64,000 bases of DNA, taken from NCBI GenBank assembly GCA_030428565.1, contig JAUIDR010000001.1, positions 1-64,000 on the forward strand. Direction: 5' to 3'. Below are positions 1 to 64,000 of this stretch, piece after piece. Below the pieces are notes generated by a model that saw nothing but the letters and a program-made list of their open reading frames with translations, made no database searches and had not been told where the DNA came from. This DNA is from Alphaproteobacteria bacterium. GTDB taxonomy: Bacteria; Pseudomonadota; Alphaproteobacteria; UBA7985; JAUIBT01. Made by a program: the position numbers and the translations under genes. Each line of letters begins with the position of its first letter. The first letter of the stretch is position 1.

Positions 1-96
1 CCTGAAGCTTGGCTTACATGGGTTCTCGAACGCATTCAGGACCATAAGACCAACCGCATTGAAGACCTCATGCCCTGGCGCTTCAACGCTGAATAA
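1..96 (+). CDS. IS66-family transposase (TnpC), C-terminal end only
   Basis: The first 31 codons read in frame 1 and stop at TAA 94-96. They end with the pattern [15 protein letters not shown], which matches the conserved C-terminus of IS66-family DDE transposases (a dhp-nri-elLPW pattern). The rest of the protein lies left of the window. Two nucleotides after the stop comes a 27-base sequence that looks like the element's right terminal repeat, which supports a real IS end rather than a chance match. Whether the complete element is active cannot be judged from this end alone. Confidence 0.85.
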
Positions 97-97
97 A

Positions 98-124
98 GCA
101 ACCGCAGTCAGACCGGACGCTTAC
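98..124 (+). repeat. Right terminal inverted repeat of the IS66-family element
   Basis: Read on the minus strand from 124, the sequence begins GTAAGCGTCCGGTC. IS66-family termini characteristically begin with GTAA, often GTAAGCG. It starts directly after the transposase stop codon and ends exactly where homology to a porin 3' end resumes at 125. The left terminal repeat is outside the window, so the match between the two ends was not checked. IS66 elements usually make an 8-base target duplication, which would be ATTGGTGC (125-132) here. Confidence 0.75.
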
Positions 125-190
125 ATTGGTGCCGACGGTAATTGGCCGCGCACGATCAACGCCACCGCCATGGTACGTGTCGAGTTTTAA
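125..190 (+). pseudogene. 3' fragment of a porin gene cut by the IS66 element
   Basis: From 125 to the stop at 188-190 the frame encodes 21 residues ending RTINATAMVRVEF. The intact porin at 564-1661 ends RTYNATASVRVEF, and a third copy ends RAINATVTVRVEF at 2122. A terminal phenylalanine is typical of outer-membrane beta-barrels. The reading frame meets the IS end at 124, so the element inserted about 21 codons before the porin stop. A 5' part of the same gene is expected left of the IS but is not visible. A rho-independent terminator follows at 245-280. Confidence 0.75.
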
Positions 191-563
191 GACAGGCAGG
201 CAAGCAAGCCGTTCGAATGCGGTTGGGGCTCGCGGCACTTTGGCAAAAGCCCTTTTGCACCCGGCAAAAGGGCTTTTTTTCCGCGTTCATCCCGCCGCAC
301 AGCACCGCAAACCACCTCCTTAGGTCGCCACCATCGCGAGCACAATTCTCAAGCACACTATTTTAACGGTTTAGCCTGGTGCTGCACGCTCCAATTCACA
401 GCGCAAATTGTGACATATGGGTCACACCGAATGCTTGATTTGCCCATAAATGCGTAATTTAACCACAATCACCCCAGCCCCCCCCCTAGACAAACCCACT
501 GCATCGCGCTTTATCAGGGTAATACAAATCAATTGCTCGTTAGAGCTTAAGGGCTTCAGACAA
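191..563. other. Intergenic region between the porin fragment and the intact porin
   Basis: It holds a strong terminator (245-280) serving the disrupted porin. The stretch from about 350 to 563 is the likely promoter and leader region of the intact porin and is AT-richer than its surroundings. The porin reading frame stays open back to 450, but residues encoded by 450-563 do not look like a signal peptide. No other gene is visible. Confidence 0.6.
245..280 (+). terminator. Rho-independent terminator after the disrupted porin
   Basis: AAAAGCCCTTTTGC (245-258) pairs perfectly with GCAAAAGGGCTTTT (264-277) around a 5-base loop, and the right arm runs into a T tract ending at 280. Confidence 0.88.
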
Positions 564-1661
564 ATGATCTCACAATATCGCAACGTCGCACTTGTCGCGG
601 CCACGACCACATTGCTCAACTTCGGGGCAGCGCAAGCTAACGACCTAACCGTCAGTGGTTACTTGGAATTTCTGGCCGATTACGGAAAGAACTACGATTC
701 ACACTATTCCGACACTGAATCGCAGGTCACAGAGCTCGATTTTTCAGTCGAGGGGCGCCTCAACCTGGACTATATGGCTTCGACGAAAGCCGGGTTGGAA
801 TACGGCATGCACATGGAGTTGGATGTCTATCAATCTGACGGTGAAGCTGAAACCGACCATATCTTTGAATCGATCCTTGATCGGACCTTCTACGCTTTTG
901 ACGATGTGAAATCAGGCGACGGCGTTTCGTTCAACGACGGTTATGTCTTCATCAACTCTGCGCTGGGCAACATAAAGCTAGGTGACACCGGCGTTGCGGG
1001 CCTTGCCAAAAACCAGCTCAACGTCCCGATTTTGCCCTTGGGCGCGCTAGCCTATGATGACTTTCTGCTGTTTAGACTTGAAAACCGCATCCTCGCGTTG
1101 CCGTTTCACAGTGAAAAAGAGACGCTGCTTTATTCCAACAGTTTCGCTGGGATCGACTTCGAGGCCTCCATTGATGACGATGGGTTTTGGGCAATCGGCA
1201 CAGGCTACAACGCCACCATGGGCGCCGTCGATGTTGAACTGGGTATGAGCGCAGCTGCCAATACAGTCCTTGGTTTTGACCTTGCCTATTTAGCGGGCTC
1301 TGTCGAGGCGTCGGTCGGCGGTTTGACCGCTGGCTTCAACGTCGCCTCTATGGACGTCGATAAACTCGCGACCAATGAATACGTCGCCGCTGGCATCAAC
1401 TACCAGATGGGAGCTTTGAACGTCGGCATCGGCGCGGAGACGCAAATCTTTAATGTTGCGCCGATCCCCAATCCGTTCGGTGAGGTTTTTGTATCAAACG
1501 TCTTTGCCGGTGCTGAATATGAACTCGCGGACGGTCTGACGCTCGGCGTCGGAATCGGCAGCCTAGACGGCGACAACTTCTTTAACGGCGACTATCGCGG
1601 ACTATCGGTCGTACGGCCACGCACTTATAACGCTACAGCAAGCGTGCGCGTTGAATTCTAG
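564..1661 (+). CDS. Outer-membrane porin
   Basis: The product is a 365-residue beta-barrel porin that would let small hydrophilic solutes cross the outer membrane. I chose ATG 564 because the residues after it form a clear signal peptide: MISQYRN, a hydrophobic stretch, and cleavage after GAAQA. The mature protein starts NDLTVSGYLEF, alternates hydrophobic and polar residues throughout, is rich in Gly/Asp/Asn, and ends in Phe (ATASVRVEF), as expected for BAM-inserted barrels. The length suits the gram-negative porin families of alphaproteobacteria (Porin_4-like). The frame is open back to 450, but that extension would bury the signal peptide. Two related gene remnants flank it, so it is the surviving member of a local porin array. 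The substrate cannot be inferred. Confidence 0.88.
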   Translation: MISQYRNVALVAATTTLLNFGAAQANDLTVSGYLEFLADYGKNYDSHYSDTESQVTELDFSVEGRLNLDYMASTKAGLEYGMHMELDVYQSDGEAETDHIFESILDRTFYAFDDVKSGDGVSFNDGYVFINSALGNIKLGDTGVAGLAKNQLNVPILPLGALAYDDFLLFRLENRILALPFHSEKETLLYSNSFAGIDFEASIDDDGFWAIGTGYNATMGAVDVELGMSAAANTVLGFDLAYLAGSVEASVGGLTAGFNVASMDVDKLATNEYVAAGINYQMGALNVGIGAETQIFNVAPIPNPFGEVFVSNVFAGAEYELADGLTLGVGIGSLDGDNFFNGDYRGLSVVRPRTYNATASVRVEF

Positions 1662-1760
1662 ATGGTTCTGGCGCTGCGGCGGCGAAGTGTCTTCAACTTG
1701 AATGCAGGGGCGGCAAGGCGCGGACCAGGTTCTGGCCTGCCAAGCGCCGCCAAGACTATT

Positions 1761-1791
1761 AGCCTCGAAGATCAAATCTTCGGGGCTTTTT
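1761..1791 (+). terminator. Rho-independent terminator after the porin
   Basis: AGCCTCGAAGAT (1761-1772) pairs with ATCTTCGGGGCT (1776-1787) around a 3-base loop with one T-G pair. It is followed by TTTTT. Confidence 0.85.
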
Positions 1792-1860
1792 GTCATTTGT
1801 AAGCTTTTATGATTTGTAAGCGGTGCTTGGTCTGAATCAGCCGCCAGCAGAAAACGAACC

Positions 1861-2122
1861 CACGATTGGCGCCATTGTCGGCCCCAGCCCCAGGCCGAAT
1901 CCAGCGCCAGGCCGAGCCCAGCGCCAGGCCGAGCCCCTGGAGTGAAGTATACGTGACCAACTTTTTTGCCGGCGCAGAATATGAGTTAGCGCATGGCCTG
2001 TTGATTGGTGTCGGCATTGGCAATTTGGACGGCGACAATCTCTACAATGGCGAATACCGCGGACCATCGACCGACCGCCACGCGCCATCAACGCAACCGT
2101 GACCGTTCGGGTGGAGTTCTAG
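1861..2122 (+). pseudogene. Decayed porin copy (C-terminal part only)
   Basis: Residues encoded from about 1938 onward (VTNFFAGAEYELAHG, then VGIGNLDGDNLYNGEYRG) closely match the last quarter of the intact porin (VSNVFAGAEYELADG, VGIGSLDGDNFFNGDYRG). Near 2080 the frame shifts by one base, and a second frame ends RAINATVTVRVEF with TAG at 2120-2122, again matching the porin terminus. Upstream, homology is lost into a 17-base tandem repeat (1887-1937), and no signal peptide or barrel N-terminus is present. This is a 5'-truncated, frameshifted paralogue that still has its own terminator at 2229-2270. Confidence 0.82.
1887..1937 (+). repeat. 17-base tandem repeat, three units, in the porin remnant
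   Basis: The units are 1887-1903, 1904-1920 and 1921-1937. The last two differ at only one base (GCGCCAGGCCGAGCCCA against the same ending in C); the first has a few changes. Seventeen is not a multiple of three, so each extra unit shifts the reading frame. It lies where the porin homology begins. Confidence 0.85.
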
Positions 2123-2228
2123 AGCCACCGCAATGGCACTCCTAGCGAGGAGCGCCTGCCAGAGTTTGGTCGGCGGCAATCGGCCCAGATCGAGGTGCCG
2201 CAAAGCAGAAATAGAGCTAAAAAGCAAC

Positions 2229-2270
2229 AAGACAGCCCCCAAGCGCATTGCTCAGGGGCTGTCTTTGTTT
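2229..2270 (+). terminator. Terminator after the porin remnant
   Basis: AAGACAGCCCC (2229-2239) pairs with GGGGCTGTCTT (2255-2265) across a 15-base loop, followed by a T-rich stretch. A retained terminator supports the view that a complete porin gene once ended at 2122. Confidence 0.78.
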
Positions 2271-2615
2271 GCCTAAGATGGATCGACACCTGCCCCCTAG
2301 TCTGGGCCTACCGAAGACCAGCGACCGTTCATGCGCAGGATGCGACCAAGCGGGCACCATTCCACCAACCAACCAACCAGCGGCGCACGCCTTGAGCAAA
2401 ACCCAAGCCATCGCTCAGGCCACCACCCTTGATCACACCGAGCAGCCTCGGTGGGAGTTTGCAAGCTGTGCATGCGACACGCCGTTATCGAGTGATGGAG
2501 GCCAACAACCGCTAGAGCGTCGGGCGTTGGCCTAGCAACCGCCCATCGGCTCTAGCTGACTGAGTTCTAACGCAAGTCCATGCTCACTCCAGTTGCCATT
2601 CTTTCGCGGCTTGCG
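2271..2615. other. Intergenic region between the porin remnant and putA
   Basis: No gene is recognised. There is a short run of CCAACCAACCAACCA-type repeats near 2363-2380. A 7-base-pair hairpin, CACCGAG/CTCGGTG (2436-2453), has no T tract on either side, so it is at best a weak terminator for putA. Short open frames here overlap each other without family resemblance. Confidence 0.5.
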
Positions 2616-5600
2616 CTAACCCGCCAACAGCGCTGCGTTGCCGCCCGCTGCGGTCGTATCCACACAGAGGTGACGCTCGTGGGCGACGTGAGCAATATCT
2701 GGCGCGCTGGTGATAAGCGGCAAAATCGCACCTTTTCGCTCGGCCAAGGCTTGGGCGTAAGTCTTGGCAGTCTGCTGGTCGCCCCACCAAATCGCGCCAC
2801 TGAAACCCTCAATCTGACCAAGCGCGCTTGCGTCCAGCGCATCGGGACAGGCCACGGCTTGGCCTCCTAAGGCCTCGACGGCATCCACCTGCCTGCGCGC
2901 GGCCTCGCTGCCCGGCCCCAGACATAGCAAGGGCGGGCGCTGCAACAAACGCAGCGTATTAGCCTCGCCGGTTGGCCCTGGCATCTCTTGGACCTTCAAC
3001 ACTTGCTCCAGGCCAATCCTGGCCGTCAACTGGGCCTGCAGCTCGCCAAGATCCGCTGCGTTGCCGGTGGGCGCCATGTCAACGCTAACCGTGGTGTCGG
3101 GCGCTGCAAAGCGGTTCAAGTACAAAGGCCCACCGGCCTTGGGACCGGTGCCCGACAGCCCCTCGCCGCCGAAGGGCTGGCTGCCGACCACCGCGCCAAT
3201 TTGGTTACGATTGACATAAACGTTACCAGCATGGATGCCGTCGGCCACCTCTTGCACGCGGCTATCAATGCGCGTGTGCAGACCGAAAGTCAGGCCGTAA
3301 CCTTTGGCATTCACCGCTTGCATGACCGCATCAAGCTCGTCGGCCTCAAATGTCGTCACGTGCAGGACAGGCCCGAATATCTCGCGCTCCAGATCGCCGA
3401 TCCCCGTTACCTTGATCAGGACCGGCGCAACATAGCTGCCCTGGTTCGGTGTCTGGAGTTCGTGTAGCACCCGGCCTTCAGCGCGCGCCGCCTCGACATA
3501 GGCGGCGATTTCCCGCTGGGCCTCGCCATCAATCACCGGGCCGACATCGCAGGACAAATCCCAGGGATCGGCGAGCGAAAGCTGATCCATACCGCCCTTG
3601 ATCATCTCGACCATGCTATGCGCAACGTCTTTTTGCACATAGAGGCAGCGCAAGGCCGAGCAGCGCTGGCCCGCTGACTGAAATGCCGACGCCAAAATAT
3701 CACGCAGAGCCTGTTCAGGCAGCGCAGTTGAATCGACGATCATGGCGTTGAGGCCCCCGGTCTCGGCGATCAAGGGTGCGTCCGGCGCCATGTGTTGAGG
3801 CATGGCTTTGCGGATTACCAACGCCGTATCGGTGGAGCCCGTAAAGACCACGCCTGAAATGCGCGGATCGGAGGTCAAGGCCGCGCCTACGCGACGACCG
3901 GGCCCAGGCAAGAGCTGAAGGGCGGTACGCGGCACGCCCGCCTCGTGCAACAGACGCACACCAATACTTGCGATCAAGGGGGTTTGCTCGGCAGGCTTGG
4001 CCAACACGGCGTTGCCGCACGCCAGAGCCGCCGCGATCTGACCGGTGAAAATCGCGAGCGGGAAGTTCCAAGGCGAAATGGCGGTAAAGACGCCACGCGG
4101 CGCCGGGTCTTGTTCTTCGGCTTGGTTTGCGTAATAGCGTAGAAAATCGACCGCCTCGCGCAATTCGCCCACCGCATCCAAAGCAGATTTACCCGCCTCT
4201 TTGGCCAAGGTCGCGAAAATCAGCCCAAAGTTAGCTTCATAGAGATCCGCCGCACGCCGTAAAACAGCGGCCCGTTCACCGACTGGGACGCTCCAAGGCT
4301 GGGCATCGGCAATGGCTTGATCGACGCACGCCGAGCTGGCGGCTGTGACATAGCCGATGACCTCACCGCTCGCAGGATTGCGCACCGGTTCTGGAGCCGC
4401 CAAATCCGAGACAGCGCGCGCAGTCAATGGCTCACCATCAATCAGCGCAACGTCGCGAGCGGCCTCGATCTCCGCCAAGGTCTCAACATCACTCAAGTCA
4501 AAGCCCTTGGCATTCACGCGCCCCTGGCCAAAGATGTCCGCAGGCGCCAACAAGCTGGCCGGGGCTGCCGCGCTCTCCAGTTCAACGAAAGGATCGGCGG
4601 CGATAGTCTCAGGACTAACGCTCTCGTCGACTATTTGGTGAACGAAGGAAGAGTTCGCCCCGTTCTCCAGCAAGCGCCGCACCAAATAGGCCAGCAAATC
4701 GCGGTGTGCGCCAACCGGTGCGTAAATCCGGCAGCGCCCGCCGCTGTCTTGCAATACCAGGTCATGCAAGCGCTCACCCATGCCATGCAGGCGTTGGAAC
4801 TCATAGGCTTGCCCCTCGGCCATCTCCAAAATGGCAGCGACGCTATGCGCGTTGTGGGTCGCAAATTGCGGGTAGATGCGGTCTGCATAGCCCAACAGCT
4901 TCTTAGCGTTTGCGATATAGCTAACGTCGGTCGCGGTCTTGCTGGTCAACAGCGCAAAATCCTGCAGGCCTTCGACCTGGGCCAGTTTCATTTCGGTGTC
5001 CCAGTAGGCCCCTTTGACCAACCGCACCATAATACGGCGATCCAAGCGCTGAGCCAGCTCATAGAGCCAATCGATCGTCAGACCAGCGCGCTTGCCATAA
5101 GCCTGCACCACCACGCCGAAGCCATCCCAGCCTGCCAACTCTGGCGAGGACAGAACAGCCTCAATGACCTGCAGCGACAGCACCAACCGCGCTTGTTCTT
5201 CGGCGTCGATGTTAAAACCCATTCCTGCGGCCTTGGCCTGCTTGGCCAGCTCCAGCACCACCGGCACCAATTCGGCCAAAACACGTTTTTCTTGCATCAC
5301 CTCATAGCGCGGGTGCAGGGCGGATAGTTTGATTGAGATGCCGGGGTTCGCCTCGACCGAGCCCTTGGTGCAAGCCTTGGCGATCCGTGCGATTGCGGCG
5401 CTGTAGGCCTGGCGGTAGCGCTCGGCATCCTCTGCGGTGCGCGCCGCCTCGCCCAACATATCGTAGGAATAGGTATAGCCGCGCTCTTCTTGTGATTTTG
5501 CCCGATCCAGCGCCTTATCAATGGTCTCACCAAGCACAAACTGGCGGCCCATTTCGCGCATGGCCTGGCCAACCGCAACGCGGATGACTGGCTCACCCAA

Positions 5601-6044
5601 GCGCTTGATGGCTCCACGCAACACGCCCGCCATACCGGGCTTTTCGTCATCTAGTACGCGGCCTGTCAACATCAGCGCCCAGGTCGAGGCATTGACGAGC
5701 GACGAGGAAGCCTCCCCCAAATGCTTGCCCCAGTTCGAGGGTGCGATTTTGTCTTCGATCAGGGCGTCCATGGTCTCAGCGTCGGGCACTCGCAACATGG
5801 CCTCGGCCAGACACATGAGCGCCACCCCTTCGCGCGTCGAAAGGCCGTACTCTGACAGAAAGTGTTCCATCAAGCTGGGCTGCGAGCCACCACGAATGCG
5901 GCGAACCAGATCCGCGGCGCGCGCGGTCATGGCCGCGCGACTGGCCTCTGAAACATCGGCTTCTTGCACCAAGTGACGTAACAAGCTGGCCTCATTGGCG
6001 AACTTGGCTTCACGGGTAAAACGCTGCAAAGTCTGGCTGCCCAT
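2616..6044 (-). CDS. putA: Bifunctional proline dehydrogenase / P5C dehydrogenase PutA
   Basis: It oxidises proline to pyrroline-5-carboxylate with FAD, then to glutamate with NAD+, passing electrons to the quinone pool. Of its 1142 residues, about 50-480 form the PRODH barrel: RLVKGAYWD (341-349), PQFATHNAHS and YAPVGAHRDL, with the substrate-binding Arg pair at about 456-457 (LVRRLLENGAN). Residues about 530-1020 are the aldehyde dehydrogenase: GVVFTGSTDTA, general-base Glu761 (LIAETGG) and nucleophile Cys795 (AGQRCSAL). A C-terminal segment (about 1050-1142) is the accessory domain found in long PutAs. The N-terminus lacks the ribbon-helix-helix repressor domain of E. coli PutA, so a separate regulator is expected, and the divergent Lrp-type gene fits. 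Transcription starts from the 6045-6183 gap. Confidence 0.97.
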   Translation of the reverse strand: MGSQTLQRFTREAKFANEASLLRHLVQEADVSEASRAAMTARAADLVRRIRGGSQPSLMEHFLSEYGLSTREGVALMCLAEAMLRVPDAETMDALIEDKIAPSNWGKHLGEASSSLVNASTWALMLTGRVLDDEKPGMAGVLRGAIKRLGEPVIRVAVGQAMREMGRQFVLGETIDKALDRAKSQEERGYTYSYDMLGEAARTAEDAERYRQAYSAAIARIAKACTKGSVEANPGISIKLSALHPRYEVMQEKRVLAELVPVVLELAKQAKAAGMGFNIDAEEQARLVLSLQVIEAVLSSPELAGWDGFGVVVQAYGKRAGLTIDWLYELAQRLDRRIMVRLVKGAYWDTEMKLAQVEGLQDFALLTSKTATDVSYIANAKKLLGYADRIYPQFATHNAHSVAAILEMAEGQAYEFQRLHGMGERLHDLVLQDSGGRCRIYAPVGAHRDLLAYLVRRLLENGANSSFVHQIVDESVSPETIAADPFVELESAAAPASLLAPADIFGQGRVNAKGFDLSDVETLAEIEAARDVALIDGEPLTARAVSDLAAPEPVRNPASGEVIGYVTAASSACVDQAIADAQPWSVPVGERAAVLRRAADLYEANFGLIFATLAKEAGKSALDAVGELREAVDFLRYYANQAEEQDPAPRGVFTAISPWNFPLAIFTGQIAAALACGNAVLAKPAEQTPLIASIGVRLLHEAGVPRTALQLLPGPGRRVGAALTSDPRISGVVFTGSTDTALVIRKAMPQHMAPDAPLIAETGGLNAMIVDSTALPEQALRDILASAFQSAGQRCSALRCLYVQKDVAHSMVEMIKGGMDQLSLADPWDLSCDVGPVIDGEAQREIAAYVEAARAEGRVLHELQTPNQGSYVAPVLIKVTGIGDLEREIFGPVLHVTTFEADELDAVMQAVNAKGYGLTFGLHTRIDSRVQEVADGIHAGNVYVNRNQIGAVVGSQPFGGEGLSGTGPKAGGPLYLNRFAAPDTTVSVDMAPTGNAADLGELQAQLTARIGLEQVLKVQEMPGPTGEANTLRLLQRPPLLCLGPGSEAARRQVDAVEALGGQAVACPDALDASALGQIEGFSGAIWWGDQQTAKTYAQALAERKGAILPLITSAPDIAHVAHERHLCVDTTAAGGNAALLAG

Positions 6045-6183
6045 CGCTGCTTCCTCCGACTAGTGTACATTTTAATACGCAAATTTGGTAATGCGGCCAG
6101 CTTAGCGCAAAACTTCTAGTCAGTTCGTCTATAATATGCGCATTTGATAGGCGATTACGCCAAATTTCTCTGAGAATTTAGCC
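6045..6183. promoter_or_regulatory. Divergent putA/putR promoter region
   Basis: This 139-base, AT-rich gap separates putA and putR start codons. A TATAAT at 6130-6135 is a plausible -10 box for putR, with a poor -35. The sequence ACGC(C)AAATTT occurs at 6077-6086 and 6157-6167, and AAATTtctctgagAATTT lies at 6162-6179. AT-rich imperfect dyads like these are typical Lrp/AsnC binding sites, so PutR probably acts here on both genes. The site assignment is inference. Confidence 0.5.
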
Positions 6184-6651
6184 ATGCCTTTAGAGCTTGA
6201 TGACACCGATCGCCGCATTCTAAATGAACTGATCGCCAACGCACGCATCCCGATATCCGAATTGGCGCGTCGGGTAAGCCTGTCCAAAACACCGGTGGCA
6301 GCACGCATTCGTCAAATGGAAGAAGCGGGGCTGATCACCGGATATCGCGCCCTGCTCTCCCCTATCAAGCTAGGCATGTCGCATGTGACCTACGTCGAAG
6401 TACGCTTGGACGATACGCGCGAAAAAGCGCTGCGGGCCTTCAACGAAGCCGTGCGCGCGGTGCCCGAAGTTGAGGAATGCTATATGATCGCGGGCGGCTT
6501 TGACTATCTCATCAAGATCCGCTCGCGCGATATCTTCGAATATCGGCGCATTATGGGAGAGGTCATTTCTGCCCTGCCCCACGTCAACGCCACATCCTCC
6601 TACGTCGCCATGGAGGCCATTGTTGAAAACGCCCAGGTAAGCCTGGGCTAG
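6184..6651 (+). CDS. putR: Lrp/AsnC-family regulator, probable proline-responsive PutR
   Basis: The 155-residue protein has the two-part Lrp layout. An N-terminal winged HTH starts LDDTDRRILNELIANARI and has the recognition part SLSKTPVAARIRQMEEAGLI. A C-terminal RAM ligand-binding domain follows (about 65-150), with VPEVEECYMIAGGFDYLI matching the conserved VxxcyxvtGxyDyll motif. It is divergently transcribed from putA. In alphaproteobacteria whose PutA lacks a DNA-binding domain, an Lrp-type PutR next to putA activates it in response to proline. That role is inferred from position; the family call is firm. Confidence 0.92.
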   Translation: MPLELDDTDRRILNELIANARIPISELARRVSLSKTPVAARIRQMEEAGLITGYRALLSPIKLGMSHVTYVEVRLDDTREKALRAFNEAVRAVPEVEECYMIAGGFDYLIKIRSRDIFEYRRIMGEVISALPHVNATSSYVAMEAIVENAQVSLG

Positions 6652-6702
6652 TAAAGCAGCAGCGCTCCAAGCATCCTCCCATGCTTGCCCCTAGTTTGAG
6701 CC

Positions 6703-6738
6703 AGAGTCTGGACTAGAGTCTGGACAAATGTCTGGGCT
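6703..6738 (+). repeat. 12-base tandem repeat before psuK
   Basis: AGAGTCTGGACT (6703-6714) is followed by AGAGTCTGGACA (6715-6726) and a more diverged AATGTCTGGGCT (6727-6738). The upstream in-frame ATG of the psuK frame at 6728 is created inside the third unit, one reason to prefer the ATG at 6806. Confidence 0.75.
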
Positions 6739-6805
6739 TGAACACGAGCTTGCGAGCGGGCATGTTGGCGCGGTTATCGTCCCGCCTCCAAATCCCGCGC
6801 CTTTC

Positions 6806-7753
6806 ATGCCCAGCACCGACAGCCCAGAAATATTCGTCATTGGCGGGGCCAATATGGACCTGAGTGGCCAGGCCAGCGCAGCTTTTCAGATGCAAGAGTC
6901 AAACCTGGGTCAGGTGGCCGCGCACCCCGGCGGTGTCGGGCGCAATATCGCCGAAGCCCTAGCACGTCTGGGGCGCAAAGTGGGGTTGCTCAGCGTCCTG
7001 GGGCATGACGGCTTTGCCGCTGATATTCTGCGCCAAACCCGCGACGCAGGCGTTGATATGAGCGCTTGTTTGCTCCTGAGCGATCAGACCACCTGCACCT
7101 ATCTATCGCTGTTGGATCACCTGGGGGAAATGATCGGCGCCATCAACGATATGGCGGCCATGGATGCCCTGGACAGTGAACAGCTTGGCCTTCGCTTTTC
7201 CCACCTTGATCGCGCCGACGCCTGGGTAATTGACGCCAATCTTTCGACCGATGCGCTGGCCTATTTACTGGCCCATGCTGGCGGTCGCCCGATCTTCGCT
7301 GAGCCGGTCAGCGCCATCAAAGCCCAGCGCCTGGCCCCTTATCTTGATCGCTTTTATCTCATGAAGCCCAACTTGGCAGAAGCGCGGGTCTTGGCAGCGC
7401 TGCCCGAGACCGCTGATGTGGAAACGGTGATAAAGCGACTGCATGACAAAGGTCTGCCGCGCCTCGTGCTGAGCCAAGGCCGCGAGGGTCTGATAGCCAG
7501 CGAGGCCGGCAGCGCGCCGTACCACCTGCCCGCGCCCAAGGTCAGCGTTGCCTCCGTCACCGGCGCAGGCGATACGCTTATGGCGGGTCTGGTTGACGGC
7601 TTGTTAGCGGGGCTCCCCTTGCCTGAGGCCCTGAATTGGGCGCGCGCCGCCGCCAGCCTCTCCCTACAATCTGCCCGCGCGGTCTGCCCTAATCTCTCGA
7701 CTAGCCGGGTTCGCCAACAACTGGAAGCTCAACGCATGGAACTGCCATCATGA
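6806..7753 (+). CDS. psuK: PfkB-family sugar kinase, probable pseudouridine kinase
   Basis: It would phosphorylate pseudouridine to pseudouridine 5'-phosphate for the glycosidase encoded next. With ATG 6806 the product has 315 residues and begins MPSTDSPEIFVIGGANMDLSG, the usual PfkB beta-strand start. GGVGRNIAEALARLG is the first PfkB signature, and TGAGDTLMAGLVDGLL carries the anion-hole and catalytic-base Asp of the second. The frame is open upstream to 6728, but that ATG lies in a tandem repeat and neither start has a strong ribosome-binding site. The stop overlaps the psuG start (ATGATG), showing coupled translation. The substrate is assigned from this coupling; PfkB sequence alone would not decide it. 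Confidence 0.88.
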   Translation: MPSTDSPEIFVIGGANMDLSGQASAAFQMQESNLGQVAAHPGGVGRNIAEALARLGRKVGLLSVLGHDGFAADILRQTRDAGVDMSACLLLSDQTTCTYLSLLDHLGEMIGAINDMAAMDALDSEQLGLRFSHLDRADAWVIDANLSTDALAYLLAHAGGRPIFAEPVSAIKAQRLAPYLDRFYLMKPNLAEARVLAALPETADVETVIKRLHDKGLPRLVLSQGREGLIASEAGSAPYHLPAPKVSVASVTGAGDTLMAGLVDGLLAGLPLPEALNWARAAASLSLQSARAVCPNLSTSRVRQQLEAQRMELPS

Positions 7754-8688
7754 TGCCTGCCTCCCCTCACCCCATGATTGCTATGCCTGCGGCGCTGCGC
7801 GAAGCCCTCGCCGATGGCGCTCCCGTCGTGGCCCTGGAATCGACCATCATTTCACACGGCATGCCCTACCCTCAAAATGTCGAGACCGCGCTGTCAGTCG
7901 AAGCTTTGATCCGCGATCAGGGCGCTATTCCGGCGACCGTCGCGGTCATGGGAGGACGCCCAACCGTCGGTCTGTCCAGCGCCGAAATCCAACATTTGGG
8001 ACAGAAGGGACGAGGTGTCATCAAGGTCAGCCGACGCGACCTACCGCGCTGTATGGCTGGGGGGCTCGACGGCGCTACGACCGTTGCTTCAACCATGATC
8101 TTGGCAGCTCGCGCGGGTGTTGCGGTCTTTGCAACCGGTGGCATCGGCGGCGTCCATCGCGGCGCGGAAGATAGCTTTGATGTCTCCGCCGACCTGGAAG
8201 AGTTGGGACAGACCAATGTCGCGGTGGTCTGTGCCGGTGCCAAGGCCATTTTGGACCTGCCCAAAACCTTGGAAGTCTTGGAGACCAAAGGCGTGCCCGT
8301 GCTCGGCTATCAGACCGACGAGTTGCCCGGCTTTTATACGCGCACGACCGGTCTGCCGGTGGACCAGCGCCTTGATAGCCCCGAGGCCATCGCCGCCCAG
8401 ATGCGGGCGAAGTGGGACTTCGGCTTGCAGGGTGGCCTGCTGATCGCCAACCCCGTGCCCCAAGCCCACGCCATGCCCGCCGACGCCATTGATGCAGCGA
8501 TCGAACAGGCGCTAAAAGAAATGGACGCCCAAGGCGTTGGCGGCAAGCTGGCGACCCCCTTCTTGCTGGCGCGGGTCGCAGAGCTGACCGGCGGCGATAG
8601 CTTGGCCACCAATATCAAACTGGTTGAAAACAATGCGCGCCTGGCGGCGGCAATTGCGATCGCCTATAACAAGAGCGCAGAGCGCTAG
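7750..8688 (+). CDS. psuG: Pseudouridine-5'-phosphate glycosidase
   Basis: It cleaves the C-C glycosidic bond of pseudouridine 5'-phosphate to uracil and ribose 5-phosphate, the second step in salvage of RNA-derived pseudouridine. The 312-residue length is normal. The family signature VALESTIISHGMPYPQN is present (28-44). The active-site residues known from E. coli PsuG appear one position earlier here: Glu30, Lys92 (GVIKVSRRDLP), Asp148 and the Schiff-base Lys165 (CAGAKAILD). FATGGIGGVHRG is also conserved. It overlaps psuK by four bases. A flavin monooxygenase gene follows 21 bases downstream and may be in the same operon. Confidence 0.96.
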   Translation: MMPASPHPMIAMPAALREALADGAPVVALESTIISHGMPYPQNVETALSVEALIRDQGAIPATVAVMGGRPTVGLSSAEIQHLGQKGRGVIKVSRRDLPRCMAGGLDGATTVASTMILAARAGVAVFATGGIGGVHRGAEDSFDVSADLEELGQTNVAVVCAGAKAILDLPKTLEVLETKGVPVLGYQTDELPGFYTRTTGLPVDQRLDSPEAIAAQMRAKWDFGLQGGLLIANPVPQAHAMPADAIDAAIEQALKEMDAQGVGGKLATPFLLARVAELTGGDSLATNIKLVENNARLAAAIAIAYNKSAER

Positions 8689-8709
8689 CCCTCAATAACG
8701 GAACCAAAC

Positions 8710-9993
8710 ATGAGCCCCAAATCACCAATTATTATCGCAGGCGGCGGCATTGGCGGCCTGGCTGTCGCTCTCAGCCTTCACCAAATCGGCGTGCCATGCC
8801 TGGTGCTTGAATCGGTACGCGAGCTAAAACCATTGGGCGTCGGCATAAACCTGCAACCCAACGCGGTCCGCGAGCTGTTGGACATGGGCATCAGCCTAGA
8901 GGAATTGGACAGCGTAGGCGTTGCCGCTAAAGAATGGGCGCTGGTCGGCCTCAATGGTAATGATATCTATTCTGAGCCGCGCGGCACCTATGCGGGCTAT
9001 AATTGGCCGCAATACGCCGTGCACCGTGGCGCTTTTCATATGTTGCTGTATCGCAAAGTCCTCGAACGCTTGGGCGCAGACGCCGTGCGCACCGGTGCGC
9101 GTGTCACTGGCTATGAACGCCAAGACGACGGCGGTGTGCGCGTATTCATCGAGGGCCCGGACGGGCAGTCGGACGTAGTAACAGCAAGCATGCTGATCGG
9201 CGCTGATGGCATTCATTCGGCGGTCCGCGCGACCATGCACCCGGATCAACCGCCGATCCATTGGGGCGGCGCATTGATGTGGCGTGGCACGACCCGCGCC
9301 AAGCCCATCCGTACCGGTTCTTCGTTCGTGGGGCTCGGCACCCACCGTCACCGCATGGTGATTTACCCCATTTCCCCGTGTGACGACGATGGGCTCGCCA
9401 CTATCAATTGGATCGCTGAAGTAACAGTCGATAATCCCGACGAACAATCCGACATGGCTTGGTTTAAGCAGGTCGATATCAGCGACTTCATCCATCATTT
9501 TGAAGGTTGGAGCTGGGATTGGCTGGACGTACCCGGCCTGATAAGCGGCGCCGATATCGCCTATCAAAATCCGATGATTGACCGCGATCCCGTCGTGACC
9601 TGGGTCGATGGCCCCGTCGCTCTGATGGGCGATGCCGCGCACGCCATGTATCCGACGGGCTCCAACGGGGCCAGTCAAGCCATCATCGACGCCCGCAGCT
9701 TGGCCGCTAAGATGCTGGCACACGGCGCCAATCCCAGCGCGCTAGCGGCTTACGATGAGGCGCTGTGCGGGCCGGTCTCCAAGCTCATCTTACGCAATCG
9801 CGGAGCCGGTCCCTTTGGCTTGCTTAACCTGGTCGACGAGCGCTGTGGCGGTGAGTTCGACGATATTGATGCGGTTATCCCGGCCGAAGAGCGAGCAGCT
9901 TTTATGGGCAACTATCAAGCAGCAGCGGGCTTTGCCCGTGATGCGCTCAACCAAGCGCCCCCAACCATTGCTCCGGGTGCCAAGGTGGCCTGA
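8710..9993 (+). CDS. FAD-dependent monooxygenase of the aromatic hydroxylase type
   Basis: The 427-residue protein has the class A flavoprotein monooxygenase motifs in order: the dinucleotide fold GGGIGGLAVALSLHQIG (about 11-27), a DG motif GADGIHSAVR (about 163-172), and the GD motif GDAAHAMYPTGSNGASQA (about 309-326). Such enzymes hydroxylate small ring compounds with NAD(P)H and O2 (salicylate and hydroxybenzoate hydroxylases are examples). There is no signal peptide, so it is cytosolic. It lies 21 bases after psuG on the same strand. A role on uracil or another pyrimidine product is possible but only suggested by position; an unrelated aromatic substrate is equally possible. Confidence 0.88.
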   Translation: MSPKSPIIIAGGGIGGLAVALSLHQIGVPCLVLESVRELKPLGVGINLQPNAVRELLDMGISLEELDSVGVAAKEWALVGLNGNDIYSEPRGTYAGYNWPQYAVHRGAFHMLLYRKVLERLGADAVRTGARVTGYERQDDGGVRVFIEGPDGQSDVVTASMLIGADGIHSAVRATMHPDQPPIHWGGALMWRGTTRAKPIRTGSSFVGLGTHRHRMVIYPISPCDDDGLATINWIAEVTVDNPDEQSDMAWFKQVDISDFIHHFEGWSWDWLDVPGLISGADIAYQNPMIDRDPVVTWVDGPVALMGDAAHAMYPTGSNGASQAIIDARSLAAKMLAHGANPSALAAYDEALCGPVSKLILRNRGAGPFGLLNLVDERCGGEFDDIDAVIPAEERAAFMGNYQAAAGFARDALNQAPPTIAPGAKVA

Positions 9994-10105
9994 GCCGTTT
10001 GCGCAAGGCGCGCTATGCCAAATGGCTCGCGAAGGCTCGCGGCTGATAACGATGCTGCTAGGCTGGGTTGTTGGGGCTAGCTCCTGGCACCACCCGTGGC
10101 TAGAC

Positions 10106-10137
10106 CATGGGAGCCCCACAGGAAAAAGGCTCCCATG
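10106..10137 (+). promoter_or_regulatory. Perfect hairpin covering the ribosome-binding site and start codon of the FG-GAP gene
   Basis: CATGGGAGCC (10106-10115) and GGCTCCCATG (10128-10137) are exact reverse complements. The right arm ends with the chosen start codon ATG (10135-10137), and the 12-base loop CCACAGGAAAAA contains the Shine-Dalgarno-like AGGA. In mRNA the start codon would be paired while the ribosome-binding site stays in the loop. No T tract follows, so it is unlikely to be a terminator. A regulatory role is inference. Confidence 0.55.
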
Positions 10138-10869
10138 CGCCCTCTCGCCCTTCTTAGCTTATGCGCTCTGCTGGCCGCGTTCGTCAGCCCCGCAAAAGCG
10201 CAATCGCCCGACCCGTCATTCCGTCAACCGACCGCGCGCTACTTGCACGGTGTCTTTGGCGAGAACTTTGAATACGCCGAACTGGAGGCTTTCGGGCAGG
10301 TCTATGCCTTATCAGCGCCGGAGGTGTTTGAGGATCGCATGCCGCGTGTCGTCGATCTGAACCAAGATGGCCAGCCTGAGATTTTGACCGTGGTATCTAA
10401 GTCCGGGCAAGGCGCCGGATTGGCATTGTTTGGACTGGACACACAAGGACGCCTGGTACGCCTGGCCTCTGGCCCCAAAATTGGCCTTGATCATCGGTGG
10501 CAAGCCCCGGTAATCGGCCAGGCCGACGTGACCGGCGACGGCGTGGCGGAAGTTGCCAGCATCTTGACCCCGCACATCGACCCGCGGCTGCAAATTTTGC
10601 GCTGGCAAGGCGATAAATTGGAAGTGGTTTCAACGCGGCGTCTACCCGCGGGCAGCAATCATGCTTACGGCAGTAAAGCGCTGGATAATGCCTTTTGGTG
10701 CCAAGTCGGTGGGCGCGTTGCCTTTGCGCTGACGCTAGATCCCCGCCGCGAGGATATTTGGCTACTGTTGGAAGGGCTGGATGCGAGCGGTGCGCTGCCA
10801 CAACCGCGCCGCAGCCAAGGTGGTCAAGCAGAGGCGCGCCGTATCCTTGGCTGCGCTGCGCATAAATGA
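10135..10869 (+). CDS. Secreted FG-GAP/VCBS-repeat-like protein of unknown function
   Basis: I chose ATG 10135 because it follows AGGAAAAA at good distance and opens a typical signal peptide (MRPLALLSLCALLAAF, cleavage after PAKA). The mature protein of about 222 residues is exported. Two segments resemble the calcium-binding loop of FG-GAP/VCBS repeats: DLNQDGQPEILTV and DVTGDGVAEVASIL, each DxNxDGxxE-like and separated by about 50 residues. Such repeats build beta-propeller blades, but two visible blades are too few for a complete propeller. The frame extends upstream to a GTG at 10096 without signal-peptide character. No enzymatic motif was found, and the start region forms a hairpin (10106-10137). 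Confidence 0.72.
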   Translation: MRPLALLSLCALLAAFVSPAKAQSPDPSFRQPTARYLHGVFGENFEYAELEAFGQVYALSAPEVFEDRMPRVVDLNQDGQPEILTVVSKSGQGAGLALFGLDTQGRLVRLASGPKIGLDHRWQAPVIGQADVTGDGVAEVASILTPHIDPRLQILRWQGDKLEVVSTRRLPAGSNHAYGSKALDNAFWCQVGGRVAFALTLDPRREDIWLLLEGLDASGALPQPRRSQGGQAEARRILGCAAHK

Positions 10870-10882
10870 CAGCCTGCAGTGC

Positions 10883-12115
10883 CTATTCGGCCGCAACTGC
10901 CTCTTCTGCATCTAAGCCAAACGCGGTGTGCAGACAACGGACAGCCAGCTCAAGGTATTCTTCAGCGATCAAGACTGAGATCTTAATTTCCGAGGTGGAA
11001 ATCACCTGAACATTGATGCCCTTGGCTGCCAGCTCGCGGAACATGGTCTGCGCCACGCCAGTCGCGGATTTCATGCCGGTGCCGACGATTGAGACCTTAC
11101 AGACCGCATTGTCGCTGTCGATCTGCTGAAAGCCGATCTCCTCAGATGCTGAATTCAACTGTTCCAAGGCGCGCGAGTAGTCGGCACGGCTGACGGTGAA
11201 TGTCATGTCCGTGGTATCGTCGGTCTCGGTGCGCGACTGAACGATCATATCGACGTTGATTGCGCCCAGCGTATTAAAGATTGAGCTGGCGATACCGGGA
11301 CGGTCGGGAATATCGACCAAGGTAATTTTGGCCTCATCGCGGCTGAAGGCGACGCCTGAAACAACTTTGGTTTCCATGATATCTTCTTCCTTACAAACGG
11401 TAGTACCCGGCTTAGATTCAAGAGACGACAGGACGCGCAGCGGCATATCATAGCGCGCTGCTAACGAGACAGACCGCGTCTGCAAGACTTTGGCGCCCAG
11501 AGAGGCCAACTCAAGCATCTCTTCGTGCGAAATTCGATCGATCTTGCGCGCCCGCGGTACGACACGCGGGTCGCTGGTGTAAACACCGTCAACGTCGGTA
11601 TAAATATCACACTGATCGGCTTGAACCGCGATCGCTAGGGCGACCGCCGAGGTATCAGAGCCACCGCGCCCTAGGGTCGAAATGCGGCTATCGGGCGTCA
11701 CGCCTTGAAAGCCTGCACAAACCGCGACTTGGCCTTGTTCAAATCCTGCGATGATGTCGCTTCCGTCGATTTCTTCGATTTGGGCGCGGCTGTGGTGACG
11801 GCTGGTGACAAACGGCATTTGCCAACCCAGCCAAGACCGCGCGTTCAGGCCCATTTTCTTCAGGACAATCGCCAGCAAGCCAACCGTGACTTGCTCGCCG
11901 GTGGAAACGACGGTGTCGTATTCCTGCGCGTCGTATAGCTCAAAGGCCTCCTCACACAGCCCAACAAGCCGGTTGGTCTCGCCCGACATAGCCGAAACGA
12001 CGACGGCGACTTGATCGCCCTTATCCACTTGTTCTTTGACCAAGCGGGCCACGTTATGGATGCGCTCCAAATTCGCGACCGAGGTGCCGCCGAACTTCAT
12101 CACCACTCGTGCCAT
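10883..12115 (-). CDS. lysC: Aspartate kinase
   Basis: It phosphorylates aspartate, the first committed step to lysine, threonine, methionine and diaminopimelate. ATG 12115 gives 410 residues starting MARVVMKFGGTSVANLERI, where KFGGTS is the kinase signature. Further motifs are VVVSAMSGETNRL and LGRGGSDTSAVALA. Two ACT domains follow (about 265-400; for example ITLVDIPDRPGIASSIFN and VSIVGTGMKSATGVAQ), which mediate feedback inhibition. The length is that of monofunctional alphaproteobacterial LysC. The open frame continues upstream to 12442, but that part overlaps ubiG on the other strand and is not LysC-like. It is divergent from ubiG, a common arrangement in this class. Confidence 0.96.
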   Translation of the reverse strand: MARVVMKFGGTSVANLERIHNVARLVKEQVDKGDQVAVVVSAMSGETNRLVGLCEEAFELYDAQEYDTVVSTGEQVTVGLLAIVLKKMGLNARSWLGWQMPFVTSRHHSRAQIEEIDGSDIIAGFEQGQVAVCAGFQGVTPDSRISTLGRGGSDTSAVALAIAVQADQCDIYTDVDGVYTSDPRVVPRARKIDRISHEEMLELASLGAKVLQTRSVSLAARYDMPLRVLSSLESKPGTTVCKEEDIMETKVVSGVAFSRDEAKITLVDIPDRPGIASSIFNTLGAINVDMIVQSRTETDDTTDMTFTVSRADYSRALEQLNSASEEIGFQQIDSDNAVCKVSIVGTGMKSATGVAQTMFRELAAKGINVQVISTSEIKISVLIAEEYLELAVRCLHTAFGLDAEEAVAAE

Positions 12116-12253
12116 AAGCCCTAATCTGTCCCCTTCCGGCCCTTGCTGGCCAATATGTCGCGAGCCACTACGCATTGCGCAGAGCCCGCCAAAAGCATAA
12201 GTCTGAAGGGCTCTAGCGCTTTTATGATTGCGCTGCAAGGACAGGGAGGACGC

Positions 12254-13069
12254 ATGGCCACCATGACAGCAAATTTGCGCGCGAACGGCGAAAATGCCGC
12301 TGCTGCCAACGTCAGCACAGAGGAAATCGCGAAGTTTCAGGCTCTGGCGCATGACGTTTGGGATCCCAAAGGCTCGTTTCGCCCGATCCACCACATGACG
12401 GCGGTACGCATGGAGTTCATCGCCGCTCGCCTGTGCCAGCACTTTGGCCGCGACCGGGCGAGCCCTAAGCCGTTGCAGGGCCTTAGCCTGCTGGACGTCG
12501 GCTGTGGCGGCGGGCTTGCGAGCGAGCCCTTGGCCCGGCTGGGCGCGACCGTGACGGGAATCGACATGGCGCCGGATATGATTGAGGCCGCTCGTCTACA
12601 CGCCGCTGCCGTTGGCCTGCCCATCGACTATCATTGCCAGGCGCTCGAAGAGACTAAGGGGCGCTTTGATGCCATTATTTCGCTGGAGGTTTTGGAGCAC
12701 CTGCCCGATGTCCCCGCCTTCTTGCAGAGCCTCAAAGACCACATGAAGCCAGAAGGCACGCTGATTGTATCGACCCTCAATCGCAGCCCGCAGGCCTATG
12801 CTTTCGCAATCGTCGGCGCTGAACAGATATTTCGTCTGCTGCCCCAAGGCACCCACGATATCAAAGCCTTCATCAAGCCTAGCGAACTCAGCGCCATGGC
12901 CGAGCAAGCCGGTCTGACGCATCACGAGACCTGCGGCATGGTGTTTGATCCTCTGCGCATGGATTGGCGCTTGCAAGCCGGTCGGACCGAAATCAACTAT
13001 ATCAGCCAATTTTTGCCAAGCGAAGGCCCCGGCCCAATGAGCCCGCCTGACGGTTGGGATTTGGGTTAA
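12254..13069 (+). CDS. ubiG: Ubiquinone biosynthesis O-methyltransferase
   Basis: UbiG carries out both SAM-dependent O-methylations in ubiquinone synthesis. ATG 12254 is preceded by AGGGAGGA, an excellent ribosome-binding site, and gives 271 residues; the frame is open back to 12143 but without UbiG similarity. The N-terminus contains FQALAHDVWDPKGSFRPIH, typical of UbiG. SAM-binding motif I is LLDVGCGGGLASEPLARLG, and ISLEVLEHLPDV is the motif II region. The last residues SPPDGWDLG overlap by four bases with the convergent DUF599 gene, so no terminator separates the two. Confidence 0.94.
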   Translation: MATMTANLRANGENAAAANVSTEEIAKFQALAHDVWDPKGSFRPIHHMTAVRMEFIAARLCQHFGRDRASPKPLQGLSLLDVGCGGGLASEPLARLGATVTGIDMAPDMIEAARLHAAAVGLPIDYHCQALEETKGRFDAIISLEVLEHLPDVPAFLQSLKDHMKPEGTLIVSTLNRSPQAYAFAIVGAEQIFRLLPQGTHDIKAFIKPSELSAMAEQAGLTHHETCGMVFDPLRMDWRLQAGRTEINYISQFLPSEGPGPMSPPDGWDLG

Positions 13070-13857
13070 AGCTCGTCGTCCCAGCCAGCGCTAGCCCGAT
13101 TATCGGCATTCTTGCTCGTGTCCTGGCCAGCGCCCGCATCGAAACCACCCGGATCGAAACCGCCAGCATCCTGCTCACCCAGCGCAAGCTGAAGCACGCG
13201 CATCGGCGGTGAGTTGAATTGACGGTGCATTAGCACCACGGAGACCAGAGTTATGCTGGCGGCCAAGAACAGCGGGCCTGCAAACCAAAGCAACAACGGC
13301 ACGGACATAAAGATGGCGCGCAGGCCGCGGGTGAACTGAGCGCCGGCGACGATGTTCATTCGGATCGCTTTTTCAAGCGCCAAACGACGTTCGGCGCGGT
13401 GGGGCGTATCAAATGCAGGCACCGCCCCCAGCAGGATCGAGCAATAATTGAAAAGGCGGTGCGACCAGCCGAACTTAAAGAAGGCGTAGCCATATAGCCC
13501 CATCAATAACAGGGCTTTGGGCTCCCACGGGGCACCCGCGTGCGGCAGGCCCATGCTGGTTATAAGAGCGTCAAAATCCAGATCGGTTGTCAGCAAGGTG
13601 AAAGCCGCGCCGATTGCCAACAAAGAGCTCGAGGCAAAAAAGGCGGTGCCATTTTGAAGGCCCGAGCCAATATTGACATCCATGATGCGGGTCTCACGCA
13701 TGGCCATTTCCTCTAGCCAACGCCGCCGTTCGACCGCCATGCGCGCGGTCAATGTGTAAACCCGCGTCGGCCCCCAATCGACCAAAAACGAATAGAGGGC
13801 CACGTTACTCAAGAACCAGCCAAAGGCCAGCCAGTCATAGACACTGAAATTGGACAT
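13066..13857 (-). CDS. DUF599-family inner-membrane protein
   Basis: The 263-residue protein matches DUF599 in length and layout: an N-terminal membrane segment (LAFGWFLSNVALYSFLVDWG), the polar stretch RRWLEEMAMRETRIMDVNIG that typifies the family, then at least three further hydrophobic segments (about 70-90, 110-130, 190-215). No biochemical function is established. The C-terminal tail (about 225-263) is polar, rich in Gly/Asp, with imperfect repeats GGFDPGGFDAGAG. The gene is convergent with ubiG, overlapping it by four bases. Confidence 0.82.
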   Translation of the reverse strand: MSNFSVYDWLAFGWFLSNVALYSFLVDWGPTRVYTLTARMAVERRRWLEEMAMRETRIMDVNIGSGLQNGTAFFASSSLLAIGAAFTLLTTDLDFDALITSMGLPHAGAPWEPKALLLMGLYGYAFFKFGWSHRLFNYCSILLGAVPAFDTPHRAERRLALEKAIRMNIVAGAQFTRGLRAIFMSVPLLLWFAGPLFLAASITLVSVVLMHRQFNSPPMRVLQLALGEQDAGGFDPGGFDAGAGQDTSKNADNRASAGWDDEL

Positions 13858-14141
13858 AGGCGGCTAGTCTAACAAAGCTGCCCGGGCGCTCAAGCAGCAA
13901 AAAATTGAGCCGAATTTCGTGTTCTGGCAGGTATCAGTCGCTGGATTCTGTTGCGATGCTAACGCGCAGATTGCAACGCAGTGCCGTCGGCGCCAGGTGC
14001 GACAATGGCGGTTGCGCATACGGATGAATAAAATCGTCACAAAACGCCCCGACGGCTTGATTTTTGCCTCAACACTACGCAGGTAAGCACCACACGCGCG
14101 CCTGCAGGGTGCGAACGTTCCAGTTTAAAGATGGAGAGGCT

Positions 14142-15263
14142 ATGCCTTGGCAACAAAACAACTCCGGCGGCGGTCAAGGCCCCTGGGGCAATCCTGGTGG
14201 TAATCAAGGAGGCGGCTCAAACGGCAACGGCGGCCGGGGACAGAGCCCCTGGGGCGGCGGTTCCAACGGCTCTGGGCCGGAGGATTTCGTGACTAGAGCA
14301 CGCCGCCAAGCAGCGCGCCGTACCGGCGGCTCTGGCGGTCCCGGCCAAGGCATGGGACGCTTGATCTTCTTGGGTGGCGTCGCTTTGCTGTTCGTTTGGC
14401 TTGCGATCAACTCCATCTACCAGGTACAGCCGGGTGAACAAGCCGTGGTCAAGCGCTTTGGCGAACTGAACCGCGTTGAAGGTCCGGGCCTGCAGTTCAA
14501 GCTGCCCTCGCCTTTGGAGAGCGTCGCGAAGGTCTCCGTCGCGCAGGTGCGCGAGACAACCGTCGGATTTTCTGACAATCCGCGCAACGCTACCCGCTCT
14601 GACAGCCTGATGATCACCGGCGATCAGAACATTGTTGATATGCGCGTGAACGTTCAGTGGCGCGCCGCTCGTCCAGAAGACTACCTGTTCAACGTCGATG
14701 ACCCGGTTCAAACCGTTCAGATCGCGGCTGAATCCGCGGTTCGCGAGATCGTAGGTCGAACGCCCATTCAAGACGCTCTGTCGGTTGGCCGTCAGCGGAT
14801 CGAGATTGCAACGCTCGAGCTGCTGCAAGACACCTTGAACCAGTACCAAGCTGGCATCGATATCGACGAAGTGCAGCTCCAGAACGTGCAGCCGCCAAAA
14901 GAGGTGAAGCAGGCGTTCGACGACGTTCAATCGGCCCAACAGGACCGCGATAAGGCCGCCAATAAGGCCGAGGCCTACCGCAACCAGCGCATCCCTGAAG
15001 CGCGCGGTGAGTCCGAGCGTATCCGCAACGGCGCCCTGTCCTATTTCGAGCGCGAGACCAAGCGCGCGCAAGGTGAGGCTCAGCGCTTTATCGAGCTGTT
15101 GTCAGCCTATCGCGAAAACCCAGCTATCACCCGCGAGCGCCTGTTCTTGGACACCATGCAAGAAGTCTATGGCAATGGCCGCACGTTGATTATCGACGGT
15201 AACAATGGGGCGTCTGCCCTGCCGTTCTTGCCGTTGCCCGGCTTGACCGATCAGACCCGCTAA
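14142..15263 (+). CDS. hflK: FtsH regulator subunit HflK
   Basis: HflK and HflC form a large SPFH-family cage in the inner membrane around FtsH and modulate its proteolysis. ATG 14142 follows GGAGAGG and starts a 373-residue product with the typical Gly/Asn/Gln-rich cytosolic head (MPWQQNNSGGGQGPWGNPGG). One membrane segment follows (about 71-89, LIFLGGVALLFVWLAINS), then the periplasmic SPFH domain from YQVQPGEQAVVKRFGELN and a long helical coiled coil (about 240-330). hflC follows after 22 bases. FtsH itself is encoded at 49752-51677 in this window. Confidence 0.95.
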   Translation: MPWQQNNSGGGQGPWGNPGGNQGGGSNGNGGRGQSPWGGGSNGSGPEDFVTRARRQAARRTGGSGGPGQGMGRLIFLGGVALLFVWLAINSIYQVQPGEQAVVKRFGELNRVEGPGLQFKLPSPLESVAKVSVAQVRETTVGFSDNPRNATRSDSLMITGDQNIVDMRVNVQWRAARPEDYLFNVDDPVQTVQIAAESAVREIVGRTPIQDALSVGRQRIEIATLELLQDTLNQYQAGIDIDEVQLQNVQPPKEVKQAFDDVQSAQQDRDKAANKAEAYRNQRIPEARGESERIRNGALSYFERETKRAQGEAQRFIELLSAYRENPAITRERLFLDTMQEVYGNGRTLIIDGNNGASALPFLPLPGLTDQTR

Positions 15264-15285
15264 CGAGAAAGAACGGAGAAAAGAC

Positions 15286-16146
15286 ATGCGAATTTTTGGT
15301 TTCTTTCTGCTGATTTTGGCGGGCCTGGGCCTGGTGGGTGCTTACACCTCGGTCTATATCGTCAACGAAGAAGAACAAGCGATCTTGCTGGAATTTGGTA
15401 AGCCCGTTGGCAATGCCCAGACCGAGCCTGGCCTCTACGTCAAGCTGCCCTACCAAAGCGTGACCAAGTTCCCGAAGCGCATTTTGAACCTGGACCCAGG
15501 ATCAGAGAGCTTCTTGCTGGTCGATCAACGCCCCTTGGAAGTGGATTACTTCGTCCCCTACCGCATCAACGATCCGCTGGCCTTCTTTGAGTCAGTTCGC
15601 ACCCGTGCGGGCGCCGAATCGCGCTTGCGTAAGTCCGTCAACGCCCAGATGCGTGCGGCCTTGGGTCAGGAGACCCTGGAAAACATTCTCTCCACTGAGC
15701 GTAAACGCATTCTGGAGAGCATCCAAACCTCGGTCTCAGAGGACGCTAAGCGCTTTGGCCTAGAGATTATCGACGTGCGTATCGGCAAGGCCGACTTGCC
15801 GATCCAGATCTCTCAAAACGTTTATGAGCGGATGCGCGCTGAACGTGAGCGTCTGGCAGCTCTGGCCCGCGCCGAAGGTACGGAAATCTTGCGCCGAGAG
15901 CGCTCGAAAGCCGATCTGGAAGCCGAGCAAATCCTGGCAGAAGCGCGCCGCGCCGAGCAAGAAATCCGCGGTCAGGCCGAAGCCCAGGCCCAGCGCATCT
16001 TGAACGAGGCTTACGGTCAAGATCCCGAGTTCTTCAGCTTCTTGCGCTCGATGGACGCTTACCGCGCTACCATCGCGGGCAAAGATAGCTATAAGATCTT
16101 GAGTACAGACTCTGAGTTCTTGAAGCGCTTGAAGTCTGTCAACTAG
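15286..16146 (+). CDS. hflC: FtsH regulator subunit HflC
   Basis: The 286-residue partner of HflK. An N-terminal membrane anchor (MRIFGFFLLILAGLGLVGAY) precedes an SPFH domain that starts VNEEEQAILLEFGKPVG. The conserved segment GLEIIDVRIGKADLPIQI and an Ala/Glu/Arg-rich helix (RAERERLAALARAEGTEIL) follow. A good ribosome-binding site, GGAGAAAAG, precedes ATG 15286. A bidirectional terminator ends the operon at 16185-16227. Confidence 0.95.
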   Translation: MRIFGFFLLILAGLGLVGAYTSVYIVNEEEQAILLEFGKPVGNAQTEPGLYVKLPYQSVTKFPKRILNLDPGSESFLLVDQRPLEVDYFVPYRINDPLAFFESVRTRAGAESRLRKSVNAQMRAALGQETLENILSTERKRILESIQTSVSEDAKRFGLEIIDVRIGKADLPIQISQNVYERMRAERERLAALARAEGTEILRRERSKADLEAEQILAEARRAEQEIRGQAEAQAQRILNEAYGQDPEFFSFLRSMDAYRATIAGKDSYKILSTDSEFLKRLKSVN

Positions 16147-16184
16147 AAGGCGGCCAGTGGCTTATAAGCTAGGGATGCCCAGAC

Positions 16185-16227
16185 AAAAAAAGAGCCGCTG
16201 CGCAGACCGCCAGCGGCTCTTTTTGTT
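16185..16227. terminator. Bidirectional terminator between hflC and tdh
   Basis: AGAGCCGCTG (16191-16200) and CAGCGGCTCT (16211-16220) form a perfect 10-base-pair stem. T runs flank it on the right, and an A run flanks it on the left, so it works for hflKC on the plus strand and for tdh on the minus strand. Confidence 0.9.
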
Positions 16228-16244
16228 GTCCAGATCGCCGAGAC

Positions 16245-17285
16245 CTAGCCCCAGTCCATAACAACCTTGCCCGCTTCACCCGACAGCATAGCATCAAAGC
16301 CCTGCTGAAAGTCGTCAATAGCGATGCGGTGGGTGATTAGCGGGTTTAGATCTAGACCACTTTGGACCAGCGCAATCATCTTGTACCAGGTCTCGAACAT
16401 CTCGCGGCCGTAGATGCCCTTGATATTCAGCATCTTAAAGATGATCTTGTTCCAATCGACAGCAAATGCGGTCGGCGCGATCCCAAGAAGAGCGATTTTG
16501 CCGCCGTTGTTCATGGACTCGATCATGTCGCGCATAGCCGGCGCCGCACCCGACATCTCCAAGCCCACGTCAAAGCCTTCGGTCATGCCCAGCTCTGCCA
16601 TAACTTCGCTCAGCGGGGTCTCCTGTGCATTGATGACGTGCTGCACGCCCAGTTTTTTCGCCAGCGCAATCCGGTAAGGGCTGATGTCGGTAATGACCAC
16701 CTTACGCGCACCGACCTTTTGCGCCACCAAGGCTCCCATGATGCCGATGGGGCCTGCGCCAGTGACCAACACATCCTCGCCCACTAAATCAAAGCTCAAG
16801 GCCGTATGCACCGCATTGCCGAACGGGTCGAAAATCGCAGCGATCTCATCGGGAATGTCGTCTGGAATGGCGATGACATTGTATTCAGGAATGCAGACGT
16901 ACTCGGCGAACGAACCCGGTCGCTGAACGCCAACCCCCAGCGTATTGTGGCATAAGTGCCCACGCCCAGCCCGGCAATTTCGGCAAATCCCGCAAACGAT
17001 ATGCCCCTCGCCCGATACGCGTTGGCCAAGTTCATACTTGCGCGCTGCCGATCCGCGTTGAACGATTTCACCGCAGAATTCATGCCCAACCACCATAGGC
17101 ACGGGCACGGTCTTGGCCGACCACTCGTCCCACTTCCATATATGAACGTCGGTGCCACAAATGGCGGACTTCTTGACCTTGATTAAGACCTCGTTGGGGC
17201 CTGGCTCCGGCACCGGGACGTGCTGCATCCAAAGCCCTTTGCGCGCCTCGGCTTTGACCAGCGCCTTCATTTGATTGCTGCTCAT
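16245..17285 (-). CDS. tdh: L-threonine 3-dehydrogenase
   Basis: It oxidises threonine to 2-amino-3-ketobutyrate with NAD+; Kbl, encoded next to it, then splits this to glycine and acetyl-CoA. The 346-residue protein is of the zinc-dependent medium-chain dehydrogenase type. Catalytic-zinc Cys43 lies in [19 protein letters not shown] follows, and the structural-zinc cysteines are in [15 protein letters not shown]. The NAD-binding [14 protein letters not shown] is present. The ATG overlaps the kbl stop by four bases, so the two are translationally coupled. Confidence 0.96.
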
Positions 17286-18475
17286 GAAATGACTTTCAAT
17301 TCTTTGGCCACGGTTACGAAAGCCTCAATGGCTTGGTCGAGTTCTTCGATAGAATGCGCTGCTGACATTTGGGTGCGGATACGATCCTGCCCCTTCGGCA
17401 CCACCGGGAAGCTAAACGGGGCCACATAGACTCCCTTGGCATTCAGGCCCGCGGCCATATCCTGCGCCAATTGTGGGTCGCGTAACATGACCGGGATGAT
17501 GGGGTGCTCGCCTGGCAACAAATCAAAGCCCGCAGCGCTCATGTGCTGGCGAAAGTGCCGCGCGTTGCGGCGCAAGCGCTCCAGCAGGTCCGCCGAGCCC
17601 TCCAGCATGTCCAGCACCTTGATGGATGTCGCCGTTATCATGGGGGCAAGCGTGTTCGAGAACAAGTAAGGCCGCGAGCGTTGGCGCAACCAATCCACCA
17701 CCTCGCGCTTGGCCGCCGTATAGCCGCCGGACGCACCGCCCAGCGCCTTACCCAAGGTTCCGGTCAGGATATCGACACGGCCCATGACGCCACAATGCTC
17801 ATGAGTGCCACGACCGCTGGCACCGATGAAGCCCACCGCGTGGCTATCATCAACCATGACAAGAGCGCCATACTGTTCGGCCAGATCGCAAATCTGCTCT
17901 AGCTTGGCGATGTAGCCATCCATCGAAAAGACACCGTCGGTGGCGACCATCTTAAAGCGGCAGCCCTCGGCGGCCTGAAGCTGGGCCTCCAGTTCGCCCA
18001 TATCCGAATTGGCATAGCGAAAACGCTTGGCCTTGCACAGACGCACGCCGTCAATGATCGAGGCGTGGTTAAGGGTGTCAGAGATGATAGCATCTTCTGG
18101 GCCCAACAGGGTCTCGAACAACCCGGCGTTGGCATCGAAACAAGAGGCATAGAGGATGCAATCCTCCATGCCCAAAAAGGCAGCGATGCGTTGCTCCAAT
18201 TCTTTGTGCGGGCTCTGAGTGCCGCAAATAAAGCGCACCGACGACATGCCGTAGCCGTAGCGTTCTAAAGCGCTCTGGCCTTCTGCGATCAGCTCGGCAT
18301 TATCCGCCAGCCCCAAGTAGTTGTTGGCACAAAGATTGATCAAGCGCGCGCCATCGGCCAGAGACACAGTTCCGGCCTGTGGGCTGTCGATAATACGCTC
18401 GCTCTTATAGAGGCCGGCCGCCTTCAGCGCCGTCAACTCTTGCTTCAGGTGCTGGCTCAGCCCCTTGTCCATCAC
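17282..18475 (-). CDS. kbl: Glycine C-acetyltransferase (2-amino-3-ketobutyrate CoA ligase)
   Basis: This PLP enzyme of the alpha-oxoamine synthase family converts 2-amino-3-ketobutyrate and CoA to glycine and acetyl-CoA. The 397-residue length is normal. [13 protein letters not shown] (47-59) is the family start motif, [11 protein letters not shown] (208-218) holds the cofactor-pairing Asp and His, and Lys243 in [14 protein letters not shown] is the Schiff-base lysine. It is followed directly by tdh and preceded after 24 bases by the uronate dehydrogenase-like gene. Confidence 0.96.
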
Positions 18476-18499
18476 TGCCTCCTAAACGCTTGCCGGTGT

Positions 18500-19336
18500 C
18501 TAGCTGTCGCGTTCGTCTACGATGTTCATGCCAGCCGTGCCCGAATGGCCCAGCTCGACGGTAGCAAATGGTCCGCCTTGGCACATCTGCGAAGCGTCTT
18601 GCGGATCGCCCTTTGGTTCGTTTGCCAACACTTCTTCAGCAAAGACCTCGGCGTTGTCCTGCGGTCGATAGCCCAAGAAGCTCGCCTTGTTGTTATCAAC
18701 GGGTGCGCGGTCGTTGTTGGAGACCCCATAGACAATGCTAAAGCCGGTAACGGGGCTCTCGATCGCTGCGACGGTCATGCGCTCCAGATCGCCATAGGAC
18801 AGCCAGGTGCCCAACGCGCGCGCATTGTTGACCTTGGCGCAAGACAGGATGCGCATGCAGACCGACTCTAGCCCGCGTTTGTCCCAATAGAGGCTGCCCA
18901 AATCTTCGGCAAAACACTTGGACAGACCGTAATAGGTATCGGGGCGATGGGCGACCTCGGTATCAATGCGCTTGGTCCTGGGGTGCATGCCGACCGCGTG
19001 GATTGAGCTTGCGTAGACGACGCGCGACAGCCCTTGTTGATGCGCGGCTTCCCAGATGTTGTAGGCGCCAACGATATTGGACTTTAGGATATCGTCGAAG
19101 GGCGCTTCATCGCCGATGGCGCCAAAATGCACCACCATATCGGCGCCCGCGCACAGCTTGTTCATGGCCGCCAAATCCGACAGATCGGCTTGCACATAGG
19201 TCTCATTGTCAGCCAGATCGTCAACGCTAGGGGCAAGGTCGGTGCTGACCAGGCTTTCAGCAATGCGGCTCAGTGGCTTTCGCAAATAGCCGCCCAAGCG
19301 GCCCGCAGCACCGGTCAATACAAGCTTCTTTTTCAT
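18500..19336 (-). CDS. Uronate dehydrogenase-like SDR oxidoreductase
   Basis: The 278-residue extended-type short-chain dehydrogenase has the NAD motif TGAAGRLGGYL (8-18), Asp33 for NAD specificity, and the catalytic Ser at about 110 (YASSIHAVG) with Tyr136-x3-Lys140 (YYGLSK). Length and several segments (FAEDLGSLYWDKRGLESVCMRI, SIVYGVSNNDRAPVDN, LGYRPQDNAEVF) match bacterial uronate dehydrogenases, which oxidise galacturonate or glucuronate to aldarolactone. No other uronate pathway gene is in the window. Its place in front of kbl-tdh is unusual, so the physiological substrate is uncertain. Confidence 0.75.
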   Translation of the reverse strand: MKKKLVLTGAAGRLGGYLRKPLSRIAESLVSTDLAPSVDDLADNETYVQADLSDLAAMNKLCAGADMVVHFGAIGDEAPFDDILKSNIVGAYNIWEAAHQQGLSRVVYASSIHAVGMHPRTKRIDTEVAHRPDTYYGLSKCFAEDLGSLYWDKRGLESVCMRILSCAKVNNARALGTWLSYGDLERMTVAAIESPVTGFSIVYGVSNNDRAPVDNNKASFLGYRPQDNAEVFAEEVLANEPKGDPQDASQMCQGGPFATVELGHSGTAGMNIVDERDS

Positions 19337-19372
19337 ATATACATGTCCTGTTGATGGTGAAAGGCAGCCGGG

Positions 19373-20332
19373 CTAGGCCGTCTGTGCTGCCATATTGCAG
19401 AGAATTTCGAACATGACGGAGACCGCAAGGTACGCGGTCGCGCCACTGGCATCGAAAGGTGGCGAGACTTCAACGACATCCGCGCCGACGATGTTTACAC
19501 CGGCCAAGAGCTGCGCGACCTGCAGTGCTTCGAAAGCATTCGGTCCGCCCCATTCAGGCGTCCCGGTCCCCGGGGCAACTGATGGATCGACAAAATCAAT
19601 ATCATAGGAAACATAGCAAGGCGCCGTGCCAACGATCTCTCTGGCCTCCTCCATCACGTCCGCGTACCCGCGCGCGTGAAATTCCTCAATCGGGATGACC
19701 CGAATACCGACGCTCTTCGCAAAATCACGGTCTTCGGAATCATAACAGGTGCCACGAATGCCGATTTGCACAACCTTGCTCGGCTCAAGCAGGCCTTCTT
19801 CGACCGCACGCCGGAAGGGTGTACCGTGAGTGTACATGGTCCCACCGAAATAGGAGTGGAACAGGTCGGTATGGCTATCGAAGTGGATCATCGCTAAGGG
19901 CTTCGACTTGGCCAGTGATCGCAAAATCGGCAGCGAGCATAAGTGGTCGCCACCCGCCGTCAAAGGCCGCACGCCTGCGGCAACCAGCTTATCGTAAAAG
20001 GCGGTAATGCGGGTCATGCTGTCTTGAATATCGGCCGGATTTGGCGGCACATCGCCCAAATCGGCGCAGTTGACCCGCTCAAACGGCCGCACGCCCGTAA
20101 TACCGTGCTGGGCGCGGATCATCGTGGAGACATCGCGCATTTGGCGAGGTCCGTGGCGTGGGCCTGGCCGATTTGTCGTACCGCTATCCCACGGCAGTCC
20201 GACCAAGCCGACGTCAACTTGGGACAAGGCCGGCTCGTCAATAGCCACTTGCGGCAGGCGCATGAAGGTTGGCACGCCCGCGAACCGCGGCAATTCCATG
20301 CCGGAGACAGGTTGGAAGAATGACGGTTCCAT
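19373..20332 (-). CDS. Ureohydrolase of the agmatinase family
   Basis: It hydrolyses a guanidino compound to urea and an amine, with two Mn2+ ions. The metal ligands are all present: His130 in GGDH, Asp152/His154/Asp156 in DSHTD (most relatives have DAHTD), and Asp244/Asp246 in DIDFVDP. ATG 20332 has GGAG at good distance; the frame is open to a TTG at 20353. The 319-residue length suits agmatinase, guanidinobutyrase and guanidinopropionase, and the sequence seen here does not choose between them. It lies 36 bases upstream of the SDR gene in the same direction and could share its transcript. Confidence 0.88.
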   Translation of the reverse strand: MEPSFFQPVSGMELPRFAGVPTFMRLPQVAIDEPALSQVDVGLVGLPWDSGTTNRPGPRHGPRQMRDVSTMIRAQHGITGVRPFERVNCADLGDVPPNPADIQDSMTRITAFYDKLVAAGVRPLTAGGDHLCSLPILRSLAKSKPLAMIHFDSHTDLFHSYFGGTMYTHGTPFRRAVEEGLLEPSKVVQIGIRGTCYDSEDRDFAKSVGIRVIPIEEFHARGYADVMEEAREIVGTAPCYVSYDIDFVDPSVAPGTGTPEWGGPNAFEALQVAQLLAGVNIVGADVVEVSPPFDASGATAYLAVSVMFEILCNMAAQTA

Positions 20333-20428
20333 AGGCGGGCTCTCCTGCGGCAAATCCAGACCGCGAGCCTAGGCCGCCACCATGGCGCTGCCAAGCAAAT
20401 ACCACGCGCGATGCTTCAGATTTTCTTG

Positions 20429-21214
20429 TTAATGCCCAAGATGTACGACCCCTCGCTCGGTGACGATGGCGTCCAGCGGTATGTCATGCGGTTGTGGATA
20501 GATACTAGCCAGTTGCGCAGCCTCAATGCCGACGCCAATCGTTCGTGGGCGCGGGTCCGCCTGCGCTAATGTCCGGTCAAAATAGCCGCCGCCATAGCCC
20601 AAGCGGTAGCCCTGACTATCCCAGCCCACAAGCGGCGCTAGGGCGATATCGGGCTGAACAGGCTCTGCGTCGGGCGGTGGCACCGGGATATTCCAATCGC
20701 CCTTTTGCATCTTGGTCTTGGGGGTCCAGCGCCGGAATATCAATGGCGCTGCCTTGGTCTCAACCAGGGGCAAAGCAAGGCTCACGCCGCGCGCATGTAG
20801 CCGGCGAAGTAGAGGGCGCAGGTCAAGCTCACCTTTAATCGGCCAATAGCCCGCAACGACCATCCCAGGCTTTGCCAATTCACCCGACGTTTCACCCGAC
20901 ATTCCACCAGGCAACCCACGGGCCGCCGCCGCATCAATCCAGTCAAGAATTAAAGGCTCTAAGGCCGTTGCGAGGCTGTCAGCCAGGGCCTGCCGCTGAG
21001 CCACGCTAAGGGCCTGGCGCGCGTTGAGCAAGCGCTTGCGTTGGGCTTTGCGCCATCGTGCAACATCGAGCGCTTGTTGTGGATCGACCGCCAGCGGGTC
21101 AAAATAATCCGGCGCTATTTCGCTTGCAAAACAGGGCGACGAGGCATAGCGGCCCTGGCTCGCAAAGCGGCTGTCGTCGCGGGAGCCGCTTTTGTGGTCG
21201 CGGTCGTTTGCCAT
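20429..21214 (-). CDS. 5-formyltetrahydrofolate cyclo-ligase family protein
   Basis: It would convert 5-formyl-THF to 5,10-methenyl-THF with ATP. The basic N-terminal core motif is RWRKAQRKRLLNARQALS, and the C-terminal signature is GYRLGYGGGYFDRTLAQ (about 206-222). ATG 21214 has GGGGAGGGG just upstream, so the 261-residue reading is likely even though the family usually has about 200 residues. The extra N-terminal 50 residues are polar and low in complexity. It lies 37 bases after the truncated hemoglobin gene. No 6S RNA, which often adjoins this gene, could be recognised. Confidence 0.88.
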   Translation of the reverse strand: MANDRDHKSGSRDDSRFASQGRYASSPCFASEIAPDYFDPLAVDPQQALDVARWRKAQRKRLLNARQALSVAQRQALADSLATALEPLILDWIDAAAARGLPGGMSGETSGELAKPGMVVAGYWPIKGELDLRPLLRRLHARGVSLALPLVETKAAPLIFRRWTPKTKMQKGDWNIPVPPPDAEPVQPDIALAPLVGWDSQGYRLGYGGGYFDRTLAQADPRPRTIGVGIEAAQLASIYPQPHDIPLDAIVTERGVVHLGH

Positions 21215-21251
21215 CCTGGCCCCTCCCCTGTTCCATTATGGCTTGCGGCGG

Positions 21252-21698
21252 TTAACGCAGCACTGGCTCTGCGCCCGGCATTGAACGCGCCAATTCTGTT
21301 GCCATGCGCAATGAACGAGCAATTCGTTCGGCGGCTTCAATCACCAGAGCTGCACCTTCAGGGCGACATATCTCTTTTGCAGTTTGTCGAAACAACATCA
21401 ACCAGCGCTCAAAGTGCTCCCCTTCAATCGGCAAGGGCAAGTGCGCGGGCACGGGCCGGCCGTGATAGCGTCCGGTCTTGAGCGTAACCGACGACCAAAA
21501 GGCAACCATCTTTTCAAGGTGGGGTTCCCAATCGGAAATGCGCGCGGCGAAGATGGGGCCCAGCAAGTCATCATCGCGCACTTTGGCGTAAAAGCTGTGA
21601 ACCAGACGCTCAAGCTGGGCCTCGCTCAAGCCCGTGCGAGCGGAGATGGCCTGGGTCTCATCAGGGCGCACCGACGGCCTTGCCAAGATTTCGGTCAT
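21252..21698 (-). CDS. Group III truncated hemoglobin
   Basis: A small heme protein expected to bind O2 or NO. ATG 21698 follows CAGGAGACCCT, a good ribosome-binding site, and gives 148 residues; the frame is open to 21752. The sequence fits group III truncated globins: LVHSFYAKVRDDDLLGPIF, the conserved WEPHLEKMVAFWSSVTLKTG with the distal region, and HGRPVPAHLPLPIEGEHF, in which the proximal His precedes FERWLMLF. It is divergent from nsrR and nnrU across 85 bases, so it likely belongs to the nitric oxide response. Confidence 0.92.
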   Translation of the reverse strand: MTEILARPSVRPDETQAISARTGLSEAQLERLVHSFYAKVRDDDLLGPIFAARISDWEPHLEKMVAFWSSVTLKTGRYHGRPVPAHLPLPIEGEHFERWLMLFRQTAKEICRPEGAALVIEAAERIARSLRMATELARSMPGAEPVLR

Positions 21699-21783
21699 AG
21701 GGTCTCCTGTCACAACTGTCTTGCGTTTGGGTCTAAACACGTTATTAAGCATTGTAAATACCGATTAGAAGGAGCGCGCCAAT

Positions 21784-22206
21784 ATGCGCTTGACCAGCTT
21801 TACCGATTATGGCTTGCGCCTACTCATGCGACTCGCCAGCGACCCTCAACGCTGGGTCTCCAGCGCGGACGTCGCCGAAGAGTTCGATCTCTCGCGCAAC
21901 CACCTTGCCAAAATCATCCAACACTTGGCACGTGCCGGTTTGATCGAGACCCGTCGTGGCGGCGCAGGCGGCATTCGATTGTTGGTCCAGGCCGATGACA
22001 TCTCCTTGGGCAGCCTCATCGCTCTACTAGAGCAAAATCAAAGCCTCGTTCCCTGCTTTGCTGAGACCGGCCCAGGTTGTTCGCTGACACCCCAGTGCCG
22101 CCTGAAGGGCAAGCTCAAAGCCGCTGAGACCGCCTTTTTGGCCACACTAGACCGTTCGACACTGGCCGAGATCGCCCTTCCACCGCGCCGCGACGAGGCC
22201 GCCTGA
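21784..22206 (+). CDS. nsrR: Rrf2-family iron-sulfur repressor, NsrR type
   Basis: NsrR senses nitric oxide through an Fe-S cluster and represses NO-detoxification genes. The 140-residue protein starts MRLTSFTDYGLRLLMRLAS, the standard Rrf2 beginning, with a winged HTH (SADVAEEFDLSRNHLAKIIQ). Three cluster cysteines are spaced as in NsrR: Cys92, Cys100 and Cys106 in PCFAETGPGCSLTPQC. This wide spacing separates NsrR from IscR. The neighbours (nnrU and a truncated hemoglobin) support the NO role. ATG 21784 follows AGAAGGAG at good distance. Confidence 0.93.
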   Translation: MRLTSFTDYGLRLLMRLASDPQRWVSSADVAEEFDLSRNHLAKIIQHLARAGLIETRRGGAGGIRLLVQADDISLGSLIALLEQNQSLVPCFAETGPGCSLTPQCRLKGKLKAAETAFLATLDRSTLAEIALPPRRDEAA

Positions 22207-22208
22207 AC

Positions 22209-22865
22209 ATGATGGTCGTCATCGCCATGCTGGCCTTCGTACTGAGCCACGTGTTTATCGCGCGCAGCGGGCTCAAGGCGCTGCTGGTACGAAGAATCGG
22301 CTCGCCGGGCTATCTGGCGGTTTACTCCCTCCTGTCTTTCTTGCTGCTCGCTTGGGTGATTGCGGCACTTATAACTGCCGAACGGGTCCAACTTTGGCCC
22401 ACACCGCCCTGGAGCTACGGCTTTGCTGCGGTGCTTAGCCTGGCAGGACTGCTGTTGTTTATGGTTGGCGCCTTATCACCCAACCCACTGTCCGTCAGTT
22501 TTCGTAAATCAGGCTATGATCCCCAGCGCCCTGGCGTCCTGGGCTGGCTTAAGCACCCGATCATCTGGGGGCTAACGCTTTGGGCGGTGGCGCATATTCC
22601 GGCCAACGGCGATTGGCCGAGCTTGGTGCTTTTTGCAGGATCGGCAGCCTTTGGTCTGCTGGGTATTTGGGCCACCGACCGCCGCATGCGACGCAAGCTC
22701 GGCGAGCACGCTTGGGTGGCACTAAAACCCGGCTCCGGACACATGAACGGCCCAGCCTGGCAGGGCATGCTACTTGGGTTGCTGCTCTGGATTGGCCTGC
22801 TATTGGCTCATCCCTACTTATTCGCCGCCGATCCGCTCGCGATCTTGCTGGCGCTGATAGGTTAG
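22209..22865 (+). CDS. nnrU: NnrU-family membrane protein
   Basis: NnrU proteins are integral membrane proteins linked genetically to nitric oxide and nitrite metabolism; their biochemistry is unknown. The 218-residue protein has about six hydrophobic segments and the family segments GYLAVYSLLSFLLLAWV, LSVSFRKSGYDPQRPGVL and LKHPIIWGLTLWAVAHI. The gene begins two bases after the nsrR stop, so the two are cotranscribed. No NO reductase or nitrite reductase is in the window. Confidence 0.9.
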   Translation: MMVVIAMLAFVLSHVFIARSGLKALLVRRIGSPGYLAVYSLLSFLLLAWVIAALITAERVQLWPTPPWSYGFAAVLSLAGLLLFMVGALSPNPLSVSFRKSGYDPQRPGVLGWLKHPIIWGLTLWAVAHIPANGDWPSLVLFAGSAAFGLLGIWATDRRMRRKLGEHAWVALKPGSGHMNGPAWQGMLLGLLLWIGLLLAHPYLFAADPLAILLALIG

Positions 22866-22966
22866 ACGCGCCAAGGAAGCCCCCTTTCACAGCATCGCGG
22901 CGCGAAGGCGCTAGACAAGCCGGGCGCGCTGGGCTTTGGTTGCGCAAACAACCAAGCTAATCCGTC

Positions 22967-24307
22967 ATGTTGGGGAGAAACGCCGTGCCAAGCCTATACA
23001 ATCGCCCTTGGGTGCCCGCCGCCTGCGAAACGCGCGTCCACGAAATCGCGACACAAACCAACCTGGCCAGCTCCCGAAATTTGGCGGGGCTGCTCGAAGC
23101 TCTGGCGCACGAAAACCAAACCATCCATGACCGGGATTGCTTTAACCTGAACCCGGCAACCAACGTGATGAACCCCCGCGCCGAAGCCTTGTTGTCAGCC
23201 GGTCTGGGCTCGCGCCCATCCTTGGGTTATCCCGGCGACAAATACGAGATGGGTTTGGAAGCGATCGAGGCCATCGAGGTCATCGCCGCCGAACTAGCCG
23301 CCGAGATATTTGAAGCGCGCTACGCCGAAATCCGCGTGCCATCGGGCGCGATTGCCAATCTCTATGGCTTCATGGCTTTGACCAAACCCGGCGACACCAT
23401 TATCGCGCCGCCCGCAAGTATCGGCGGCCACGTAACCCACCACGCCGCTGGTTGCGCCGGCCTCTATGGCCTGACCACCCTGCCCGCGCCCGTCGATGCC
23501 GACGGCTATTCCTATGATCTAGACGGCCTGGCCAAGCTAGCCAAAGAGGCTAAGCCCGCACTGATCACCGTGGGTGGCAGCCTCAATCTGTTCGAGCATC
23601 CCGTCGCAGAGATTGCCCAGATTGCTCGCGACGCGGGCGCAAAACTGCTGTTCGACGCCGCCCATCAGTGCGGCGTGATCGCTGGCAAGGCCTGGGCCAA
23701 CCCCTTGGCGCAAGGCGCCGATCTTATGACCATGAGCACCTATAAAAGCCTGGGCGGTCCCGCTGGGGGCTTGATCGTCACCAACGATGCCGACCTTGCC
23801 GAACGCTTGGATAAGATCGCCTTCCCCGGCATGACCGCTAACTTTGATGCTGCCAAATCGGCTGCCCTAGCCATGAGCCTGCTCGATTGGCGCGAATTCG
23901 GCGCAGACTATGCGGCGGCCATGATCGCTATGTCGCAAGCCATGGCCCGCGCCTTCGTTGATTTGGGCCTGCCAATCTTCGCGGCCGATAAGGGCGGCAC
24001 CCACTCGCACCAATTTGCGCTTGAAGCAGCCCAGTTTGGCGGCGGTCAAACCGCGTCTAAGCACCTGCGCAAGGCTGGATTTTTGGCCTGTGGAATTGGC
24101 TTGCCGATTGAGGCAGTCGCCGACGACATGAACGGCCTGCGCTTGGGCACTCCTGAACTGGTACGTCGGGGCATGACAGCCGACCACGCACCCGAATTGG
24201 CCAGCCGCATCGCGGAAGCCTTGGCGAGCAACGCTCCGGAGGGCTTGGCCGACCGCACGGCTGCTTGGCGCAAGGACTTCCAAGGCTACAGCTTCATCAT
24301 GAGCTGA
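22967..24307 (+). CDS. SHMT-fold PLP enzyme with altered active site
   Basis: The 446-residue protein has the serine hydroxymethyltransferase fold: GYPGDKY (87-93), GGHVTHH (153-159), the cofactor Asp230 and His233 in DAAHQCG, Schiff-base Lys260 in STYKSLGGPAGG, and the carboxylate-binding arginine in GLRLGTPELVRRGM. Key GlyA positions differ: Tyr55, Glu57 and Tyr65 of E. coli GlyA correspond to Pro84, Leu86 and Glu94, the His before the PLP-lysine is Tyr259, and the following TLRGPRGG is SLGGPAGG. Glu57 is needed for folate-dependent transfer, so ordinary SHMT activity is doubtful; an aldolase, racemase or alpha-methylserine-type reaction is possible. It precedes the bet cluster, and the exact start is uncertain. 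Confidence 0.8.
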   Translation: MLGRNAVPSLYNRPWVPAACETRVHEIATQTNLASSRNLAGLLEALAHENQTIHDRDCFNLNPATNVMNPRAEALLSAGLGSRPSLGYPGDKYEMGLEAIEAIEVIAAELAAEIFEARYAEIRVPSGAIANLYGFMALTKPGDTIIAPPASIGGHVTHHAAGCAGLYGLTTLPAPVDADGYSYDLDGLAKLAKEAKPALITVGGSLNLFEHPVAEIAQIARDAGAKLLFDAAHQCGVIAGKAWANPLAQGADLMTMSTYKSLGGPAGGLIVTNDADLAERLDKIAFPGMTANFDAAKSAALAMSLLDWREFGADYAAAMIAMSQAMARAFVDLGLPIFAADKGGTHSHQFALEAAQFGGGQTASKHLRKAGFLACGIGLPIEAVADDMNGLRLGTPELVRRGMTADHAPELASRIAEALASNAPEGLADRTAAWRKDFQGYSFIMS

Positions 24308-24360
24308 AAAAGCCGCACAAAGCCTCGCCACAAGCCACATTTTTGGGTGCGCATTTTTTA

Positions 24361-24380
24361 TTGACTGACTAATCAATCAA
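24361..24380. promoter_or_regulatory. Probable BetI operator upstream of betI
   Basis: TTGACTGA (24361-24368) and TCAATCAA (24373-24380) form an inverted repeat with one mismatch around CTAA. Known BetI operators are palindromes of TTGA...TCAA half-sites. It lies 53 bases before the betI start in the AT-rich gap 24308-24433, so BetI would repress its own operon until choline is present. The assignment is inference from sequence form and place. Confidence 0.6.
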
Positions 24381-24433
24381 GAATAACCAGATAAGCGATT
24401 GAATGCAATAAGCCAAAAAAGTGGAAAGCGCGC

Positions 24434-25015
24434 ATGCCAAAGATCGGGATGGAGCCGCTGCGTCGTTCAAGCTTGGTCGCGGCCACCATTGCTGAGGTCG
24501 GCCGGGCGGGCTCGCTGGACGTGACGGTTGGGCAGATTGCCAAGCGTGCGGGCGTCTCGACCGCTTTGGCGCATCATTATTTCGGCAGCAAAGAGCAGAT
24601 TTTTCTATCGGCCATGCGCCACATCCTGCGGCTTTATGCAGAGGAAGTTGCGCGCGAACTGGCCCAGGCGTCGACCCCGCTGCAGCGCGTTGAAGCCATT
24701 ATTCGCGCCAGCTTTGCGCCGGCCAATTTCGAACCTGCAACCGTCACCGCTTGGCTGAATTTTTACGTCCAAGCGCGCAACAATCCCGAGGCTGCACGGC
24801 TGTTGTCCATTTATCAGCGGCGCCTGCGCTCGAACCTGTTGGCGGGCTTGCGCGCTTTGCTTGCCTCTGACGCGACTACTGTGGCCGACGGACTGGCCGC
24901 CATGATTGACGGCCTCTACATTCGCCAAGCATTGGCGGCTCATCCGCCCTCTGCCGAACACGCCTTAAACCTGACCCAATCCTACCTAACCGCTAGTCTG
25001 AAGGTTGCCGCATGA
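24434..25015 (+). CDS. betI: TetR-family choline-responsive repressor
   Basis: The 193-residue TetR-family protein has an N-terminal HTH (VTVGQIAKRAGVSTALAHHY) followed by FGSKEQIFLSAMRHILRLYAEEV, which matches BetI closely, and a C-terminal ligand domain with FAPANFEPATVTAWLNFYVQA. BetI represses glycine betaine synthesis genes and is released by choline. The gene overlaps betC by four bases, giving the order betI-betC-betB-betA known from Sinorhizobium. Confidence 0.95.
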   Translation: MPKIGMEPLRRSSLVAATIAEVGRAGSLDVTVGQIAKRAGVSTALAHHYFGSKEQIFLSAMRHILRLYAEEVARELAQASTPLQRVEAIIRASFAPANFEPATVTAWLNFYVQARNNPEAARLLSIYQRRLRSNLLAGLRALLASDATTVADGLAAMIDGLYIRQALAAHPPSAEHALNLTQSYLTASLKVAA

Positions 25016-26520
25016 CCAAGCCCAATATCCTCGTAATTATGGTTGACCAGCTCAACGGCACGCTATTTCCCGACGGCCCGGCCGACTGGCTGCACGCACC
25101 CAACCTGAAAAAGCTGGCAGCAAAATCCTTACGCTTTGCCAATGCCTACACGGCTTCGCCGCTCTGCGCGCCAGGTCGCGCCAGCTATATGTCGGGCCAA
25201 CTGCCCTCAACGACACGGGTCTACGATAACGCGGCCGAGTTCTGCTCAGACATCCCGACCTATGCGCACCATCTGCGCCGTGCGGGCTATCAGACCGCGC
25301 TGTCGGGCAAGATGCACTTCGTTGGCCCCGATCAGCTGCACGGCTTTGAAGAGCGCCTGACCACCGACATTTATCCGGCTGATTTCGGCTGGACGCCCGA
25401 CTATCGCAAACCGGGCGAGCGCATCGACTGGTGGTATCACAATATGGGGTCCGTGACAGGCGCAGGCGTTGCCGAAATCTCTAACCAGATGGAGTACGAC
25501 GACGAAGTCGCTTACAATGCTGTGCGTAAAATTTATGATCTATCGCGCGGCCTGGATGAACGGCCTTGGTCGCTGACCGTCAGCTTTACGCATCCCCACG
25601 ACCCCTATGTCGCGCGCCGCAAGTACTGGGATCTTTACGAGGACTGCGAGCATCTGTTGCCCGAAGTCCCGGCCCTTGCCTACGAAGATCACGACCCGCA
25701 CGCCCAGCGCATTTTTGACGCCAACGACTGGCGTAACTTTGACATCACCGAAGAGGACATCAAGCGCTCTCGCCGGGCCTATTTCGCCAACATCTCCTAC
25801 TTGGATGACAAGATTGGTGAGATCTTGCATGCCCTTGAGACCAGCCGCCAAGAAGCGATTGTTGTATTCGTCTCTGACCACGGTGACATGCTGGGCGAAC
25901 GTGGCCTTTGGTTCAAGATGAGCTTTTATGAGGGCTCGGCGCGTGTCCCCATGATGATCGCCGCTCCTGGTTTGCAACCCCAGTGCATTACAACCCCCGT
26001 ATCGACCATCGACCTGACGCCGACCTACTGCGACTTGGCGGGCGTCAGCATGGAAGAAGTCATGCCCTGGACCGAGGGCCAAAGCCTAATACCCTTAGCA
26101 AAAGGCATTGCGCGCGAAGAGTCGGTAGCGATGGAGTACGCCGCCGAAGCCTCCTATGCGCCGCTGGTTGCCCTGCGCAAGGGCCGTTATAAATATACGC
26201 GCTGCAATTTGGACCCTGAGCAGCTGTTCGACCTTGACGCTGACCCGCACGAAATGACCAATCTGGCCGACGACCCCGCGCATGCGGACGCGCTGGCCGA
26301 ATTCCGCGCTGAGGCCGATCAACGTTGGGATTTAGACCGCTTTGACGCCGATGTACGCCAGTCGCAAGCCCGCCGATGGGTGGTCTATGAAGCGCTGCGC
26401 AAGGGCGGCTATTTCCCTTGGGACTATCAGCCATTGCTCAAGGCTTCTGAGCGCTTTATGCGCAACCACATGGATCTAAACGTGCTGGAAGAAAACCAGC
26501 GCTATCCCCGCGGTGAGTAG
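25012..26520 (+). CDS. betC: Choline-sulfatase
   Basis: It hydrolyses choline sulfate to choline and sulfate, giving both an osmoprotectant precursor and a sulfur source. The 502-residue type I sulfatase has the metal site in NILVIMVDQLNG, and the modification motif LCAPGRASYMSG, where Cys52 is converted to formylglycine. FVSDHGDMLGERGLWFKMSFYE supplies later metal ligands. The C-terminal tail after residue 430 (RRWVVYEALRKGGYFPWDYQ) is characteristic of BetC. No signal peptide is present, so it is cytosolic, as is usual for BetC. Confidence 0.95.
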   Translation: MTKPNILVIMVDQLNGTLFPDGPADWLHAPNLKKLAAKSLRFANAYTASPLCAPGRASYMSGQLPSTTRVYDNAAEFCSDIPTYAHHLRRAGYQTALSGKMHFVGPDQLHGFEERLTTDIYPADFGWTPDYRKPGERIDWWYHNMGSVTGAGVAEISNQMEYDDEVAYNAVRKIYDLSRGLDERPWSLTVSFTHPHDPYVARRKYWDLYEDCEHLLPEVPALAYEDHDPHAQRIFDANDWRNFDITEEDIKRSRRAYFANISYLDDKIGEILHALETSRQEAIVVFVSDHGDMLGERGLWFKMSFYEGSARVPMMIAAPGLQPQCITTPVSTIDLTPTYCDLAGVSMEEVMPWTEGQSLIPLAKGIAREESVAMEYAAEASYAPLVALRKGRYKYTRCNLDPEQLFDLDADPHEMTNLADDPAHADALAEFRAEADQRWDLDRFDADVRQSQARRWVVYEALRKGGYFPWDYQPLLKASERFMRNHMDLNVLEENQRYPRGE

Positions 26521-26567
26521 CCCTTTTTCGCCCGCCATTTCGACCAATTTGACCGAAAGCCAATGCC

Positions 26568-28034
26568 ATGCCCCAGACCCTGAAATGCCAACCGCCCGCC
26601 AGCCACTACATTGACGGGGCCTATGTCGAAGATGCCAGCGGTGAGGCGCTTGATGTCATCTTTCCGGCCACCGGCGAAGTCATCGCGCGCCTGCATGCGG
26701 CCACTCCCGCCATTATCGACAAGGCGCTGGCGGCAGCGACCCGAGCCCAGCGTGACTGGGCCAAGCTGTCTGGCACGGAGCGTGGACGCATCTTGCGCCG
26801 GGCCGCCGATATCATGCGCGACAGGAACCACGAGCTGAGCGTTTTGGAGACCCACGACACCGGCAAACCCTTGCAAGAGACCTTAGTCGCCGACGCCACC
26901 AGCGGCGCGGATGCTCTTGAGTATTTCGGCGGGCTCGCGGGCAGCCTGACGGGCGAACACATCCCGCTGCCTGGCGGCGATTTCGCCTATACCGTGCGCG
27001 AACCTTTGGGGGTCTGCGTCGGCCTGGGCGCTTGGAACTACCCCACCCAGATCGCCTGCTGGAAAGGCGCGCCAGCCATGGCCTGCGGCAACGCCATGGT
27101 CTTTAAACCTTCTGAGACCACGCCGCTTTCTGCTCTAAAGGTCGCAGAAATTCTGACAGAAGCGGGGGCCCCTGCAGGCCTTTATAACGTCGTGCAAGGC
27201 TGGGGCCCCGTCGGCGCGGCTCTGGTCAATGATCCGCGCGTTGCCAAGGTCTCACTGACGGGCTCGGTGCCAACGGGCAAGAAGGTCTACGCCGCAGCAG
27301 CGTCTCACATGAAGCACGTCACTATGGAGCTGGGCGGCAAGTCTCCGCTCATTATCTTCGATGATGCCAACCTAGAGGACGCCGTCGGTGGCGCTATCCT
27401 GGGCAACTTCTATAGCTCGGGCCAGGTCTGCTCAAACGGGACGCGAGTGTTCGTGCAAAAGGGCATCAAGGAGGCTTTCATTCAGCGCCTGTGTGAGCGC
27501 CTGGGCGATGCCGTTATCGGCGATCCGCTGGACGAAGCCACCAGCTTTGGACCGCTGGTCTCGCAGAGCCAGCTTGATATTGTCACGGGCTACATCGACA
27601 AGGGCCAGCAAGAAGGCGCGCGTTTGGTCTACGGCGGCAAGCGGCTGAACCGCGACGGCTTTTACTTGGAGCCAACGGTCTTTGCCGATGTCACCGATGA
27701 TATGACCATCGCGCGTGAGGAGATTTTCGGCCCGGTCTTGTCCGTGCTGGACTTCGAGGACGAAGCGGAAGTCATTGCGCGCGCCAATGATACCGAATTC
27801 GGCCTGGCCGCAGGCGTTTTCACCAACGACTTGACCCGCGCCCACCGGGTCATTGGCCAGATCGAGGCCGGAAGCTGCTATATCAACACCTACAACCTGG
27901 CACCGGTCGAAGCCCCCTTCGGTGGCGTCAAGGCATCGGGCGTTGGCCGCGAAAACTCTAAGAACGCCATCAACCACTATTCTGAACTGCGCTCAGTTTA
28001 TGTGGCCATGAACCCGGTTGAAGCGCCCTTTTAA
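26568..28034 (+). CDS. betB: Betaine-aldehyde dehydrogenase
   Basis: It oxidises betaine aldehyde to glycine betaine with NAD(P)+. The 488-residue aldehyde dehydrogenase has the general-base Glu254 in [10 protein letters not shown], nucleophile Cys288 in [13 protein letters not shown], the NAD-site segment [12 protein letters not shown], and [11 protein letters not shown]. The residue pair SNGTRVF after the cysteine is typical of BetB. It lies between betC and betA, 47 and 12 bases away. Confidence 0.96.
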
Positions 28035-28046
28035 GGAGCCAGAGCA

Positions 28047-29711
28047 ATGACGCAAGCAGACTACATCATCGTTGGCGCAGGCTCGGCAGGTTGCGCCATG
28101 GCCTATCGCTTGTCCGAGGCTGGCGCGTCTGTCTTGATCATCGAGTTTGGCGGCAGCGACGTCGGGCCCTTGATCCAGATGCCCGCCGCTCTGTCATACC
28201 CCATGAACATGCCGCGCTATGATTGGGGCTATCGCAGCGAACCGGAACCGCATTTGGGCGGTCGTCGCCTGGCCACACCCCGCGGCAAAGTCATCGGCGG
28301 TTCGTCCTCTATCAACGGCATGGTCTATGTTCGAGGCCACGCTGGCGACTACGATCACTGGGCTTCGACCGGGGCCGACGGCTGGTCCTATGCGGACGTA
28401 CTGCCCTACTTCAAGCGCATGGAGCATTGGCACGGCGCCGCGCCCGACAGCGAAGAAGCCGCATGGCGCGGCACCGACGGCCCGCTGCACGTGACACGCG
28501 GCCCGCGCCGCAATCCGTTGTTCCATGCCTTTGTCGAAGCAGGAAAACAAGCCGGATACCAGGTGACGCCAGACTACAACGGTCGCCAGCAAGAGGGCTT
28601 TGGCCCCATGGAGCAGACCGTCTACAAGGGCCAGCGCTGGTCCGCTGCCAACGCCTACCTGAGACCCGCACTAAAACGCGATAACTGTCAGATGCTGCGC
28701 GGTCTGGCCCGCAAGGTGGTGATTGAAAATGGCCGCGCCGTCGGCGTTGAAATCGAGCGTGGCGGCAAGGTCGAGACCCTGCGGGCGGGCAAGGAGGTCA
28801 TCCTGGCCGCCTCGTCGATCAATACGCCCAAGCTCTTGATGCTGTCGGGTATTGGGCCTGCCGCCCACTTGGCCGAACATGGCATTGAGGTCATCGCTGA
28901 CCGCGCCGGGGTCGGCCAAAACCTGCAGGATCACCTGGAACTTTACCTGCAATTTGCCAGCAAGCAGCCGATTACGCTTTTCAAATACTGGAATCTTCTG
29001 GGTAAAGCCATGATTGGCGCGCAATGGTTGTTCACACGCACGGGTCTGGGGGCTTCTAACCAGTTTGAGAGCGCCGCCTTCATCCGTTCACAGGCAGGCG
29101 TGAGCTATCCCGATATTCAATACCACTTCTTGCCCATCGCTGTGCGCTATGATGGCCAAGCGGCTGCCGAGGGACACGGCTTCCAGGCCCACGTAGGCCC
29201 CATGCGCTCGCCCTCGCGTGGCAGCGTGACACTGGCCTCTGCCGATCCCAAGGAAGCCCCCAAGATCCTGTTCAACTACATGAGCACCGACCAGGATTGG
29301 GAGGATTTCAGACGTTGCATCCGCTTGACGCGTGAAATCTTTAGCCAGGACGCCTTTAAACCCTATGTGAAGTTCGAAATTCAGCCCGGCGACGACGTAC
29401 AATCGGACGACGCTTTGGATGATTTCATCCGCGAGCACGTAGAAAGCGCCTATCACCCTTGCGGCACCTGTCGGATGGGACGGCGCGATGATCCTGGCGC
29501 CGTAGTCGATCCTGAGATGCGGGTCATCGGCGTTGATGGGCTGCGCGTCGCCGATAGCTCGATCTTTCCGCGCATCACCAACGGCAATTTGAACGGTCCG
29601 TCTATTATGACCGGTGAAAAAGCCAGCGATCATATCCTGGGCCGCGCGCCGCTGCAGCCGTCTAATGCCGAGCCCTGGAACCACCCCGATTGGCAGAACC
29701 AACAGCGTTAG
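28047..29711 (+). CDS. betA: Choline dehydrogenase
   Basis: This GMC-family flavoenzyme oxidises choline to betaine aldehyde and on to glycine betaine, passing electrons to the respiratory chain. The 554-residue protein starts [20 protein letters not shown] (FAD motif). GMC signature 1 is [18 protein letters not shown], signature 2 is [17 protein letters not shown], and the catalytic histidine lies in [13 protein letters not shown]. The C-terminal [19 protein letters not shown] matches BetA. It ends the bet operon before a terminator at 29773-29807. Confidence 0.96.
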
Positions 29712-29772
29712 ACCAGGCGTTCGCAGGTTACCGAGCACCGCCAACTTTGTTGGGGCGATGCCCAAACGAAAA

Positions 29773-29807
29773 AAGAGCCGCCTGGGACCAACCCAAGCGG
29801 CTCTTTT
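29773..29807. terminator. Terminator between betA and pepA
   Basis: AAGAGCCGCCTGGG (29773-29786) pairs with CCCAAGCGGCTCTT (29792-29805), with one mismatch. T runs follow on the plus strand and the A run to the left serves the minus strand, so it can stop both betA and the converging pepA. Confidence 0.88.
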
Positions 29808-29830
29808 CAATCTGTATTGCGGGACCAGGC

Positions 29831-31312
29831 CTAGCCCTGTACGTCGCGAACCCACTGGTCGAGCAACCGCACGCCCCAGCCAGTCGCGCCACGCCGGCTA
29901 ACCGCGCGATCCTTATCAGACCAAACCACGCCCGCGATATCCAGGTGCGCCCAGGGCGTGCCCTCTTGGATGAAACGCTCTAAGAAGCAGGCCGCGGTGA
30001 TAGAGCCGCCCCAGCGGCCACCGCCGATGTTCTTCATATCGGCCACAGGCGAGTCCAACTGCTTGTTGTAGGCTTGGCCAATCGGCATACGCCACAGAGC
30101 ATCGCCAGAGGTCTTGGAAGCCCCTTCTAACTGGCCTGCCAGTTCGTCATTGTTTGAGAATAGCCCCGCTTGTTCCATGCCCAGCGCGACAAGCATCGCA
30201 CCAGTGAGGGTCGCTAGATCGACGATCGCCTTGGGCTTATAGGTCTCCTGCACGTGCCACAGAATATCCGCCAGCACCAAACGCCCTTCAGCATCGGTGT
30301 TCAGCACTTCGATGGTCTTGCCCGACAGCGAGGTGACGATATCACCCGGGCGCTGGGCGTTGCCATCGGGCATGTTCTCGACCAGGCCGATAATGGCGAC
30401 AACATTGGCCTTGGCCTTGCGCTTGGCCAGCGCGTGCATGGTGCCAACGACGACACCAGCGCCGCCCATATCCCATTTCATATCTTCCATACCCGCCGCG
30501 GGCTTAATGGAAATGCCGCCGGTATCGAAGGTCACGCCCTTGCCCACCAGAGCGATCGGGTCGTTGTCCGCGCCCTTCCAGTGCATAATGACAACGCGCG
30601 GATCGTATTCAGAGCCTTGCGAAACGCCCAGCAGCGCGCCGAAACCACGCTCTTCCAGTTCGTCCTTTTTCATGACGGTGATCTCAACGCCCAAGTCAGC
30701 CAAACGCGCCGCATCCTTGGCGAAGGTCTTGGGGTAGAGGACGTTGGCAGGCTCGGAGATCAAATCACGGGTGTGGTAGACCCCTTCGGCCAGCGCTTCC
30801 ATGTCGCTATAAGCCGCCGCGGCTGCTTCTGGGTCTTTGGCCAGCACTTGAATTTCGGTCAGGCTGGGCTTGTCTTCGGGCTTCAGCTCAGAGCGGTATT
30901 TATCGAAGCGGTAGGCGCGCAACACGGCGCCCAGTGCCAAAGCAGCCGCAATATCGGCATCATCGCTGACCGCGGCTGCATCAATGCAAAGGCAGGTCTC
31001 TGAGCCCGCTTCGGCGCGCAGCATGCCATTGGCGCCCAGTGTCTGCGCTGAAGCGTGGGTCAGCTCGTCGCCCGTTCCCAAGACGATCAAGCGGGAGATT
31101 GATCCCGTCGCCGGCACGACTTCAACCGCTGACGATGCGGCGCCTTTAAAACGCTTGGCCTGTGCCGCACGACCCAACAAATCGGCGTGTTGGCTCGCTT
31201 GGCCCAACCACTGGGGCCCCGCGCCCTCCTCGCTTTTGGCAAAGCCCAGCAAGACGCCCGCAGCCGCATAATCGGCGGGCTTAAATGAAACCTTTAGCAA
31301 AGTGGCGGTCAT
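29831..31312 (-). CDS. pepA: Leucyl aminopeptidase (M17)
   Basis: A cytosolic dinuclear-metal aminopeptidase that removes N-terminal residues from peptides. ATG 31312 starts MTATLLKVSFKPADYAAAG and gives 493 residues; the frame is open to 31387 without similarity. The C-terminal catalytic domain holds VGKGVTFDTGGISIKPA, MKWDMGGAGVV and the hallmark NTDAEGRLVLADIL. WAHLDIAGVVW near the end is also conserved. Confidence 0.95.
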   Translation of the reverse strand: MTATLLKVSFKPADYAAAGVLLGFAKSEEGAGPQWLGQASQHADLLGRAAQAKRFKGAASSAVEVVPATGSISRLIVLGTGDELTHASAQTLGANGMLRAEAGSETCLCIDAAAVSDDADIAAALALGAVLRAYRFDKYRSELKPEDKPSLTEIQVLAKDPEAAAAAYSDMEALAEGVYHTRDLISEPANVLYPKTFAKDAARLADLGVEITVMKKDELEERGFGALLGVSQGSEYDPRVVIMHWKGADNDPIALVGKGVTFDTGGISIKPAAGMEDMKWDMGGAGVVVGTMHALAKRKAKANVVAIIGLVENMPDGNAQRPGDIVTSLSGKTIEVLNTDAEGRLVLADILWHVQETYKPKAIVDLATLTGAMLVALGMEQAGLFSNNDELAGQLEGASKTSGDALWRMPIGQAYNKQLDSPVADMKNIGGGRWGGSITAACFLERFIQEGTPWAHLDIAGVVWSDKDRAVSRRGATGWGVRLLDQWVRDVQG

Positions 31313-31426
31313 AGCCTGTTCCTGTTCAAATGGTTTAGGTGCAAGTCGCAGCAAGCCAGCATGTCGGCAGCCTGCCAGGGAATTCAAGGGGTGAAGACGA
31401 GCCTTCTAACTTTGGCGGCCCGATTG

Positions 31427-31834
31427 CTAGTCGCTGATACGGTGCTTGGGCAGATCATCGCTAAGCGCATACCATTGCGGTTTGTCCTGCACATAGATGT
31501 GGGCGCGGGCTTTCAGCCGGTCCGGCTCGTCCAGCGCGCCCATGGTAATGGAGATGTTCGGCCCATCAATCGAGCGCCAGAATAAAGGCGAGCCGCACCT
31601 CTGGCAAAACCCGCGCTCGGCGGAGTCTGATGAACGAAACCAACGAAGGCCCTCGTCCGTATCAAAGCTGAGGTTGCCTTTCGCCGTCCGCGTCGCTGCC
31701 ATGTAGAAGCCAGTTGTCTTGCGACACTGCCCACAATGGCAAAAGACGGCATCATCCAACGGCCCATCGATACGAAAGCGGACCTGCCCGCAATAACAGC
31801 CGCCCGTATGGGGTTTATTTTGGGGTTCAGTCAT
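31427..31834 (-). CDS. GFA-family zinc protein
   Basis: The 135-residue protein is of the Mss4-like GFA (glutathione-dependent formaldehyde-activating enzyme) family. Zinc cysteines lie in GCYCGQVRF (12-20), CHCGQCRK and CQRCGSPLFW. Most members of this family have no proven link to formaldehyde. ATG 31834 overlaps the stop of the upstream gene by four bases (ATGA), so the two are coupled; the open frame upstream to 31918 lies within that gene. Confidence 0.85.
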   Translation of the reverse strand: MTEPQNKPHTGGCYCGQVRFRIDGPLDDAVFCHCGQCRKTTGFYMAATRTAKGNLSFDTDEGLRWFRSSDSAERGFCQRCGSPLFWRSIDGPNISITMGALDEPDRLKARAHIYVQDKPQWYALSDDLPKHRISD

Positions 31835-32508
31835 GCGGGGCCGGGCTCCTGGATTTGATGCGGTGCGCGCAGGATTGTGGTCTTGCCCGTGTAGGATTGC
31901 AAGGGCTTGGCGTCCCAAAAATCCAGCGCCTCAAAACCGCGCCGAACCAGCTTAGCCAAGGGCTTAGCGTAGCGCACTTTCTGACTATCATCGAACAGAA
32001 TATATCCCTGGGGCACGACCGCCTTGGCCGCGCGCTTGATGACCGAGTTTCTCCGTTTGCCGTCGACCGAAATCAGATCCCAGAATGCGCCGCTTTCCAA
32101 GGCAAAATCACGATAACGCGGATCGCTCTGTTCGATGTAATGCAGCTCGACCCAAGCGGGCAAATCGCGGCCCAAGCGTTCGATCCAAACGGGATCATGT
32201 TCAATAATGGTCAGGTTCTGGACCCGCGCAGCCCACCACAGGCTGGATGACCCCAGACCATATTCCAGCACCCGCCAGCTCGGTTGTATTTGGGCCTCAA
32301 GCCAGTCAATCGCGGCGTAGCTGAGCCAAGGACAAACCGCGCCCTCGGCGTTGCGAATATCCCCCGCGCGGGAGTGATACCACCCCAGAGCCTGCAATCG
32401 CGCTGGGTGCCACTGCATGCGGCCTGTCTGGCGCGCGCGTTCGCTAAGCTGGCCGCGCATCTGGTCAATTTGGGCGTCGATATAGGCCTGAGGCCCGCCG
32501 GTTTGCAT
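31831..32508 (-). CDS. SAM-methyltransferase-fold protein of unknown target
   Basis: The 225-residue protein contains WRVLEYGLGSSSLWWAARV (79-97), a Rossmann-type motif I of class I methyltransferases, followed by IIEHDPVWIERLGRDLP (strand 2 acid) and FWDLISVDGKRRNSVIKRA. The Gly-rich loop is GLGSSS rather than GxGxG. No substrate can be proposed. It is coupled to the GFA-family gene downstream and lies 30 bases from the end of the GNAT gene. Confidence 0.7.
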   Translation of the reverse strand: MQTGGPQAYIDAQIDQMRGQLSERARQTGRMQWHPARLQALGWYHSRAGDIRNAEGAVCPWLSYAAIDWLEAQIQPSWRVLEYGLGSSSLWWAARVQNLTIIEHDPVWIERLGRDLPAWVELHYIEQSDPRYRDFALESGAFWDLISVDGKRRNSVIKRAAKAVVPQGYILFDDSQKVRYAKPLAKLVRRGFEALDFWDAKPLQSYTGKTTILRAPHQIQEPGPA

Positions 32509-32538
32509 AGGCGCTATGCTCCTGCCATCTACCCCAAC

Positions 32539-32988
32539 TTACAAAGCCTGCGCCATGAAATGAACCGAGTCGTTTGATTCGTCGGGCTGAAAGACAAAAC
32601 CCACCTTCTCATAACAAGCAATGGCGCGGTCGTTGTCCGGGTGCGGATCGATGGTGGCGGTCCGTGCATGGCCTTGCGCTTTGGCTTCGGCCAAGAGAGC
32701 GCGCAAGCTGGCCTGCCCAATGCCCTTCGATAGCCACTCAACGTGCGCTAAGAACAGGTCGATACCGACGCGGCCGCCGCCAAGGGCGCAGATTTGGCCA
32801 TAGCCCATCGCAGCGCCGTCCATTTCTAAAATATAGCGTTGGATTGTGTCCGGCTCATCGCTGAAGGTCTGGACCACTTCTTCAAGGCAGGTCTGCCCAT
32901 CATCCCACCACTGCTTGACATGCGGTCGCTGCAACCAATGCCAAATCATAGGAAAATCGTTTTCGTTCAGCGTTCTAAGAGAAATCAT
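32539..32988 (-). CDS. GNAT-family N-acetyltransferase, AAC(6')-like
   Basis: ATG 32988 gives 149 residues starting MISLRTLNENDFPMIWHWL, and overlaps the azlD stop by four bases. The sequence follows the AAC(6') layout: RPHVKQWWDDG, GYGQICALGGGRVGIDLFLA, motif A LSKGIGQASLRALLAEA, and DPHPDNDRAIACYEKVGF. Resistance enzymes of this group acetylate aminoglycosides, but many chromosomal relatives act on other amines, so no resistance is claimed. The open frame back to 33075 is inside azlD. Confidence 0.8.
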   Translation of the reverse strand: MISLRTLNENDFPMIWHWLQRPHVKQWWDDGQTCLEEVVQTFSDEPDTIQRYILEMDGAAMGYGQICALGGGRVGIDLFLAHVEWLSKGIGQASLRALLAEAKAQGHARTATIDPHPDNDRAIACYEKVGFVFQPDESNDSVHFMAQAL

Positions 32989-33326
32989 AATCCAAAAATT
33001 TGGTTCGCGTTGATAAGGAACACCAAGCAGACCAGGCCACACAAAAAGCCCAACATGGGGCTTTTTAGAACCCAAGCGAGCGCAAAGGTCAAAACGGCTG
33101 CAGTGGCGCGCAGCGGCTCAAATTGGCCGCCGGTTACCTCGGGCCACAAAATGGCGGGCGCAATCAAGGCTGGCAAGATGGTTACCGGTACATAGCGCAA
33201 AGCGGTCAGCAACCAGTCGGGCATTCGCCGCCCGCCCAAAATGCCAATGAAGGAAAAGCGAATAAAGAAGGTCGCAACCGCCAAACCGACGATCGTGATC
33301 CAAACCTCTAGGTTGCTTGGCACCAT
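32985..33326 (-). CDS. azlD: AzlD-family membrane protein
   Basis: The 113-residue protein has about four hydrophobic segments and the AzlD pattern (LEVWITIVGLAVATFFIRFS, RYVPVTILPALIAPAILWPE). AzlD partners AzlC in export of branched-chain amino acids or their analogues. It overlaps azlC by one base and the GNAT gene by four, making a three-gene unit. Confidence 0.9.
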   Translation of the reverse strand: MVPSNLEVWITIVGLAVATFFIRFSFIGILGGRRMPDWLLTALRYVPVTILPALIAPAILWPEVTGGQFEPLRATAAVLTFALAWVLKSPMLGFLCGLVCLVFLINANQIFGL

Positions 33327-34072
33327 CAGACCACCTCTCGGGCTTGGCCACGAAGGGCGGCTTCACACAGCGCGCCAGCCAACATGCCAAAGCAAGCCGC
33401 GATCAAGACACCCAGAGAATAGGGTATCCAGGCCAGCAACAGCGACCCGCATACCGCAACCGCCATGGCAATGACCTTCGGCAATCCGCGTACAGCGGGC
33501 GCGAACAGGGAAACAAACATGACCACGCCGGCAAAATCGAGCCCCAGGCTCGCTGGCATTTGCGCCCCGACCAGCGCCCCAATCAAACAGGCGAAATACC
33601 AAGATGGCACCGACGCCAGCACCACGCCCAAATAGTAGGCGAGCTTGGCGCGCACCGGCGCTGCTGGCTTCGACTCATAGTTAGCAATCGACAAAGCGTA
33701 GGCGTGGTCCACCATCAGATAGGCCGCGAGCGCACGCTGCCACAAGGGCCCTTTGGATATGTGCGGGGCCAGCGAAGCCGAATACATGGCCATGCGCAAA
33801 TTAACCGCAGAAGCGGTCAAGAGCACAATGAAGACCGGTGCGTTCTGGGTCAAGAGCTCTATGGCGGTCAGCGAAGAGGCGCCAGCTAAGACCAAAATGC
33901 TCATGGACATGGTCTGCAAGATGTCAAAGCCAGCATCGGCCGCCACGACCCCGAACAAAAGCCCAAAGGGAATGACGGCGGCATTAAAGGGCAATCCAGC
34001 GCGGAACCCTTGCCAAAAGGTCCAGCGGATCAGCGCGGCGTCATCGCCGCCCTTGGTTAGAGCTTGCGTCAC
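33326..34072 (-). CDS. azlC: AzlC-family branched-chain amino acid exporter subunit
   Basis: The 248-residue protein has about seven hydrophobic segments and AzlC signatures: GLPFNAAVIPFGLLFGVVAA, FVLLTASAVNLRMAMYSASL and LAYYLGVVLASVPSW. AzlC with AzlD forms a two-part exporter in the inner membrane. The gene begins the azlC-azlD-GNAT unit; the 333-base gap upstream holds its promoter. Confidence 0.92.
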   Translation of the reverse strand: MTQALTKGGDDAALIRWTFWQGFRAGLPFNAAVIPFGLLFGVVAADAGFDILQTMSMSILVLAGASSLTAIELLTQNAPVFIVLLTASAVNLRMAMYSASLAPHISKGPLWQRALAAYLMVDHAYALSIANYESKPAAPVRAKLAYYLGVVLASVPSWYFACLIGALVGAQMPASLGLDFAGVVMFVSLFAPAVRGLPKVIAMAVAVCGSLLLAWIPYSLGVLIAACFGMLAGALCEAALRGQAREVV

Positions 34073-34405
34073 GATAGGAAACCTGCAGCTTGGAACACGT
34101 GCTCACGGCACACCTGCCGGACACTTAACGTGTAGAGCATTGGAAATTGCGCGAGGGCATTCAAAGCTCTAGCACTCAGGCTCGGCACCATGCGCGCCCA
34201 ACCCCTGGGCTGTCAAACGCTATTCCAATCTGCGGGCGGGCTGTTTTACCGCCCCACCCTTTGTGCGAAAACGCTATCACAAAAAACGCCCGCGGCCGGA
34301 CCGATCGGGCGTTTGAATGTCCTGCCTAATTTATCGCGCTTTGCTTTCAGGCTCGAGTTGCGGTGGACGCCGGGCGCCGCTATCCAGCGCCCGGTCGCCG
34401 CCTTG
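34073..34405. other. Intergenic region between azlC and the I78-domain gene
   Basis: It contains the terminator of the gene at 34406 (34281-34314, minus strand) and the upstream region of azlC. No conserved frame or RNA gene was recognised. Confidence 0.6.
34281..34314 (-). terminator. Terminator of the I78-domain gene
   Basis: On the minus strand AAACGCCCG (34314-34306) pairs with CGGGCGTTT (34292-34284) around a 13-base loop, and the right arm continues into TTTTTT ending at 34281. Confidence 0.82.
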
Positions 34406-35134
34406 CTATCCACAACGTAGATCAATAATGCGATTGCGGCTGTTCAGATCAATGTTCAAGCGATTTGGGTTCAAATCCAAAGTCACGGGTTGGCCCGGAC
34501 GGATGATGCGCACCAAGGGGCTTTGACGCACAAAGGCGGGCAAACGATTGACGCGACGGCCCAGGAAGTCGCTGAGTATCTCTTTGCCGCAGCTTTCCGG
34601 GCTGGGAGTCGACGGTGGGCTTGGCGGTGCTGGTGGCACCGGCGGCGCGTTAGGATCGACACAGTTGCCGCTGAAGCAATCTTGCAAAGCGTGGCGGTTT
34701 GCGGTTGTGGCTGGCAGGCTCGCGCCCGGGCAAGCGCCCGGCTCGAAAGAATAGCGGCCGTTTTCAAACTTCATGAATACGATAATCCGCTGTTCATCAG
34801 GGTAGGAACCGCACCAAGGCCCAGCGCACTTGGGTGTCACCGGAACGATAAAGCTCTGGCGCTGCTCTAGGCCAGCAGGGCCGATACCGCGACCTGAAAA
34901 GCGGAAATTGACCGTCGGACGCGGTACGATGTTGTTGAGCGGTAGAGGCTCCAAGGCTTCGAAGCGGCCTTGGAAGATGTAATAATTTTCCGGCGCCTCG
35001 TCGTATTGATTAAAACTGGACTGGGCTGACCCAGGCAGACACGACAGCGCAAGCGCCTGCCCCGCTATCGTCAAGGTCGCCAGACCGGTCGCAACCGCGC
35101 CGACGAACTTGGTTAGAGTTTGAGATATTGGCAT
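34406..35134 (-). CDS. Secreted protein with I78-type protease-inhibitor domain and possible NTR-like module
   Basis: The 242-residue protein has a signal peptide (MPISQTLTKFVGAVATGLAT, cleavage after GQALA). Residues about 183-242 match the I78 peptidase-inhibitor family: RIIRPGQPVTLDLNPNRLNI and the terminal RNRIIDLRCG. Residues 159-180 are a Pro/Ser linker (PPVPPAPPSPPSTPSP). Residues 30-157 carry six cysteines and a pattern recalling TIMP/NTR OB-folds: YYIFQGRFEA, then FRFSGRG, then CGSYPDEQRIIVFMKFENG and GACPG. I78 inhibitors block serine proteases. The I78 call is firm; the NTR-like reading is a remote resemblance. ATG 35134 follows GGGAGAAG. Confidence 0.78.
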   Translation of the reverse strand: MPISQTLTKFVGAVATGLATLTIAGQALALSCLPGSAQSSFNQYDEAPENYYIFQGRFEALEPLPLNNIVPRPTVNFRFSGRGIGPAGLEQRQSFIVPVTPKCAGPWCGSYPDEQRIIVFMKFENGRYSFEPGACPGASLPATTANRHALQDCFSGNCVDPNAPPVPPAPPSPPSTPSPESCGKEILSDFLGRRVNRLPAFVRQSPLVRIIRPGQPVTLDLNPNRLNIDLNSRNRIIDLRCG

Positions 35135-35444
35135 GATGCTTCTCCCAAGAAGGGGGGTTATTGAAGGGGCTTATTTGATGGTGGCTAGCCTGGCACGAAC
35201 CAACTGAACAATTCCTTAACACGGCTCAATTCCCCAATTATTTGTCTGACCGGGGCCAAAAGCCTCAGAACCAAAGCCGGTGGCGCGGATGCCCCAAATC
35301 GCTGGGGCCTAACTTATAAAGATGGAAGGGCCAGGGGCCCAATTGCCCTGCCCGCGCCCCTGCGATTGCGCCCACCTTGCAAAATAAGCTATAGCCCTAG
35401 GGTGACGAAGATCGCTTCGTCAGTTCCTATTCAAAGGCTCGCGC
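35135..35444. other. Intergenic region between the I78-domain gene and ybaN-like gene
   Basis: It holds the divergent promoters of both flanking genes. A 6-base-pair hairpin GCCCCA/TGGGGC (35291-35308) lies near its middle. No gene or known RNA element was recognised. Confidence 0.5.
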
Positions 35445-35819
35445 ATGCAATCACCTGGCTTGAAAAAGCGCCTGTTTATGTCCTTGGGCTGGCTCTTTGC
35501 TGGCCTGGGCTTTGCTGGCATCTTTTTGCCTTTGCTACCAACGACGGTGTTTTGGATTGTCGCTGTAGACATGTTTGTTCGCTGTGACCCCAGATTGGCA
35601 GAGCCTTTGTTGCGCCACCCCCGCTTCGGCCCAGGTCTACGCGCCTGGTTTGAACGCGGTGCCATAGGCCGCGCCGCCAAAATTGCTGCAACGCTGGGCA
35701 TAACCGGATCATATTCGCTGCTGCTGTGGAGCTTTTGGGGGCGCCATGCCATGCTGACGATCATTGGTGTCGTCTTGGCCGCTGTCTTGACATTCATTTG
35801 GACCCGACCAGGCCGCTAA
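35445..35819 (+). CDS. DUF454 (YbaN-family) membrane protein
   Basis: The 124-residue protein has the DUF454 layout: SLGWLFAGLGFAGIFLPLLP (first membrane pair and family signature), FVRCDPRLAEPLLRHPRFGP, then two C-terminal membrane segments (about 70-90 and 95-117). YbaN is a conserved inner-membrane protein with no known biochemical role. It stands alone, 220 bases before parC. Confidence 0.88.
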   Translation: MQSPGLKKRLFMSLGWLFAGLGFAGIFLPLLPTTVFWIVAVDMFVRCDPRLAEPLLRHPRFGPGLRAWFERGAIGRAAKIAATLGITGSYSLLLWSFWGRHAMLTIIGVVLAAVLTFIWTRPGR

Positions 35820-36039
35820 CCCATACGATCGGCCAGTGTGGCATCGCCTGCGTGCCCCGCAGGAAAACCATGGTCTGTCAGGCAGCCCACACACAGGCAA
35901 AGGCCCTGCGCCTATCCACACCAAGCCGCCGCACCTAACCTAAGCGCGAAGCCTCTTTTTTCCAAAGGGCGACCGGGGCTAATAAGGCCTCAGATTTCAA
36001 ACGGCCACGACCTGGCCTGCCCCATTTTCTGGAGCCCCC

Positions 36040-38286
36040 ATGGCGAGCAGCAAAACCGACACCAAGCCCGACGCTTCAAGCAACCCACCCAGCCCGGTGT
36101 CTTTCAGCGAGGCTCTGTCGGAACGCTACCTGTCCTACGCGCTGTCAACCATCACGTCGCGATCATTACCCGACGTGCGCGACGGCCTCAAACCCGTGCA
36201 GCGGCGCTTGATCTACGCTATGCGCCTGCTGCGTCTCAATCCCAACGCGGGCTACAAGAAGTGCGCGCGGGTCGTCGGCGATGTCATCGGTAAGTATCAC
36301 CCGCACGGCGATACAGCTGTCTATGATGCGCTGGTCCGCCTGGCGCAAGATTTCGCCCAACGCTATCCGCTGATTGACGGTCAAGGCAACTTTGGCAACG
36401 TCGACGGGGATAACCCGGCTGCCATGCGATACACTGAAAGCCGCCTGACCCTGGTCGCCGAATACCTGATGCAGGGACTGGATGAAGACGCGGTTGACTT
36501 TCGCGACACCTACGACAGCGAGGACTCCGAACCTGTCGTTATGCCCTCGAATTTCCCGCATTTGCTGGCCAATGGCGCCCAGGGCATCGCGGTTGGCATG
36601 GCGACCTCGATCCCGCCGCACCACGTCGGAGAACTCTGCGACGCCGCACTGCACATCATCAAGAAGCCCGATTGTAGCGTTGCCGAGCTGGTGGACTACG
36701 TACAAGGACCAGATTTCCCAACGGGCGGCACGCTGGTCGAAGACAAGCAGACCATCATCAATGCCTACGAGACCGGGCGCGGCTCTCTGCGCTTGCGCGC
36801 CAAGTACGAAGTCGAGCGCTTGAAAGGCGGCAGCTACCAAATTGTCATTACCGAGGTTCCCTACCAGGTCCAAAAATCCAAGCTGATCGAGAAAATTGCT
36901 GAGCTGATCTTGTCAAAGAAGACCCAGCTTATCGGCGATGTCAGTGATGAAAGCGCTGAGGACGTGCGCATCGTAATTGAGCCGCGCTCGCGCAATGTCG
37001 ATCCGGATGTCTTGATGGCCAGCTTGTTCAAGTTCACCGACTTGGAGAGCCGGGTTTCCTTCAACATGAACGTACTTGACGCCAACAACATCCCGCGCGT
37101 CATGTCACTAAAGGAAATTCTTTGCGCCTTCTTGGACCACCGCCAGGTCGTGTTGCAACGCCGTACGCGTAACCGACTGGGGCAAATCGAGCGCCGCTTG
37201 GAGGTCTTGGGCGGTTTGATGGTCGCCTATCTGAACGTCGATGAGGTCATTCGCATCGTCCGTTTTGAAGACCACCCCAAAAAGGAATTGATCGCCCGCT
37301 TTGATTTGACCGAAGTGCAGGCCGAAGCCATCTTGAATTTGCGCTTGCGCGCTCTGAACAAGCTTGAGGAGGTGGAAATCCGCCGCGAGCAAGAAGCGCT
37401 GAGCGAAGAAAAGGCCCGCCTGGATGCTCTCATGGCTGATGCGGCTCTACAATGGCAGCACATCACCACCGAGCTTGAAGACGTGCGCCAGACCTTTGGT
37501 CGCGGCAAAGGCCAAGGCCGTCGCACCCGCATTCTGGGCGCGCCCAGTGACGCTGAGCTCGACGAGAGCGCACTGGTCGAAAAGGAACCTATCACGGTCA
37601 TATTGTCCGCGCGCGGCTGGGTCCGGGCCATGCGTGGCCACGGGGTCACGCCCGAAAGCGTTAAGTACAAGGAAGGCGACTCGGGTGCCTTCTTGCTCGC
37701 GTGCCAAACGACCGACAAGTTGTTGGTGGTCGCGGCTGATGGCCGCGCCTACACTCTGTCCGCCGACAAATTACCGGGCGGGCGCGGCTTTGGTGAGCCC
37801 TTGTCTTTGACGCTGGACATGGCGTCCAAGGCGGCAATCGTGACCGTGATCGTTGTTCAAGAAGGCAAGCAACTTTTGCTGGCCTCGGACGATGGCCGCG
37901 GCTTCATCGCCCCGCAGAGCGACTTAGTAGCTGCCACGCGTGGTGGCAAGCAGGTCATGAATCCCAGCGAGCCCGCCAAGCTCAGCGTCTGCCGCCCCGT
38001 TGAAGGCGATCACCTAGCCGTCGTAGGACAAAATCGTAAGTTGTTGATTTTCCCCCTTTCCGAGCTGCCGGTCATGGCCCGCGGTAAAGGTGTTATGCTG
38101 CAACGATACAAGGATGGCGGTATGACCGATGCTAAGACCTTCAATCTTGAAGACGGTCTTACTTGGCCGTGGGGCGCGGATAAGACCCGCACGGAAAAAG
38201 ACTTACTGGCCTGGATCGGCAAACGAGGCGCTGCGGGACGCATGGCCCCCAACGGCTTCCCGAAGTCTGGCAAGTTCGATCGCTAG
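36040..38286 (+). CDS. parC: DNA topoisomerase IV subunit A
   Basis: ParC with ParE decatenates daughter chromosomes. The 748-residue length separates it from the longer GyrA. The catalytic Tyr131 lies in [10 protein letters not shown]. The quinolone-determining region reads [13 protein letters not shown], with Thr92 and Asp96 at the positions of E. coli Ser80 and Glu84. A coiled-coil tower follows (about 370-460; [19 protein letters not shown]), and the C-terminal pinwheel (about 500-730) is shortened as in Par[16 protein letters not shown] is conserved. The leader carries a normal start ATG 36040 after CTGGAGCCCCC. Confidence 0.95.
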
Positions 38287-38327
38287 CGCTGTTTGCGCCG
38301 ATCGAATGGGTGGCCGAGTAGCCATGA

Positions 38328-38344
38328 CCGCCAATTATTGGCGG
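38328..38344. promoter_or_regulatory. Perfect 17-base dyad upstream of the patatin-like gene
   Basis: CCGCCAAT (38328-38335) and ATTGGCGG (38337-38344) are exact reverse complements around one central base. With no loop it cannot form a useful hairpin, so a protein-binding site is the simplest reading. It lies 42 bases after parC and 148 bases before the patatin-like start. The binding protein is unknown. Confidence 0.45.
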
Positions 38345-38491
38345 CGCGGCAAAGCTGATGGGGAATCGAAGGTTACAACCCGAGCCAATCTGACAAAACA
38401 GCAAGTGGTGACAGGGGCGTGAGCCTATGCTTATTTGGAGTCGCACGGTCCCTCGGACGACCTAACTTGCTGGAAGGAACTTCAGACACTC

Positions 38492-39499
38492 ATGCCTGAA
38501 ACTATGCGCATTTTGAGCATCGATGCCGGTGGTGTTCGTGGCCTCTTGCCTGCACTGCTGCTCAGCGAAATCGAGGCACGGACGGGCAAGCAGATTTGGC
38601 AGCTGTTCGACCTTGTGACCGGCACGGGAACCGGCGCTTTATTGGCGATTGGCTTGACCGTCCCTGCCCGCTCTGGCAAGCCCCTGCCGGCTGCCAAACT
38701 CCAGACCATTTTCGACCAGCCCAAGCGCTCCTTGTACCGGCGGACCTGGCTTCGAAAGTTCGCAGCGCATTTGCGCGGCGTGCAACCCAACTACTCAAAC
38801 AGCAATCTGCGCGTTTGGGCCCAGCATCACTACATGGACACAACACTTTCTGAAGCCAAGACCGGGCTCTTGCTCCCAGTCTATGATCTTGAGCGGCGTC
38901 AGCCCTATTTTTTCAAAAGCTGGAAAGCGCAGGGCCAACAGCTCAAAGATAAGTCCGAAATCTACCAAGACCGGAACTTTAGGGTCCGCGATATGGTCGG
39001 GGCTACCATGGCCGAGCCGGGCCTGTTTGACCCCAAAATCATTGGCTCGCAATCGGGCAGGCGCCTGACGGTCATCGACGGCAATTTGTTTGCCGCTCAT
39101 CCGGGCCTTTGCGGCCTGGTGTCTTCACACCGTCTGCGCCCGGAAGCCAAGACCTACCGCATGGTCTCGCTAGGGACTGGCCAGGATACCAAGGGCGTCA
39201 GCCTTTTGCAGGCGCGCGGCTGGGATAGCCTGAAATGGCAAAAGCAAATGCTGAATTTGGCTCTGGATGGCATGCAGGGTTCGATCGATTATCAACTGCG
39301 TGAAATCCTGGGGCCGGAGAACTATTTGCGGGTCAATCCTGAGCTTGCCTTGCGCAAACCGCTGCGTGGCCCTGATGATCTGCGATTGATCCACCGTGAC
39401 GCTGTGCGCAAAGCAGCCATGGGCGCTATCGAAAAAGACCCTATCTTCTCGACTATCCTTAGCGATCTCAATCGGGTGGCTTCGCCCGCCGTGCCTTAG
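38492..39499 (+). CDS. Patatin-like protein lacking the nucleophilic serine
   Basis: With ATG 38492 the 335-residue product starts MPETMRILSIDAGGVRGLLP, with the patatin oxyanion-hole motif (DGGG-x-R) present as DAGGVRG. The nucleophile elbow, GTSTG in active patatins, is GTGTG (44-48): residue 46 is Gly, encoded GGA. The second catalytic element, usually DGG, is DGN (196-198), so Asp196 survives. ATMAEPGLFD replaces the usual ATSAAP. Overall length and order match the bacterial patatin group, but hydrolysis by the Ser-Asp dyad should be impossible. It is probably a pseudo-enzyme. The frame is intact and uses neighbour-like codons, so it is not an evident pseudogene. GGAAGGAA lies 14 bases upstream. 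Confidence 0.8.
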   Translation: MPETMRILSIDAGGVRGLLPALLLSEIEARTGKQIWQLFDLVTGTGTGALLAIGLTVPARSGKPLPAAKLQTIFDQPKRSLYRRTWLRKFAAHLRGVQPNYSNSNLRVWAQHHYMDTTLSEAKTGLLLPVYDLERRQPYFFKSWKAQGQQLKDKSEIYQDRNFRVRDMVGATMAEPGLFDPKIIGSQSGRRLTVIDGNLFAAHPGLCGLVSSHRLRPEAKTYRMVSLGTGQDTKGVSLLQARGWDSLKWQKQMLNLALDGMQGSIDYQLREILGPENYLRVNPELALRKPLRGPDDLRLIHRDAVRKAAMGAIEKDPIFSTILSDLNRVASPAVP

Positions 39500-39860
39500 A
39501 CACATTGGGCGCTGGAGCGAGACCAAGAGCCTCAATAACCCGTAATCGGCAGCTGCACTGCTCTTCTCAGCCTCGCGCACCAACTTTTCAGCATGCCCTT
39601 GAAGCACAAAAAAAGACCGAGCCAATGGCCCGGCCGTCGAGGTCCCCAACGTAGCGTCACTGACGGGGTGAAGCAACGCTTAGCGCTCATGCGCGTGTTG
39701 GGGCTAGCTGTTCGATGGGGAGGGACGTTTCCCGCGTTGTCGCGTATGGTCGTTGCGACTGCTGATTAAGACAGCAGCGACGCGGATTTTTGAAAACAGA
39801 CCTTAGCCAGCGACGCGGCGAGCCGTTACTAAACGGCAATCGCATAAATTGGCTGAGGCG
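39500..39860. other. Intergenic region between the patatin-like gene and the small HTH gene
   Basis: No gene is recognised. Imperfect hairpins lie at 39739-39760 (GTCGC/GCGAC) and 39758-39776 (CTGCTG/CAGCAG around ATTAAGA), followed by a short T run at 39787-39791. This might end a small plus-strand RNA, but support is weak. Confidence 0.4.
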
Positions 39861-40061
39861 CTAGGATGCCCGAGCCACCTTGCTACGCTCGACATTGGCT
39901 ACGCCGTATTTTTTCTTCCAACGATAAAAGGAACGATCCGTGATTTGGAAGCGGTGCAGCAGTTCAGGAACGCTCACCCCTTTTTGGTACTCTGCAAGGA
40001 TAAGCTGTACGGTTTGGTCTGACACGCGCTGGCGAGGGCGCTGGTTAATCATGCTGGTCAC
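39861..40061 (-). CDS. Small transposase-type HTH protein (IS3/IS911 OrfA-like), shortened
   Basis: The 66-residue product starts at GTG 40061 after AAAGGACATCCGA, a good ribosome-binding site; an in-frame ATG follows three codons later. Residues 12-56 form the HTH_Tnp_1 fold of IS3-family OrfA proteins: VSDQTVQLILAEYQKGVSVP and FQITDRSFYRWKKKYGV. Real OrfA proteins continue with a leucine zipper (LKKLEEEN-type), but here the protein ends ERSKVARAS. No OrfB or terminal repeats were found nearby. It is either an IS remnant that kept its start, or a domesticated DNA-binding protein. Confidence 0.65.
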   Translation of the reverse strand: MTSMINQRPRQRVSDQTVQLILAEYQKGVSVPELLHRFQITDRSFYRWKKKYGVANVERSKVARAS

Positions 40062-40227
40062 TCGGATGTCCTTTCGAAGTGAAATATGCCTATGACTGGT
40101 TTCTCCAGCTCTATGATTCTTGGTTTTCCTTTACGGGCACCAAGTCCCTGTCCCCCCGGACAGAAACTTGACGTCCGATGAAAAGGGGCGCGCAATCCGC
40201 CCCTGCTCACGAGCCACAAGGCGGCTC

Positions 40228-40872
40228 TTATTCTTCGGGTGTTACGTCCAACTCAGGGGCAGCTGAGACGATATTGATATCCTCAGCTTTACAACCGCTC
40301 ATGCACCGCTCGCTATAGGCCTCGGAAACGGCACGATCATCAGCGAAGAAGTTGGCGCGGTTCGGCATCTCGATTTGCGCGAAATTGTCTTGGTTAAGTT
40401 CTTGATCGTACTCAACAATTTGGTTTTCCGCCAAAATGTAGGCCGACAAGGCATAGACTTCATCCGGGCTCAGCGTTTTGGCATCGCCATACGGCATGGC
40501 GCGATAAATGTAGTCGAACAGCGTCGAGGTATAGGGCCAATAAGAGCCCACCGTCTTTTCCGGACGCTCTTCAGTCAAGCTGCCGTGACCACCAGTCAGA
40601 ACGGGCCAGCGGCCAACCCCTTCGCCAAAGTCGCCGTGACACATGGCACAGCGATCAGCGAACAAGGCCTCACCGTCTTCGGCTGTGCCCTTGCCAACCG
40701 GCAAGCCAAGGCCGTCTGGACGCACGTCGATATCCCAGGCCGCGATTTGCTCGGGCTGCGCGACAGCGCCGATGCCAGAGATACTTGGGCGCTGATAGTC
40801 TTGCGCCAGCACCGATGTTGCAAGACCGAGTGCAAGAAGGCCGGTCAAACCCAAAGTCATTACTGATTTCAT
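40228..40872 (-). CDS. soxD: SoxD-like cytochrome c subunit of sulfur dehydrogenase
   Basis: ATG 40872 gives 214 residues with a Sec signal peptide (MKSVMTLGLTGLLALGLATS, cleavage after VLA). One heme c site, CAMCH (75-79), is followed by MPYGDAKTLSPDEVYALSAY, where the methionine is the probable axial ligand. Paracoccus SoxD has two heme domains; only one CxxCH is present here, and the C-terminal CMSGC has no heme-binding His. It starts four bases after the soxC stop, so it is the electron acceptor of SoxC in the periplasm. A SorB-type reading is possible, but the SoxC partner favours SoxD. Confidence 0.82.
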   Translation of the reverse strand: MKSVMTLGLTGLLALGLATSVLAQDYQRPSISGIGAVAQPEQIAAWDIDVRPDGLGLPVGKGTAEDGEALFADRCAMCHGDFGEGVGRWPVLTGGHGSLTEERPEKTVGSYWPYTSTLFDYIYRAMPYGDAKTLSPDEVYALSAYILAENQIVEYDQELNQDNFAQIEMPNRANFFADDRAVSEAYSERCMSGCKAEDINIVSAAPELDVTPEE

Positions 40873-40876
40873 TGTC

Positions 40877-42118
40877 TTACACCAACTGAACGTTTTCGAC
40901 ACCACCATCCGGCTTAATGTGCCAGGTATGGACGGAGTTGTTATGGTAGATGGAATTGACACCGCGAACCGAGCGATTTTGCGCAAACGTCGGCTGCACG
41001 TAGCCCGTATCGTCGTAAGCGCGCGATTGGATCAACATCTCTTGCCCCTGCCATTCAAACGGCAGACTAAAGCGCGTCAGACACTTGGGCATAACCGGGC
41101 CTTCCAAATCGGCCGGGATCCAGTTGTTGCCGCCGTCTAGCGAGATATCAACACCCTTGACCGCGCCACGACCAGACCAGGCCAAGCCCGAAATCATGTG
41201 GAATCCCCTGCGATCCAGCCACGGCTTTTCGGGCGATGGCCGCGTGATGACCGAATTACAATCTTGCACCCATGTAAACATGCGTGCGCGACCGTCTTCT
41301 AACAGATCGGTATACTTTGAGGTTTCCTCTCTTGCGAACCAAGGCATATCGCCGATCTCAAGGCGGCGGATCCACTTGACCCACATATTGCCTTCGAAGC
41401 CCGGCACAATGAGACGCATGGGATAGCCCTGAGCCGGGCGCAATGCCTCGCCATTCTGCGCCCAAGCGATCATGCAATCGTCCATGATCTTTTCCATTGG
41501 GATCGAGCGGTTCATGCCCGCCGCATCGGCGCCCTCGGCCAACACCCATTTTCCGTTCGGCTTGACGCCCACCATTTCCATCAGGGTAGACAGTTTGACA
41601 CCGGTGTACTGACAGCAAGACACCATGCCATGGGTGAACTGACAGCCATTAAGCTGAGCACCACGCCATTCCATACCGCCATTGGCGGCGCATTCGATGA
41701 AATAGAAACGGCTCACACTCGGCAGGCGCTTCAAGTCTTCAAGGCTAAAGACCAACGGCTTGTCTACCAAACCATGGATCATCAATCGATGCTCGGCCGG
41801 ATCGACAATCGCGCGACCGCCGTGATGGCGCTCAAAATGCAGCCCGTTGGGGGTAATGAAACCCTCCAGATCCGCCAGCGGTGTAAAGTTAATGGAAGAA
41901 ACGCTATCCGCGGTCAACCAAGGCACATTGCGGCGCACAACATGAGCTTCGAATTCTGACGGCGTGCCATAGGGTTCGTCATCGACGCCGGCACCTAAAT
42001 ACTGCCCCCATTCTTTGGGTTCGAAAGGGTTAGCGGCCTTGGCGCTTCCGGCGGCCAGAGCACCCGCAGACGCGGCACCAGCGGCCAGAAACCCGCGACG
42101 GTTGAGAGCGTTGGTCAT
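40877..42118 (-). CDS. soxC: SoxC-like molybdenum sulfur dehydrogenase
   Basis: The 413-residue protein belongs to the sulfite oxidase family. The N-terminus has a twin-arginine signal (NRRGFLAAG), so it is exported folded with its molybdenum cofactor. The cofactor-ligand cysteine is Cys143 in FIECAANGGMEW, the SoxC variant of the CAGN motif. RLIVPGFEGNMWVKWIRRLE and SGLAWSGRGAVKGVDISLD (dimerisation domain) are conserved. SoxCD oxidises carrier-bound sulfur in thiosulfate oxidation. The rest of the sox cluster (XYZAB) is not in the window. Plain sulfite dehydrogenase activity cannot be excluded. Confidence 0.85.
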   Translation of the reverse strand: MTNALNRRGFLAAGAASAGALAAGSAKAANPFEPKEWGQYLGAGVDDEPYGTPSEFEAHVVRRNVPWLTADSVSSINFTPLADLEGFITPNGLHFERHHGGRAIVDPAEHRLMIHGLVDKPLVFSLEDLKRLPSVSRFYFIECAANGGMEWRGAQLNGCQFTHGMVSCCQYTGVKLSTLMEMVGVKPNGKWVLAEGADAAGMNRSIPMEKIMDDCMIAWAQNGEALRPAQGYPMRLIVPGFEGNMWVKWIRRLEIGDMPWFAREETSKYTDLLEDGRARMFTWVQDCNSVITRPSPEKPWLDRRGFHMISGLAWSGRGAVKGVDISLDGGNNWIPADLEGPVMPKCLTRFSLPFEWQGQEMLIQSRAYDDTGYVQPTFAQNRSVRGVNSIYHNNSVHTWHIKPDGGVENVQLV

Positions 42119-42778
42119 GGTTTGCTTCTTTCACTTAACGCTATATTCGAATGTGTGTGAATTTGACGGTAGCAAAGAGAAACCAGGAGATCAATATTCT
42201 ATTATCCGAATATACACTAATTCTGATGCAACTCCACAATGCGGAACGGCGCACCCGAAATGCCCTTGCTGTTGTGCGGTCCTCCCCTTCCAGAGAGCGC
42301 CTCATTATGCCCGCTTGCGCGTCAATAACGGCTCGCACAGACCAATGGATAATTTTGATATAGACCTTTGCGCGAGGACCCAGCACGGGTCTCTTTTGGA
42401 AAGTAACGCCAAAGCCAACCAATATCCGTGTATTGCTGGCGGCAAAACCCAATCTAAGGTCGGACCAATTGATTCTTCACAAAGCGCTTGCAGTTATATT
42501 CATATATTATGATATTATAAGCGACGTTTTGCACGAAAGCCACGATGCACCGCAAACCTTGCCACCCTGCTCATGCCACTTCGCAGCCAACAGGCTGCAA
42601 GCGGCCTATGCGCGCCCAAGGCCAAAATCCGTCTTATTTTCCCACAGGGTGAGACGGTGGCGGAGTTTTAGCTCAACTTTTCAGCTCGAAACGCATAAGT
42701 TGCGAGAAATAGCGCTTAATTGTCGCCCACTTAAGTTCTCGCAGACCGCATGACAACAACCAGAGGCCCGCTCAAAAA
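42119..42778. other. AT-rich intergenic region between soxC and the ArsR-family gene
   Basis: This 660-base gap is clearly richer in A and T than its neighbours, most of all at 42140-42240 and 42485-42530. It contains a perfect operator-like repeat at 42194-42213. Two weaker relatives are ATTC-N10-GAAT at 42145-42162, and ATATTC-N9-GATAT at 42496-42515. Both flanking genes are divergent, so it holds both promoters. No gene was recognised; the short frames across it look random. Confidence 0.6.
42194..42213. promoter_or_regulatory. Probable SqrR/BigR-type operator upstream of soxC
   Basis: ATATTC (42194-42199) and GAATAT (42208-42213) are perfect reverse complements around eight bases. Persulfide-sensing ArsR repressors of the SqrR/BigR group bind ATTC-N8-GAAT. 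The site lies 76 bases upstream of the soxC start, in the gap shared with a regulator gene of that group. The match of motif, regulator and target genes makes this the best-supported regulatory site in the window. Confidence 0.68.
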
Positions 42779-43138
42779 ATGAACGACCTGCCACCTCGCA
42801 GCGTAGACGAGAAGCCCACCAGCAAGACTATGGTGGATATGGCCCTCATGTCGGATCGGGCCGAAGAAGCATCGGCCTTGATGCGGGCCCTGGGCAATTC
42901 GCACCGCTTGCTGATCTTGTGCATTTTATCGAGCGGTGAGGCCTCAGTCGGCGAAATCCAAGAGCAACTAGGCTTGCGGCAGAGCCTGGTTTCCCAGCAT
43001 CTGACGCGGCTCAGGGCGGACGATTTGGTCACCGCCCGGCGCTCTCAGCAGTTTATGCTCTATTCCCTTAAGAACGATGTCGTGCGCGACATGATCGGCG
43101 TTTTGTGTACGCACTACATGGACAACTGCCGCGCCTAG
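42779..43138 (+). CDS. ArsR-family regulator, SqrR/BigR/SoxR type
   Basis: The 119-residue winged-helix protein contains ALGNSHRLLILCILSSGEAS (37-56) and the HTH VGEIQEQLGLRQSLVSQHLT. Cys48 in LLILCILSSGE sits where SqrR and BigR have the first of two redox cysteines; Cys110 or Cys117 near the C-terminus (LCTHYMDNC) could be the second. Such repressors sense sulfane sulfur by forming a disulfide or tetrasulfide link, then release sulfur-oxidation genes. It is divergent from soxC across a gap with a matching operator. The last codons and stop lie in the first unit of a 26-base tandem repeat. Confidence 0.85.
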   Translation: MNDLPPRSVDEKPTSKTMVDMALMSDRAEEASALMRALGNSHRLLILCILSSGEASVGEIQEQLGLRQSLVSQHLTRLRADDLVTARRSQQFMLYSLKNDVVRDMIGVLCTHYMDNCRA

Positions 43139-43216
43139 TGCGTGTGGACAACTGGCGGGCCCAGAACGCGTGAACAACTGGCGCGCCTAGTGCGTGTGGA
43201 CAACTCTAGTGCCCAG
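43119..43216 (+). repeat. 26-base tandem repeat overlapping the arsR-type gene end
   Basis: Units are 43119-43144, 43145-43170, 43171-43196 and a partial one 43197-43216, each opening TGGACAACT (TGAACAACT in the third). Unit 1 contains the final codons and stop codon of the regulator gene, so the repeat arose by copying the gene's end. The unit length is not a multiple of three. Confidence 0.85.
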
Positions 43217-43232
43217 CCACACGATCAGAAAC

Positions 43233-43267
43233 AAAAAAACCCCGCCGGGCCAGCGCTCGACGGGGTT
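43233..43267 (-). terminator. Terminator of the rpsB-tsf operon
   Basis: On the minus strand AACCCCGTCGAG pairs with the later CCGGCGGGGTT (one bulge) and runs into TTTTTTT at 43239-43233. It follows the tsf stop by about 120 bases. Confidence 0.8.
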
Positions 43268-43387
43268 CTTCGTTCGTCTTTGCAGTCAGCTTGTCGAAAC
43301 AACGAGCCTGGGGACCGGTCTGATTTGCACAAAACCGATACCCAAAGCGCGCTCTTTTCCTGTTGGCGCCGACCGATAGAAACGCGT

Positions 43388-44314
43388 TTAGACGCCAGCA
43401 GCGGCCTTAACTTCAGCGGCGAAATCCGCTTCTTCCTTCTCAATGCCGTCGCCCAATTCAAAGCGGACAAAGCCGGTCATCTTGATGTCAGCGCCCAGCT
43501 CTTTACCCTGCGCTTCGATGAACTTGCCAACCATGAAGTCGGTGTTGATGACGAAGGTCTGCTCCAGTAGAACGACTTCTTCGTAGTACTTGCGCATACG
43601 GCCTTCGACCATCTTTTCAGCGATTTCCTGGGGCTTGCCAGAAGCAACCGCTTGGTCAAACAAGACTTTGCGCTCGCGCTCGACGATGGCCGGGTCCAGA
43701 TCATCGGTTGAAAGCGATGCCGGGTTGGTCGCCGCAATATGCATAGAGATTTGCTTGGCGATGCCGTCCAAAGCAGCCGCATCAGCAGCCGATTCCAAAG
43801 CTACCAGCACGCCGATCTTGCCCATGCCCGGAACGATCGAGCCGTGAACGTAAGAAGCCACAACGCCCTGCTCTACCGACAGGTATTCTGAGCGACGCAG
43901 GCCCATGTTCTCGCCGATGGTAGCGACCATGTGGGTGATTTCATCGGCAAAATTGCGCGATGAGCCGGGGCAATCGGCGGTCTTAACCGCTTCCAGGTCG
44001 CCCTTGGCGTCGATAGCTGCTTGTGCAACCTTGCCGACATAGCCTTGGAAGATCTCATTGCGCGCAACGAAGTCGGTCTCGGCGTTGACTTCGACCACAG
44101 CGCCAGCGGTGCCAGCGGTTGCAACGGCAACCAAGCCTTCAGCCGCAACACGGCCAGACTTCTTTGCAGCCTTAGACAGGCCCTTTTTGCGCAGCCAATC
44201 CACCGCTTCATCGACGTTGCCGTCGGTCTCAACCAGTGCCTTCTTGGCGTCCATCATGCCTGCGCCGGTCATGTCGCGCAGTTCTTTGACCAGTGCTGCT
44301 GTAATCGCTGCCAT
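43388..44314 (-). CDS. tsf: Translation elongation factor Ts
   Basis: EF-Ts exchanges GDP for GTP on EF-Tu. The 308-residue protein begins [19 protein letters not shown], with the signature [20 protein letters not shown] at 13-32. A second signature, [18 protein letters not shown], lies at about 73-90. The order rpsB then tsf is universal; the gap between them is 125 bases. The usual next genes pyrH-frr are absent here: the operon ends at a terminator (43233-43267). Confidence 0.97.
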
Positions 44315-44439
44315 GGTATCCTCATCAATTTCGAAAATTTGGGGGAGAAATTTATTGTGCGCGCTTCTGACCCGAAGGTGGCGCGCTGATGCTGGAGCGG
44401 CTCCCGTACGAACCCGCCCCAGTTTGATTGTTTAGCCGG

Positions 44440-45246
44440 TTAGGCGGATGCGGCGTCGCCAGCTTCACTCGCGGCTTCTTCACCCGCTGCGCCGTTGGCC
44501 AGCGCTACTTCTTCAGGAACCTCAACAGCTTCACCCAGGTCGACGCCAGAGCGAGTCAATTCAGCCTGAATGCCCTGAACGATCGATTCGCTGAACAGGT
44601 CGCAATACAGGTTGATCGCACGCAGTGCATCGTCGTTGCCGGGTACCGGGAAGTCGATGCCAGCAGGGTCAGCGTTCGAGTCAAGAATACCAATAACCGG
44701 AATACCCAGGTTGTTGGCTTCTTTGATTGCCAGGTGCTCTTTAACAACGTCGACAACGACCATAACGTCAGGCAGGCCGTTCATGTCGCGGATACCACCC
44801 AGCGCACGATCCAGCTTTTCCTTGTCGCGGGTCATCAACAGCGCTTCTTTTTTGGTCAAAACCTGCGCTTCTTCAGTCAGGCGGCGCTCCAGCTCTTGCA
44901 GGCGCTTGATTGACTGAGAGATGGTCTTCCAGTTGGTCATCATGCCGCCCAACCAGCGGTGATTGACGTAGTACTGGCCACAAGCTGTCGCGGTTTCAGC
45001 GATTTTCTCTTGAGCCTGACGCTTGGTGCCCACGAACAGAACGCGGCCGTTGTTGGCAGCAACCGACTGAAGCTTTTCCAGTGCCTTGTACAGCAGCGGA
45101 ACGGTTTGCTCCAAGTTGATGATGTGGATCCCGTTGCGCGCACCAAACAGGTAGGGTGCCATTTTCGGGTTCCAGCGGCGCGTATTGTGGCCAAAGTGAA
45201 CGCCAGCTTCCATGAGCTGACGCAGAGTAAAGGTCGGCGTATCCAT
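44440..45246 (-). CDS. rpsB: 30S ribosomal protein S2
   Basis: The protein starts [20 protein letters not shown] with ATG 45246 after AAAAGGAC; two more in-frame codons upstream (TTG GTT) are less likely. Its 268 residues include [20 protein letters not shown] and a central part with [20 protein letters not shown] and DSNADP, all normal for S2. The C-terminal 35 residues are acidic and Ala/Glu-rich ([20 protein letters not shown]), an extension common in alphaproteobacteria. Confidence 0.97.
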
Positions 45247-45505
45247 AACCAAATTGTCCTTTTCCGGTTAATCCTCCGCGAGGCAAAGGCTATAAGCCAC
45301 CGGATTGATGCACGGCTGCCGCCGCTCACCAACACCCTCGCGTGTGAAGTGGCGCTTGTTTAGCGGCCCTAGGCCCAAGATACAAGGACTTTTGTGTTGG
45401 AACAAAGCCCGCGCTTGGGGCTAGCCGGGCCGCGGTAAATCTGGCAAGAATGAAGCGCCTGTGTCGCAGCAATACTGCAATCCCCCCTGCATTTTGGAAC
45501 TTATC

Positions 45506-46489
45506 ATGCGCGCCATTGCCATCAGCCAGCCCGGCGGCCCCGAGGTTCTCTCTCTTGGCCAACACCCAGTACCAGAACCCGCCCCTGGCGAGCTTCGGAT
45601 TCGCGTTGCCTATGCGGGCGTCAATCGCCCGGATTTGCTCCAGCGTCAGGGATCTTATAACCCGCCGCCGGGTGCCAGCCCCCTGCCCGGCCTTGAAGTC
45701 TCTGGCCAGATCGAAGCCATCGGCGATGGCGTCGAGGGCTGGCAAGTGGGCGAAGCGGTTTGTGCGCTCGCCAATGGTGGCGGCTATGCTGAACAGGTTT
45801 GTGTGCCGCAGGGCCAAGTGCTCCGCCTACCCGAAGGATTTCCGCTTGATCAGGCCGCAGCCCTGCCGGAGACCCTCTTTACCGTTTGGTCGAACCTCTA
45901 TATGCGCGCTGGCGTGCAACCCGGCGAGCGCTTGCTGGTCCACGGCGGCTCCAGCGGCATCGGTTCGATGGCGATCCAACTAGCGCGCCTGATGGGCCAG
46001 CACTGCAGCGTGACGGTCAAGAACCAGGCCAAGGCCGATTATTGCCGTAGCTTGGGCGCTGATGATGTCATTGTTTACCCCGAAGAAGACTTTGTCGAGC
46101 ACATCAAAGCCTTGACCCAAGGTCACGGCGTTGACGTCATTTTGGATATGGTTGCGGGCGCCTACGTCCCGCGTGATCTTGCTTGCCTGGCGGTCGATGG
46201 ACGCTTGGTCATTATCGCCGGCCAAGGCGGCAGCGAAGCAACAATCAATACCAGCCGCCTCATGGTTAAGCGCCAGACCATCACTGGTTCAACGCTGCGT
46301 CCGCAATCAGACGCCCAAAAGGCCGCTATCGCCGCCAATATCGAAGAACGGGTTTGGCCCGCAATCATCGAGGGCCGGGTTCGCCAGCCGATCCACGCTT
46401 GCTTTGATCTGGAGCAGGCATCGGAAGCCCATGCGCTGCTTGAGCAAGGCGAGGTCATGGGCAAGATCGTACTGAAGGTCGCCGACTAG
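45506..46489 (+). CDS. NAD(P)H quinone oxidoreductase, PIG3-type
   Basis: The 327-residue medium-chain reductase starts MRAIAISQPGGPEVLSLGQ at ATG 45506, preceded by GGAA. The frame is open to 45461 without similarity. GVNRPDLLQRQGSYNPPPG is the signature of the PIG3-type quinone oxidoreductase family, and HGGSSGIGSMAIQLA the NADPH-binding motif. There are no zinc-ligand cysteines, as expected of quinone reductases. It reduces quinones or reactive carbonyls; the real substrate is unknown. It is divergent from rpsB. Confidence 0.9.
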   Translation: MRAIAISQPGGPEVLSLGQHPVPEPAPGELRIRVAYAGVNRPDLLQRQGSYNPPPGASPLPGLEVSGQIEAIGDGVEGWQVGEAVCALANGGGYAEQVCVPQGQVLRLPEGFPLDQAAALPETLFTVWSNLYMRAGVQPGERLLVHGGSSGIGSMAIQLARLMGQHCSVTVKNQAKADYCRSLGADDVIVYPEEDFVEHIKALTQGHGVDVILDMVAGAYVPRDLACLAVDGRLVIIAGQGGSEATINTSRLMVKRQTITGSTLRPQSDAQKAAIAANIEERVWPAIIEGRVRQPIHACFDLEQASEAHALLEQGEVMGKIVLKVAD

Positions 46490-46499
46490 CGCGGCATTT

Positions 46500-47321
46500 T
46501 TAGCCGTCCAGCGGCCAAGCATGGTTGAGAGGTCCGTGCCCAGCGCCATAGCCGGGCGCGGTCTCTATGGCGCGCCGCACATAAGCGATCGCCCGCTCGA
46601 CCGCCTGAGGCAGCGCCAGCCCCTGGGCCAGACCACAAGCCACTGAGGAAGCCAGCGTGCAGCCGGTGCCGTGGGTATGTTTGGTCTCAAGCCGAGGCCC
46701 ATTGTTAAAACGATGAACCGCAAGGCCGTCGCTAGGCTTAGCATCGATCAACACGTCTACCATCTGGGCTTGATCATCCAGGTGACCGCCCTTCATCAGG
46801 GCCGCTGAAGCGCCGAGCTCGACCAGAGCGCGCCCGCCGACTTCAAGATCATCCGGGCTGGTCAGACTAGCGGACGAACGGCCCAACAAAGCCTCAGCTT
46901 CCGGGACGTTGGGGGTCACGACCCGCGCGCGCGGCAAAATCAGGCGGCTCAAGGCCTCTTGCGCGTCGTCGAGCAAAAGAGCCGCGCCGCCCTTGGCCCG
47001 CATGACCGGATCGACCACCAAAGGGATATCGGGATAGTCATCTAAAATGGCGGCAACCGCTTCGATCACGGGTACCGAATGCAGCATGCCGGTCTTGATG
47101 CAGTCCGCGCCCAAATCATCCAAGCAGACCCGGGCTTGTTGCTGAATGAAGGCGGGCTCGACCTCATAGACGCCGTGAACCCCCAACGTATTTTGCGCCG
47201 TTAGAGCTGTAATCGCGGTCATGGCAAAGCCACCCAGCGCCGTCACCGCCTTGATATCGGCTTGGATGCCCGCGCCGCCACCAGAATCAGAGCCTGCAAT
47301 AATCAGTACCCGTCCTTGCAT
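46500..47321 (-). CDS. thiD: Hydroxymethylpyrimidine/phosphomethylpyrimidine kinase
   Basis: It phosphorylates HMP twice in thiamine synthesis and salvage. The 273-residue protein opens with IAGSDSGGGAGIQADIKAVT (9-28), the ThiD motif. The C-terminal NTHGTGCTLASS-type motif appears as KHTHGTGCTLASSVACGLAQ, with the catalytic cysteine. There is no TPP riboswitch in the short gap to glmM; the promoter is probably upstream of glmM or folP. Confidence 0.95.
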   Translation of the reverse strand: MQGRVLIIAGSDSGGGAGIQADIKAVTALGGFAMTAITALTAQNTLGVHGVYEVEPAFIQQQARVCLDDLGADCIKTGMLHSVPVIEAVAAILDDYPDIPLVVDPVMRAKGGAALLLDDAQEALSRLILPRARVVTPNVPEAEALLGRSSASLTSPDDLEVGGRALVELGASAALMKGGHLDDQAQMVDVLIDAKPSDGLAVHRFNNGPRLETKHTHGTGCTLASSVACGLAQGLALPQAVERAIAYVRRAIETAPGYGAGHGPLNHAWPLDG

Positions 47322-47347
47322 GTCGCTCTTGTCCTTTCGAACGGGCC

Positions 47348-48709
47348 CTAGGCCCCCACTTTTTCAATCAAATCGCGCAAGTCGGTGACAATACGCTCGA
47401 CCGCAACGGCATCTTCGCCTTCGGCCATGACGCGAATGAGTGGCTCGGTGCCCGACTTACGAATTAACAGGCGTCCGCACCCCTCCAGCTGCGCCTCGGC
47501 ATCGGCAATCGCGGCCTGCACCTCGCCCAATTCCAACGGCTGATTGCCGGCTGCATAGCGCGCATTCTTCAAGAGCTGCGGCAGGGGCTCAAAGCGCGTC
47601 AGCAAGGTGCTCGCGGGCCGGTTTTCACGGCGCATCAGCGCCAAGACCTGCAAAGCTGCCGCCAGACCGTCGCCCGTTGTCGCATGCTCGGCTAAAATCA
47701 GGTGGCCCGACTGCTCACCGCCCAGGCTGTACCCGTGCTGACGCATCTTCGCCAACACGTAGCGGTCGCCAACCTGAGTTCGCTCGGTTCGAATGCCCAG
47801 GCCCGCCAGGTGACGCTCCATACCCAAATTGGACATGACCGTCGCAACAAGCGTGTTACCGGCTAGGCCGCCCGTGTTAGCTAAGGATTCGGCGATGGCC
47901 GCCATGATTTGATCACCGTCAACCTTTGTGCCGCGCTCATCGACAATAATCAGGCGATCGGCGTCGCCGTCCAGCGCCAGGCCAATGTCACAGCCATTCT
48001 CGACCACCAGCTTTTGCAGAGCTTCGACATGGGTCGCGCCGCAGTTATCGTTGATATTGGTGCCGTTGGGCTCGGTGCCCATCGCCACAACATCCGCCCC
48101 CAGCTCATAGAGCACCGTCGGCGCGATGCGATATGCAGCGCCATTGGCGCAATCAAGGCCGATTTTGAGGCCCTTGAGGGTCAGATCTTGCGGGAAACAG
48201 CGCTTGGTGGCTTCCAAATAGCGGCCAAACACGCTTTCAACGCGCTCCACCTTGCCCAAATCAGCGGAATCGACCCGCACCTCTTGCGCCCTTCCATGGG
48301 CAAAGGAGTCCATGCGGTCTTCAATCTCGGTCTCGATTTGATCGGAAAGCTTGTAGCCATCTGGACCAAACAGCTTGATACCGTTGTCTTGAAAGGGATT
48401 GTGCGAGGCGGAGATCATCACGCCCAAATCGGCGCGCATGGTGGCGGTCAAAGAGGCCACCGCAGGTGTCGGCAAGACCCCTGCCAGCAACACGTCCATG
48501 CCCACAGCTGTAAATCCTGCGGTCAAAGCAGGCTCGAGCATGTAAGAGCTAAGGCGCGTGTCCTTGCCGATCACCACCTTGTGGCGACGGTGGTCGCTGG
48601 TAAAATGTGCGCCGGCAGCCATAGCGACCGACAGCGCCATTTCGGCGGTCATTGGGTCGGTGTTGGCGCGGCCACGGATGCCGTCGGTTCCAAAGTATCG
48701 GCGAGCCAT
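47348..48709 (-). CDS. glmM: Phosphoglucosamine mutase
   Basis: GlmM interconverts glucosamine 6- and 1-phosphate, needed for UDP-GlcNAc, peptidoglycan and lipopolysaccharide. The 453-residue length is typical. It starts [20 protein letters not shown]. Catalytic phosphoserine Ser102 lies in [14 protein letters not shown]; the Mg2+ loop is [15 protein letters not shown], and the sugar-binding loop [10 protein letters not shown]. Phosphate-binding [15 protein letters not shown] is near the end. Confidence 0.96.
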
Positions 48710-48798
48710 GAAGCGATCGAACTTTCTGTAAGCGGATATATAAGTGGCCTTTCGGCGCTTGGTTTTGGCGCCTGACTATAGGCAGAGCGGCGCTGAAA

Positions 48799-49671
48799 TC
48801 AATCGGCGTATTGGACCGCTTGCCAAACCGCAAATCCTTGCCGTGCGGCGGCAACATCGTGCACACGGAAAATCTGTGCGCCCGCTTGCATCGCTGCCAG
48901 GTGGGCCGCTAGGGTGCCTGCTTCACGCTGGTCGGCAGGAAGGTCACGATCAATCTTGCTGATGAAAGACTTGCGTGATGCACCAACCAACAGCGGATAG
49001 CCTAGGGTCAAAAGCTGCGATGTGTGCTTGAGCAGGCTAAGATTGTGCGCCAGCGTCTTGCCAAAGCCGATGCCCACATCAAGGCAAATCTGATCGGCTG
49101 CCAGCCCAACGCTGAGGCAGGCCTGCGCACGTGCCTTCAAAAAAGCCGCCACCTCAGCGACGACATCTGTGTAACGCGGGGCTTGCTGCATGGTTTGGGG
49201 CTCGCCTTGCATATGCATGAGTATCACCGGGCGCTGCAGCTCGGCGGCGGCCTCAAGACTGCCAGGGCCTTGCAGTGCGGTGACATCGTTGATGATGCCC
49301 GCCCCTGCGGCCACGGCTTGGCGCATGACCTCTGCGTGGCGCGTGTCGATCGACACGCAGTGGCCAGCACGCGCGAGCGCCTCAACGACAGGCAGCACGC
49401 GGGCCAACTCTTCCTTAAGTGAGACAGGCTCAGCGCCGGGCCGGGTGCTCTCACCGCCTACATCCAGGATGCTGGCACCCTGCTCGGCGAGCTCGAGCCC
49501 GTGCTCGATCGCGGCGGCAGACGAGCCAAAAAATTGGCCGCCATCAGAAAAACTGTCTGGCGTGGCATTGACGATGCCCATGATCTGGGGGCGGTCCAGC
49601 GGCAGGCCAGCGAACGCGCCCGGCATAGCCGGATTCGACGCAACAGTACTCGGCACGGCAGAATTCGACAC
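48799..49671 (-). CDS. folP: Dihydropteroate synthase
   Basis: FolP joins p-aminobenzoate to the pterin in folate synthesis and is the sulfonamide target. The 290-residue protein contains IMGIVNATPDSFSDGGQFFG (signature 1) and GASILDVGGESTRPGAEPV (signature 2). Its start is a GTG at 49671, and the first 30 residues are not conserved, so the ATG 15 codons later is possible. The 5' end contains an imperfect 15-base repeat (49630-49683). It lies 80 bases after ftsH. Confidence 0.95.
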   Translation of the reverse strand: MSNSAVPSTVASNPAMPGAFAGLPLDRPQIMGIVNATPDSFSDGGQFFGSSAAAIEHGLELAEQGASILDVGGESTRPGAEPVSLKEELARVLPVVEALARAGHCVSIDTRHAEVMRQAVAAGAGIINDVTALQGPGSLEAAAELQRPVILMHMQGEPQTMQQAPRYTDVVAEVAAFLKARAQACLSVGLAADQICLDVGIGFGKTLAHNLSLLKHTSQLLTLGYPLLVGASRKSFISKIDRDLPADQREAGTLAAHLAAMQAGAQIFRVHDVAAARQGFAVWQAVQYAD

Positions 49672-49751
49672 GGCAATATTCCAAGGTAAAAGATGCAGAC
49701 AGCCCCGGTCTGCGGTTAGGCAGCCAGGGCTGAAGCAACATCACGGTTATA

Positions 49752-51677
49752 TTAAGAACGCTGGGCCGGACCCGATCCTTGCTGGTCATGGGCCAGATCA
49801 GACGGGCCCGCTGGAGGGCGGCGGGCGCCAGCGCTCGGCAGAGCAGAACGATGGCCTGCAGGCCGCGACGTGCCCAGATTTTCGCGAACGATTTCTTCAC
49901 CCGCAACCACAGCGCGGACCTCATCACCGGTCAAGTTCTCGTACTCGATCAGCGTCTTGGCGAGGCGATGCAAAGCCTCAAGGTTTTGCGTCAAGACTTC
50001 GCGCGCGGTCTGCTCGGCCTCGTCGATCAATCGGCGCACTTCATCGTCAATCAGCGCCGCCGTTGACGGCGAGATATCGCGCGACTGACCGCCCAGCATG
50101 GACTGTTCTTCAGTCTTGCCAACAAAGACCCGGCCGACTTTATCCGAATAGCCCCACTCTTCGACCATGCGCCGTGCCATGTCAGAGGCTTGGCGAATGT
50201 CCATCGCAGCGCCGGTCGAAATATGCTCTTTGCCATAGATCAGCTCTTCGGCGATACGGCCACCAAACGCCATGGCCATACCCGCCCGCAGCTGCTCATA
50301 GTTCATGGTACGCGTATCATCTTCAGGCAGGAACAAGGCGTAGCCCAAAGAGCGCGAACGCGGAATAATCGTCAGCTTGTGCAAGGGGTCTTTGACCGGC
50401 ACGAACAAGGAGACTATCGCGTGGCCGCCTTCGTGGTAGGCGGTCATCTCGATCTCTTCTTCTTTCTGTTTCAAAGATCGCCGCTCGGCGCCAAACAGAA
50501 CCTTTTCCTTGGCCCATTCCAGGTCGTCTTGCGTGACCATGCGCTTGTTATTGCGCGCAGCGCGCAAGGCAGCCTCGTTGATCAGGTTCGCCAAATCCGC
50601 GCCCGACATGCCCGTCGTACCGCGCGCCAGGTAGGCCATGTTGACATCGGGAGCCAATGGAACTTTCACGGCGTGCACATTCAAGATCTTCTCGCGGCCC
50701 AGAACGTCTGGCAGGCCGACTTGCACTTGACGGTCAAAACGGCCCGGACGCAGCAGCGCTTTATCCAGAATATCGGCACGGTTGGTCGCAGCGATAATAA
50801 TGATGCCTTCGTTGGCCTCAAAACCATCCATTTCAACCAGCAACTGGTTCAAAGTCTGCTCGCGCTCTTCGTGACCGCCCGAAATGCCCTGTGAGCGCTG
50901 ACGGCCCACGGCGTCAATTTCGTCGATAAAGATAATCGCAGGCGCGTGCTTCTTGGCTTGCTCAAACATGTCGCGCACGCGGCTTGCACCCACGCCGACG
51001 AACATCTCAACAAAGTCAGAACCCGCGATCGAGAAGAAAGGAACCTCGGCCTCGCCTGCAATAGCGCGCGCCAACAGCGTTTTACCGGTACCCGGAGGGC
51101 CGACCAACAGCACGCCCCGCGGGATCTTGCCGCCCAAGCGGTTGAACTTGCCGGGGTCGCGCAAATATTCCACAAGCTCTTCAACGTCTTGCTTGGCCTC
51201 TTCGACGCCCGCGACGTCATCAAAGGTCACGCGATTATTGTTTTGGGTCAGCATCTTGGCTTTGGACTTGCCAAAGCCAAGTCCATTGCGCCCGCCGCCC
51301 TGCATCATGCGTGAAATGAAGATGATACCGCCCAGAATGATCAAGACCGGCAACAACTGCAACAGAATGTCGAAGAAGGAGATATTGCGGACAACGGGCT
51401 TGGCTGTGATCTTCACATTGTTTTCGCGTAGCAGCGGAATCAATTGGCTGTCGTCCGGCTTATAAGTCTCGAACTTGCCATCACCGGTCACATAGGTGAT
51501 GTCGTTGCCCTCGATGGTCACTTCATTGACCTGCCCGCTTTGGACCTCTTCAATGAACACCGAATAGGCTTGGGAATCGACTTGTTGCTGGCCAGCCTGG
51601 TTGGTGAGGAAATTGACCACGATCAATCCCATCACAATCAACATAATCCAGAGCGCCGCGTTGCGTCCAAAATTCAA
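49752..51677 (-). CDS. ftsH: ATP-dependent zinc metalloprotease FtsH
   Basis: This membrane-bound AAA+ protease degrades misfolded and regulatory proteins. I chose TTG 51677, because AAAGGATC precedes it and the product then starts [19 protein letters not shown] (after Met), the usual FtsH start; the frame runs to an upstream Met at 51755. It gives 641 residues. The periplasmic domain lies between two membrane segments (about 7-25, 97-118). Walker A is [10 protein letters not shown], Walker [12 protein letters not shown], and the zinc site HEGGH. HflK and HflC, its regulators, are encoded at 14142-16146. Confidence 0.95.
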
Positions 51678-51808
51678 GGCAAGATCCTTTCGTTGCCAAC
51701 AATTATCGCGTTTCTCACCTAAGCGAGGAGCCAATATGGCCGTAAAACACGCCAAAACAATGACCTAGCCCCCAAGCACCGCGCGACTCGCGAGAGTTGG
51801 CGCGCATC

Positions 51809-51874
51809 GACCAGGGGTCGGCAAGCTTGTGACCAGGGGTCAGCAAGCTTATGACCGGGCGTCGGCAAGCTTAT
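51809..51874 (-). repeat. 22-base tandem repeat overlapping the tilS stop
   Basis: Three units (51809-51830, 51831-51852, 51853-51874) have the form GACCAGGGGTCGGCAAGCTT plus two bases, with two or three differences between units. The stop codon of tilS (51871-51873) lies inside the last unit. The unit length is not a multiple of three. Confidence 0.85.
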
Positions 51875-53226
51875 CCACTAGCCCCAGAGCCCGCCTCAAG
51901 GTTTGAGCTAAATCTAAGTTGCATCGCCGAAGTTACAAGGCGGTAGGATTGATCGACCGTCTGAAAGTTCGGCGCAAGGGTCAAAACGGATTTTGTCGCA
52001 AGCTGCCAGTCGCCTCGCGAATTGCGCCAGAGCGGTGCGAATTTTGCTACAGAATGGGGCAAATTCAATGCCTTGAGCGCTTGGGGCCAAAACTCAACAT
52101 CCAATTTACCCGCCGCTTCGACTCCGCCCTCAATACTGCGCGAGGCCGCTTTGGGGCTACAGGCTGCGGCACTAAGGCCTAAAGCGGCCTCTGCCAGGTC
52201 GTCCGAGGGCCGCCACGGTCCTGCTGCCAAGTCCGAAAAACAGCGCGGATCGCGCACGATCCAAAGCCATCCGCGCTGGCGGCGCAGGATACAGCGGTTG
52301 CCTGTCACACCGCCCCCTTCCGTGGGCAGCCCTAGGAACGATGGGTAATCGCACCAACCTACAATCTGGGTGAGCCCCGCCAGCAGCGCATGCTGGCTTG
52401 CGGGCTCCAGACCTTCAACAGCTCCTACCGCCAGGCAAATCGTCCAATCACCCTGCCAGCTCGCATGCTCGCGCAAAATGGCTGCATGCCGCACACCTTG
52501 TCGCAGGCGCATCGCACGGCTGGCATCGGCCAACGACAGCAGAGCCTCATCGCTAATCCCCTGCCCGGCCAGCGCCGAAAGCAAGTAGCGCCAACGCGCG
52601 CGGGCATACTGCGGCTTTGCATTGCTAGGGTCTTGTTCATAGTCCAGCGCTTGCTGCTCGAGCCAGTCGATTAGTTCTGCCTTGCGGGCAAACAGCAAGG
52701 GGCGCACGACATGAGGAGCGCCGGGCACGGGATAGAGCGCGCGCCGGGCAGACAGCCCCGCCAGCCCCGCAATTCCAGAACCACGGCTGAGCCGCTCAAG
52801 CAGGGTCTCGATTTGATCGTCGGCGTGATGGCCGGTCACGATGGCCCTGGCGCCAATGGTTCGCGCGTGGTCGCTCAATGCTCGATAGCGCGCTTCTCGT
52901 GCTGCTGCTTGGCTACGACGCGCCAGTTCGGACAAACGGAGGCCTGCGACTTGGCTTCCCAGGTAGCCATGCCAGCGCTGGATGACCCGCCGCGCTTCTT
53001 CTTCCGAGTCGATGCGCAAGCCGTGATCGACTATCAGCGCCTGCGGCGGGGGACGATGGCGCGCTTGGCACCAGCGCGCCAGCAGAGCCAACAAAGCGCT
53101 GCTATCCGGCCCACCTGAAAGGCCGACCAATACAGGCGAGCGCGTCGATTGCAGATGATGGTCAAAGGCCGCAAAGGCGCGCGTGACGAGCGAAGTTTCG
53201 CCCGTCTTAGCCGTGCCTGCTAGCAC
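51871..53226 (-). CDS. tilS: tRNA(Ile)-lysidine synthetase
   Basis: TilS converts the wobble cytidine of tRNA-Ile(CAU) to lysidine, an essential step. The 451-residue protein has the PP-loop motif LVGLSGGPDSSALLALLARW (34-53) and VTGHHADDQIETLLERLSRG. The C-terminal region (about 290-420) is weakly conserved, as is common in this class. It overlaps the upstream cpoB stop by seven bases. Its own end lies in a tandem repeat. Confidence 0.93.
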   Translation of the reverse strand: MLAGTAKTGETSLVTRAFAAFDHHLQSTRSPVLVGLSGGPDSSALLALLARWCQARHRPPPQALIVDHGLRIDSEEEARRVIQRWHGYLGSQVAGLRLSELARRSQAAAREARYRALSDHARTIGARAIVTGHHADDQIETLLERLSRGSGIAGLAGLSARRALYPVPGAPHVVRPLLFARKAELIDWLEQQALDYEQDPSNAKPQYARARWRYLLSALAGQGISDEALLSLADASRAMRLRQGVRHAAILREHASWQGDWTICLAVGAVEGLEPASQHALLAGLTQIVGWCDYPSFLGLPTEGGGVTGNRCILRRQRGWLWIVRDPRCFSDLAAGPWRPSDDLAEAALGLSAAACSPKAASRSIEGGVEAAGKLDVEFWPQALKALNLPHSVAKFAPLWRNSRGDWQLATKSVLTLAPNFQTVDQSYRLVTSAMQLRFSSNLEAGSGASG

Positions 53227-54359
53227 CCACGTTCACTCATGGTATTGGCGGCCAAGGTCAGAACCTCTTGGCGGGCATTTTCGTGCTTTTCAAACAGAGC
53301 CGACAGGAACTTACAGCCATCGTCGGGACGGTTTAACGCGAACAGCGTAAAGCCTAGCTTCAGCAGGGTATCTGGGGCCTTGGGGCCCTGGGCGTCCTGG
53401 CGATAAGCGCGCGTAAAATAGGCGGCGGCGCTGTCAAAGTCTTGCTGGGCATAGAAGGTCTCACCCATCCAATACTGAGCATTTTGCAGCAATGGATGAT
53501 CGGAGTAAGCATCAATAAATTGCTGCAACAAAGGTTGTGCGGTCTCAAATTCTCCGCGCTTTATACGGTCCAATGCTGTCTGATAGAGGCGATCGGCCTC
53601 GCTCGCGGTTGCTAGAACTTGCCCGTCGCTGCCATTTTGCTCAATGAGCGTCGACATCTGGTCGCCACTTTGAGCGGGCTTTTGCGAGGCCGCGATGACC
53701 GCAAGGCCCGCCGGAGCGACATTCTCCGGCGACTGACCGTTGTCTAAGACCGGGACTGTGGGTTCGGGAGCGGTCGCGACTTGCGCGTTGCCTGCTTGGT
53801 TTAGATTGACCTGCCCTTGGCTCCCCAAGCTCCCCAAGCTCCCCAAGCTTCCTTGTGTCTGTGGCGCCGCGCTGACAATGGGGGCTTGTTGGCCATTAGC
53901 CGGTTGCGCATTGCCGGCTTGCAGGGCTTGCGCCAGCGCCTGGGCCTGATCTTCGGAGCGTTGTTCGACCGCCGCTAGACGTTGTTCAAAGGTCAATAGT
54001 GCGCTTTGCAGGGCGCGCAAATCGTCAAAGGCGAATTGCAGGTCTTCCACCTGCCCGGTAAGCTGGCGGATTTCATCGCTAAGATCGGCCATGTTATTGC
54101 CGAGCTGTTGACCTTGCAGGCCCGCCGCGGCCCCTGTGGTTTGCGTTTGCTGGATCAACTGCCCGACCTGAGCTTCGAGGTTGAGAACCCGTGTCTCTAG
54201 ACCGCGCAACGACGGGATGATTTCGGTCAACTGGGCCTGGGCTGTGCCCTGCATAAAGCTTAGCGCGGCAAGTGCAACAGCACACCCCCGCAAGCAGCGG
54301 CCGACAGATCGTAACAGCCAGGCCTCGAAGGGCGCGCAATGAATCCAAATAGCAGACAT
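53220..54359 (-). CDS. cpoB: Tol-Pal accessory protein CpoB (YbgF)
   Basis: CpoB coordinates cell-wall synthesis with Tol-Pal constriction. ATG 54359 follows AAGGATTCTT. The 379-residue product has a signal peptide (cleavage after AQA, about residue 42) and a coiled coil (about 48-145, with LETRVLNLEAQVGQLIQQTQ). A Gln/Pro/Gly-rich linker holds LGSLGSLGS from a 9-base repeat (53821-53847). The C-terminal TPR region starts DRLYQTALDRIKRGEFETAQ. It precedes pal, in the normal order with tolB on the same strand. Confidence 0.93.
   Translation of the reverse strand: MSAIWIHCAPFEAWLLRSVGRCLRGCAVALAALSFMQGTAQAQLTEIIPSLRGLETRVLNLEAQVGQLIQQTQTTGAAAGLQGQQLGNNMADLSDEIRQLTGQVEDLQFAFDDLRALQSALLTFEQRLAAVEQRSEDQAQALAQALQAGNAQPANGQQAPIVSAAPQTQGSLGSLGSLGSQGQVNLNQAGNAQVATAPEPTVPVLDNGQSPENVAPAGLAVIAASQKPAQSGDQMSTLIEQNGSDGQVLATASEADRLYQTALDRIKRGEFETAQPLLQQFIDAYSDHPLLQNAQYWMGETFYAQQDFDSAAAYFTRAYRQDAQGPKAPDTLLKLGFTLFALNRPDDGCKFLSALFEKHENARQEVLTLAANTMSERGC
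53821..53847 (-). repeat. 9-base in-frame repeat in cpoB
   Basis: CTCCCCAAG occurs three times in a row (53821-53829, 53830-53838, 53839-53847). It encodes the LGS triplets in the linker of CpoB and changes only linker length. Confidence 0.9.
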
Positions 54360-54460
54360 AAGAATCCTTATTGGTCGATCCGGTTGTTTTGCTTCTACGC
54401 TGCTAAAACGGCGCGATCAGGGCGCCAGCGCTGACAAGGCCGCTGGTTCCCGCTGGCGGA

Positions 54461-55018
54461 TTACATCACCAACAAGACCGCGCGGCGATTGGCCGACCAA
54501 GCGCCGGGTTGAGAGATCGCCACTTCCGGGCGCTCTTTGCCGTATGAAACCGTGCTCAACCGCGTCGCGGGAATACCCATCGACATCAGGGTCTGCTGTA
54601 CCGCCGAAGCGCGCTGATCGCCCAATGCGAAGTTATATTCGCGGGTGCCGCGCTCATCAGCATGGCCTTCGATCAGCAAACGCACTTGCGGATTGGCGCG
54701 CATCCATTGCGCAACTTGGGTCAGTAAGGCATAGCCCTGCTGGTTAATGCGCACGCTGTCCGTGTCGAACAGAACGCGGTCGGAGGCAAAGCGCTGCAGA
54801 TCGCGTTGGCTGCCGGGCTGGACGGGGCCATCAAAACCACCCGCTGATGCGGTTAGACCGCCTGGCATTACCGCTGGCTGAGCGCCATAGCTGGCCAACT
54901 CCTGGCTTTGGCTCGTGCCGTTGGCACCGCCTTCCCCATTGAGGGAAGCTGAATTCATCGGGTTACAGGCAGCAAGCAGCAAGGCCAAAGGCAAAGCAAT
55001 AAGCGACAAGCGGGGCAT
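54461..55018 (-). CDS. pal: Peptidoglycan-associated lipoprotein Pal
   Basis: Pal anchors the outer membrane to peptidoglycan and is moved by TolB. ATG 55018 follows AGAGAGACC and gives 185 residues with a lipoprotein signal: MPRLSLIALPLALLLAACNP, where Cys18 is the lipid-modified residue. Residues about 80-185 form the OmpA-like peptidoglycan-binding domain, with LLIEGHADERGTREYNFALG and RASAVQQTLMSMGIPATRL. It lies between tolB and cpoB. Confidence 0.95.
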   Translation of the reverse strand: MPRLSLIALPLALLLAACNPMNSASLNGEGGANGTSQSQELASYGAQPAVMPGGLTASAGGFDGPVQPGSQRDLQRFASDRVLFDTDSVRINQQGYALLTQVAQWMRANPQVRLLIEGHADERGTREYNFALGDQRASAVQQTLMSMGIPATRLSTVSYGKERPEVAISQPGAWSANRRAVLLVM

Positions 55019-55193
55019 AGGTCTCTCTTGGATAAAGGCGAAGCGCTCTTGTATCATGGCGCGCGTGCCAGGCGTGAGCAGAAATTAAGGCAGAAACGAG
55101 GCCTGCCCCTTTCTATCCCCAATGTCTCGCGAAATGGCTGATCGCGGGCATCAATTTTGAGTTGAGCAATATTCGATGCTCGCCGCCGTCACA

Positions 55194-56633
55194 CTAGCGA
55201 AGTCGGGGCGACCAAGCCGGATCAGAGGCATCGTTCGGCGTAATCACCAAGCGCTCTTGGTAGGTAAACAGATCCACTGAATAAAGCGCGGTTTGCACCG
55301 AATCACCCTGCGCGGTGGGCTCTTGCTTATAATAAGCCAACAAGCGCCCATTGGGGGCCCAAGTCGGGCTCTCGGCCACAAATCCGCTCGTTAACAGGCG
55401 TTCATCGGAGCCATCGGGCCGCATGATGCCAATATGGAAGTCCTCGCCCTGGCGCTTAGTGAATGCGATCCACTCGCCGGTTGGCGACCAAACCGGGGTC
55501 GCATAGCTGCCCTGCCCGCGTGAAATGCGTCGTACCTCGCCCGTACCCAGCGATTTGACATAGAGCTGTTGGCTGCCGCCGCGATCCGATTCGAACACCA
55601 GGCGTCGCCCTGTCGGGCTATAGGAGGCAGCAGTGTCGATGCCCTGGCTATTGGTCAACCGGGTGCGCCGACGGGTCGTAAGGTCAACCTCATAAAGATC
55701 CGTATTGCCGTTCAAGGAAATGCTCAGCACCATACGATCGCCCTTGGGCGAAAACCGCGGCGCGGTGGGCGTGCCTTGAAAATCGGAAATCACCTCTTGC
55801 TGGCCGGTCTCTAAATTGTAGATGAAGACGCGCCAGGTACTGCCCTGCAAGGCGACATAGGTGATTTCCTGGCTGGCCGGTGAAAAGCGCGGCGTTGTCA
55901 CCAACAGGTCATTGCCGGTCAAAATACGATGGTTGCCACCGTCTTGATCCATGATGGCCAGCTGTTTGGTGCGGCGCGTCTTGGGGCCGCTCTCAGCGAC
56001 ATAAACGATGCGCGTATCGAAAGCGCCATCCTCGCCGGTCAAGCGCTTCATGACCTCGTCTGAGATGACGTGACCGACCCGGCGCCAGTTGTTGGCCATG
56101 GTTGAAAAAGACAGCGCCATCAGCTGATTTCGGCGCACCGTGTCTGTCAGGAAGAATTCGACGTTTAGGCGGCCGTATTGGCTGACCTTAATGCGGCCGG
56201 TGATTACATTGTCCGAGCCCGCGAGCTGCCACTGGGGATACTGGATATTCAACAGGGCCGCGCGCGGGTCTTGCGGGTGCATCTTGGGATCAATCGTTCG
56301 CAACAGACCAGCGCGGCTCAAATTACTGCGCACAATGCGGGCGATCTCCATGCCCATATCTTGTTCTTGGCTGGTCTTGCCGACAAAATCCACCACCGCG
56401 ACCGGCACCTGACGTGCGCCGGTGCCAGTGATGGTTAGCTCAACTTCCTTGGAAGCAATGCTTTGCTGAGCCAAGGCCGGACCGCCGCCGAGCGCGACAA
56501 GGGCAGCCAGCGCCACTAGCGATCCCAGTGCCACTAGCGATCCCAGTGCCACTAGCAAACCCCGCACCCCGTTGCGGGCGGACCGCAGCACGTATGTACA
56601 GCAAGCATTTAAGATATTTGACATATGAAACAT
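55194..56633 (-). CDS. tolB: Tol-Pal periplasmic protein TolB
   Basis: TolB links the inner-membrane TolQRA energy complex to Pal. The N-terminal domain (about 60-190) and a six-bladed beta-propeller (about 200-478) are complete: repeats such as SPDG or SPTG with R(D/N) segments occur in ITYVALQGSTWRVFIYNLET and TPRFSPASQEITYVA. The start is uncertain; ATG 56633 precedes a signal peptide with LVALGSLVALGSLVALAALVAL, generated by an 18-base repeat. The frame opens up to 56795 but without conserved residues. No clear ribosome-binding site precedes ATG 56633 or the next ATG. Confidence 0.93.
   Translation of the reverse strand: MFHMSNILNACCTYVLRSARNGVRGLLVALGSLVALGSLVALAALVALGGGPALAQQSIASKEVELTITGTGARQVPVAVVDFVGKTSQEQDMGMEIARIVRSNLSRAGLLRTIDPKMHPQDPRAALLNIQYPQWQLAGSDNVITGRIKVSQYGRLNVEFFLTDTVRRNQLMALSFSTMANNWRRVGHVISDEVMKRLTGEDGAFDTRIVYVAESGPKTRRTKQLAIMDQDGGNHRILTGNDLLVTTPRFSPASQEITYVALQGSTWRVFIYNLETGQQEVISDFQGTPTAPRFSPKGDRMVLSISLNGNTDLYEVDLTTRRRTRLTNSQGIDTAASYSPTGRRLVFESDRGGSQQLYVKSLGTGEVRRISRGQGSYATPVWSPTGEWIAFTKRQGEDFHIGIMRPDGSDERLLTSGFVAESPTWAPNGRLLAYYKQEPTAQGDSVQTALYSVDLFTYQERLVITPNDASDPAWSPRLR
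56521..56556 (-). repeat. 18-base in-frame repeat in the tolB signal peptide
   Basis: GATCCCAGTGCCACTAGC occurs at 56521-56538 and 56539-56556, with a partial copy before it. On the coding strand it encodes LVALGS repeats, lengthening the hydrophobic core of the TolB signal sequence in six-residue steps. Confidence 0.88.
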
Positions 56634-56906
56634 ACATCTAGAGCGGATCAAAGGGCTGCCCCATCCAAGCAAATTGCGCGATTGGCCGAACGGCCGCGAA
56701 CCGGCTGCCAGCCTCTGTCTTGACGCTGGAGACGAACTGGCGAGACGCCAAAACGAAACGGCGTCGCCAGAGTGAGACCATGGCTTGCGCTCCAACTTTG
56801 GCAGGCATGTGGCGCTGTCTGGTCACTATGTTGCCCGCCAGCAACAGTTCCACATAAATCGACATTGATCCCCAAGTCTGGCGCTCACCGCTTGAAAATC
56901 TTTTCT

Positions 56907-58568
56907 CTAACGGAAAGTTGGTCTGGCTGTTAGGCGGAGGCTAGAGTGCGTCGATGGAGGAGCTGCTAATACCCCCGTGCGAAGAACAGCTCGCTCAACT
57001 GATTCATACCAGAGACGATAGATTGGATTTGCTAGACGTTCAGGTTCCAAAGGCTCGATACGTGTAACTCGGCCTTCAGGGTTCGTATAATGGATCCTGA
57101 CTCGAATATCTGGAGCTCCCTCGATGCTCAAACCGGGTGGATATTGCCAATTTTGATCTATTGCATACAGCAAATATTGCTGCTGTCCCGATGTCAAACC
57201 ACCGCCTGCTTCGGTGTCGGCAGCAGCTTGGCTGGTGCCAGTATTGGCACCGCTGGTCGGCGGGCTATCCAGGATCGGCGCCGTCAAGGCTTGGCTCGCC
57301 GATTGAGCCGCTTCGGGTTGCGGCGTCGGGCTCGCGGCCTGATCTAGGCTATCCAACAGAGAATCGATATTCGTCTCGGATGTCGCAGGCTCCGGTTCTG
57401 GCTGGGTCTCCGGTTCTGGCTGGGTCTCCGGTTCTGGCTCTGGCGCAGGATCTGGCTCGGGCGCAGGATCTGCCTTGGCTGTGGCTGTCGGCAATTGCTC
57501 CAGAGAGTCCATTATTGAAGCAATATCATCCTTCGGCTGCTTGGCCTCGACTTGCGGCTCTGTTTGCGGCGCGGGTGTCGGTTCGGCGACCTTTGGCTGG
57601 GATTCTGGTTCCGGCTCCGGTTCGGGCTCAGGCTCTGGTTCGGGCTCGACGATGGCCAGCGTCTTGGGTTTGGGCAGTGGTTGTGGCGCTGGCGGACGCA
57701 CCGTGACCTGCGGTTCTTGATCAACCTCAGCCTCCGTTTTGGTCTCGGCTTCGACCTCCTCCGCGAGCGCTGCGATCGCATCCGGTTCTTCAACGGGTTC
57801 GGGCAACACTTCTTCAATGACTTCAGGCTCTTCCACGGGCGCGGGTTCTTCCACCGGCGCGGGCTCCTTCTCCACAGGCGCGGGCGTCGGCTCAGGCTTG
57901 GGCGCAGGCAGCGGCGTTGCAGCATCGGACACGGCGGCCGCCACAACAGTGTCGTCGCTGGTTTCGGCCGCCTCAGATGCAGGCTTGGGATCGCCTTCTT
58001 CTACCGGCGCTGCCATGCGCGCAATGCGTCGAGGTTTACGCAGCGGCAATGGTGCGGTCACTTTGACCTCCGCGTCCCGGACAATTGTCGATTCATCCGT
58101 CAGTTCGGGATTGTCGCTCGTGTCGGTCAGAACCGGCGCTTCTGCTTCAGACTTAGCAAGCTCTGGCTCATTAGCCGGTTCTGGCAGAGGCTCCAGCGCA
58201 GGTTCTGGGATTGCGGCAGGCTCAGGCTCGGGTTCCGGTTCGGGCTCAGTCACGGGTTCAGGCTCGGCAACCGCGGCTGGTTCTGGCTCGGGCTCGGGCT
58301 CGGGTTCCGGTGCGGGCAAAGCGGCAGGCTCCGGCTCTGCGGCGGGCTCAACGGCCGCCACCTCGGCGGGCTGCGGCGGGATCTGCAGCGGTTCCTGGGC
58401 CTCGTGCGCGCGCGCCGCCTGCTCAGCGGCTTCAAATTCAGCCACGCTGACCAAGGACACCTGAGTTGCCGGCGGTAACTCCGAGTGCAGCACATGCCAA
58501 AAGTCGGTGACAAAACCGACGATCAACAAAAGGTGCAGCCCCGCAGATACGCCAAGAGCCCACTTCAT
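56907..58568 (-). CDS. tolA: TolA
   Basis: TolA transmits the energy of TolQR to TolB-Pal. The 553-residue protein has an N-terminal membrane anchor ([20 protein letters not shown]), then a very long linker (about 60-460) of Glu-Pro and Glu-Ala repeats (EPEPEPEPE) instead of the Lys/Ala/Glu helix of E. coli TolA. The C-terminal TolA/TonB domain is short: [20 protein letters not shown] and [20 protein letters not shown]. The last 20 residues ([20 protein letters not shown]) lack the usual LPPEKY-type ending. There is a 273-base gap to tolB. Order and direction fit tolQ-tolR-tolA-tolB. Confidence 0.9.
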
Positions 58569-58572
58569 CGGT

Positions 58573-59004
58573 TCAGCCTTCCGGTTCTGCGACCAGCGAC
58601 AGGGCCGTATAGCCCGCCGTCGAAAGCTCAGCTAAGATCGCCACCAAGCGCTTGTACTGTAGGTCTTGATCGCCCCTTAAGAAGATTTTGCGGCTGGTAT
58701 CACCATCGCTTGCCACCTCCAACAGTGGGATGAGCGTTTGCGGTTCTAGTGGCCCCTCCCCACCCAAAAAGAGCTGCCCTTCTGCATCCAGCGATAGCGT
58801 GATGGGCGCTTGCACATCCAATACGCCGGGCGCGGTGGCTTTAGGCAAATTGAGCGGCACACCGACGGTCAACAAAGGCGCGGAGACCATAAAGACGATC
58901 AACAGCACCAACATGACATCGACCAGCGGCGTTACGTTAATGCTGGCGTTGCGTGCCAAGCGGCTGCGCTTGGAACGACGCGAGAAGTTAAAATCGCTAG
59001 CCAT
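58573..59004 (-). CDS. tolR: TolR
   Basis: This membrane protein forms the ion-driven motor with TolQ. ATG 59004 overlaps the tolQ stop by one base (TAATG) and gives 143 residues. One membrane segment (about 21-43) follows the conserved [20 protein letters not shown], in which Asp29 is the ion-binding acid. The periplasmic part (about 45-143) is normal for ExbD/TolR. Confidence 0.95.
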
Positions 59005-59684
59005 TAGGTCTGCTCGATCTGGCGGCGGATAATGAGCGCGAATTCGGAGGCAAAGCTCTCTAATCGCAGCGCCGATCGGTTCACACGCCCAGAACACCAG
59101 TTGTACGCCACGCTAGCAGGGATCGCCGCGACCAGGCCCAGTGCCGTCGCGAACAGCGCCTCGGCAATACCCGGCGCCACCACCGCCAGCGAGGTATTGC
59201 CGCTCTCAGCGATGGCAGCAAACGAGCGCATAATCCCCCAAACGGTTCCAAACAGTCCGATGAAGGGCGCTGCGGAACCGACGTTGGCCAGACCGCCAAC
59301 GTGACGCTCCAATCCATCAAGCTGAATTTGAATTTCGCGATCCATCGAGCGCTCGACACGGCTCAAGAAAGAGGCCTTCAGGCCGTCGCTGGCATGAAAA
59401 TCGTTTGATTTGGGCGCGTTCGCCCATTCGTTCATCGCCACAACAAAGACCCGAGCCATCGGCCCGAGTGCTGTGCTTTGGTTCAAATCTTTTTGCAGGT
59501 GAACCAGATTTTCTGAACTCCAAAAAGCACGTTCAAACTGGCGGTCGCGGCTTTGCGAGCTGCCATAGACCATGGAGCGATTGAAGACCACCGCCCAGGT
59601 CCAGACCGACGCCAACAGCAAAATCAGCATAACCGCCTGAACGATTATGTCGGCATCCAAGATCAGGTCCAATATCGATGACAT
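59004..59684 (-). CDS. tolQ: TolQ
   Basis: TolQ is the motor partner of TolR in the inner membrane. The 226-residue protein has three membrane segments: residues about 13-34, 131-155 and 168-192, with APFIGLFGTVWGIMRSFAAI matching the ExbB/TolQ signature. The loop between segments 1 and 2 is cytosolic. It lies 122 bases after ybgC and overlaps tolR. Confidence 0.96.
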   Translation of the reverse strand: MSSILDLILDADIIVQAVMLILLLASVWTWAVVFNRSMVYGSSQSRDRQFERAFWSSENLVHLQKDLNQSTALGPMARVFVVAMNEWANAPKSNDFHASDGLKASFLSRVERSMDREIQIQLDGLERHVGGLANVGSAAPFIGLFGTVWGIMRSFAAIAESGNTSLAVVAPGIAEALFATALGLVAAIPASVAYNWCSGRVNRSALRLESFASEFALIIRRQIEQT

Positions 59685-59806
59685 AGCGATGTGCCGCCTT
59701 TCCTATTTTTGCGTCCTGCACGCTTGGAACAAACTGCGTGACCAACCCTGCACCATAAGACCACTTGCCGCCCAGACGTTCCAGCAAATCGGCTCTGCGG
59801 GCCGCC

Positions 59807-60262
59807 TTACTCTGGCATTGCGGTCGCAAAATGGCGCAAAAATGCAGTCGGCTGCCGCGCTGGGCGACCGTCCTGCGTAATAAACACCAGCACCACGCGA
59901 ACCCTAACAAGCTCCTGGCCGTCGCGCAAAAACACCTGATCAATGGTTGTGCGTACGGGGCCAATATCCGCCAGGGTCGAGCGAATGTGCAAAAGATCGT
60001 CAACTTTCGCGGGACGTTTATAGTCAATCTCCATGCGATGGACGACGGGCGAGAGGCCGTACTCGTTAGCAAAGCGGCTAATCGGCCACCCCAGACTGCG
60101 CAGCCATTCGGTGCGGGCCATGTCCGCAAAGCGGGCGTAGGTGCCGTGATAGACCACACCCACCGCGTCCGTATCGGGCAAAAAGACCCGGATCGCGTAG
60201 TCAAACGACGGCGCATCGCTTGCTTCCAATTCGCCTTTAGGTGCTGGGCTTGATGCGGTCAT
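59807..60262 (-). CDS. ybgC: Acyl-CoA thioesterase YbgC
   Basis: The 151-residue hotdog-fold thioesterase is the first gene of the Tol-Pal operon in many proteobacteria. The active-site motif DTDAVGVVYHGTYARFADM has the catalytic Asp and the Tyr-His pair; HRMEIDYKRPAKVDDLLHIR is also conserved. It hydrolyses acyl-CoA or acyl-ACP. Its exact role in Tol-Pal function is unsettled. Confidence 0.93.
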   Translation of the reverse strand: MTASSPAPKGELEASDAPSFDYAIRVFLPDTDAVGVVYHGTYARFADMARTEWLRSLGWPISRFANEYGLSPVVHRMEIDYKRPAKVDDLLHIRSTLADIGPVRTTIDQVFLRDGQELVRVRVVLVFITQDGRPARQPTAFLRHFATAMPE

Positions 60263-60317
60263 GCTTTGCAGGGCTCCATATTTTGAACTGCCATCACAAT
60301 TTCAAACTGCCATACCA

Positions 60318-61397
60318 CTAGGCCTCGTCGAACAACTGGGTTTGCGCTTGTACCCCGCCATCAGCCTCAGCAGTCAGGCGCGCAGGCGGCACGAGGCCCA
60401 AATGCTCAAAGGCGCTGCGGGTCAGCATGCGTCCGCGCGGCGTGCGCTGCAGCAAGCCCTGCTGCAGCAAATAGGGTTCGACCACATCTTCAAGCGTTCC
60501 GCGTTGGTCTGACAGCGCGGCTGCCAAGGTCTCAATGCCTACCGGCCCACCGTCATAGAACTCAGCGATGCAGCGCATGTAGCGGCGATCGCTGGCGTCT
60601 AGGCCGCGTTGGTCCACATCCAGCAGGCCCAGTGCATGATCGGCTAGATCTTGGTCCACCACTTCGGCGCCCGAGACGACCGCCACGTCGCGCACCCGGC
60701 GCAACAAGCGGTTGGCAACACGCGGTGTACCGCGCGAGCGGCGCGCGATCTCATTGGCGCCGCTGGGCAGCAAAGTGAAACCCAAAACCTGGGCACCGCG
60801 CGTCACGATGTTTTCTAATTCGTCAATTTCGTAAAAATTGAGGCGCAACGGGATGCCAAAACGCTCACGTAGTGGCGTGGTCAAAAGGCCGGTGCGGGTC
60901 GTCGCGCCCACCAGGGTAAAGGGCGGCAGATCAATACGCACCGAGCGCGCAGCGGGCCCCTCGCCGATCATAAGATCAAGCTGGAAGTCTTCCATAGCTG
61001 GGTACAGCACTTCTTCCACCGCTGGACTTAAGCGGTGGATCTCGTCAATAAACAGTACGTCACGGGCTTGCAGATTGGTCAATATGGCCGCCAAATCGCC
61101 CGCTTTGGCGATGACCGGGCCCGAAGTAGCGCGGAAGCCGACGCCCAGCTCCTTGGCGACGATCTGGCTCAACGTGGTTTTGCCGAGTCCCGGCGGACCG
61201 TGGAACAGCACGTGGTCCATGGCCTCTTCGCGCTGTTTGGCGGACTCGATAAAGATCGCCAAATTGTCCTTGAGCTGCCTTTGGCCGACAAAATCGGTCA
61301 GGCTGAGCGGGCGGATCGCATTTTCGGAAAAGTCGCCCTCGCGGTCAAGGTCTTGGGCCTGGCCGTCGGTCAAGGGATTGCGGTCGGTTTCGCTCAT
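60318..61397 (-). CDS. ruvB: Holliday junction DNA helicase RuvB
   Basis: RuvB is the AAA+ motor that, with RuvA, moves Holliday junctions. The 359-residue protein has Walker [13 protein letters not shown], Walker [14 protein letters not shown], the sensor [17 protein letters not shown] and the C-terminal winged helix (about 265-345). The start overlaps the ruvA stop by four bases (ATGA). Confidence 0.97.
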
Positions 61398-62011
61398 CGT
61401 GCCAGCTCCGACAAGGCAGCACGGAACAGATCGTCAAAGCTGGTATCCGGGTTCTGTGCGACCAGACCAGCAACCACGGACGATGCGTTGGCTTGGCTGT
61501 AGCCCAAGTTGCCCAGGGCCGACACGACATCGCTGGCAAGGCTGCCTTGTGCTACGCTGCCCCCGCCCGCTTCACCCGACGGCGCGGCGGCACCCGGCGT
61601 CACGGCAAAGGCGGCCACTTTGTCTTTTAATTCCGATATCATGCGCTGGGCGAGTTTGGGGCCAACGCCAGGGGCGCGGGTGATGCTGGTTTTGTCCCCC
61701 GCCGAGATCGCCCGCCCCAACTCCTCCGCGGGCAGAACGCCCAAAATCGCCAAGCCGACACGCGCACCGACGCCCTGCACCGTAGTAATGAGATTGAACC
61801 AGCGCTTTTCAGCCTGATCGGCAAATCCGTAGAGGTGGATATGATCCTCCCGCACCTGGGTCTCGATCTCAAGCTGGACCGCTTCGCCGATGCCGGGCAT
61901 GCGGCCCAGCGTTGCCCGCGAAGCAAAGACGCGATAGCCCACGCCGTTCACGTCCAAAATCAAGAAATCTTCTTCGACGCGCGCAAGGCGTCCTGACAGC
62001 ATGGCGATCAT
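61394..62011 (-). CDS. ruvA: Holliday junction helicase subunit RuvA
   Basis: RuvA binds the four-way junction and loads RuvB. The 205-residue protein opens [20 protein letters not shown], the N-terminal OB-fold, then contains HhH motifs ([29 protein letters not shown]) and the C-terminal RuvB-binding domain (about 155-205, [19 protein letters not shown]). It overlaps ruvC by four bases. Confidence 0.96.
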
Positions 62012-62616
62012 GAGCGTACCATTAAGGCTCGTTTATAGCGTTGGGCGGCGGTCAAGGGCTGATCTTTTTGGCTCTTTTTAGTCTGGCCCGTCGCCAAGGG
62101 AGCTGAGGCTTTGTCGGCGGTACTCGGGCTGGACTCCCAGGTCGCCATTGAGGCGCGCAAATGCGCGTGACAAATGGCAACGGCCAGAGCGTCGGCGGCG
62201 TCTGCACTGGCAAATTCAACGCCTGGCAATAGGCGTTGCACCATCATTTGCACTTGTTCTTTTTGGGCATGACCCGCCCCAACGACGGCCTTTTTCACCT
62301 TGTTGGGCAGGTATTGTACGACGTCCAAGCCTTTTTGTGCGGGCACGAGCAGCGCGATGCCACGCGCCATTCCCAGTGCCAATGTTGTCGTTGCGTTGGA
62401 GTTTACAAAGGTCTCTTCAACCGCTGCCTCTTGCGGCAACCAGGTATCAAAGACTTCCAGCAGACCGTTTTGTAACTGCAAAAGCCGGTTGGACAGCGCC
62501 GCTTTGTCGTCGCTTCTCACCGTGCCGTTCGCAACGTGACGCAGCCGCGAGCCTTGCATCTCAATGATGCCCCACCCGGTATTCCGAAGACCGGGATCTA
62601 TGCCGATTAAGCGCAC
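62008..62616 (-). CDS. ruvC: Holliday junction endonuclease RuvC
   Basis: RuvC cuts Holliday junctions after RuvAB migration. I chose GTG 62616, because AGAGG precedes it and the product starts (V)[16 protein letters not shown], with the first catalytic Asp; the frame runs upstream to 62817 without similarity. The 202-residue product has [18 protein letters not shown] (catalytic Glu) and the acidic end of the active site in [19 protein letters not shown] 30-residue polar tail follows. Confidence 0.95.
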
Positions 62617-62850
62617 GAGCGACCTCTGCTTAGCTGGTGGCGGGAATGCCTCTTGCCCCCTTCGCGGAGCAACTCTGAGACGTGCAGCTTCTGCAACCGG
62701 CCTCGCCGCGGCTAGGCGCCAAGACCGACAAAAAAGCGAACAAACGTTGCCCCTTTGTGAGCGCTCTGTCCAGGGCTTGTTACCAAGGCGCGAGCGGCGG
62801 GCCAAGGTGACGCGCAAGGGTGGTCTTGCGCGGACCTCAGCAGGATCGTC

Positions 62851-63603
62851 TTATTCTTCAGCCAGCTTGGCCATGACCTCATCGCTGACTTCGAAGTTGG
62901 AATAAACGGCTTGCACGTCGTCGTTGTCTTCCAAAATGTCGATCATCTTCATCAAGGTGCGGGCTTTGTCTTCGTCCAGCTCTGTCGTGGTGTTGGGCTT
63001 GAAAACCAACTTGCCTTCGGCCGGGTCGCCCAGCTCGGCTTCCAGAGCGTCTTTGACGACGCCAAAATCTTCGACCTCGGTGATGATCTCGTGGAATTCT
63101 TCGTCACTCTCGACATCCTGAGCGCCCGCTTCAATCGCCAGCTCCTCAATGCGATCCAAGTCCGCGACATCGGCGGCGTACTTGATCGAGCCCACGCGTT
63201 CAAAGCTGAAGGCCACAGAGCCCGTCTCGCCCAAGGAGCCACCATTCTTGGAAAAAGCCGTGCGCACTTCGCCTGCCGTGCGATTGCGGTTGTCGGTCAG
63301 AGCTTCAACGATGACCGCCACGCCGCCGGGGCCGTAACCCTCATAGCGCATTTCATCGAAGTTGGTGTCGTCGCCAGGGCCCTGGGCAGATTTAATCGCC
63401 CGTTCGATGCGGTCTTTGGGCATGTTGACCGCACGCGCCGCCTGGATTGCCCCGCGCAGACGCGGGTTGTTGGCGGGGTCGGGATCGCCCATTTTTGCGG
63501 CGACCATGATCTCACGGCCGACTTTGGTAAAGACCTTAGCGCGCTTGGCATCTTGCGCGCCCTTACGGTGCATAATGTTCTTAAATTTACTGTGACCTGC
63601 CAT
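62851..63603 (-). CDS. yebC: YebC/PmpR-family regulator
   Basis: The 250-residue protein starts [20 protein letters not shown], the family hallmark, and has [20 protein letters not shown]. YebC-type proteins bind DNA or assist translation of poly-proline stretches, and yebC next to ruvC is a common arrangement. It is separated from ruvC by 234 bases. Confidence 0.95.
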
Positions 63604-63729
63604 GGGGCTGTCTAGCGTCCTTGCAAAGTTTCATCGAATGAAGGGGGATTTCGGCCTGTTTAACGCGCCGCGCGGGCAAGAGCAAGCTATGCCGCCATGC
63701 TGATGCTCGGGCGTTGAATTCAGAACCGC

Positions 63730-64000
63730 TTAGAGGTCCAGCGCCTTGCGCCAATCCGCCTCATTAAAACCGGCCAGAACTTGCTCACCGGTATCGAGCA
63801 CGGGGCGCTTGATAAGCTGGGGAATGCGAGCCATAGCCGCCAAGGCCTGGTCCTGATCGCCAAGTATCGTCGCCTGCTCGCTCGCCTCTAGGGCTTTGAA
63901 ATTGCGTGCGCGCGTGTTGAGCAGCGCCGGCATGCTAGCCTTATCAGCCCAACGCGGTAAGCGCTCGGCCAGGTCGCCCACATCCTTAAAGGCGACGAAC
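63730..64000 (-). CDS. ArsC/Spx-family protein, C-terminal part (gene runs off the window)
   Basis: The frame is open to the right edge and ends at 63730. Visible residues begin FVAFKDVGDLAERLPRWADK and include LLNTRARNFKAL and LIKRPVLDTGEQVLAGF, which match the C-terminal half of the ArsC/Spx thioredoxin-fold family (YffB-type). The N-terminal Cys-containing part is missing, so it cannot be said whether the reductase cysteine is present. Confidence 0.85.
   Translation of the reverse strand, partial: FVAFKDVGDLAERLPRWADKASMPALLNTRARNFKALEASEQATILGDQDQALAAMARIPQLIKRPVLDTGEQVLAGFNEADWRKALDL

Follow-up and report, generated by a model that had tools for sequence, protein, structure and literature searches.

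A secreted alphaproteobacterial protein that joins an I78 protease-inhibitor domain to a six-cysteine module of an unannotated, probably NTR-like family

The stretch of alphaproteobacterial DNA analysed here (64,000 nucleotides of contig JAUIDR010000001.1; hereafter the window) contains a minus-strand gene for a secreted protein that consists of two parts. The locus raises the question of what the N-terminal part is and what it contributes to an inhibitor-like C-terminus. The preliminary description had read the protein as a two-headed inhibitor, in which an I78 domain is joined to a possible TIMP/NTR-like domain, the two perhaps aimed at serine proteases and metalloproteases. Its placement of a secreted open reading frame at 34406–35134 is exact: the frame of 242 codons plus stop begins with an ATG at 35134 and ends with a stop codon at 34406–34408, a signal peptide is seen, and the fusion is conserved in the genus. 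The features of the locus are as follows.

34406–35134, minus strand: whole open reading frame, 242 amino acids plus stop; a fusion of the N-terminal module (N-module) and an I78 domain, with fused orthologues L006 and L007.
35048–35134, minus strand: signal peptide, residues 1–29, with putative cleavage after Ala29 (QALA↓LSC; AxA↓L-x-C context in the family).
34661–35047, minus strand: N-module, residues 30–158, an unannotated and probably NTR-like family, delineated from homologues, cysteine conservation and comparison with NTR profiles.
34592–34660, minus strand: Pro/Ser-rich linker, residues 159–181, recognised from the sequence and differing in length and sequence among orthologues.
34409–34591, minus strand: I78 inhibitor domain, residues 182–242, with Cys182 and Cys241, identified by PF11720 and by sequence and Foldseek matches to AFUEI (3w0d).
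34460–34495, minus strand: predicted protease-binding loop GQPVTLDLNPNR, residues 214–225, placed by aligning the domain with AFUEI and further I78 members.

The fused gene is present in all three genomes of the genus examined, and full-length copies in JAUIBT010000007.1 and JAUIHE010000127.1 (L006 and L007) are 71% and 83% identical to the window's protein, respectively. Since the whole fusion is kept in both orthologues, the domain order is not due to chance. The pN values are approximately 0.07–0.15 in both domains against pS values of approximately 0.65–0.78 that are near saturation, and this pattern points to purifying selection on both halves. The Pro/Ser linker lies between the halves at about residues 159–181, as had been described, and is less constrained (pN 0.22–0.29). 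A mis-called reading frame or a chance fusion is ruled out by the conservation in the two orthologues together with the purifying selection.

The export signal is equally well conserved. Numbered relative to Cys32, the family alignment has Ala at −3 in 47 of 49 sequences and Leu at −2 in all 49. The invariant Leu two residues before the conserved Cys and the conserved AxA that precedes it indicate that the mature protein probably starts with Leu-Ser-Cys or close to it. In this conserved A-x-A↓L-S-C context, Cys32 is the third residue past the likely cleavage site, and the earlier placement of a Cys directly after the signal peptide has to be corrected accordingly. A lipobox, for which Leu is usual at −3 and a small residue expected at −1, was also considered for the fused protein and the N-module family; this lipoprotein reading was rejected on the basis of the residues at −3 and −2 and of the Arg, Lys or Thr found at −1 in four members.

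The C-terminal part is an I78 domain of the AFUEI/potato-inhibitor-I type, as the preliminary description had recognised for the last 60 residues. Residues 182–242 match PF11720 with 42 bits against a curated cut-off of 23.6 (E 1e-10), covering profile positions 27–65, and AFUEI is the only significant sequence match in the PDB (3w0d, E 5.3e-5, residues 179–241). Foldseek also places 3w0d best (E 8.6e-3, probability 1.00, TM 0.65 on the target) for a full-length model that is of low confidence overall, with a pLDDT of about 52–67 in the I78 region. The entries listed after it are eglin c and CI-2, mostly in subtilase complexes (probability 0.97–1.00 for these matches). The entire domain, its two cysteines and the T-x-[DE]...RLNI loop included, aligns with AFUEI, an Aspergillus elastase inhibitor. 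However, AFUEI is a single domain of 68 residues with Met at the P1 equivalent, whereas the domain studied here has Leu at P1 and stands behind another module. In the window's order, I78 also occurs in standalone bacterial proteins (L017, L018, L022 and L023) that share the domain and the loop and pass the gathering score, but these are short, have N-termini that look lipoprotein-like by eye, and lack the N-module.

Alignment of the I78 proteins, combined with the anatomy of potato inhibitor I, assigns Thr218 to P2, Leu219 to P1, Asp220 to P1′ and Arg225 to P6′. All four residues are retained across the three orthologues, and the loop Thr (P2) and Arg (P6′) are invariant in the nine aligned I78 sequences. 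In rBTI, the potato-inhibitor-I loop has the same arrangement of P1 followed by Asp at P1′ (PMC3115953). The Leu at P1 suggests that the targets of this half may be subtilisin-, elastase- or chymotrypsin-like serine peptidases.

The N-module carries six cysteines (32, 103, 108, 135, 153 and 158), which are invariant wherever their column is aligned (43–46 sequences). Pfam and NCBIfam searches with the module and its relatives matched no model. Standalone, short, secreted relatives occur in the window's order; a second family of Alphaproteobacteria, labelled f25, has homologues in 38 of the 149 genera sampled, and few were found elsewhere. No further relatives were found in viral contigs and plasmids, and four weak phylum-level matches (L080–L083) were inspected and judged spurious. 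Every standalone relative read lacks an I78 domain downstream in the same protein; as the module occurs in f25 genomes without this partner in the same chain, it probably has a function of its own there. In three genomes of the window's order (G008, G009 and G010), an N-module relative and an I78 gene lie on separate contigs, and the window's genus thus carries in fused form two genes that are found apart elsewhere. A tandem pair of N-module genes is present in genome G694 (contig C4, 116884–117813; L078 and L084), and the C-x-G-P-W-C motif is altered to CQGGGC in the second copy.

The motifs cited for a TIMP/NTR-like N-terminal part are all present, with QGRF at residues 55–58, Cys108-Gly109, RIIVFMKFENG at 116–126 and the later Cys135. 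The TIMP/NTR models PF00965 and PF01759 matched none of 37 family members at E values up to 10. Since searches with both models across the genomes of the phylum also gave nothing over the cut-off, a hand-written consensus representing a bacterial CxC protein, which matches PF01759 at E 1.6e-4, was used as bait for NTR relatives. The profile of the eight bacterial CxC proteins fetched (L085–L092) matches TIMP-2 at 2e-6 and is therefore a sound yardstick. These eight are secreted proteins that resemble TIMP/NTR, and the only annotated one, L086, is called hypothetical.

The N-module profile aligns with the CxC profile over approximately 100 columns, starting at the first cysteine. With 37 sequences, the score is 25.3 when the signal region is included and 19.6 when it is removed, the latter against a highest value of 19.8 in 200 shuffles. 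With 46 sequences, hhalign gives a score of 31.9 (P 6e-5, 109 columns) against a yardstick made of the eight CxC proteins plus the hand-written consensus row; as controls, segments taken from unrelated neighbouring families reach at most 18.1, and part of the N-module family reaches 22.4. Removal of the consensus row lowers the score to 25.8, or to 21.5 once realigned. Restricting the comparison to occupied columns gives 22.8, which none of 400 column shuffles reaches (highest 19.6), and with the cysteines masked the score collapses to 16.5. The hhalign probability ranges from 7 to 64% depending on the set, and the alignment is full-length and Cys-dependent.

AlphaFold2 modelling of the N-module from three orthologous sequences yielded a pLDDT of 60 and the main elements E-E-E-E-E-H. 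This strand order is compatible with the N-TIMP topology and with the five-stranded OB barrel plus C-terminal helix expected of NTR modules. Foldseek found no significant structural match for this model and is therefore uninformative. The resemblance to TIMP/NTR proteins (PF00965, PF01759 and L085–L092) comprises the N-terminal Cys region, the predicted strand order, the weak profile similarity, a Cys-Gly followed by a hydrophobic strand, a later Cys and a C-terminal helix. The module differs from them in having Leu for Cys1, an extra C-x4-C (103/108), a C-terminal C-x4-C (153/158) and no Pfam match. The proposed NTR/TIMP-like OB-fold is plausible in view of the full-length profile similarity above controls and the compatible strand order, against which stand the low model confidence and the Foldseek search without a significant match. 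A remote relationship to NTR/TIMP-like proteins, with the N-module as a divergent NTR-like (OB-fold) domain, is likely but unproven.

A metalloprotease-inhibiting head fares worse. TIMPs bind the zinc of their targets via the α-amino and carbonyl groups of the N-terminal Cys1 (PMC3679795). All 49 sequences have Leu at the Cys1-equivalent position of the N-module, with the conserved AxA site just before it, which rules out zinc chelation of the TIMP type (MEROPS I35) and makes action as a TIMP-style metalloprotease inhibitor unlikely. The original proposal, in which a TIMP-like N-module inhibits metalloproteases and the C-terminus inhibits serine proteases, can draw on the weak profile similarity to bacterial NTR/TIMP-like proteins; against the missing N-terminal Cys and the failure of the Pfam TIMP/NTR models in all 37 members, we regard it as very unlikely, and its metalloprotease-directed half is not supported.

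Gene neighbourhoods bear on the remaining explanations. The fused gene has azlC/azlD, DUF454 and a topoisomerase IV/gyrase A subunit gene that looks like parC as its neighbours in the window, none of which is informative. The standalone gene of f25 directly follows rppH in a conserved rlmH-gpmI-M23 (EnvC-like)-ctpA (S41)-rppH block. Among 16 f25 loci (L099–L114), in which the N-module gene lies at about 5.4–6.5 kb of each oriented locus, ctpA was recognised upstream by motif in 12 and rppH by clustering in 15; the S41 identity of ctpA was confirmed by Pfam in the one f25 locus checked. Judged from gene order, the block is a lead towards envelope proteolysis, short of functional evidence. The N-module gene of f3 genomes (L115–L117) has a gene for a GMC-type oxidoreductase close downstream, and another GMC-type member is located in the window at 28047–29711, some 5 kb away from the fused gene. 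The reading frame at 38435–39499 of the window, adjoining the topoisomerase gene, looks patatin-like (DAGGVRG start and GTGTG motif).

The frequent presence of ctpA upstream in the f25 block, and its S41 assignment, would fit an N-module that inhibits or regulates the adjoining CtpA, and the fused protein would then be a dual serine-protease inhibitor. However, the block also contains unrelated house-keeping genes, and the ctpA homologues of the window's genome lie on other contigs than the fused gene; we consider this reading highly improbable. A broader version, in which the N-module represents a new bacterial NTR-like family regulating an envelope protease such as CtpA and the I78 fusion is a two-headed inhibitor of two protease classes, seems improbable as well. 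The N-module might instead be an unrelated six-cysteine β domain with a house-keeping role in the envelope, to which I78 was later added in one genus. The lack of a significant structural match, the dependence of the NTR similarity on cysteines and the f25 block with rppH, rlmH, gpmI, M23 and ctpA are in keeping with this explanation. It is opposed by the full-length, collinear alignment with the CxC NTR proteins, by the failure of all 400 shuffles to reach the score, and by the gap between real-family controls (at most 18.1) and the observed 31.9, and we retain it as a tentative possibility.

The explanation that we favour, with a probability of roughly 0.55, is one in which a divergent NTR-like module, most likely without activity against metalloproteases, serves to tether or direct an exported I78 inhibitor. 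The I78 domain would inhibit serine peptidases of the subtilisin, elastase or chymotrypsin type in the canonical, substrate-like manner, with Leu219 (P1) and Asp220 (P1′) presented on a loop that Arg225 and a Cys182–Cys241 disulfide hold in place. The partner of the N-module would be a component of the cell envelope or extracellular, and binding to it would place the inhibitor there. One chain would thus couple location and inhibition by fusing secreted proteins that are separate in related families. The disulfide pairing, the inhibition and the target class of the fused protein are predictions from sequence, and we infer the tethering role of the N-module from the absence of Cys1 and from domain logic.

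A related combination exists in animals, where WFIKKN/GASP proteins combine an NTR domain with those of the Kunitz, WAP and Kazal types and so carry NTR and serine-protease-inhibitor domains in a single chain (PMC3427181). They differ from the protein described here in their animal origin, their much larger size and the use of Kunitz/WAP/Kazal domains in place of I78. Literature searches for an I78–NTR pairing found no description; the earlier statement that this pairing was undescribed thus stands for I78 and NTR in the literature searched, and has to be qualified by the WFIKKN/GASP precedent for NTR with serine-protease inhibitors. The architecture of I78 plus N-module appears to be new, with parts of known kinds. 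The gene fusion connects a protease inhibitor with a secreted family that lacks annotation and is widespread among Alphaproteobacteria, and this link provides a concrete clue to the role of the N-module family in proteolysis, whether in the envelope or outside the cell. Should the NTR fold prove true, the family would represent an NTR relative without the Cys1 used by animal TIMPs.
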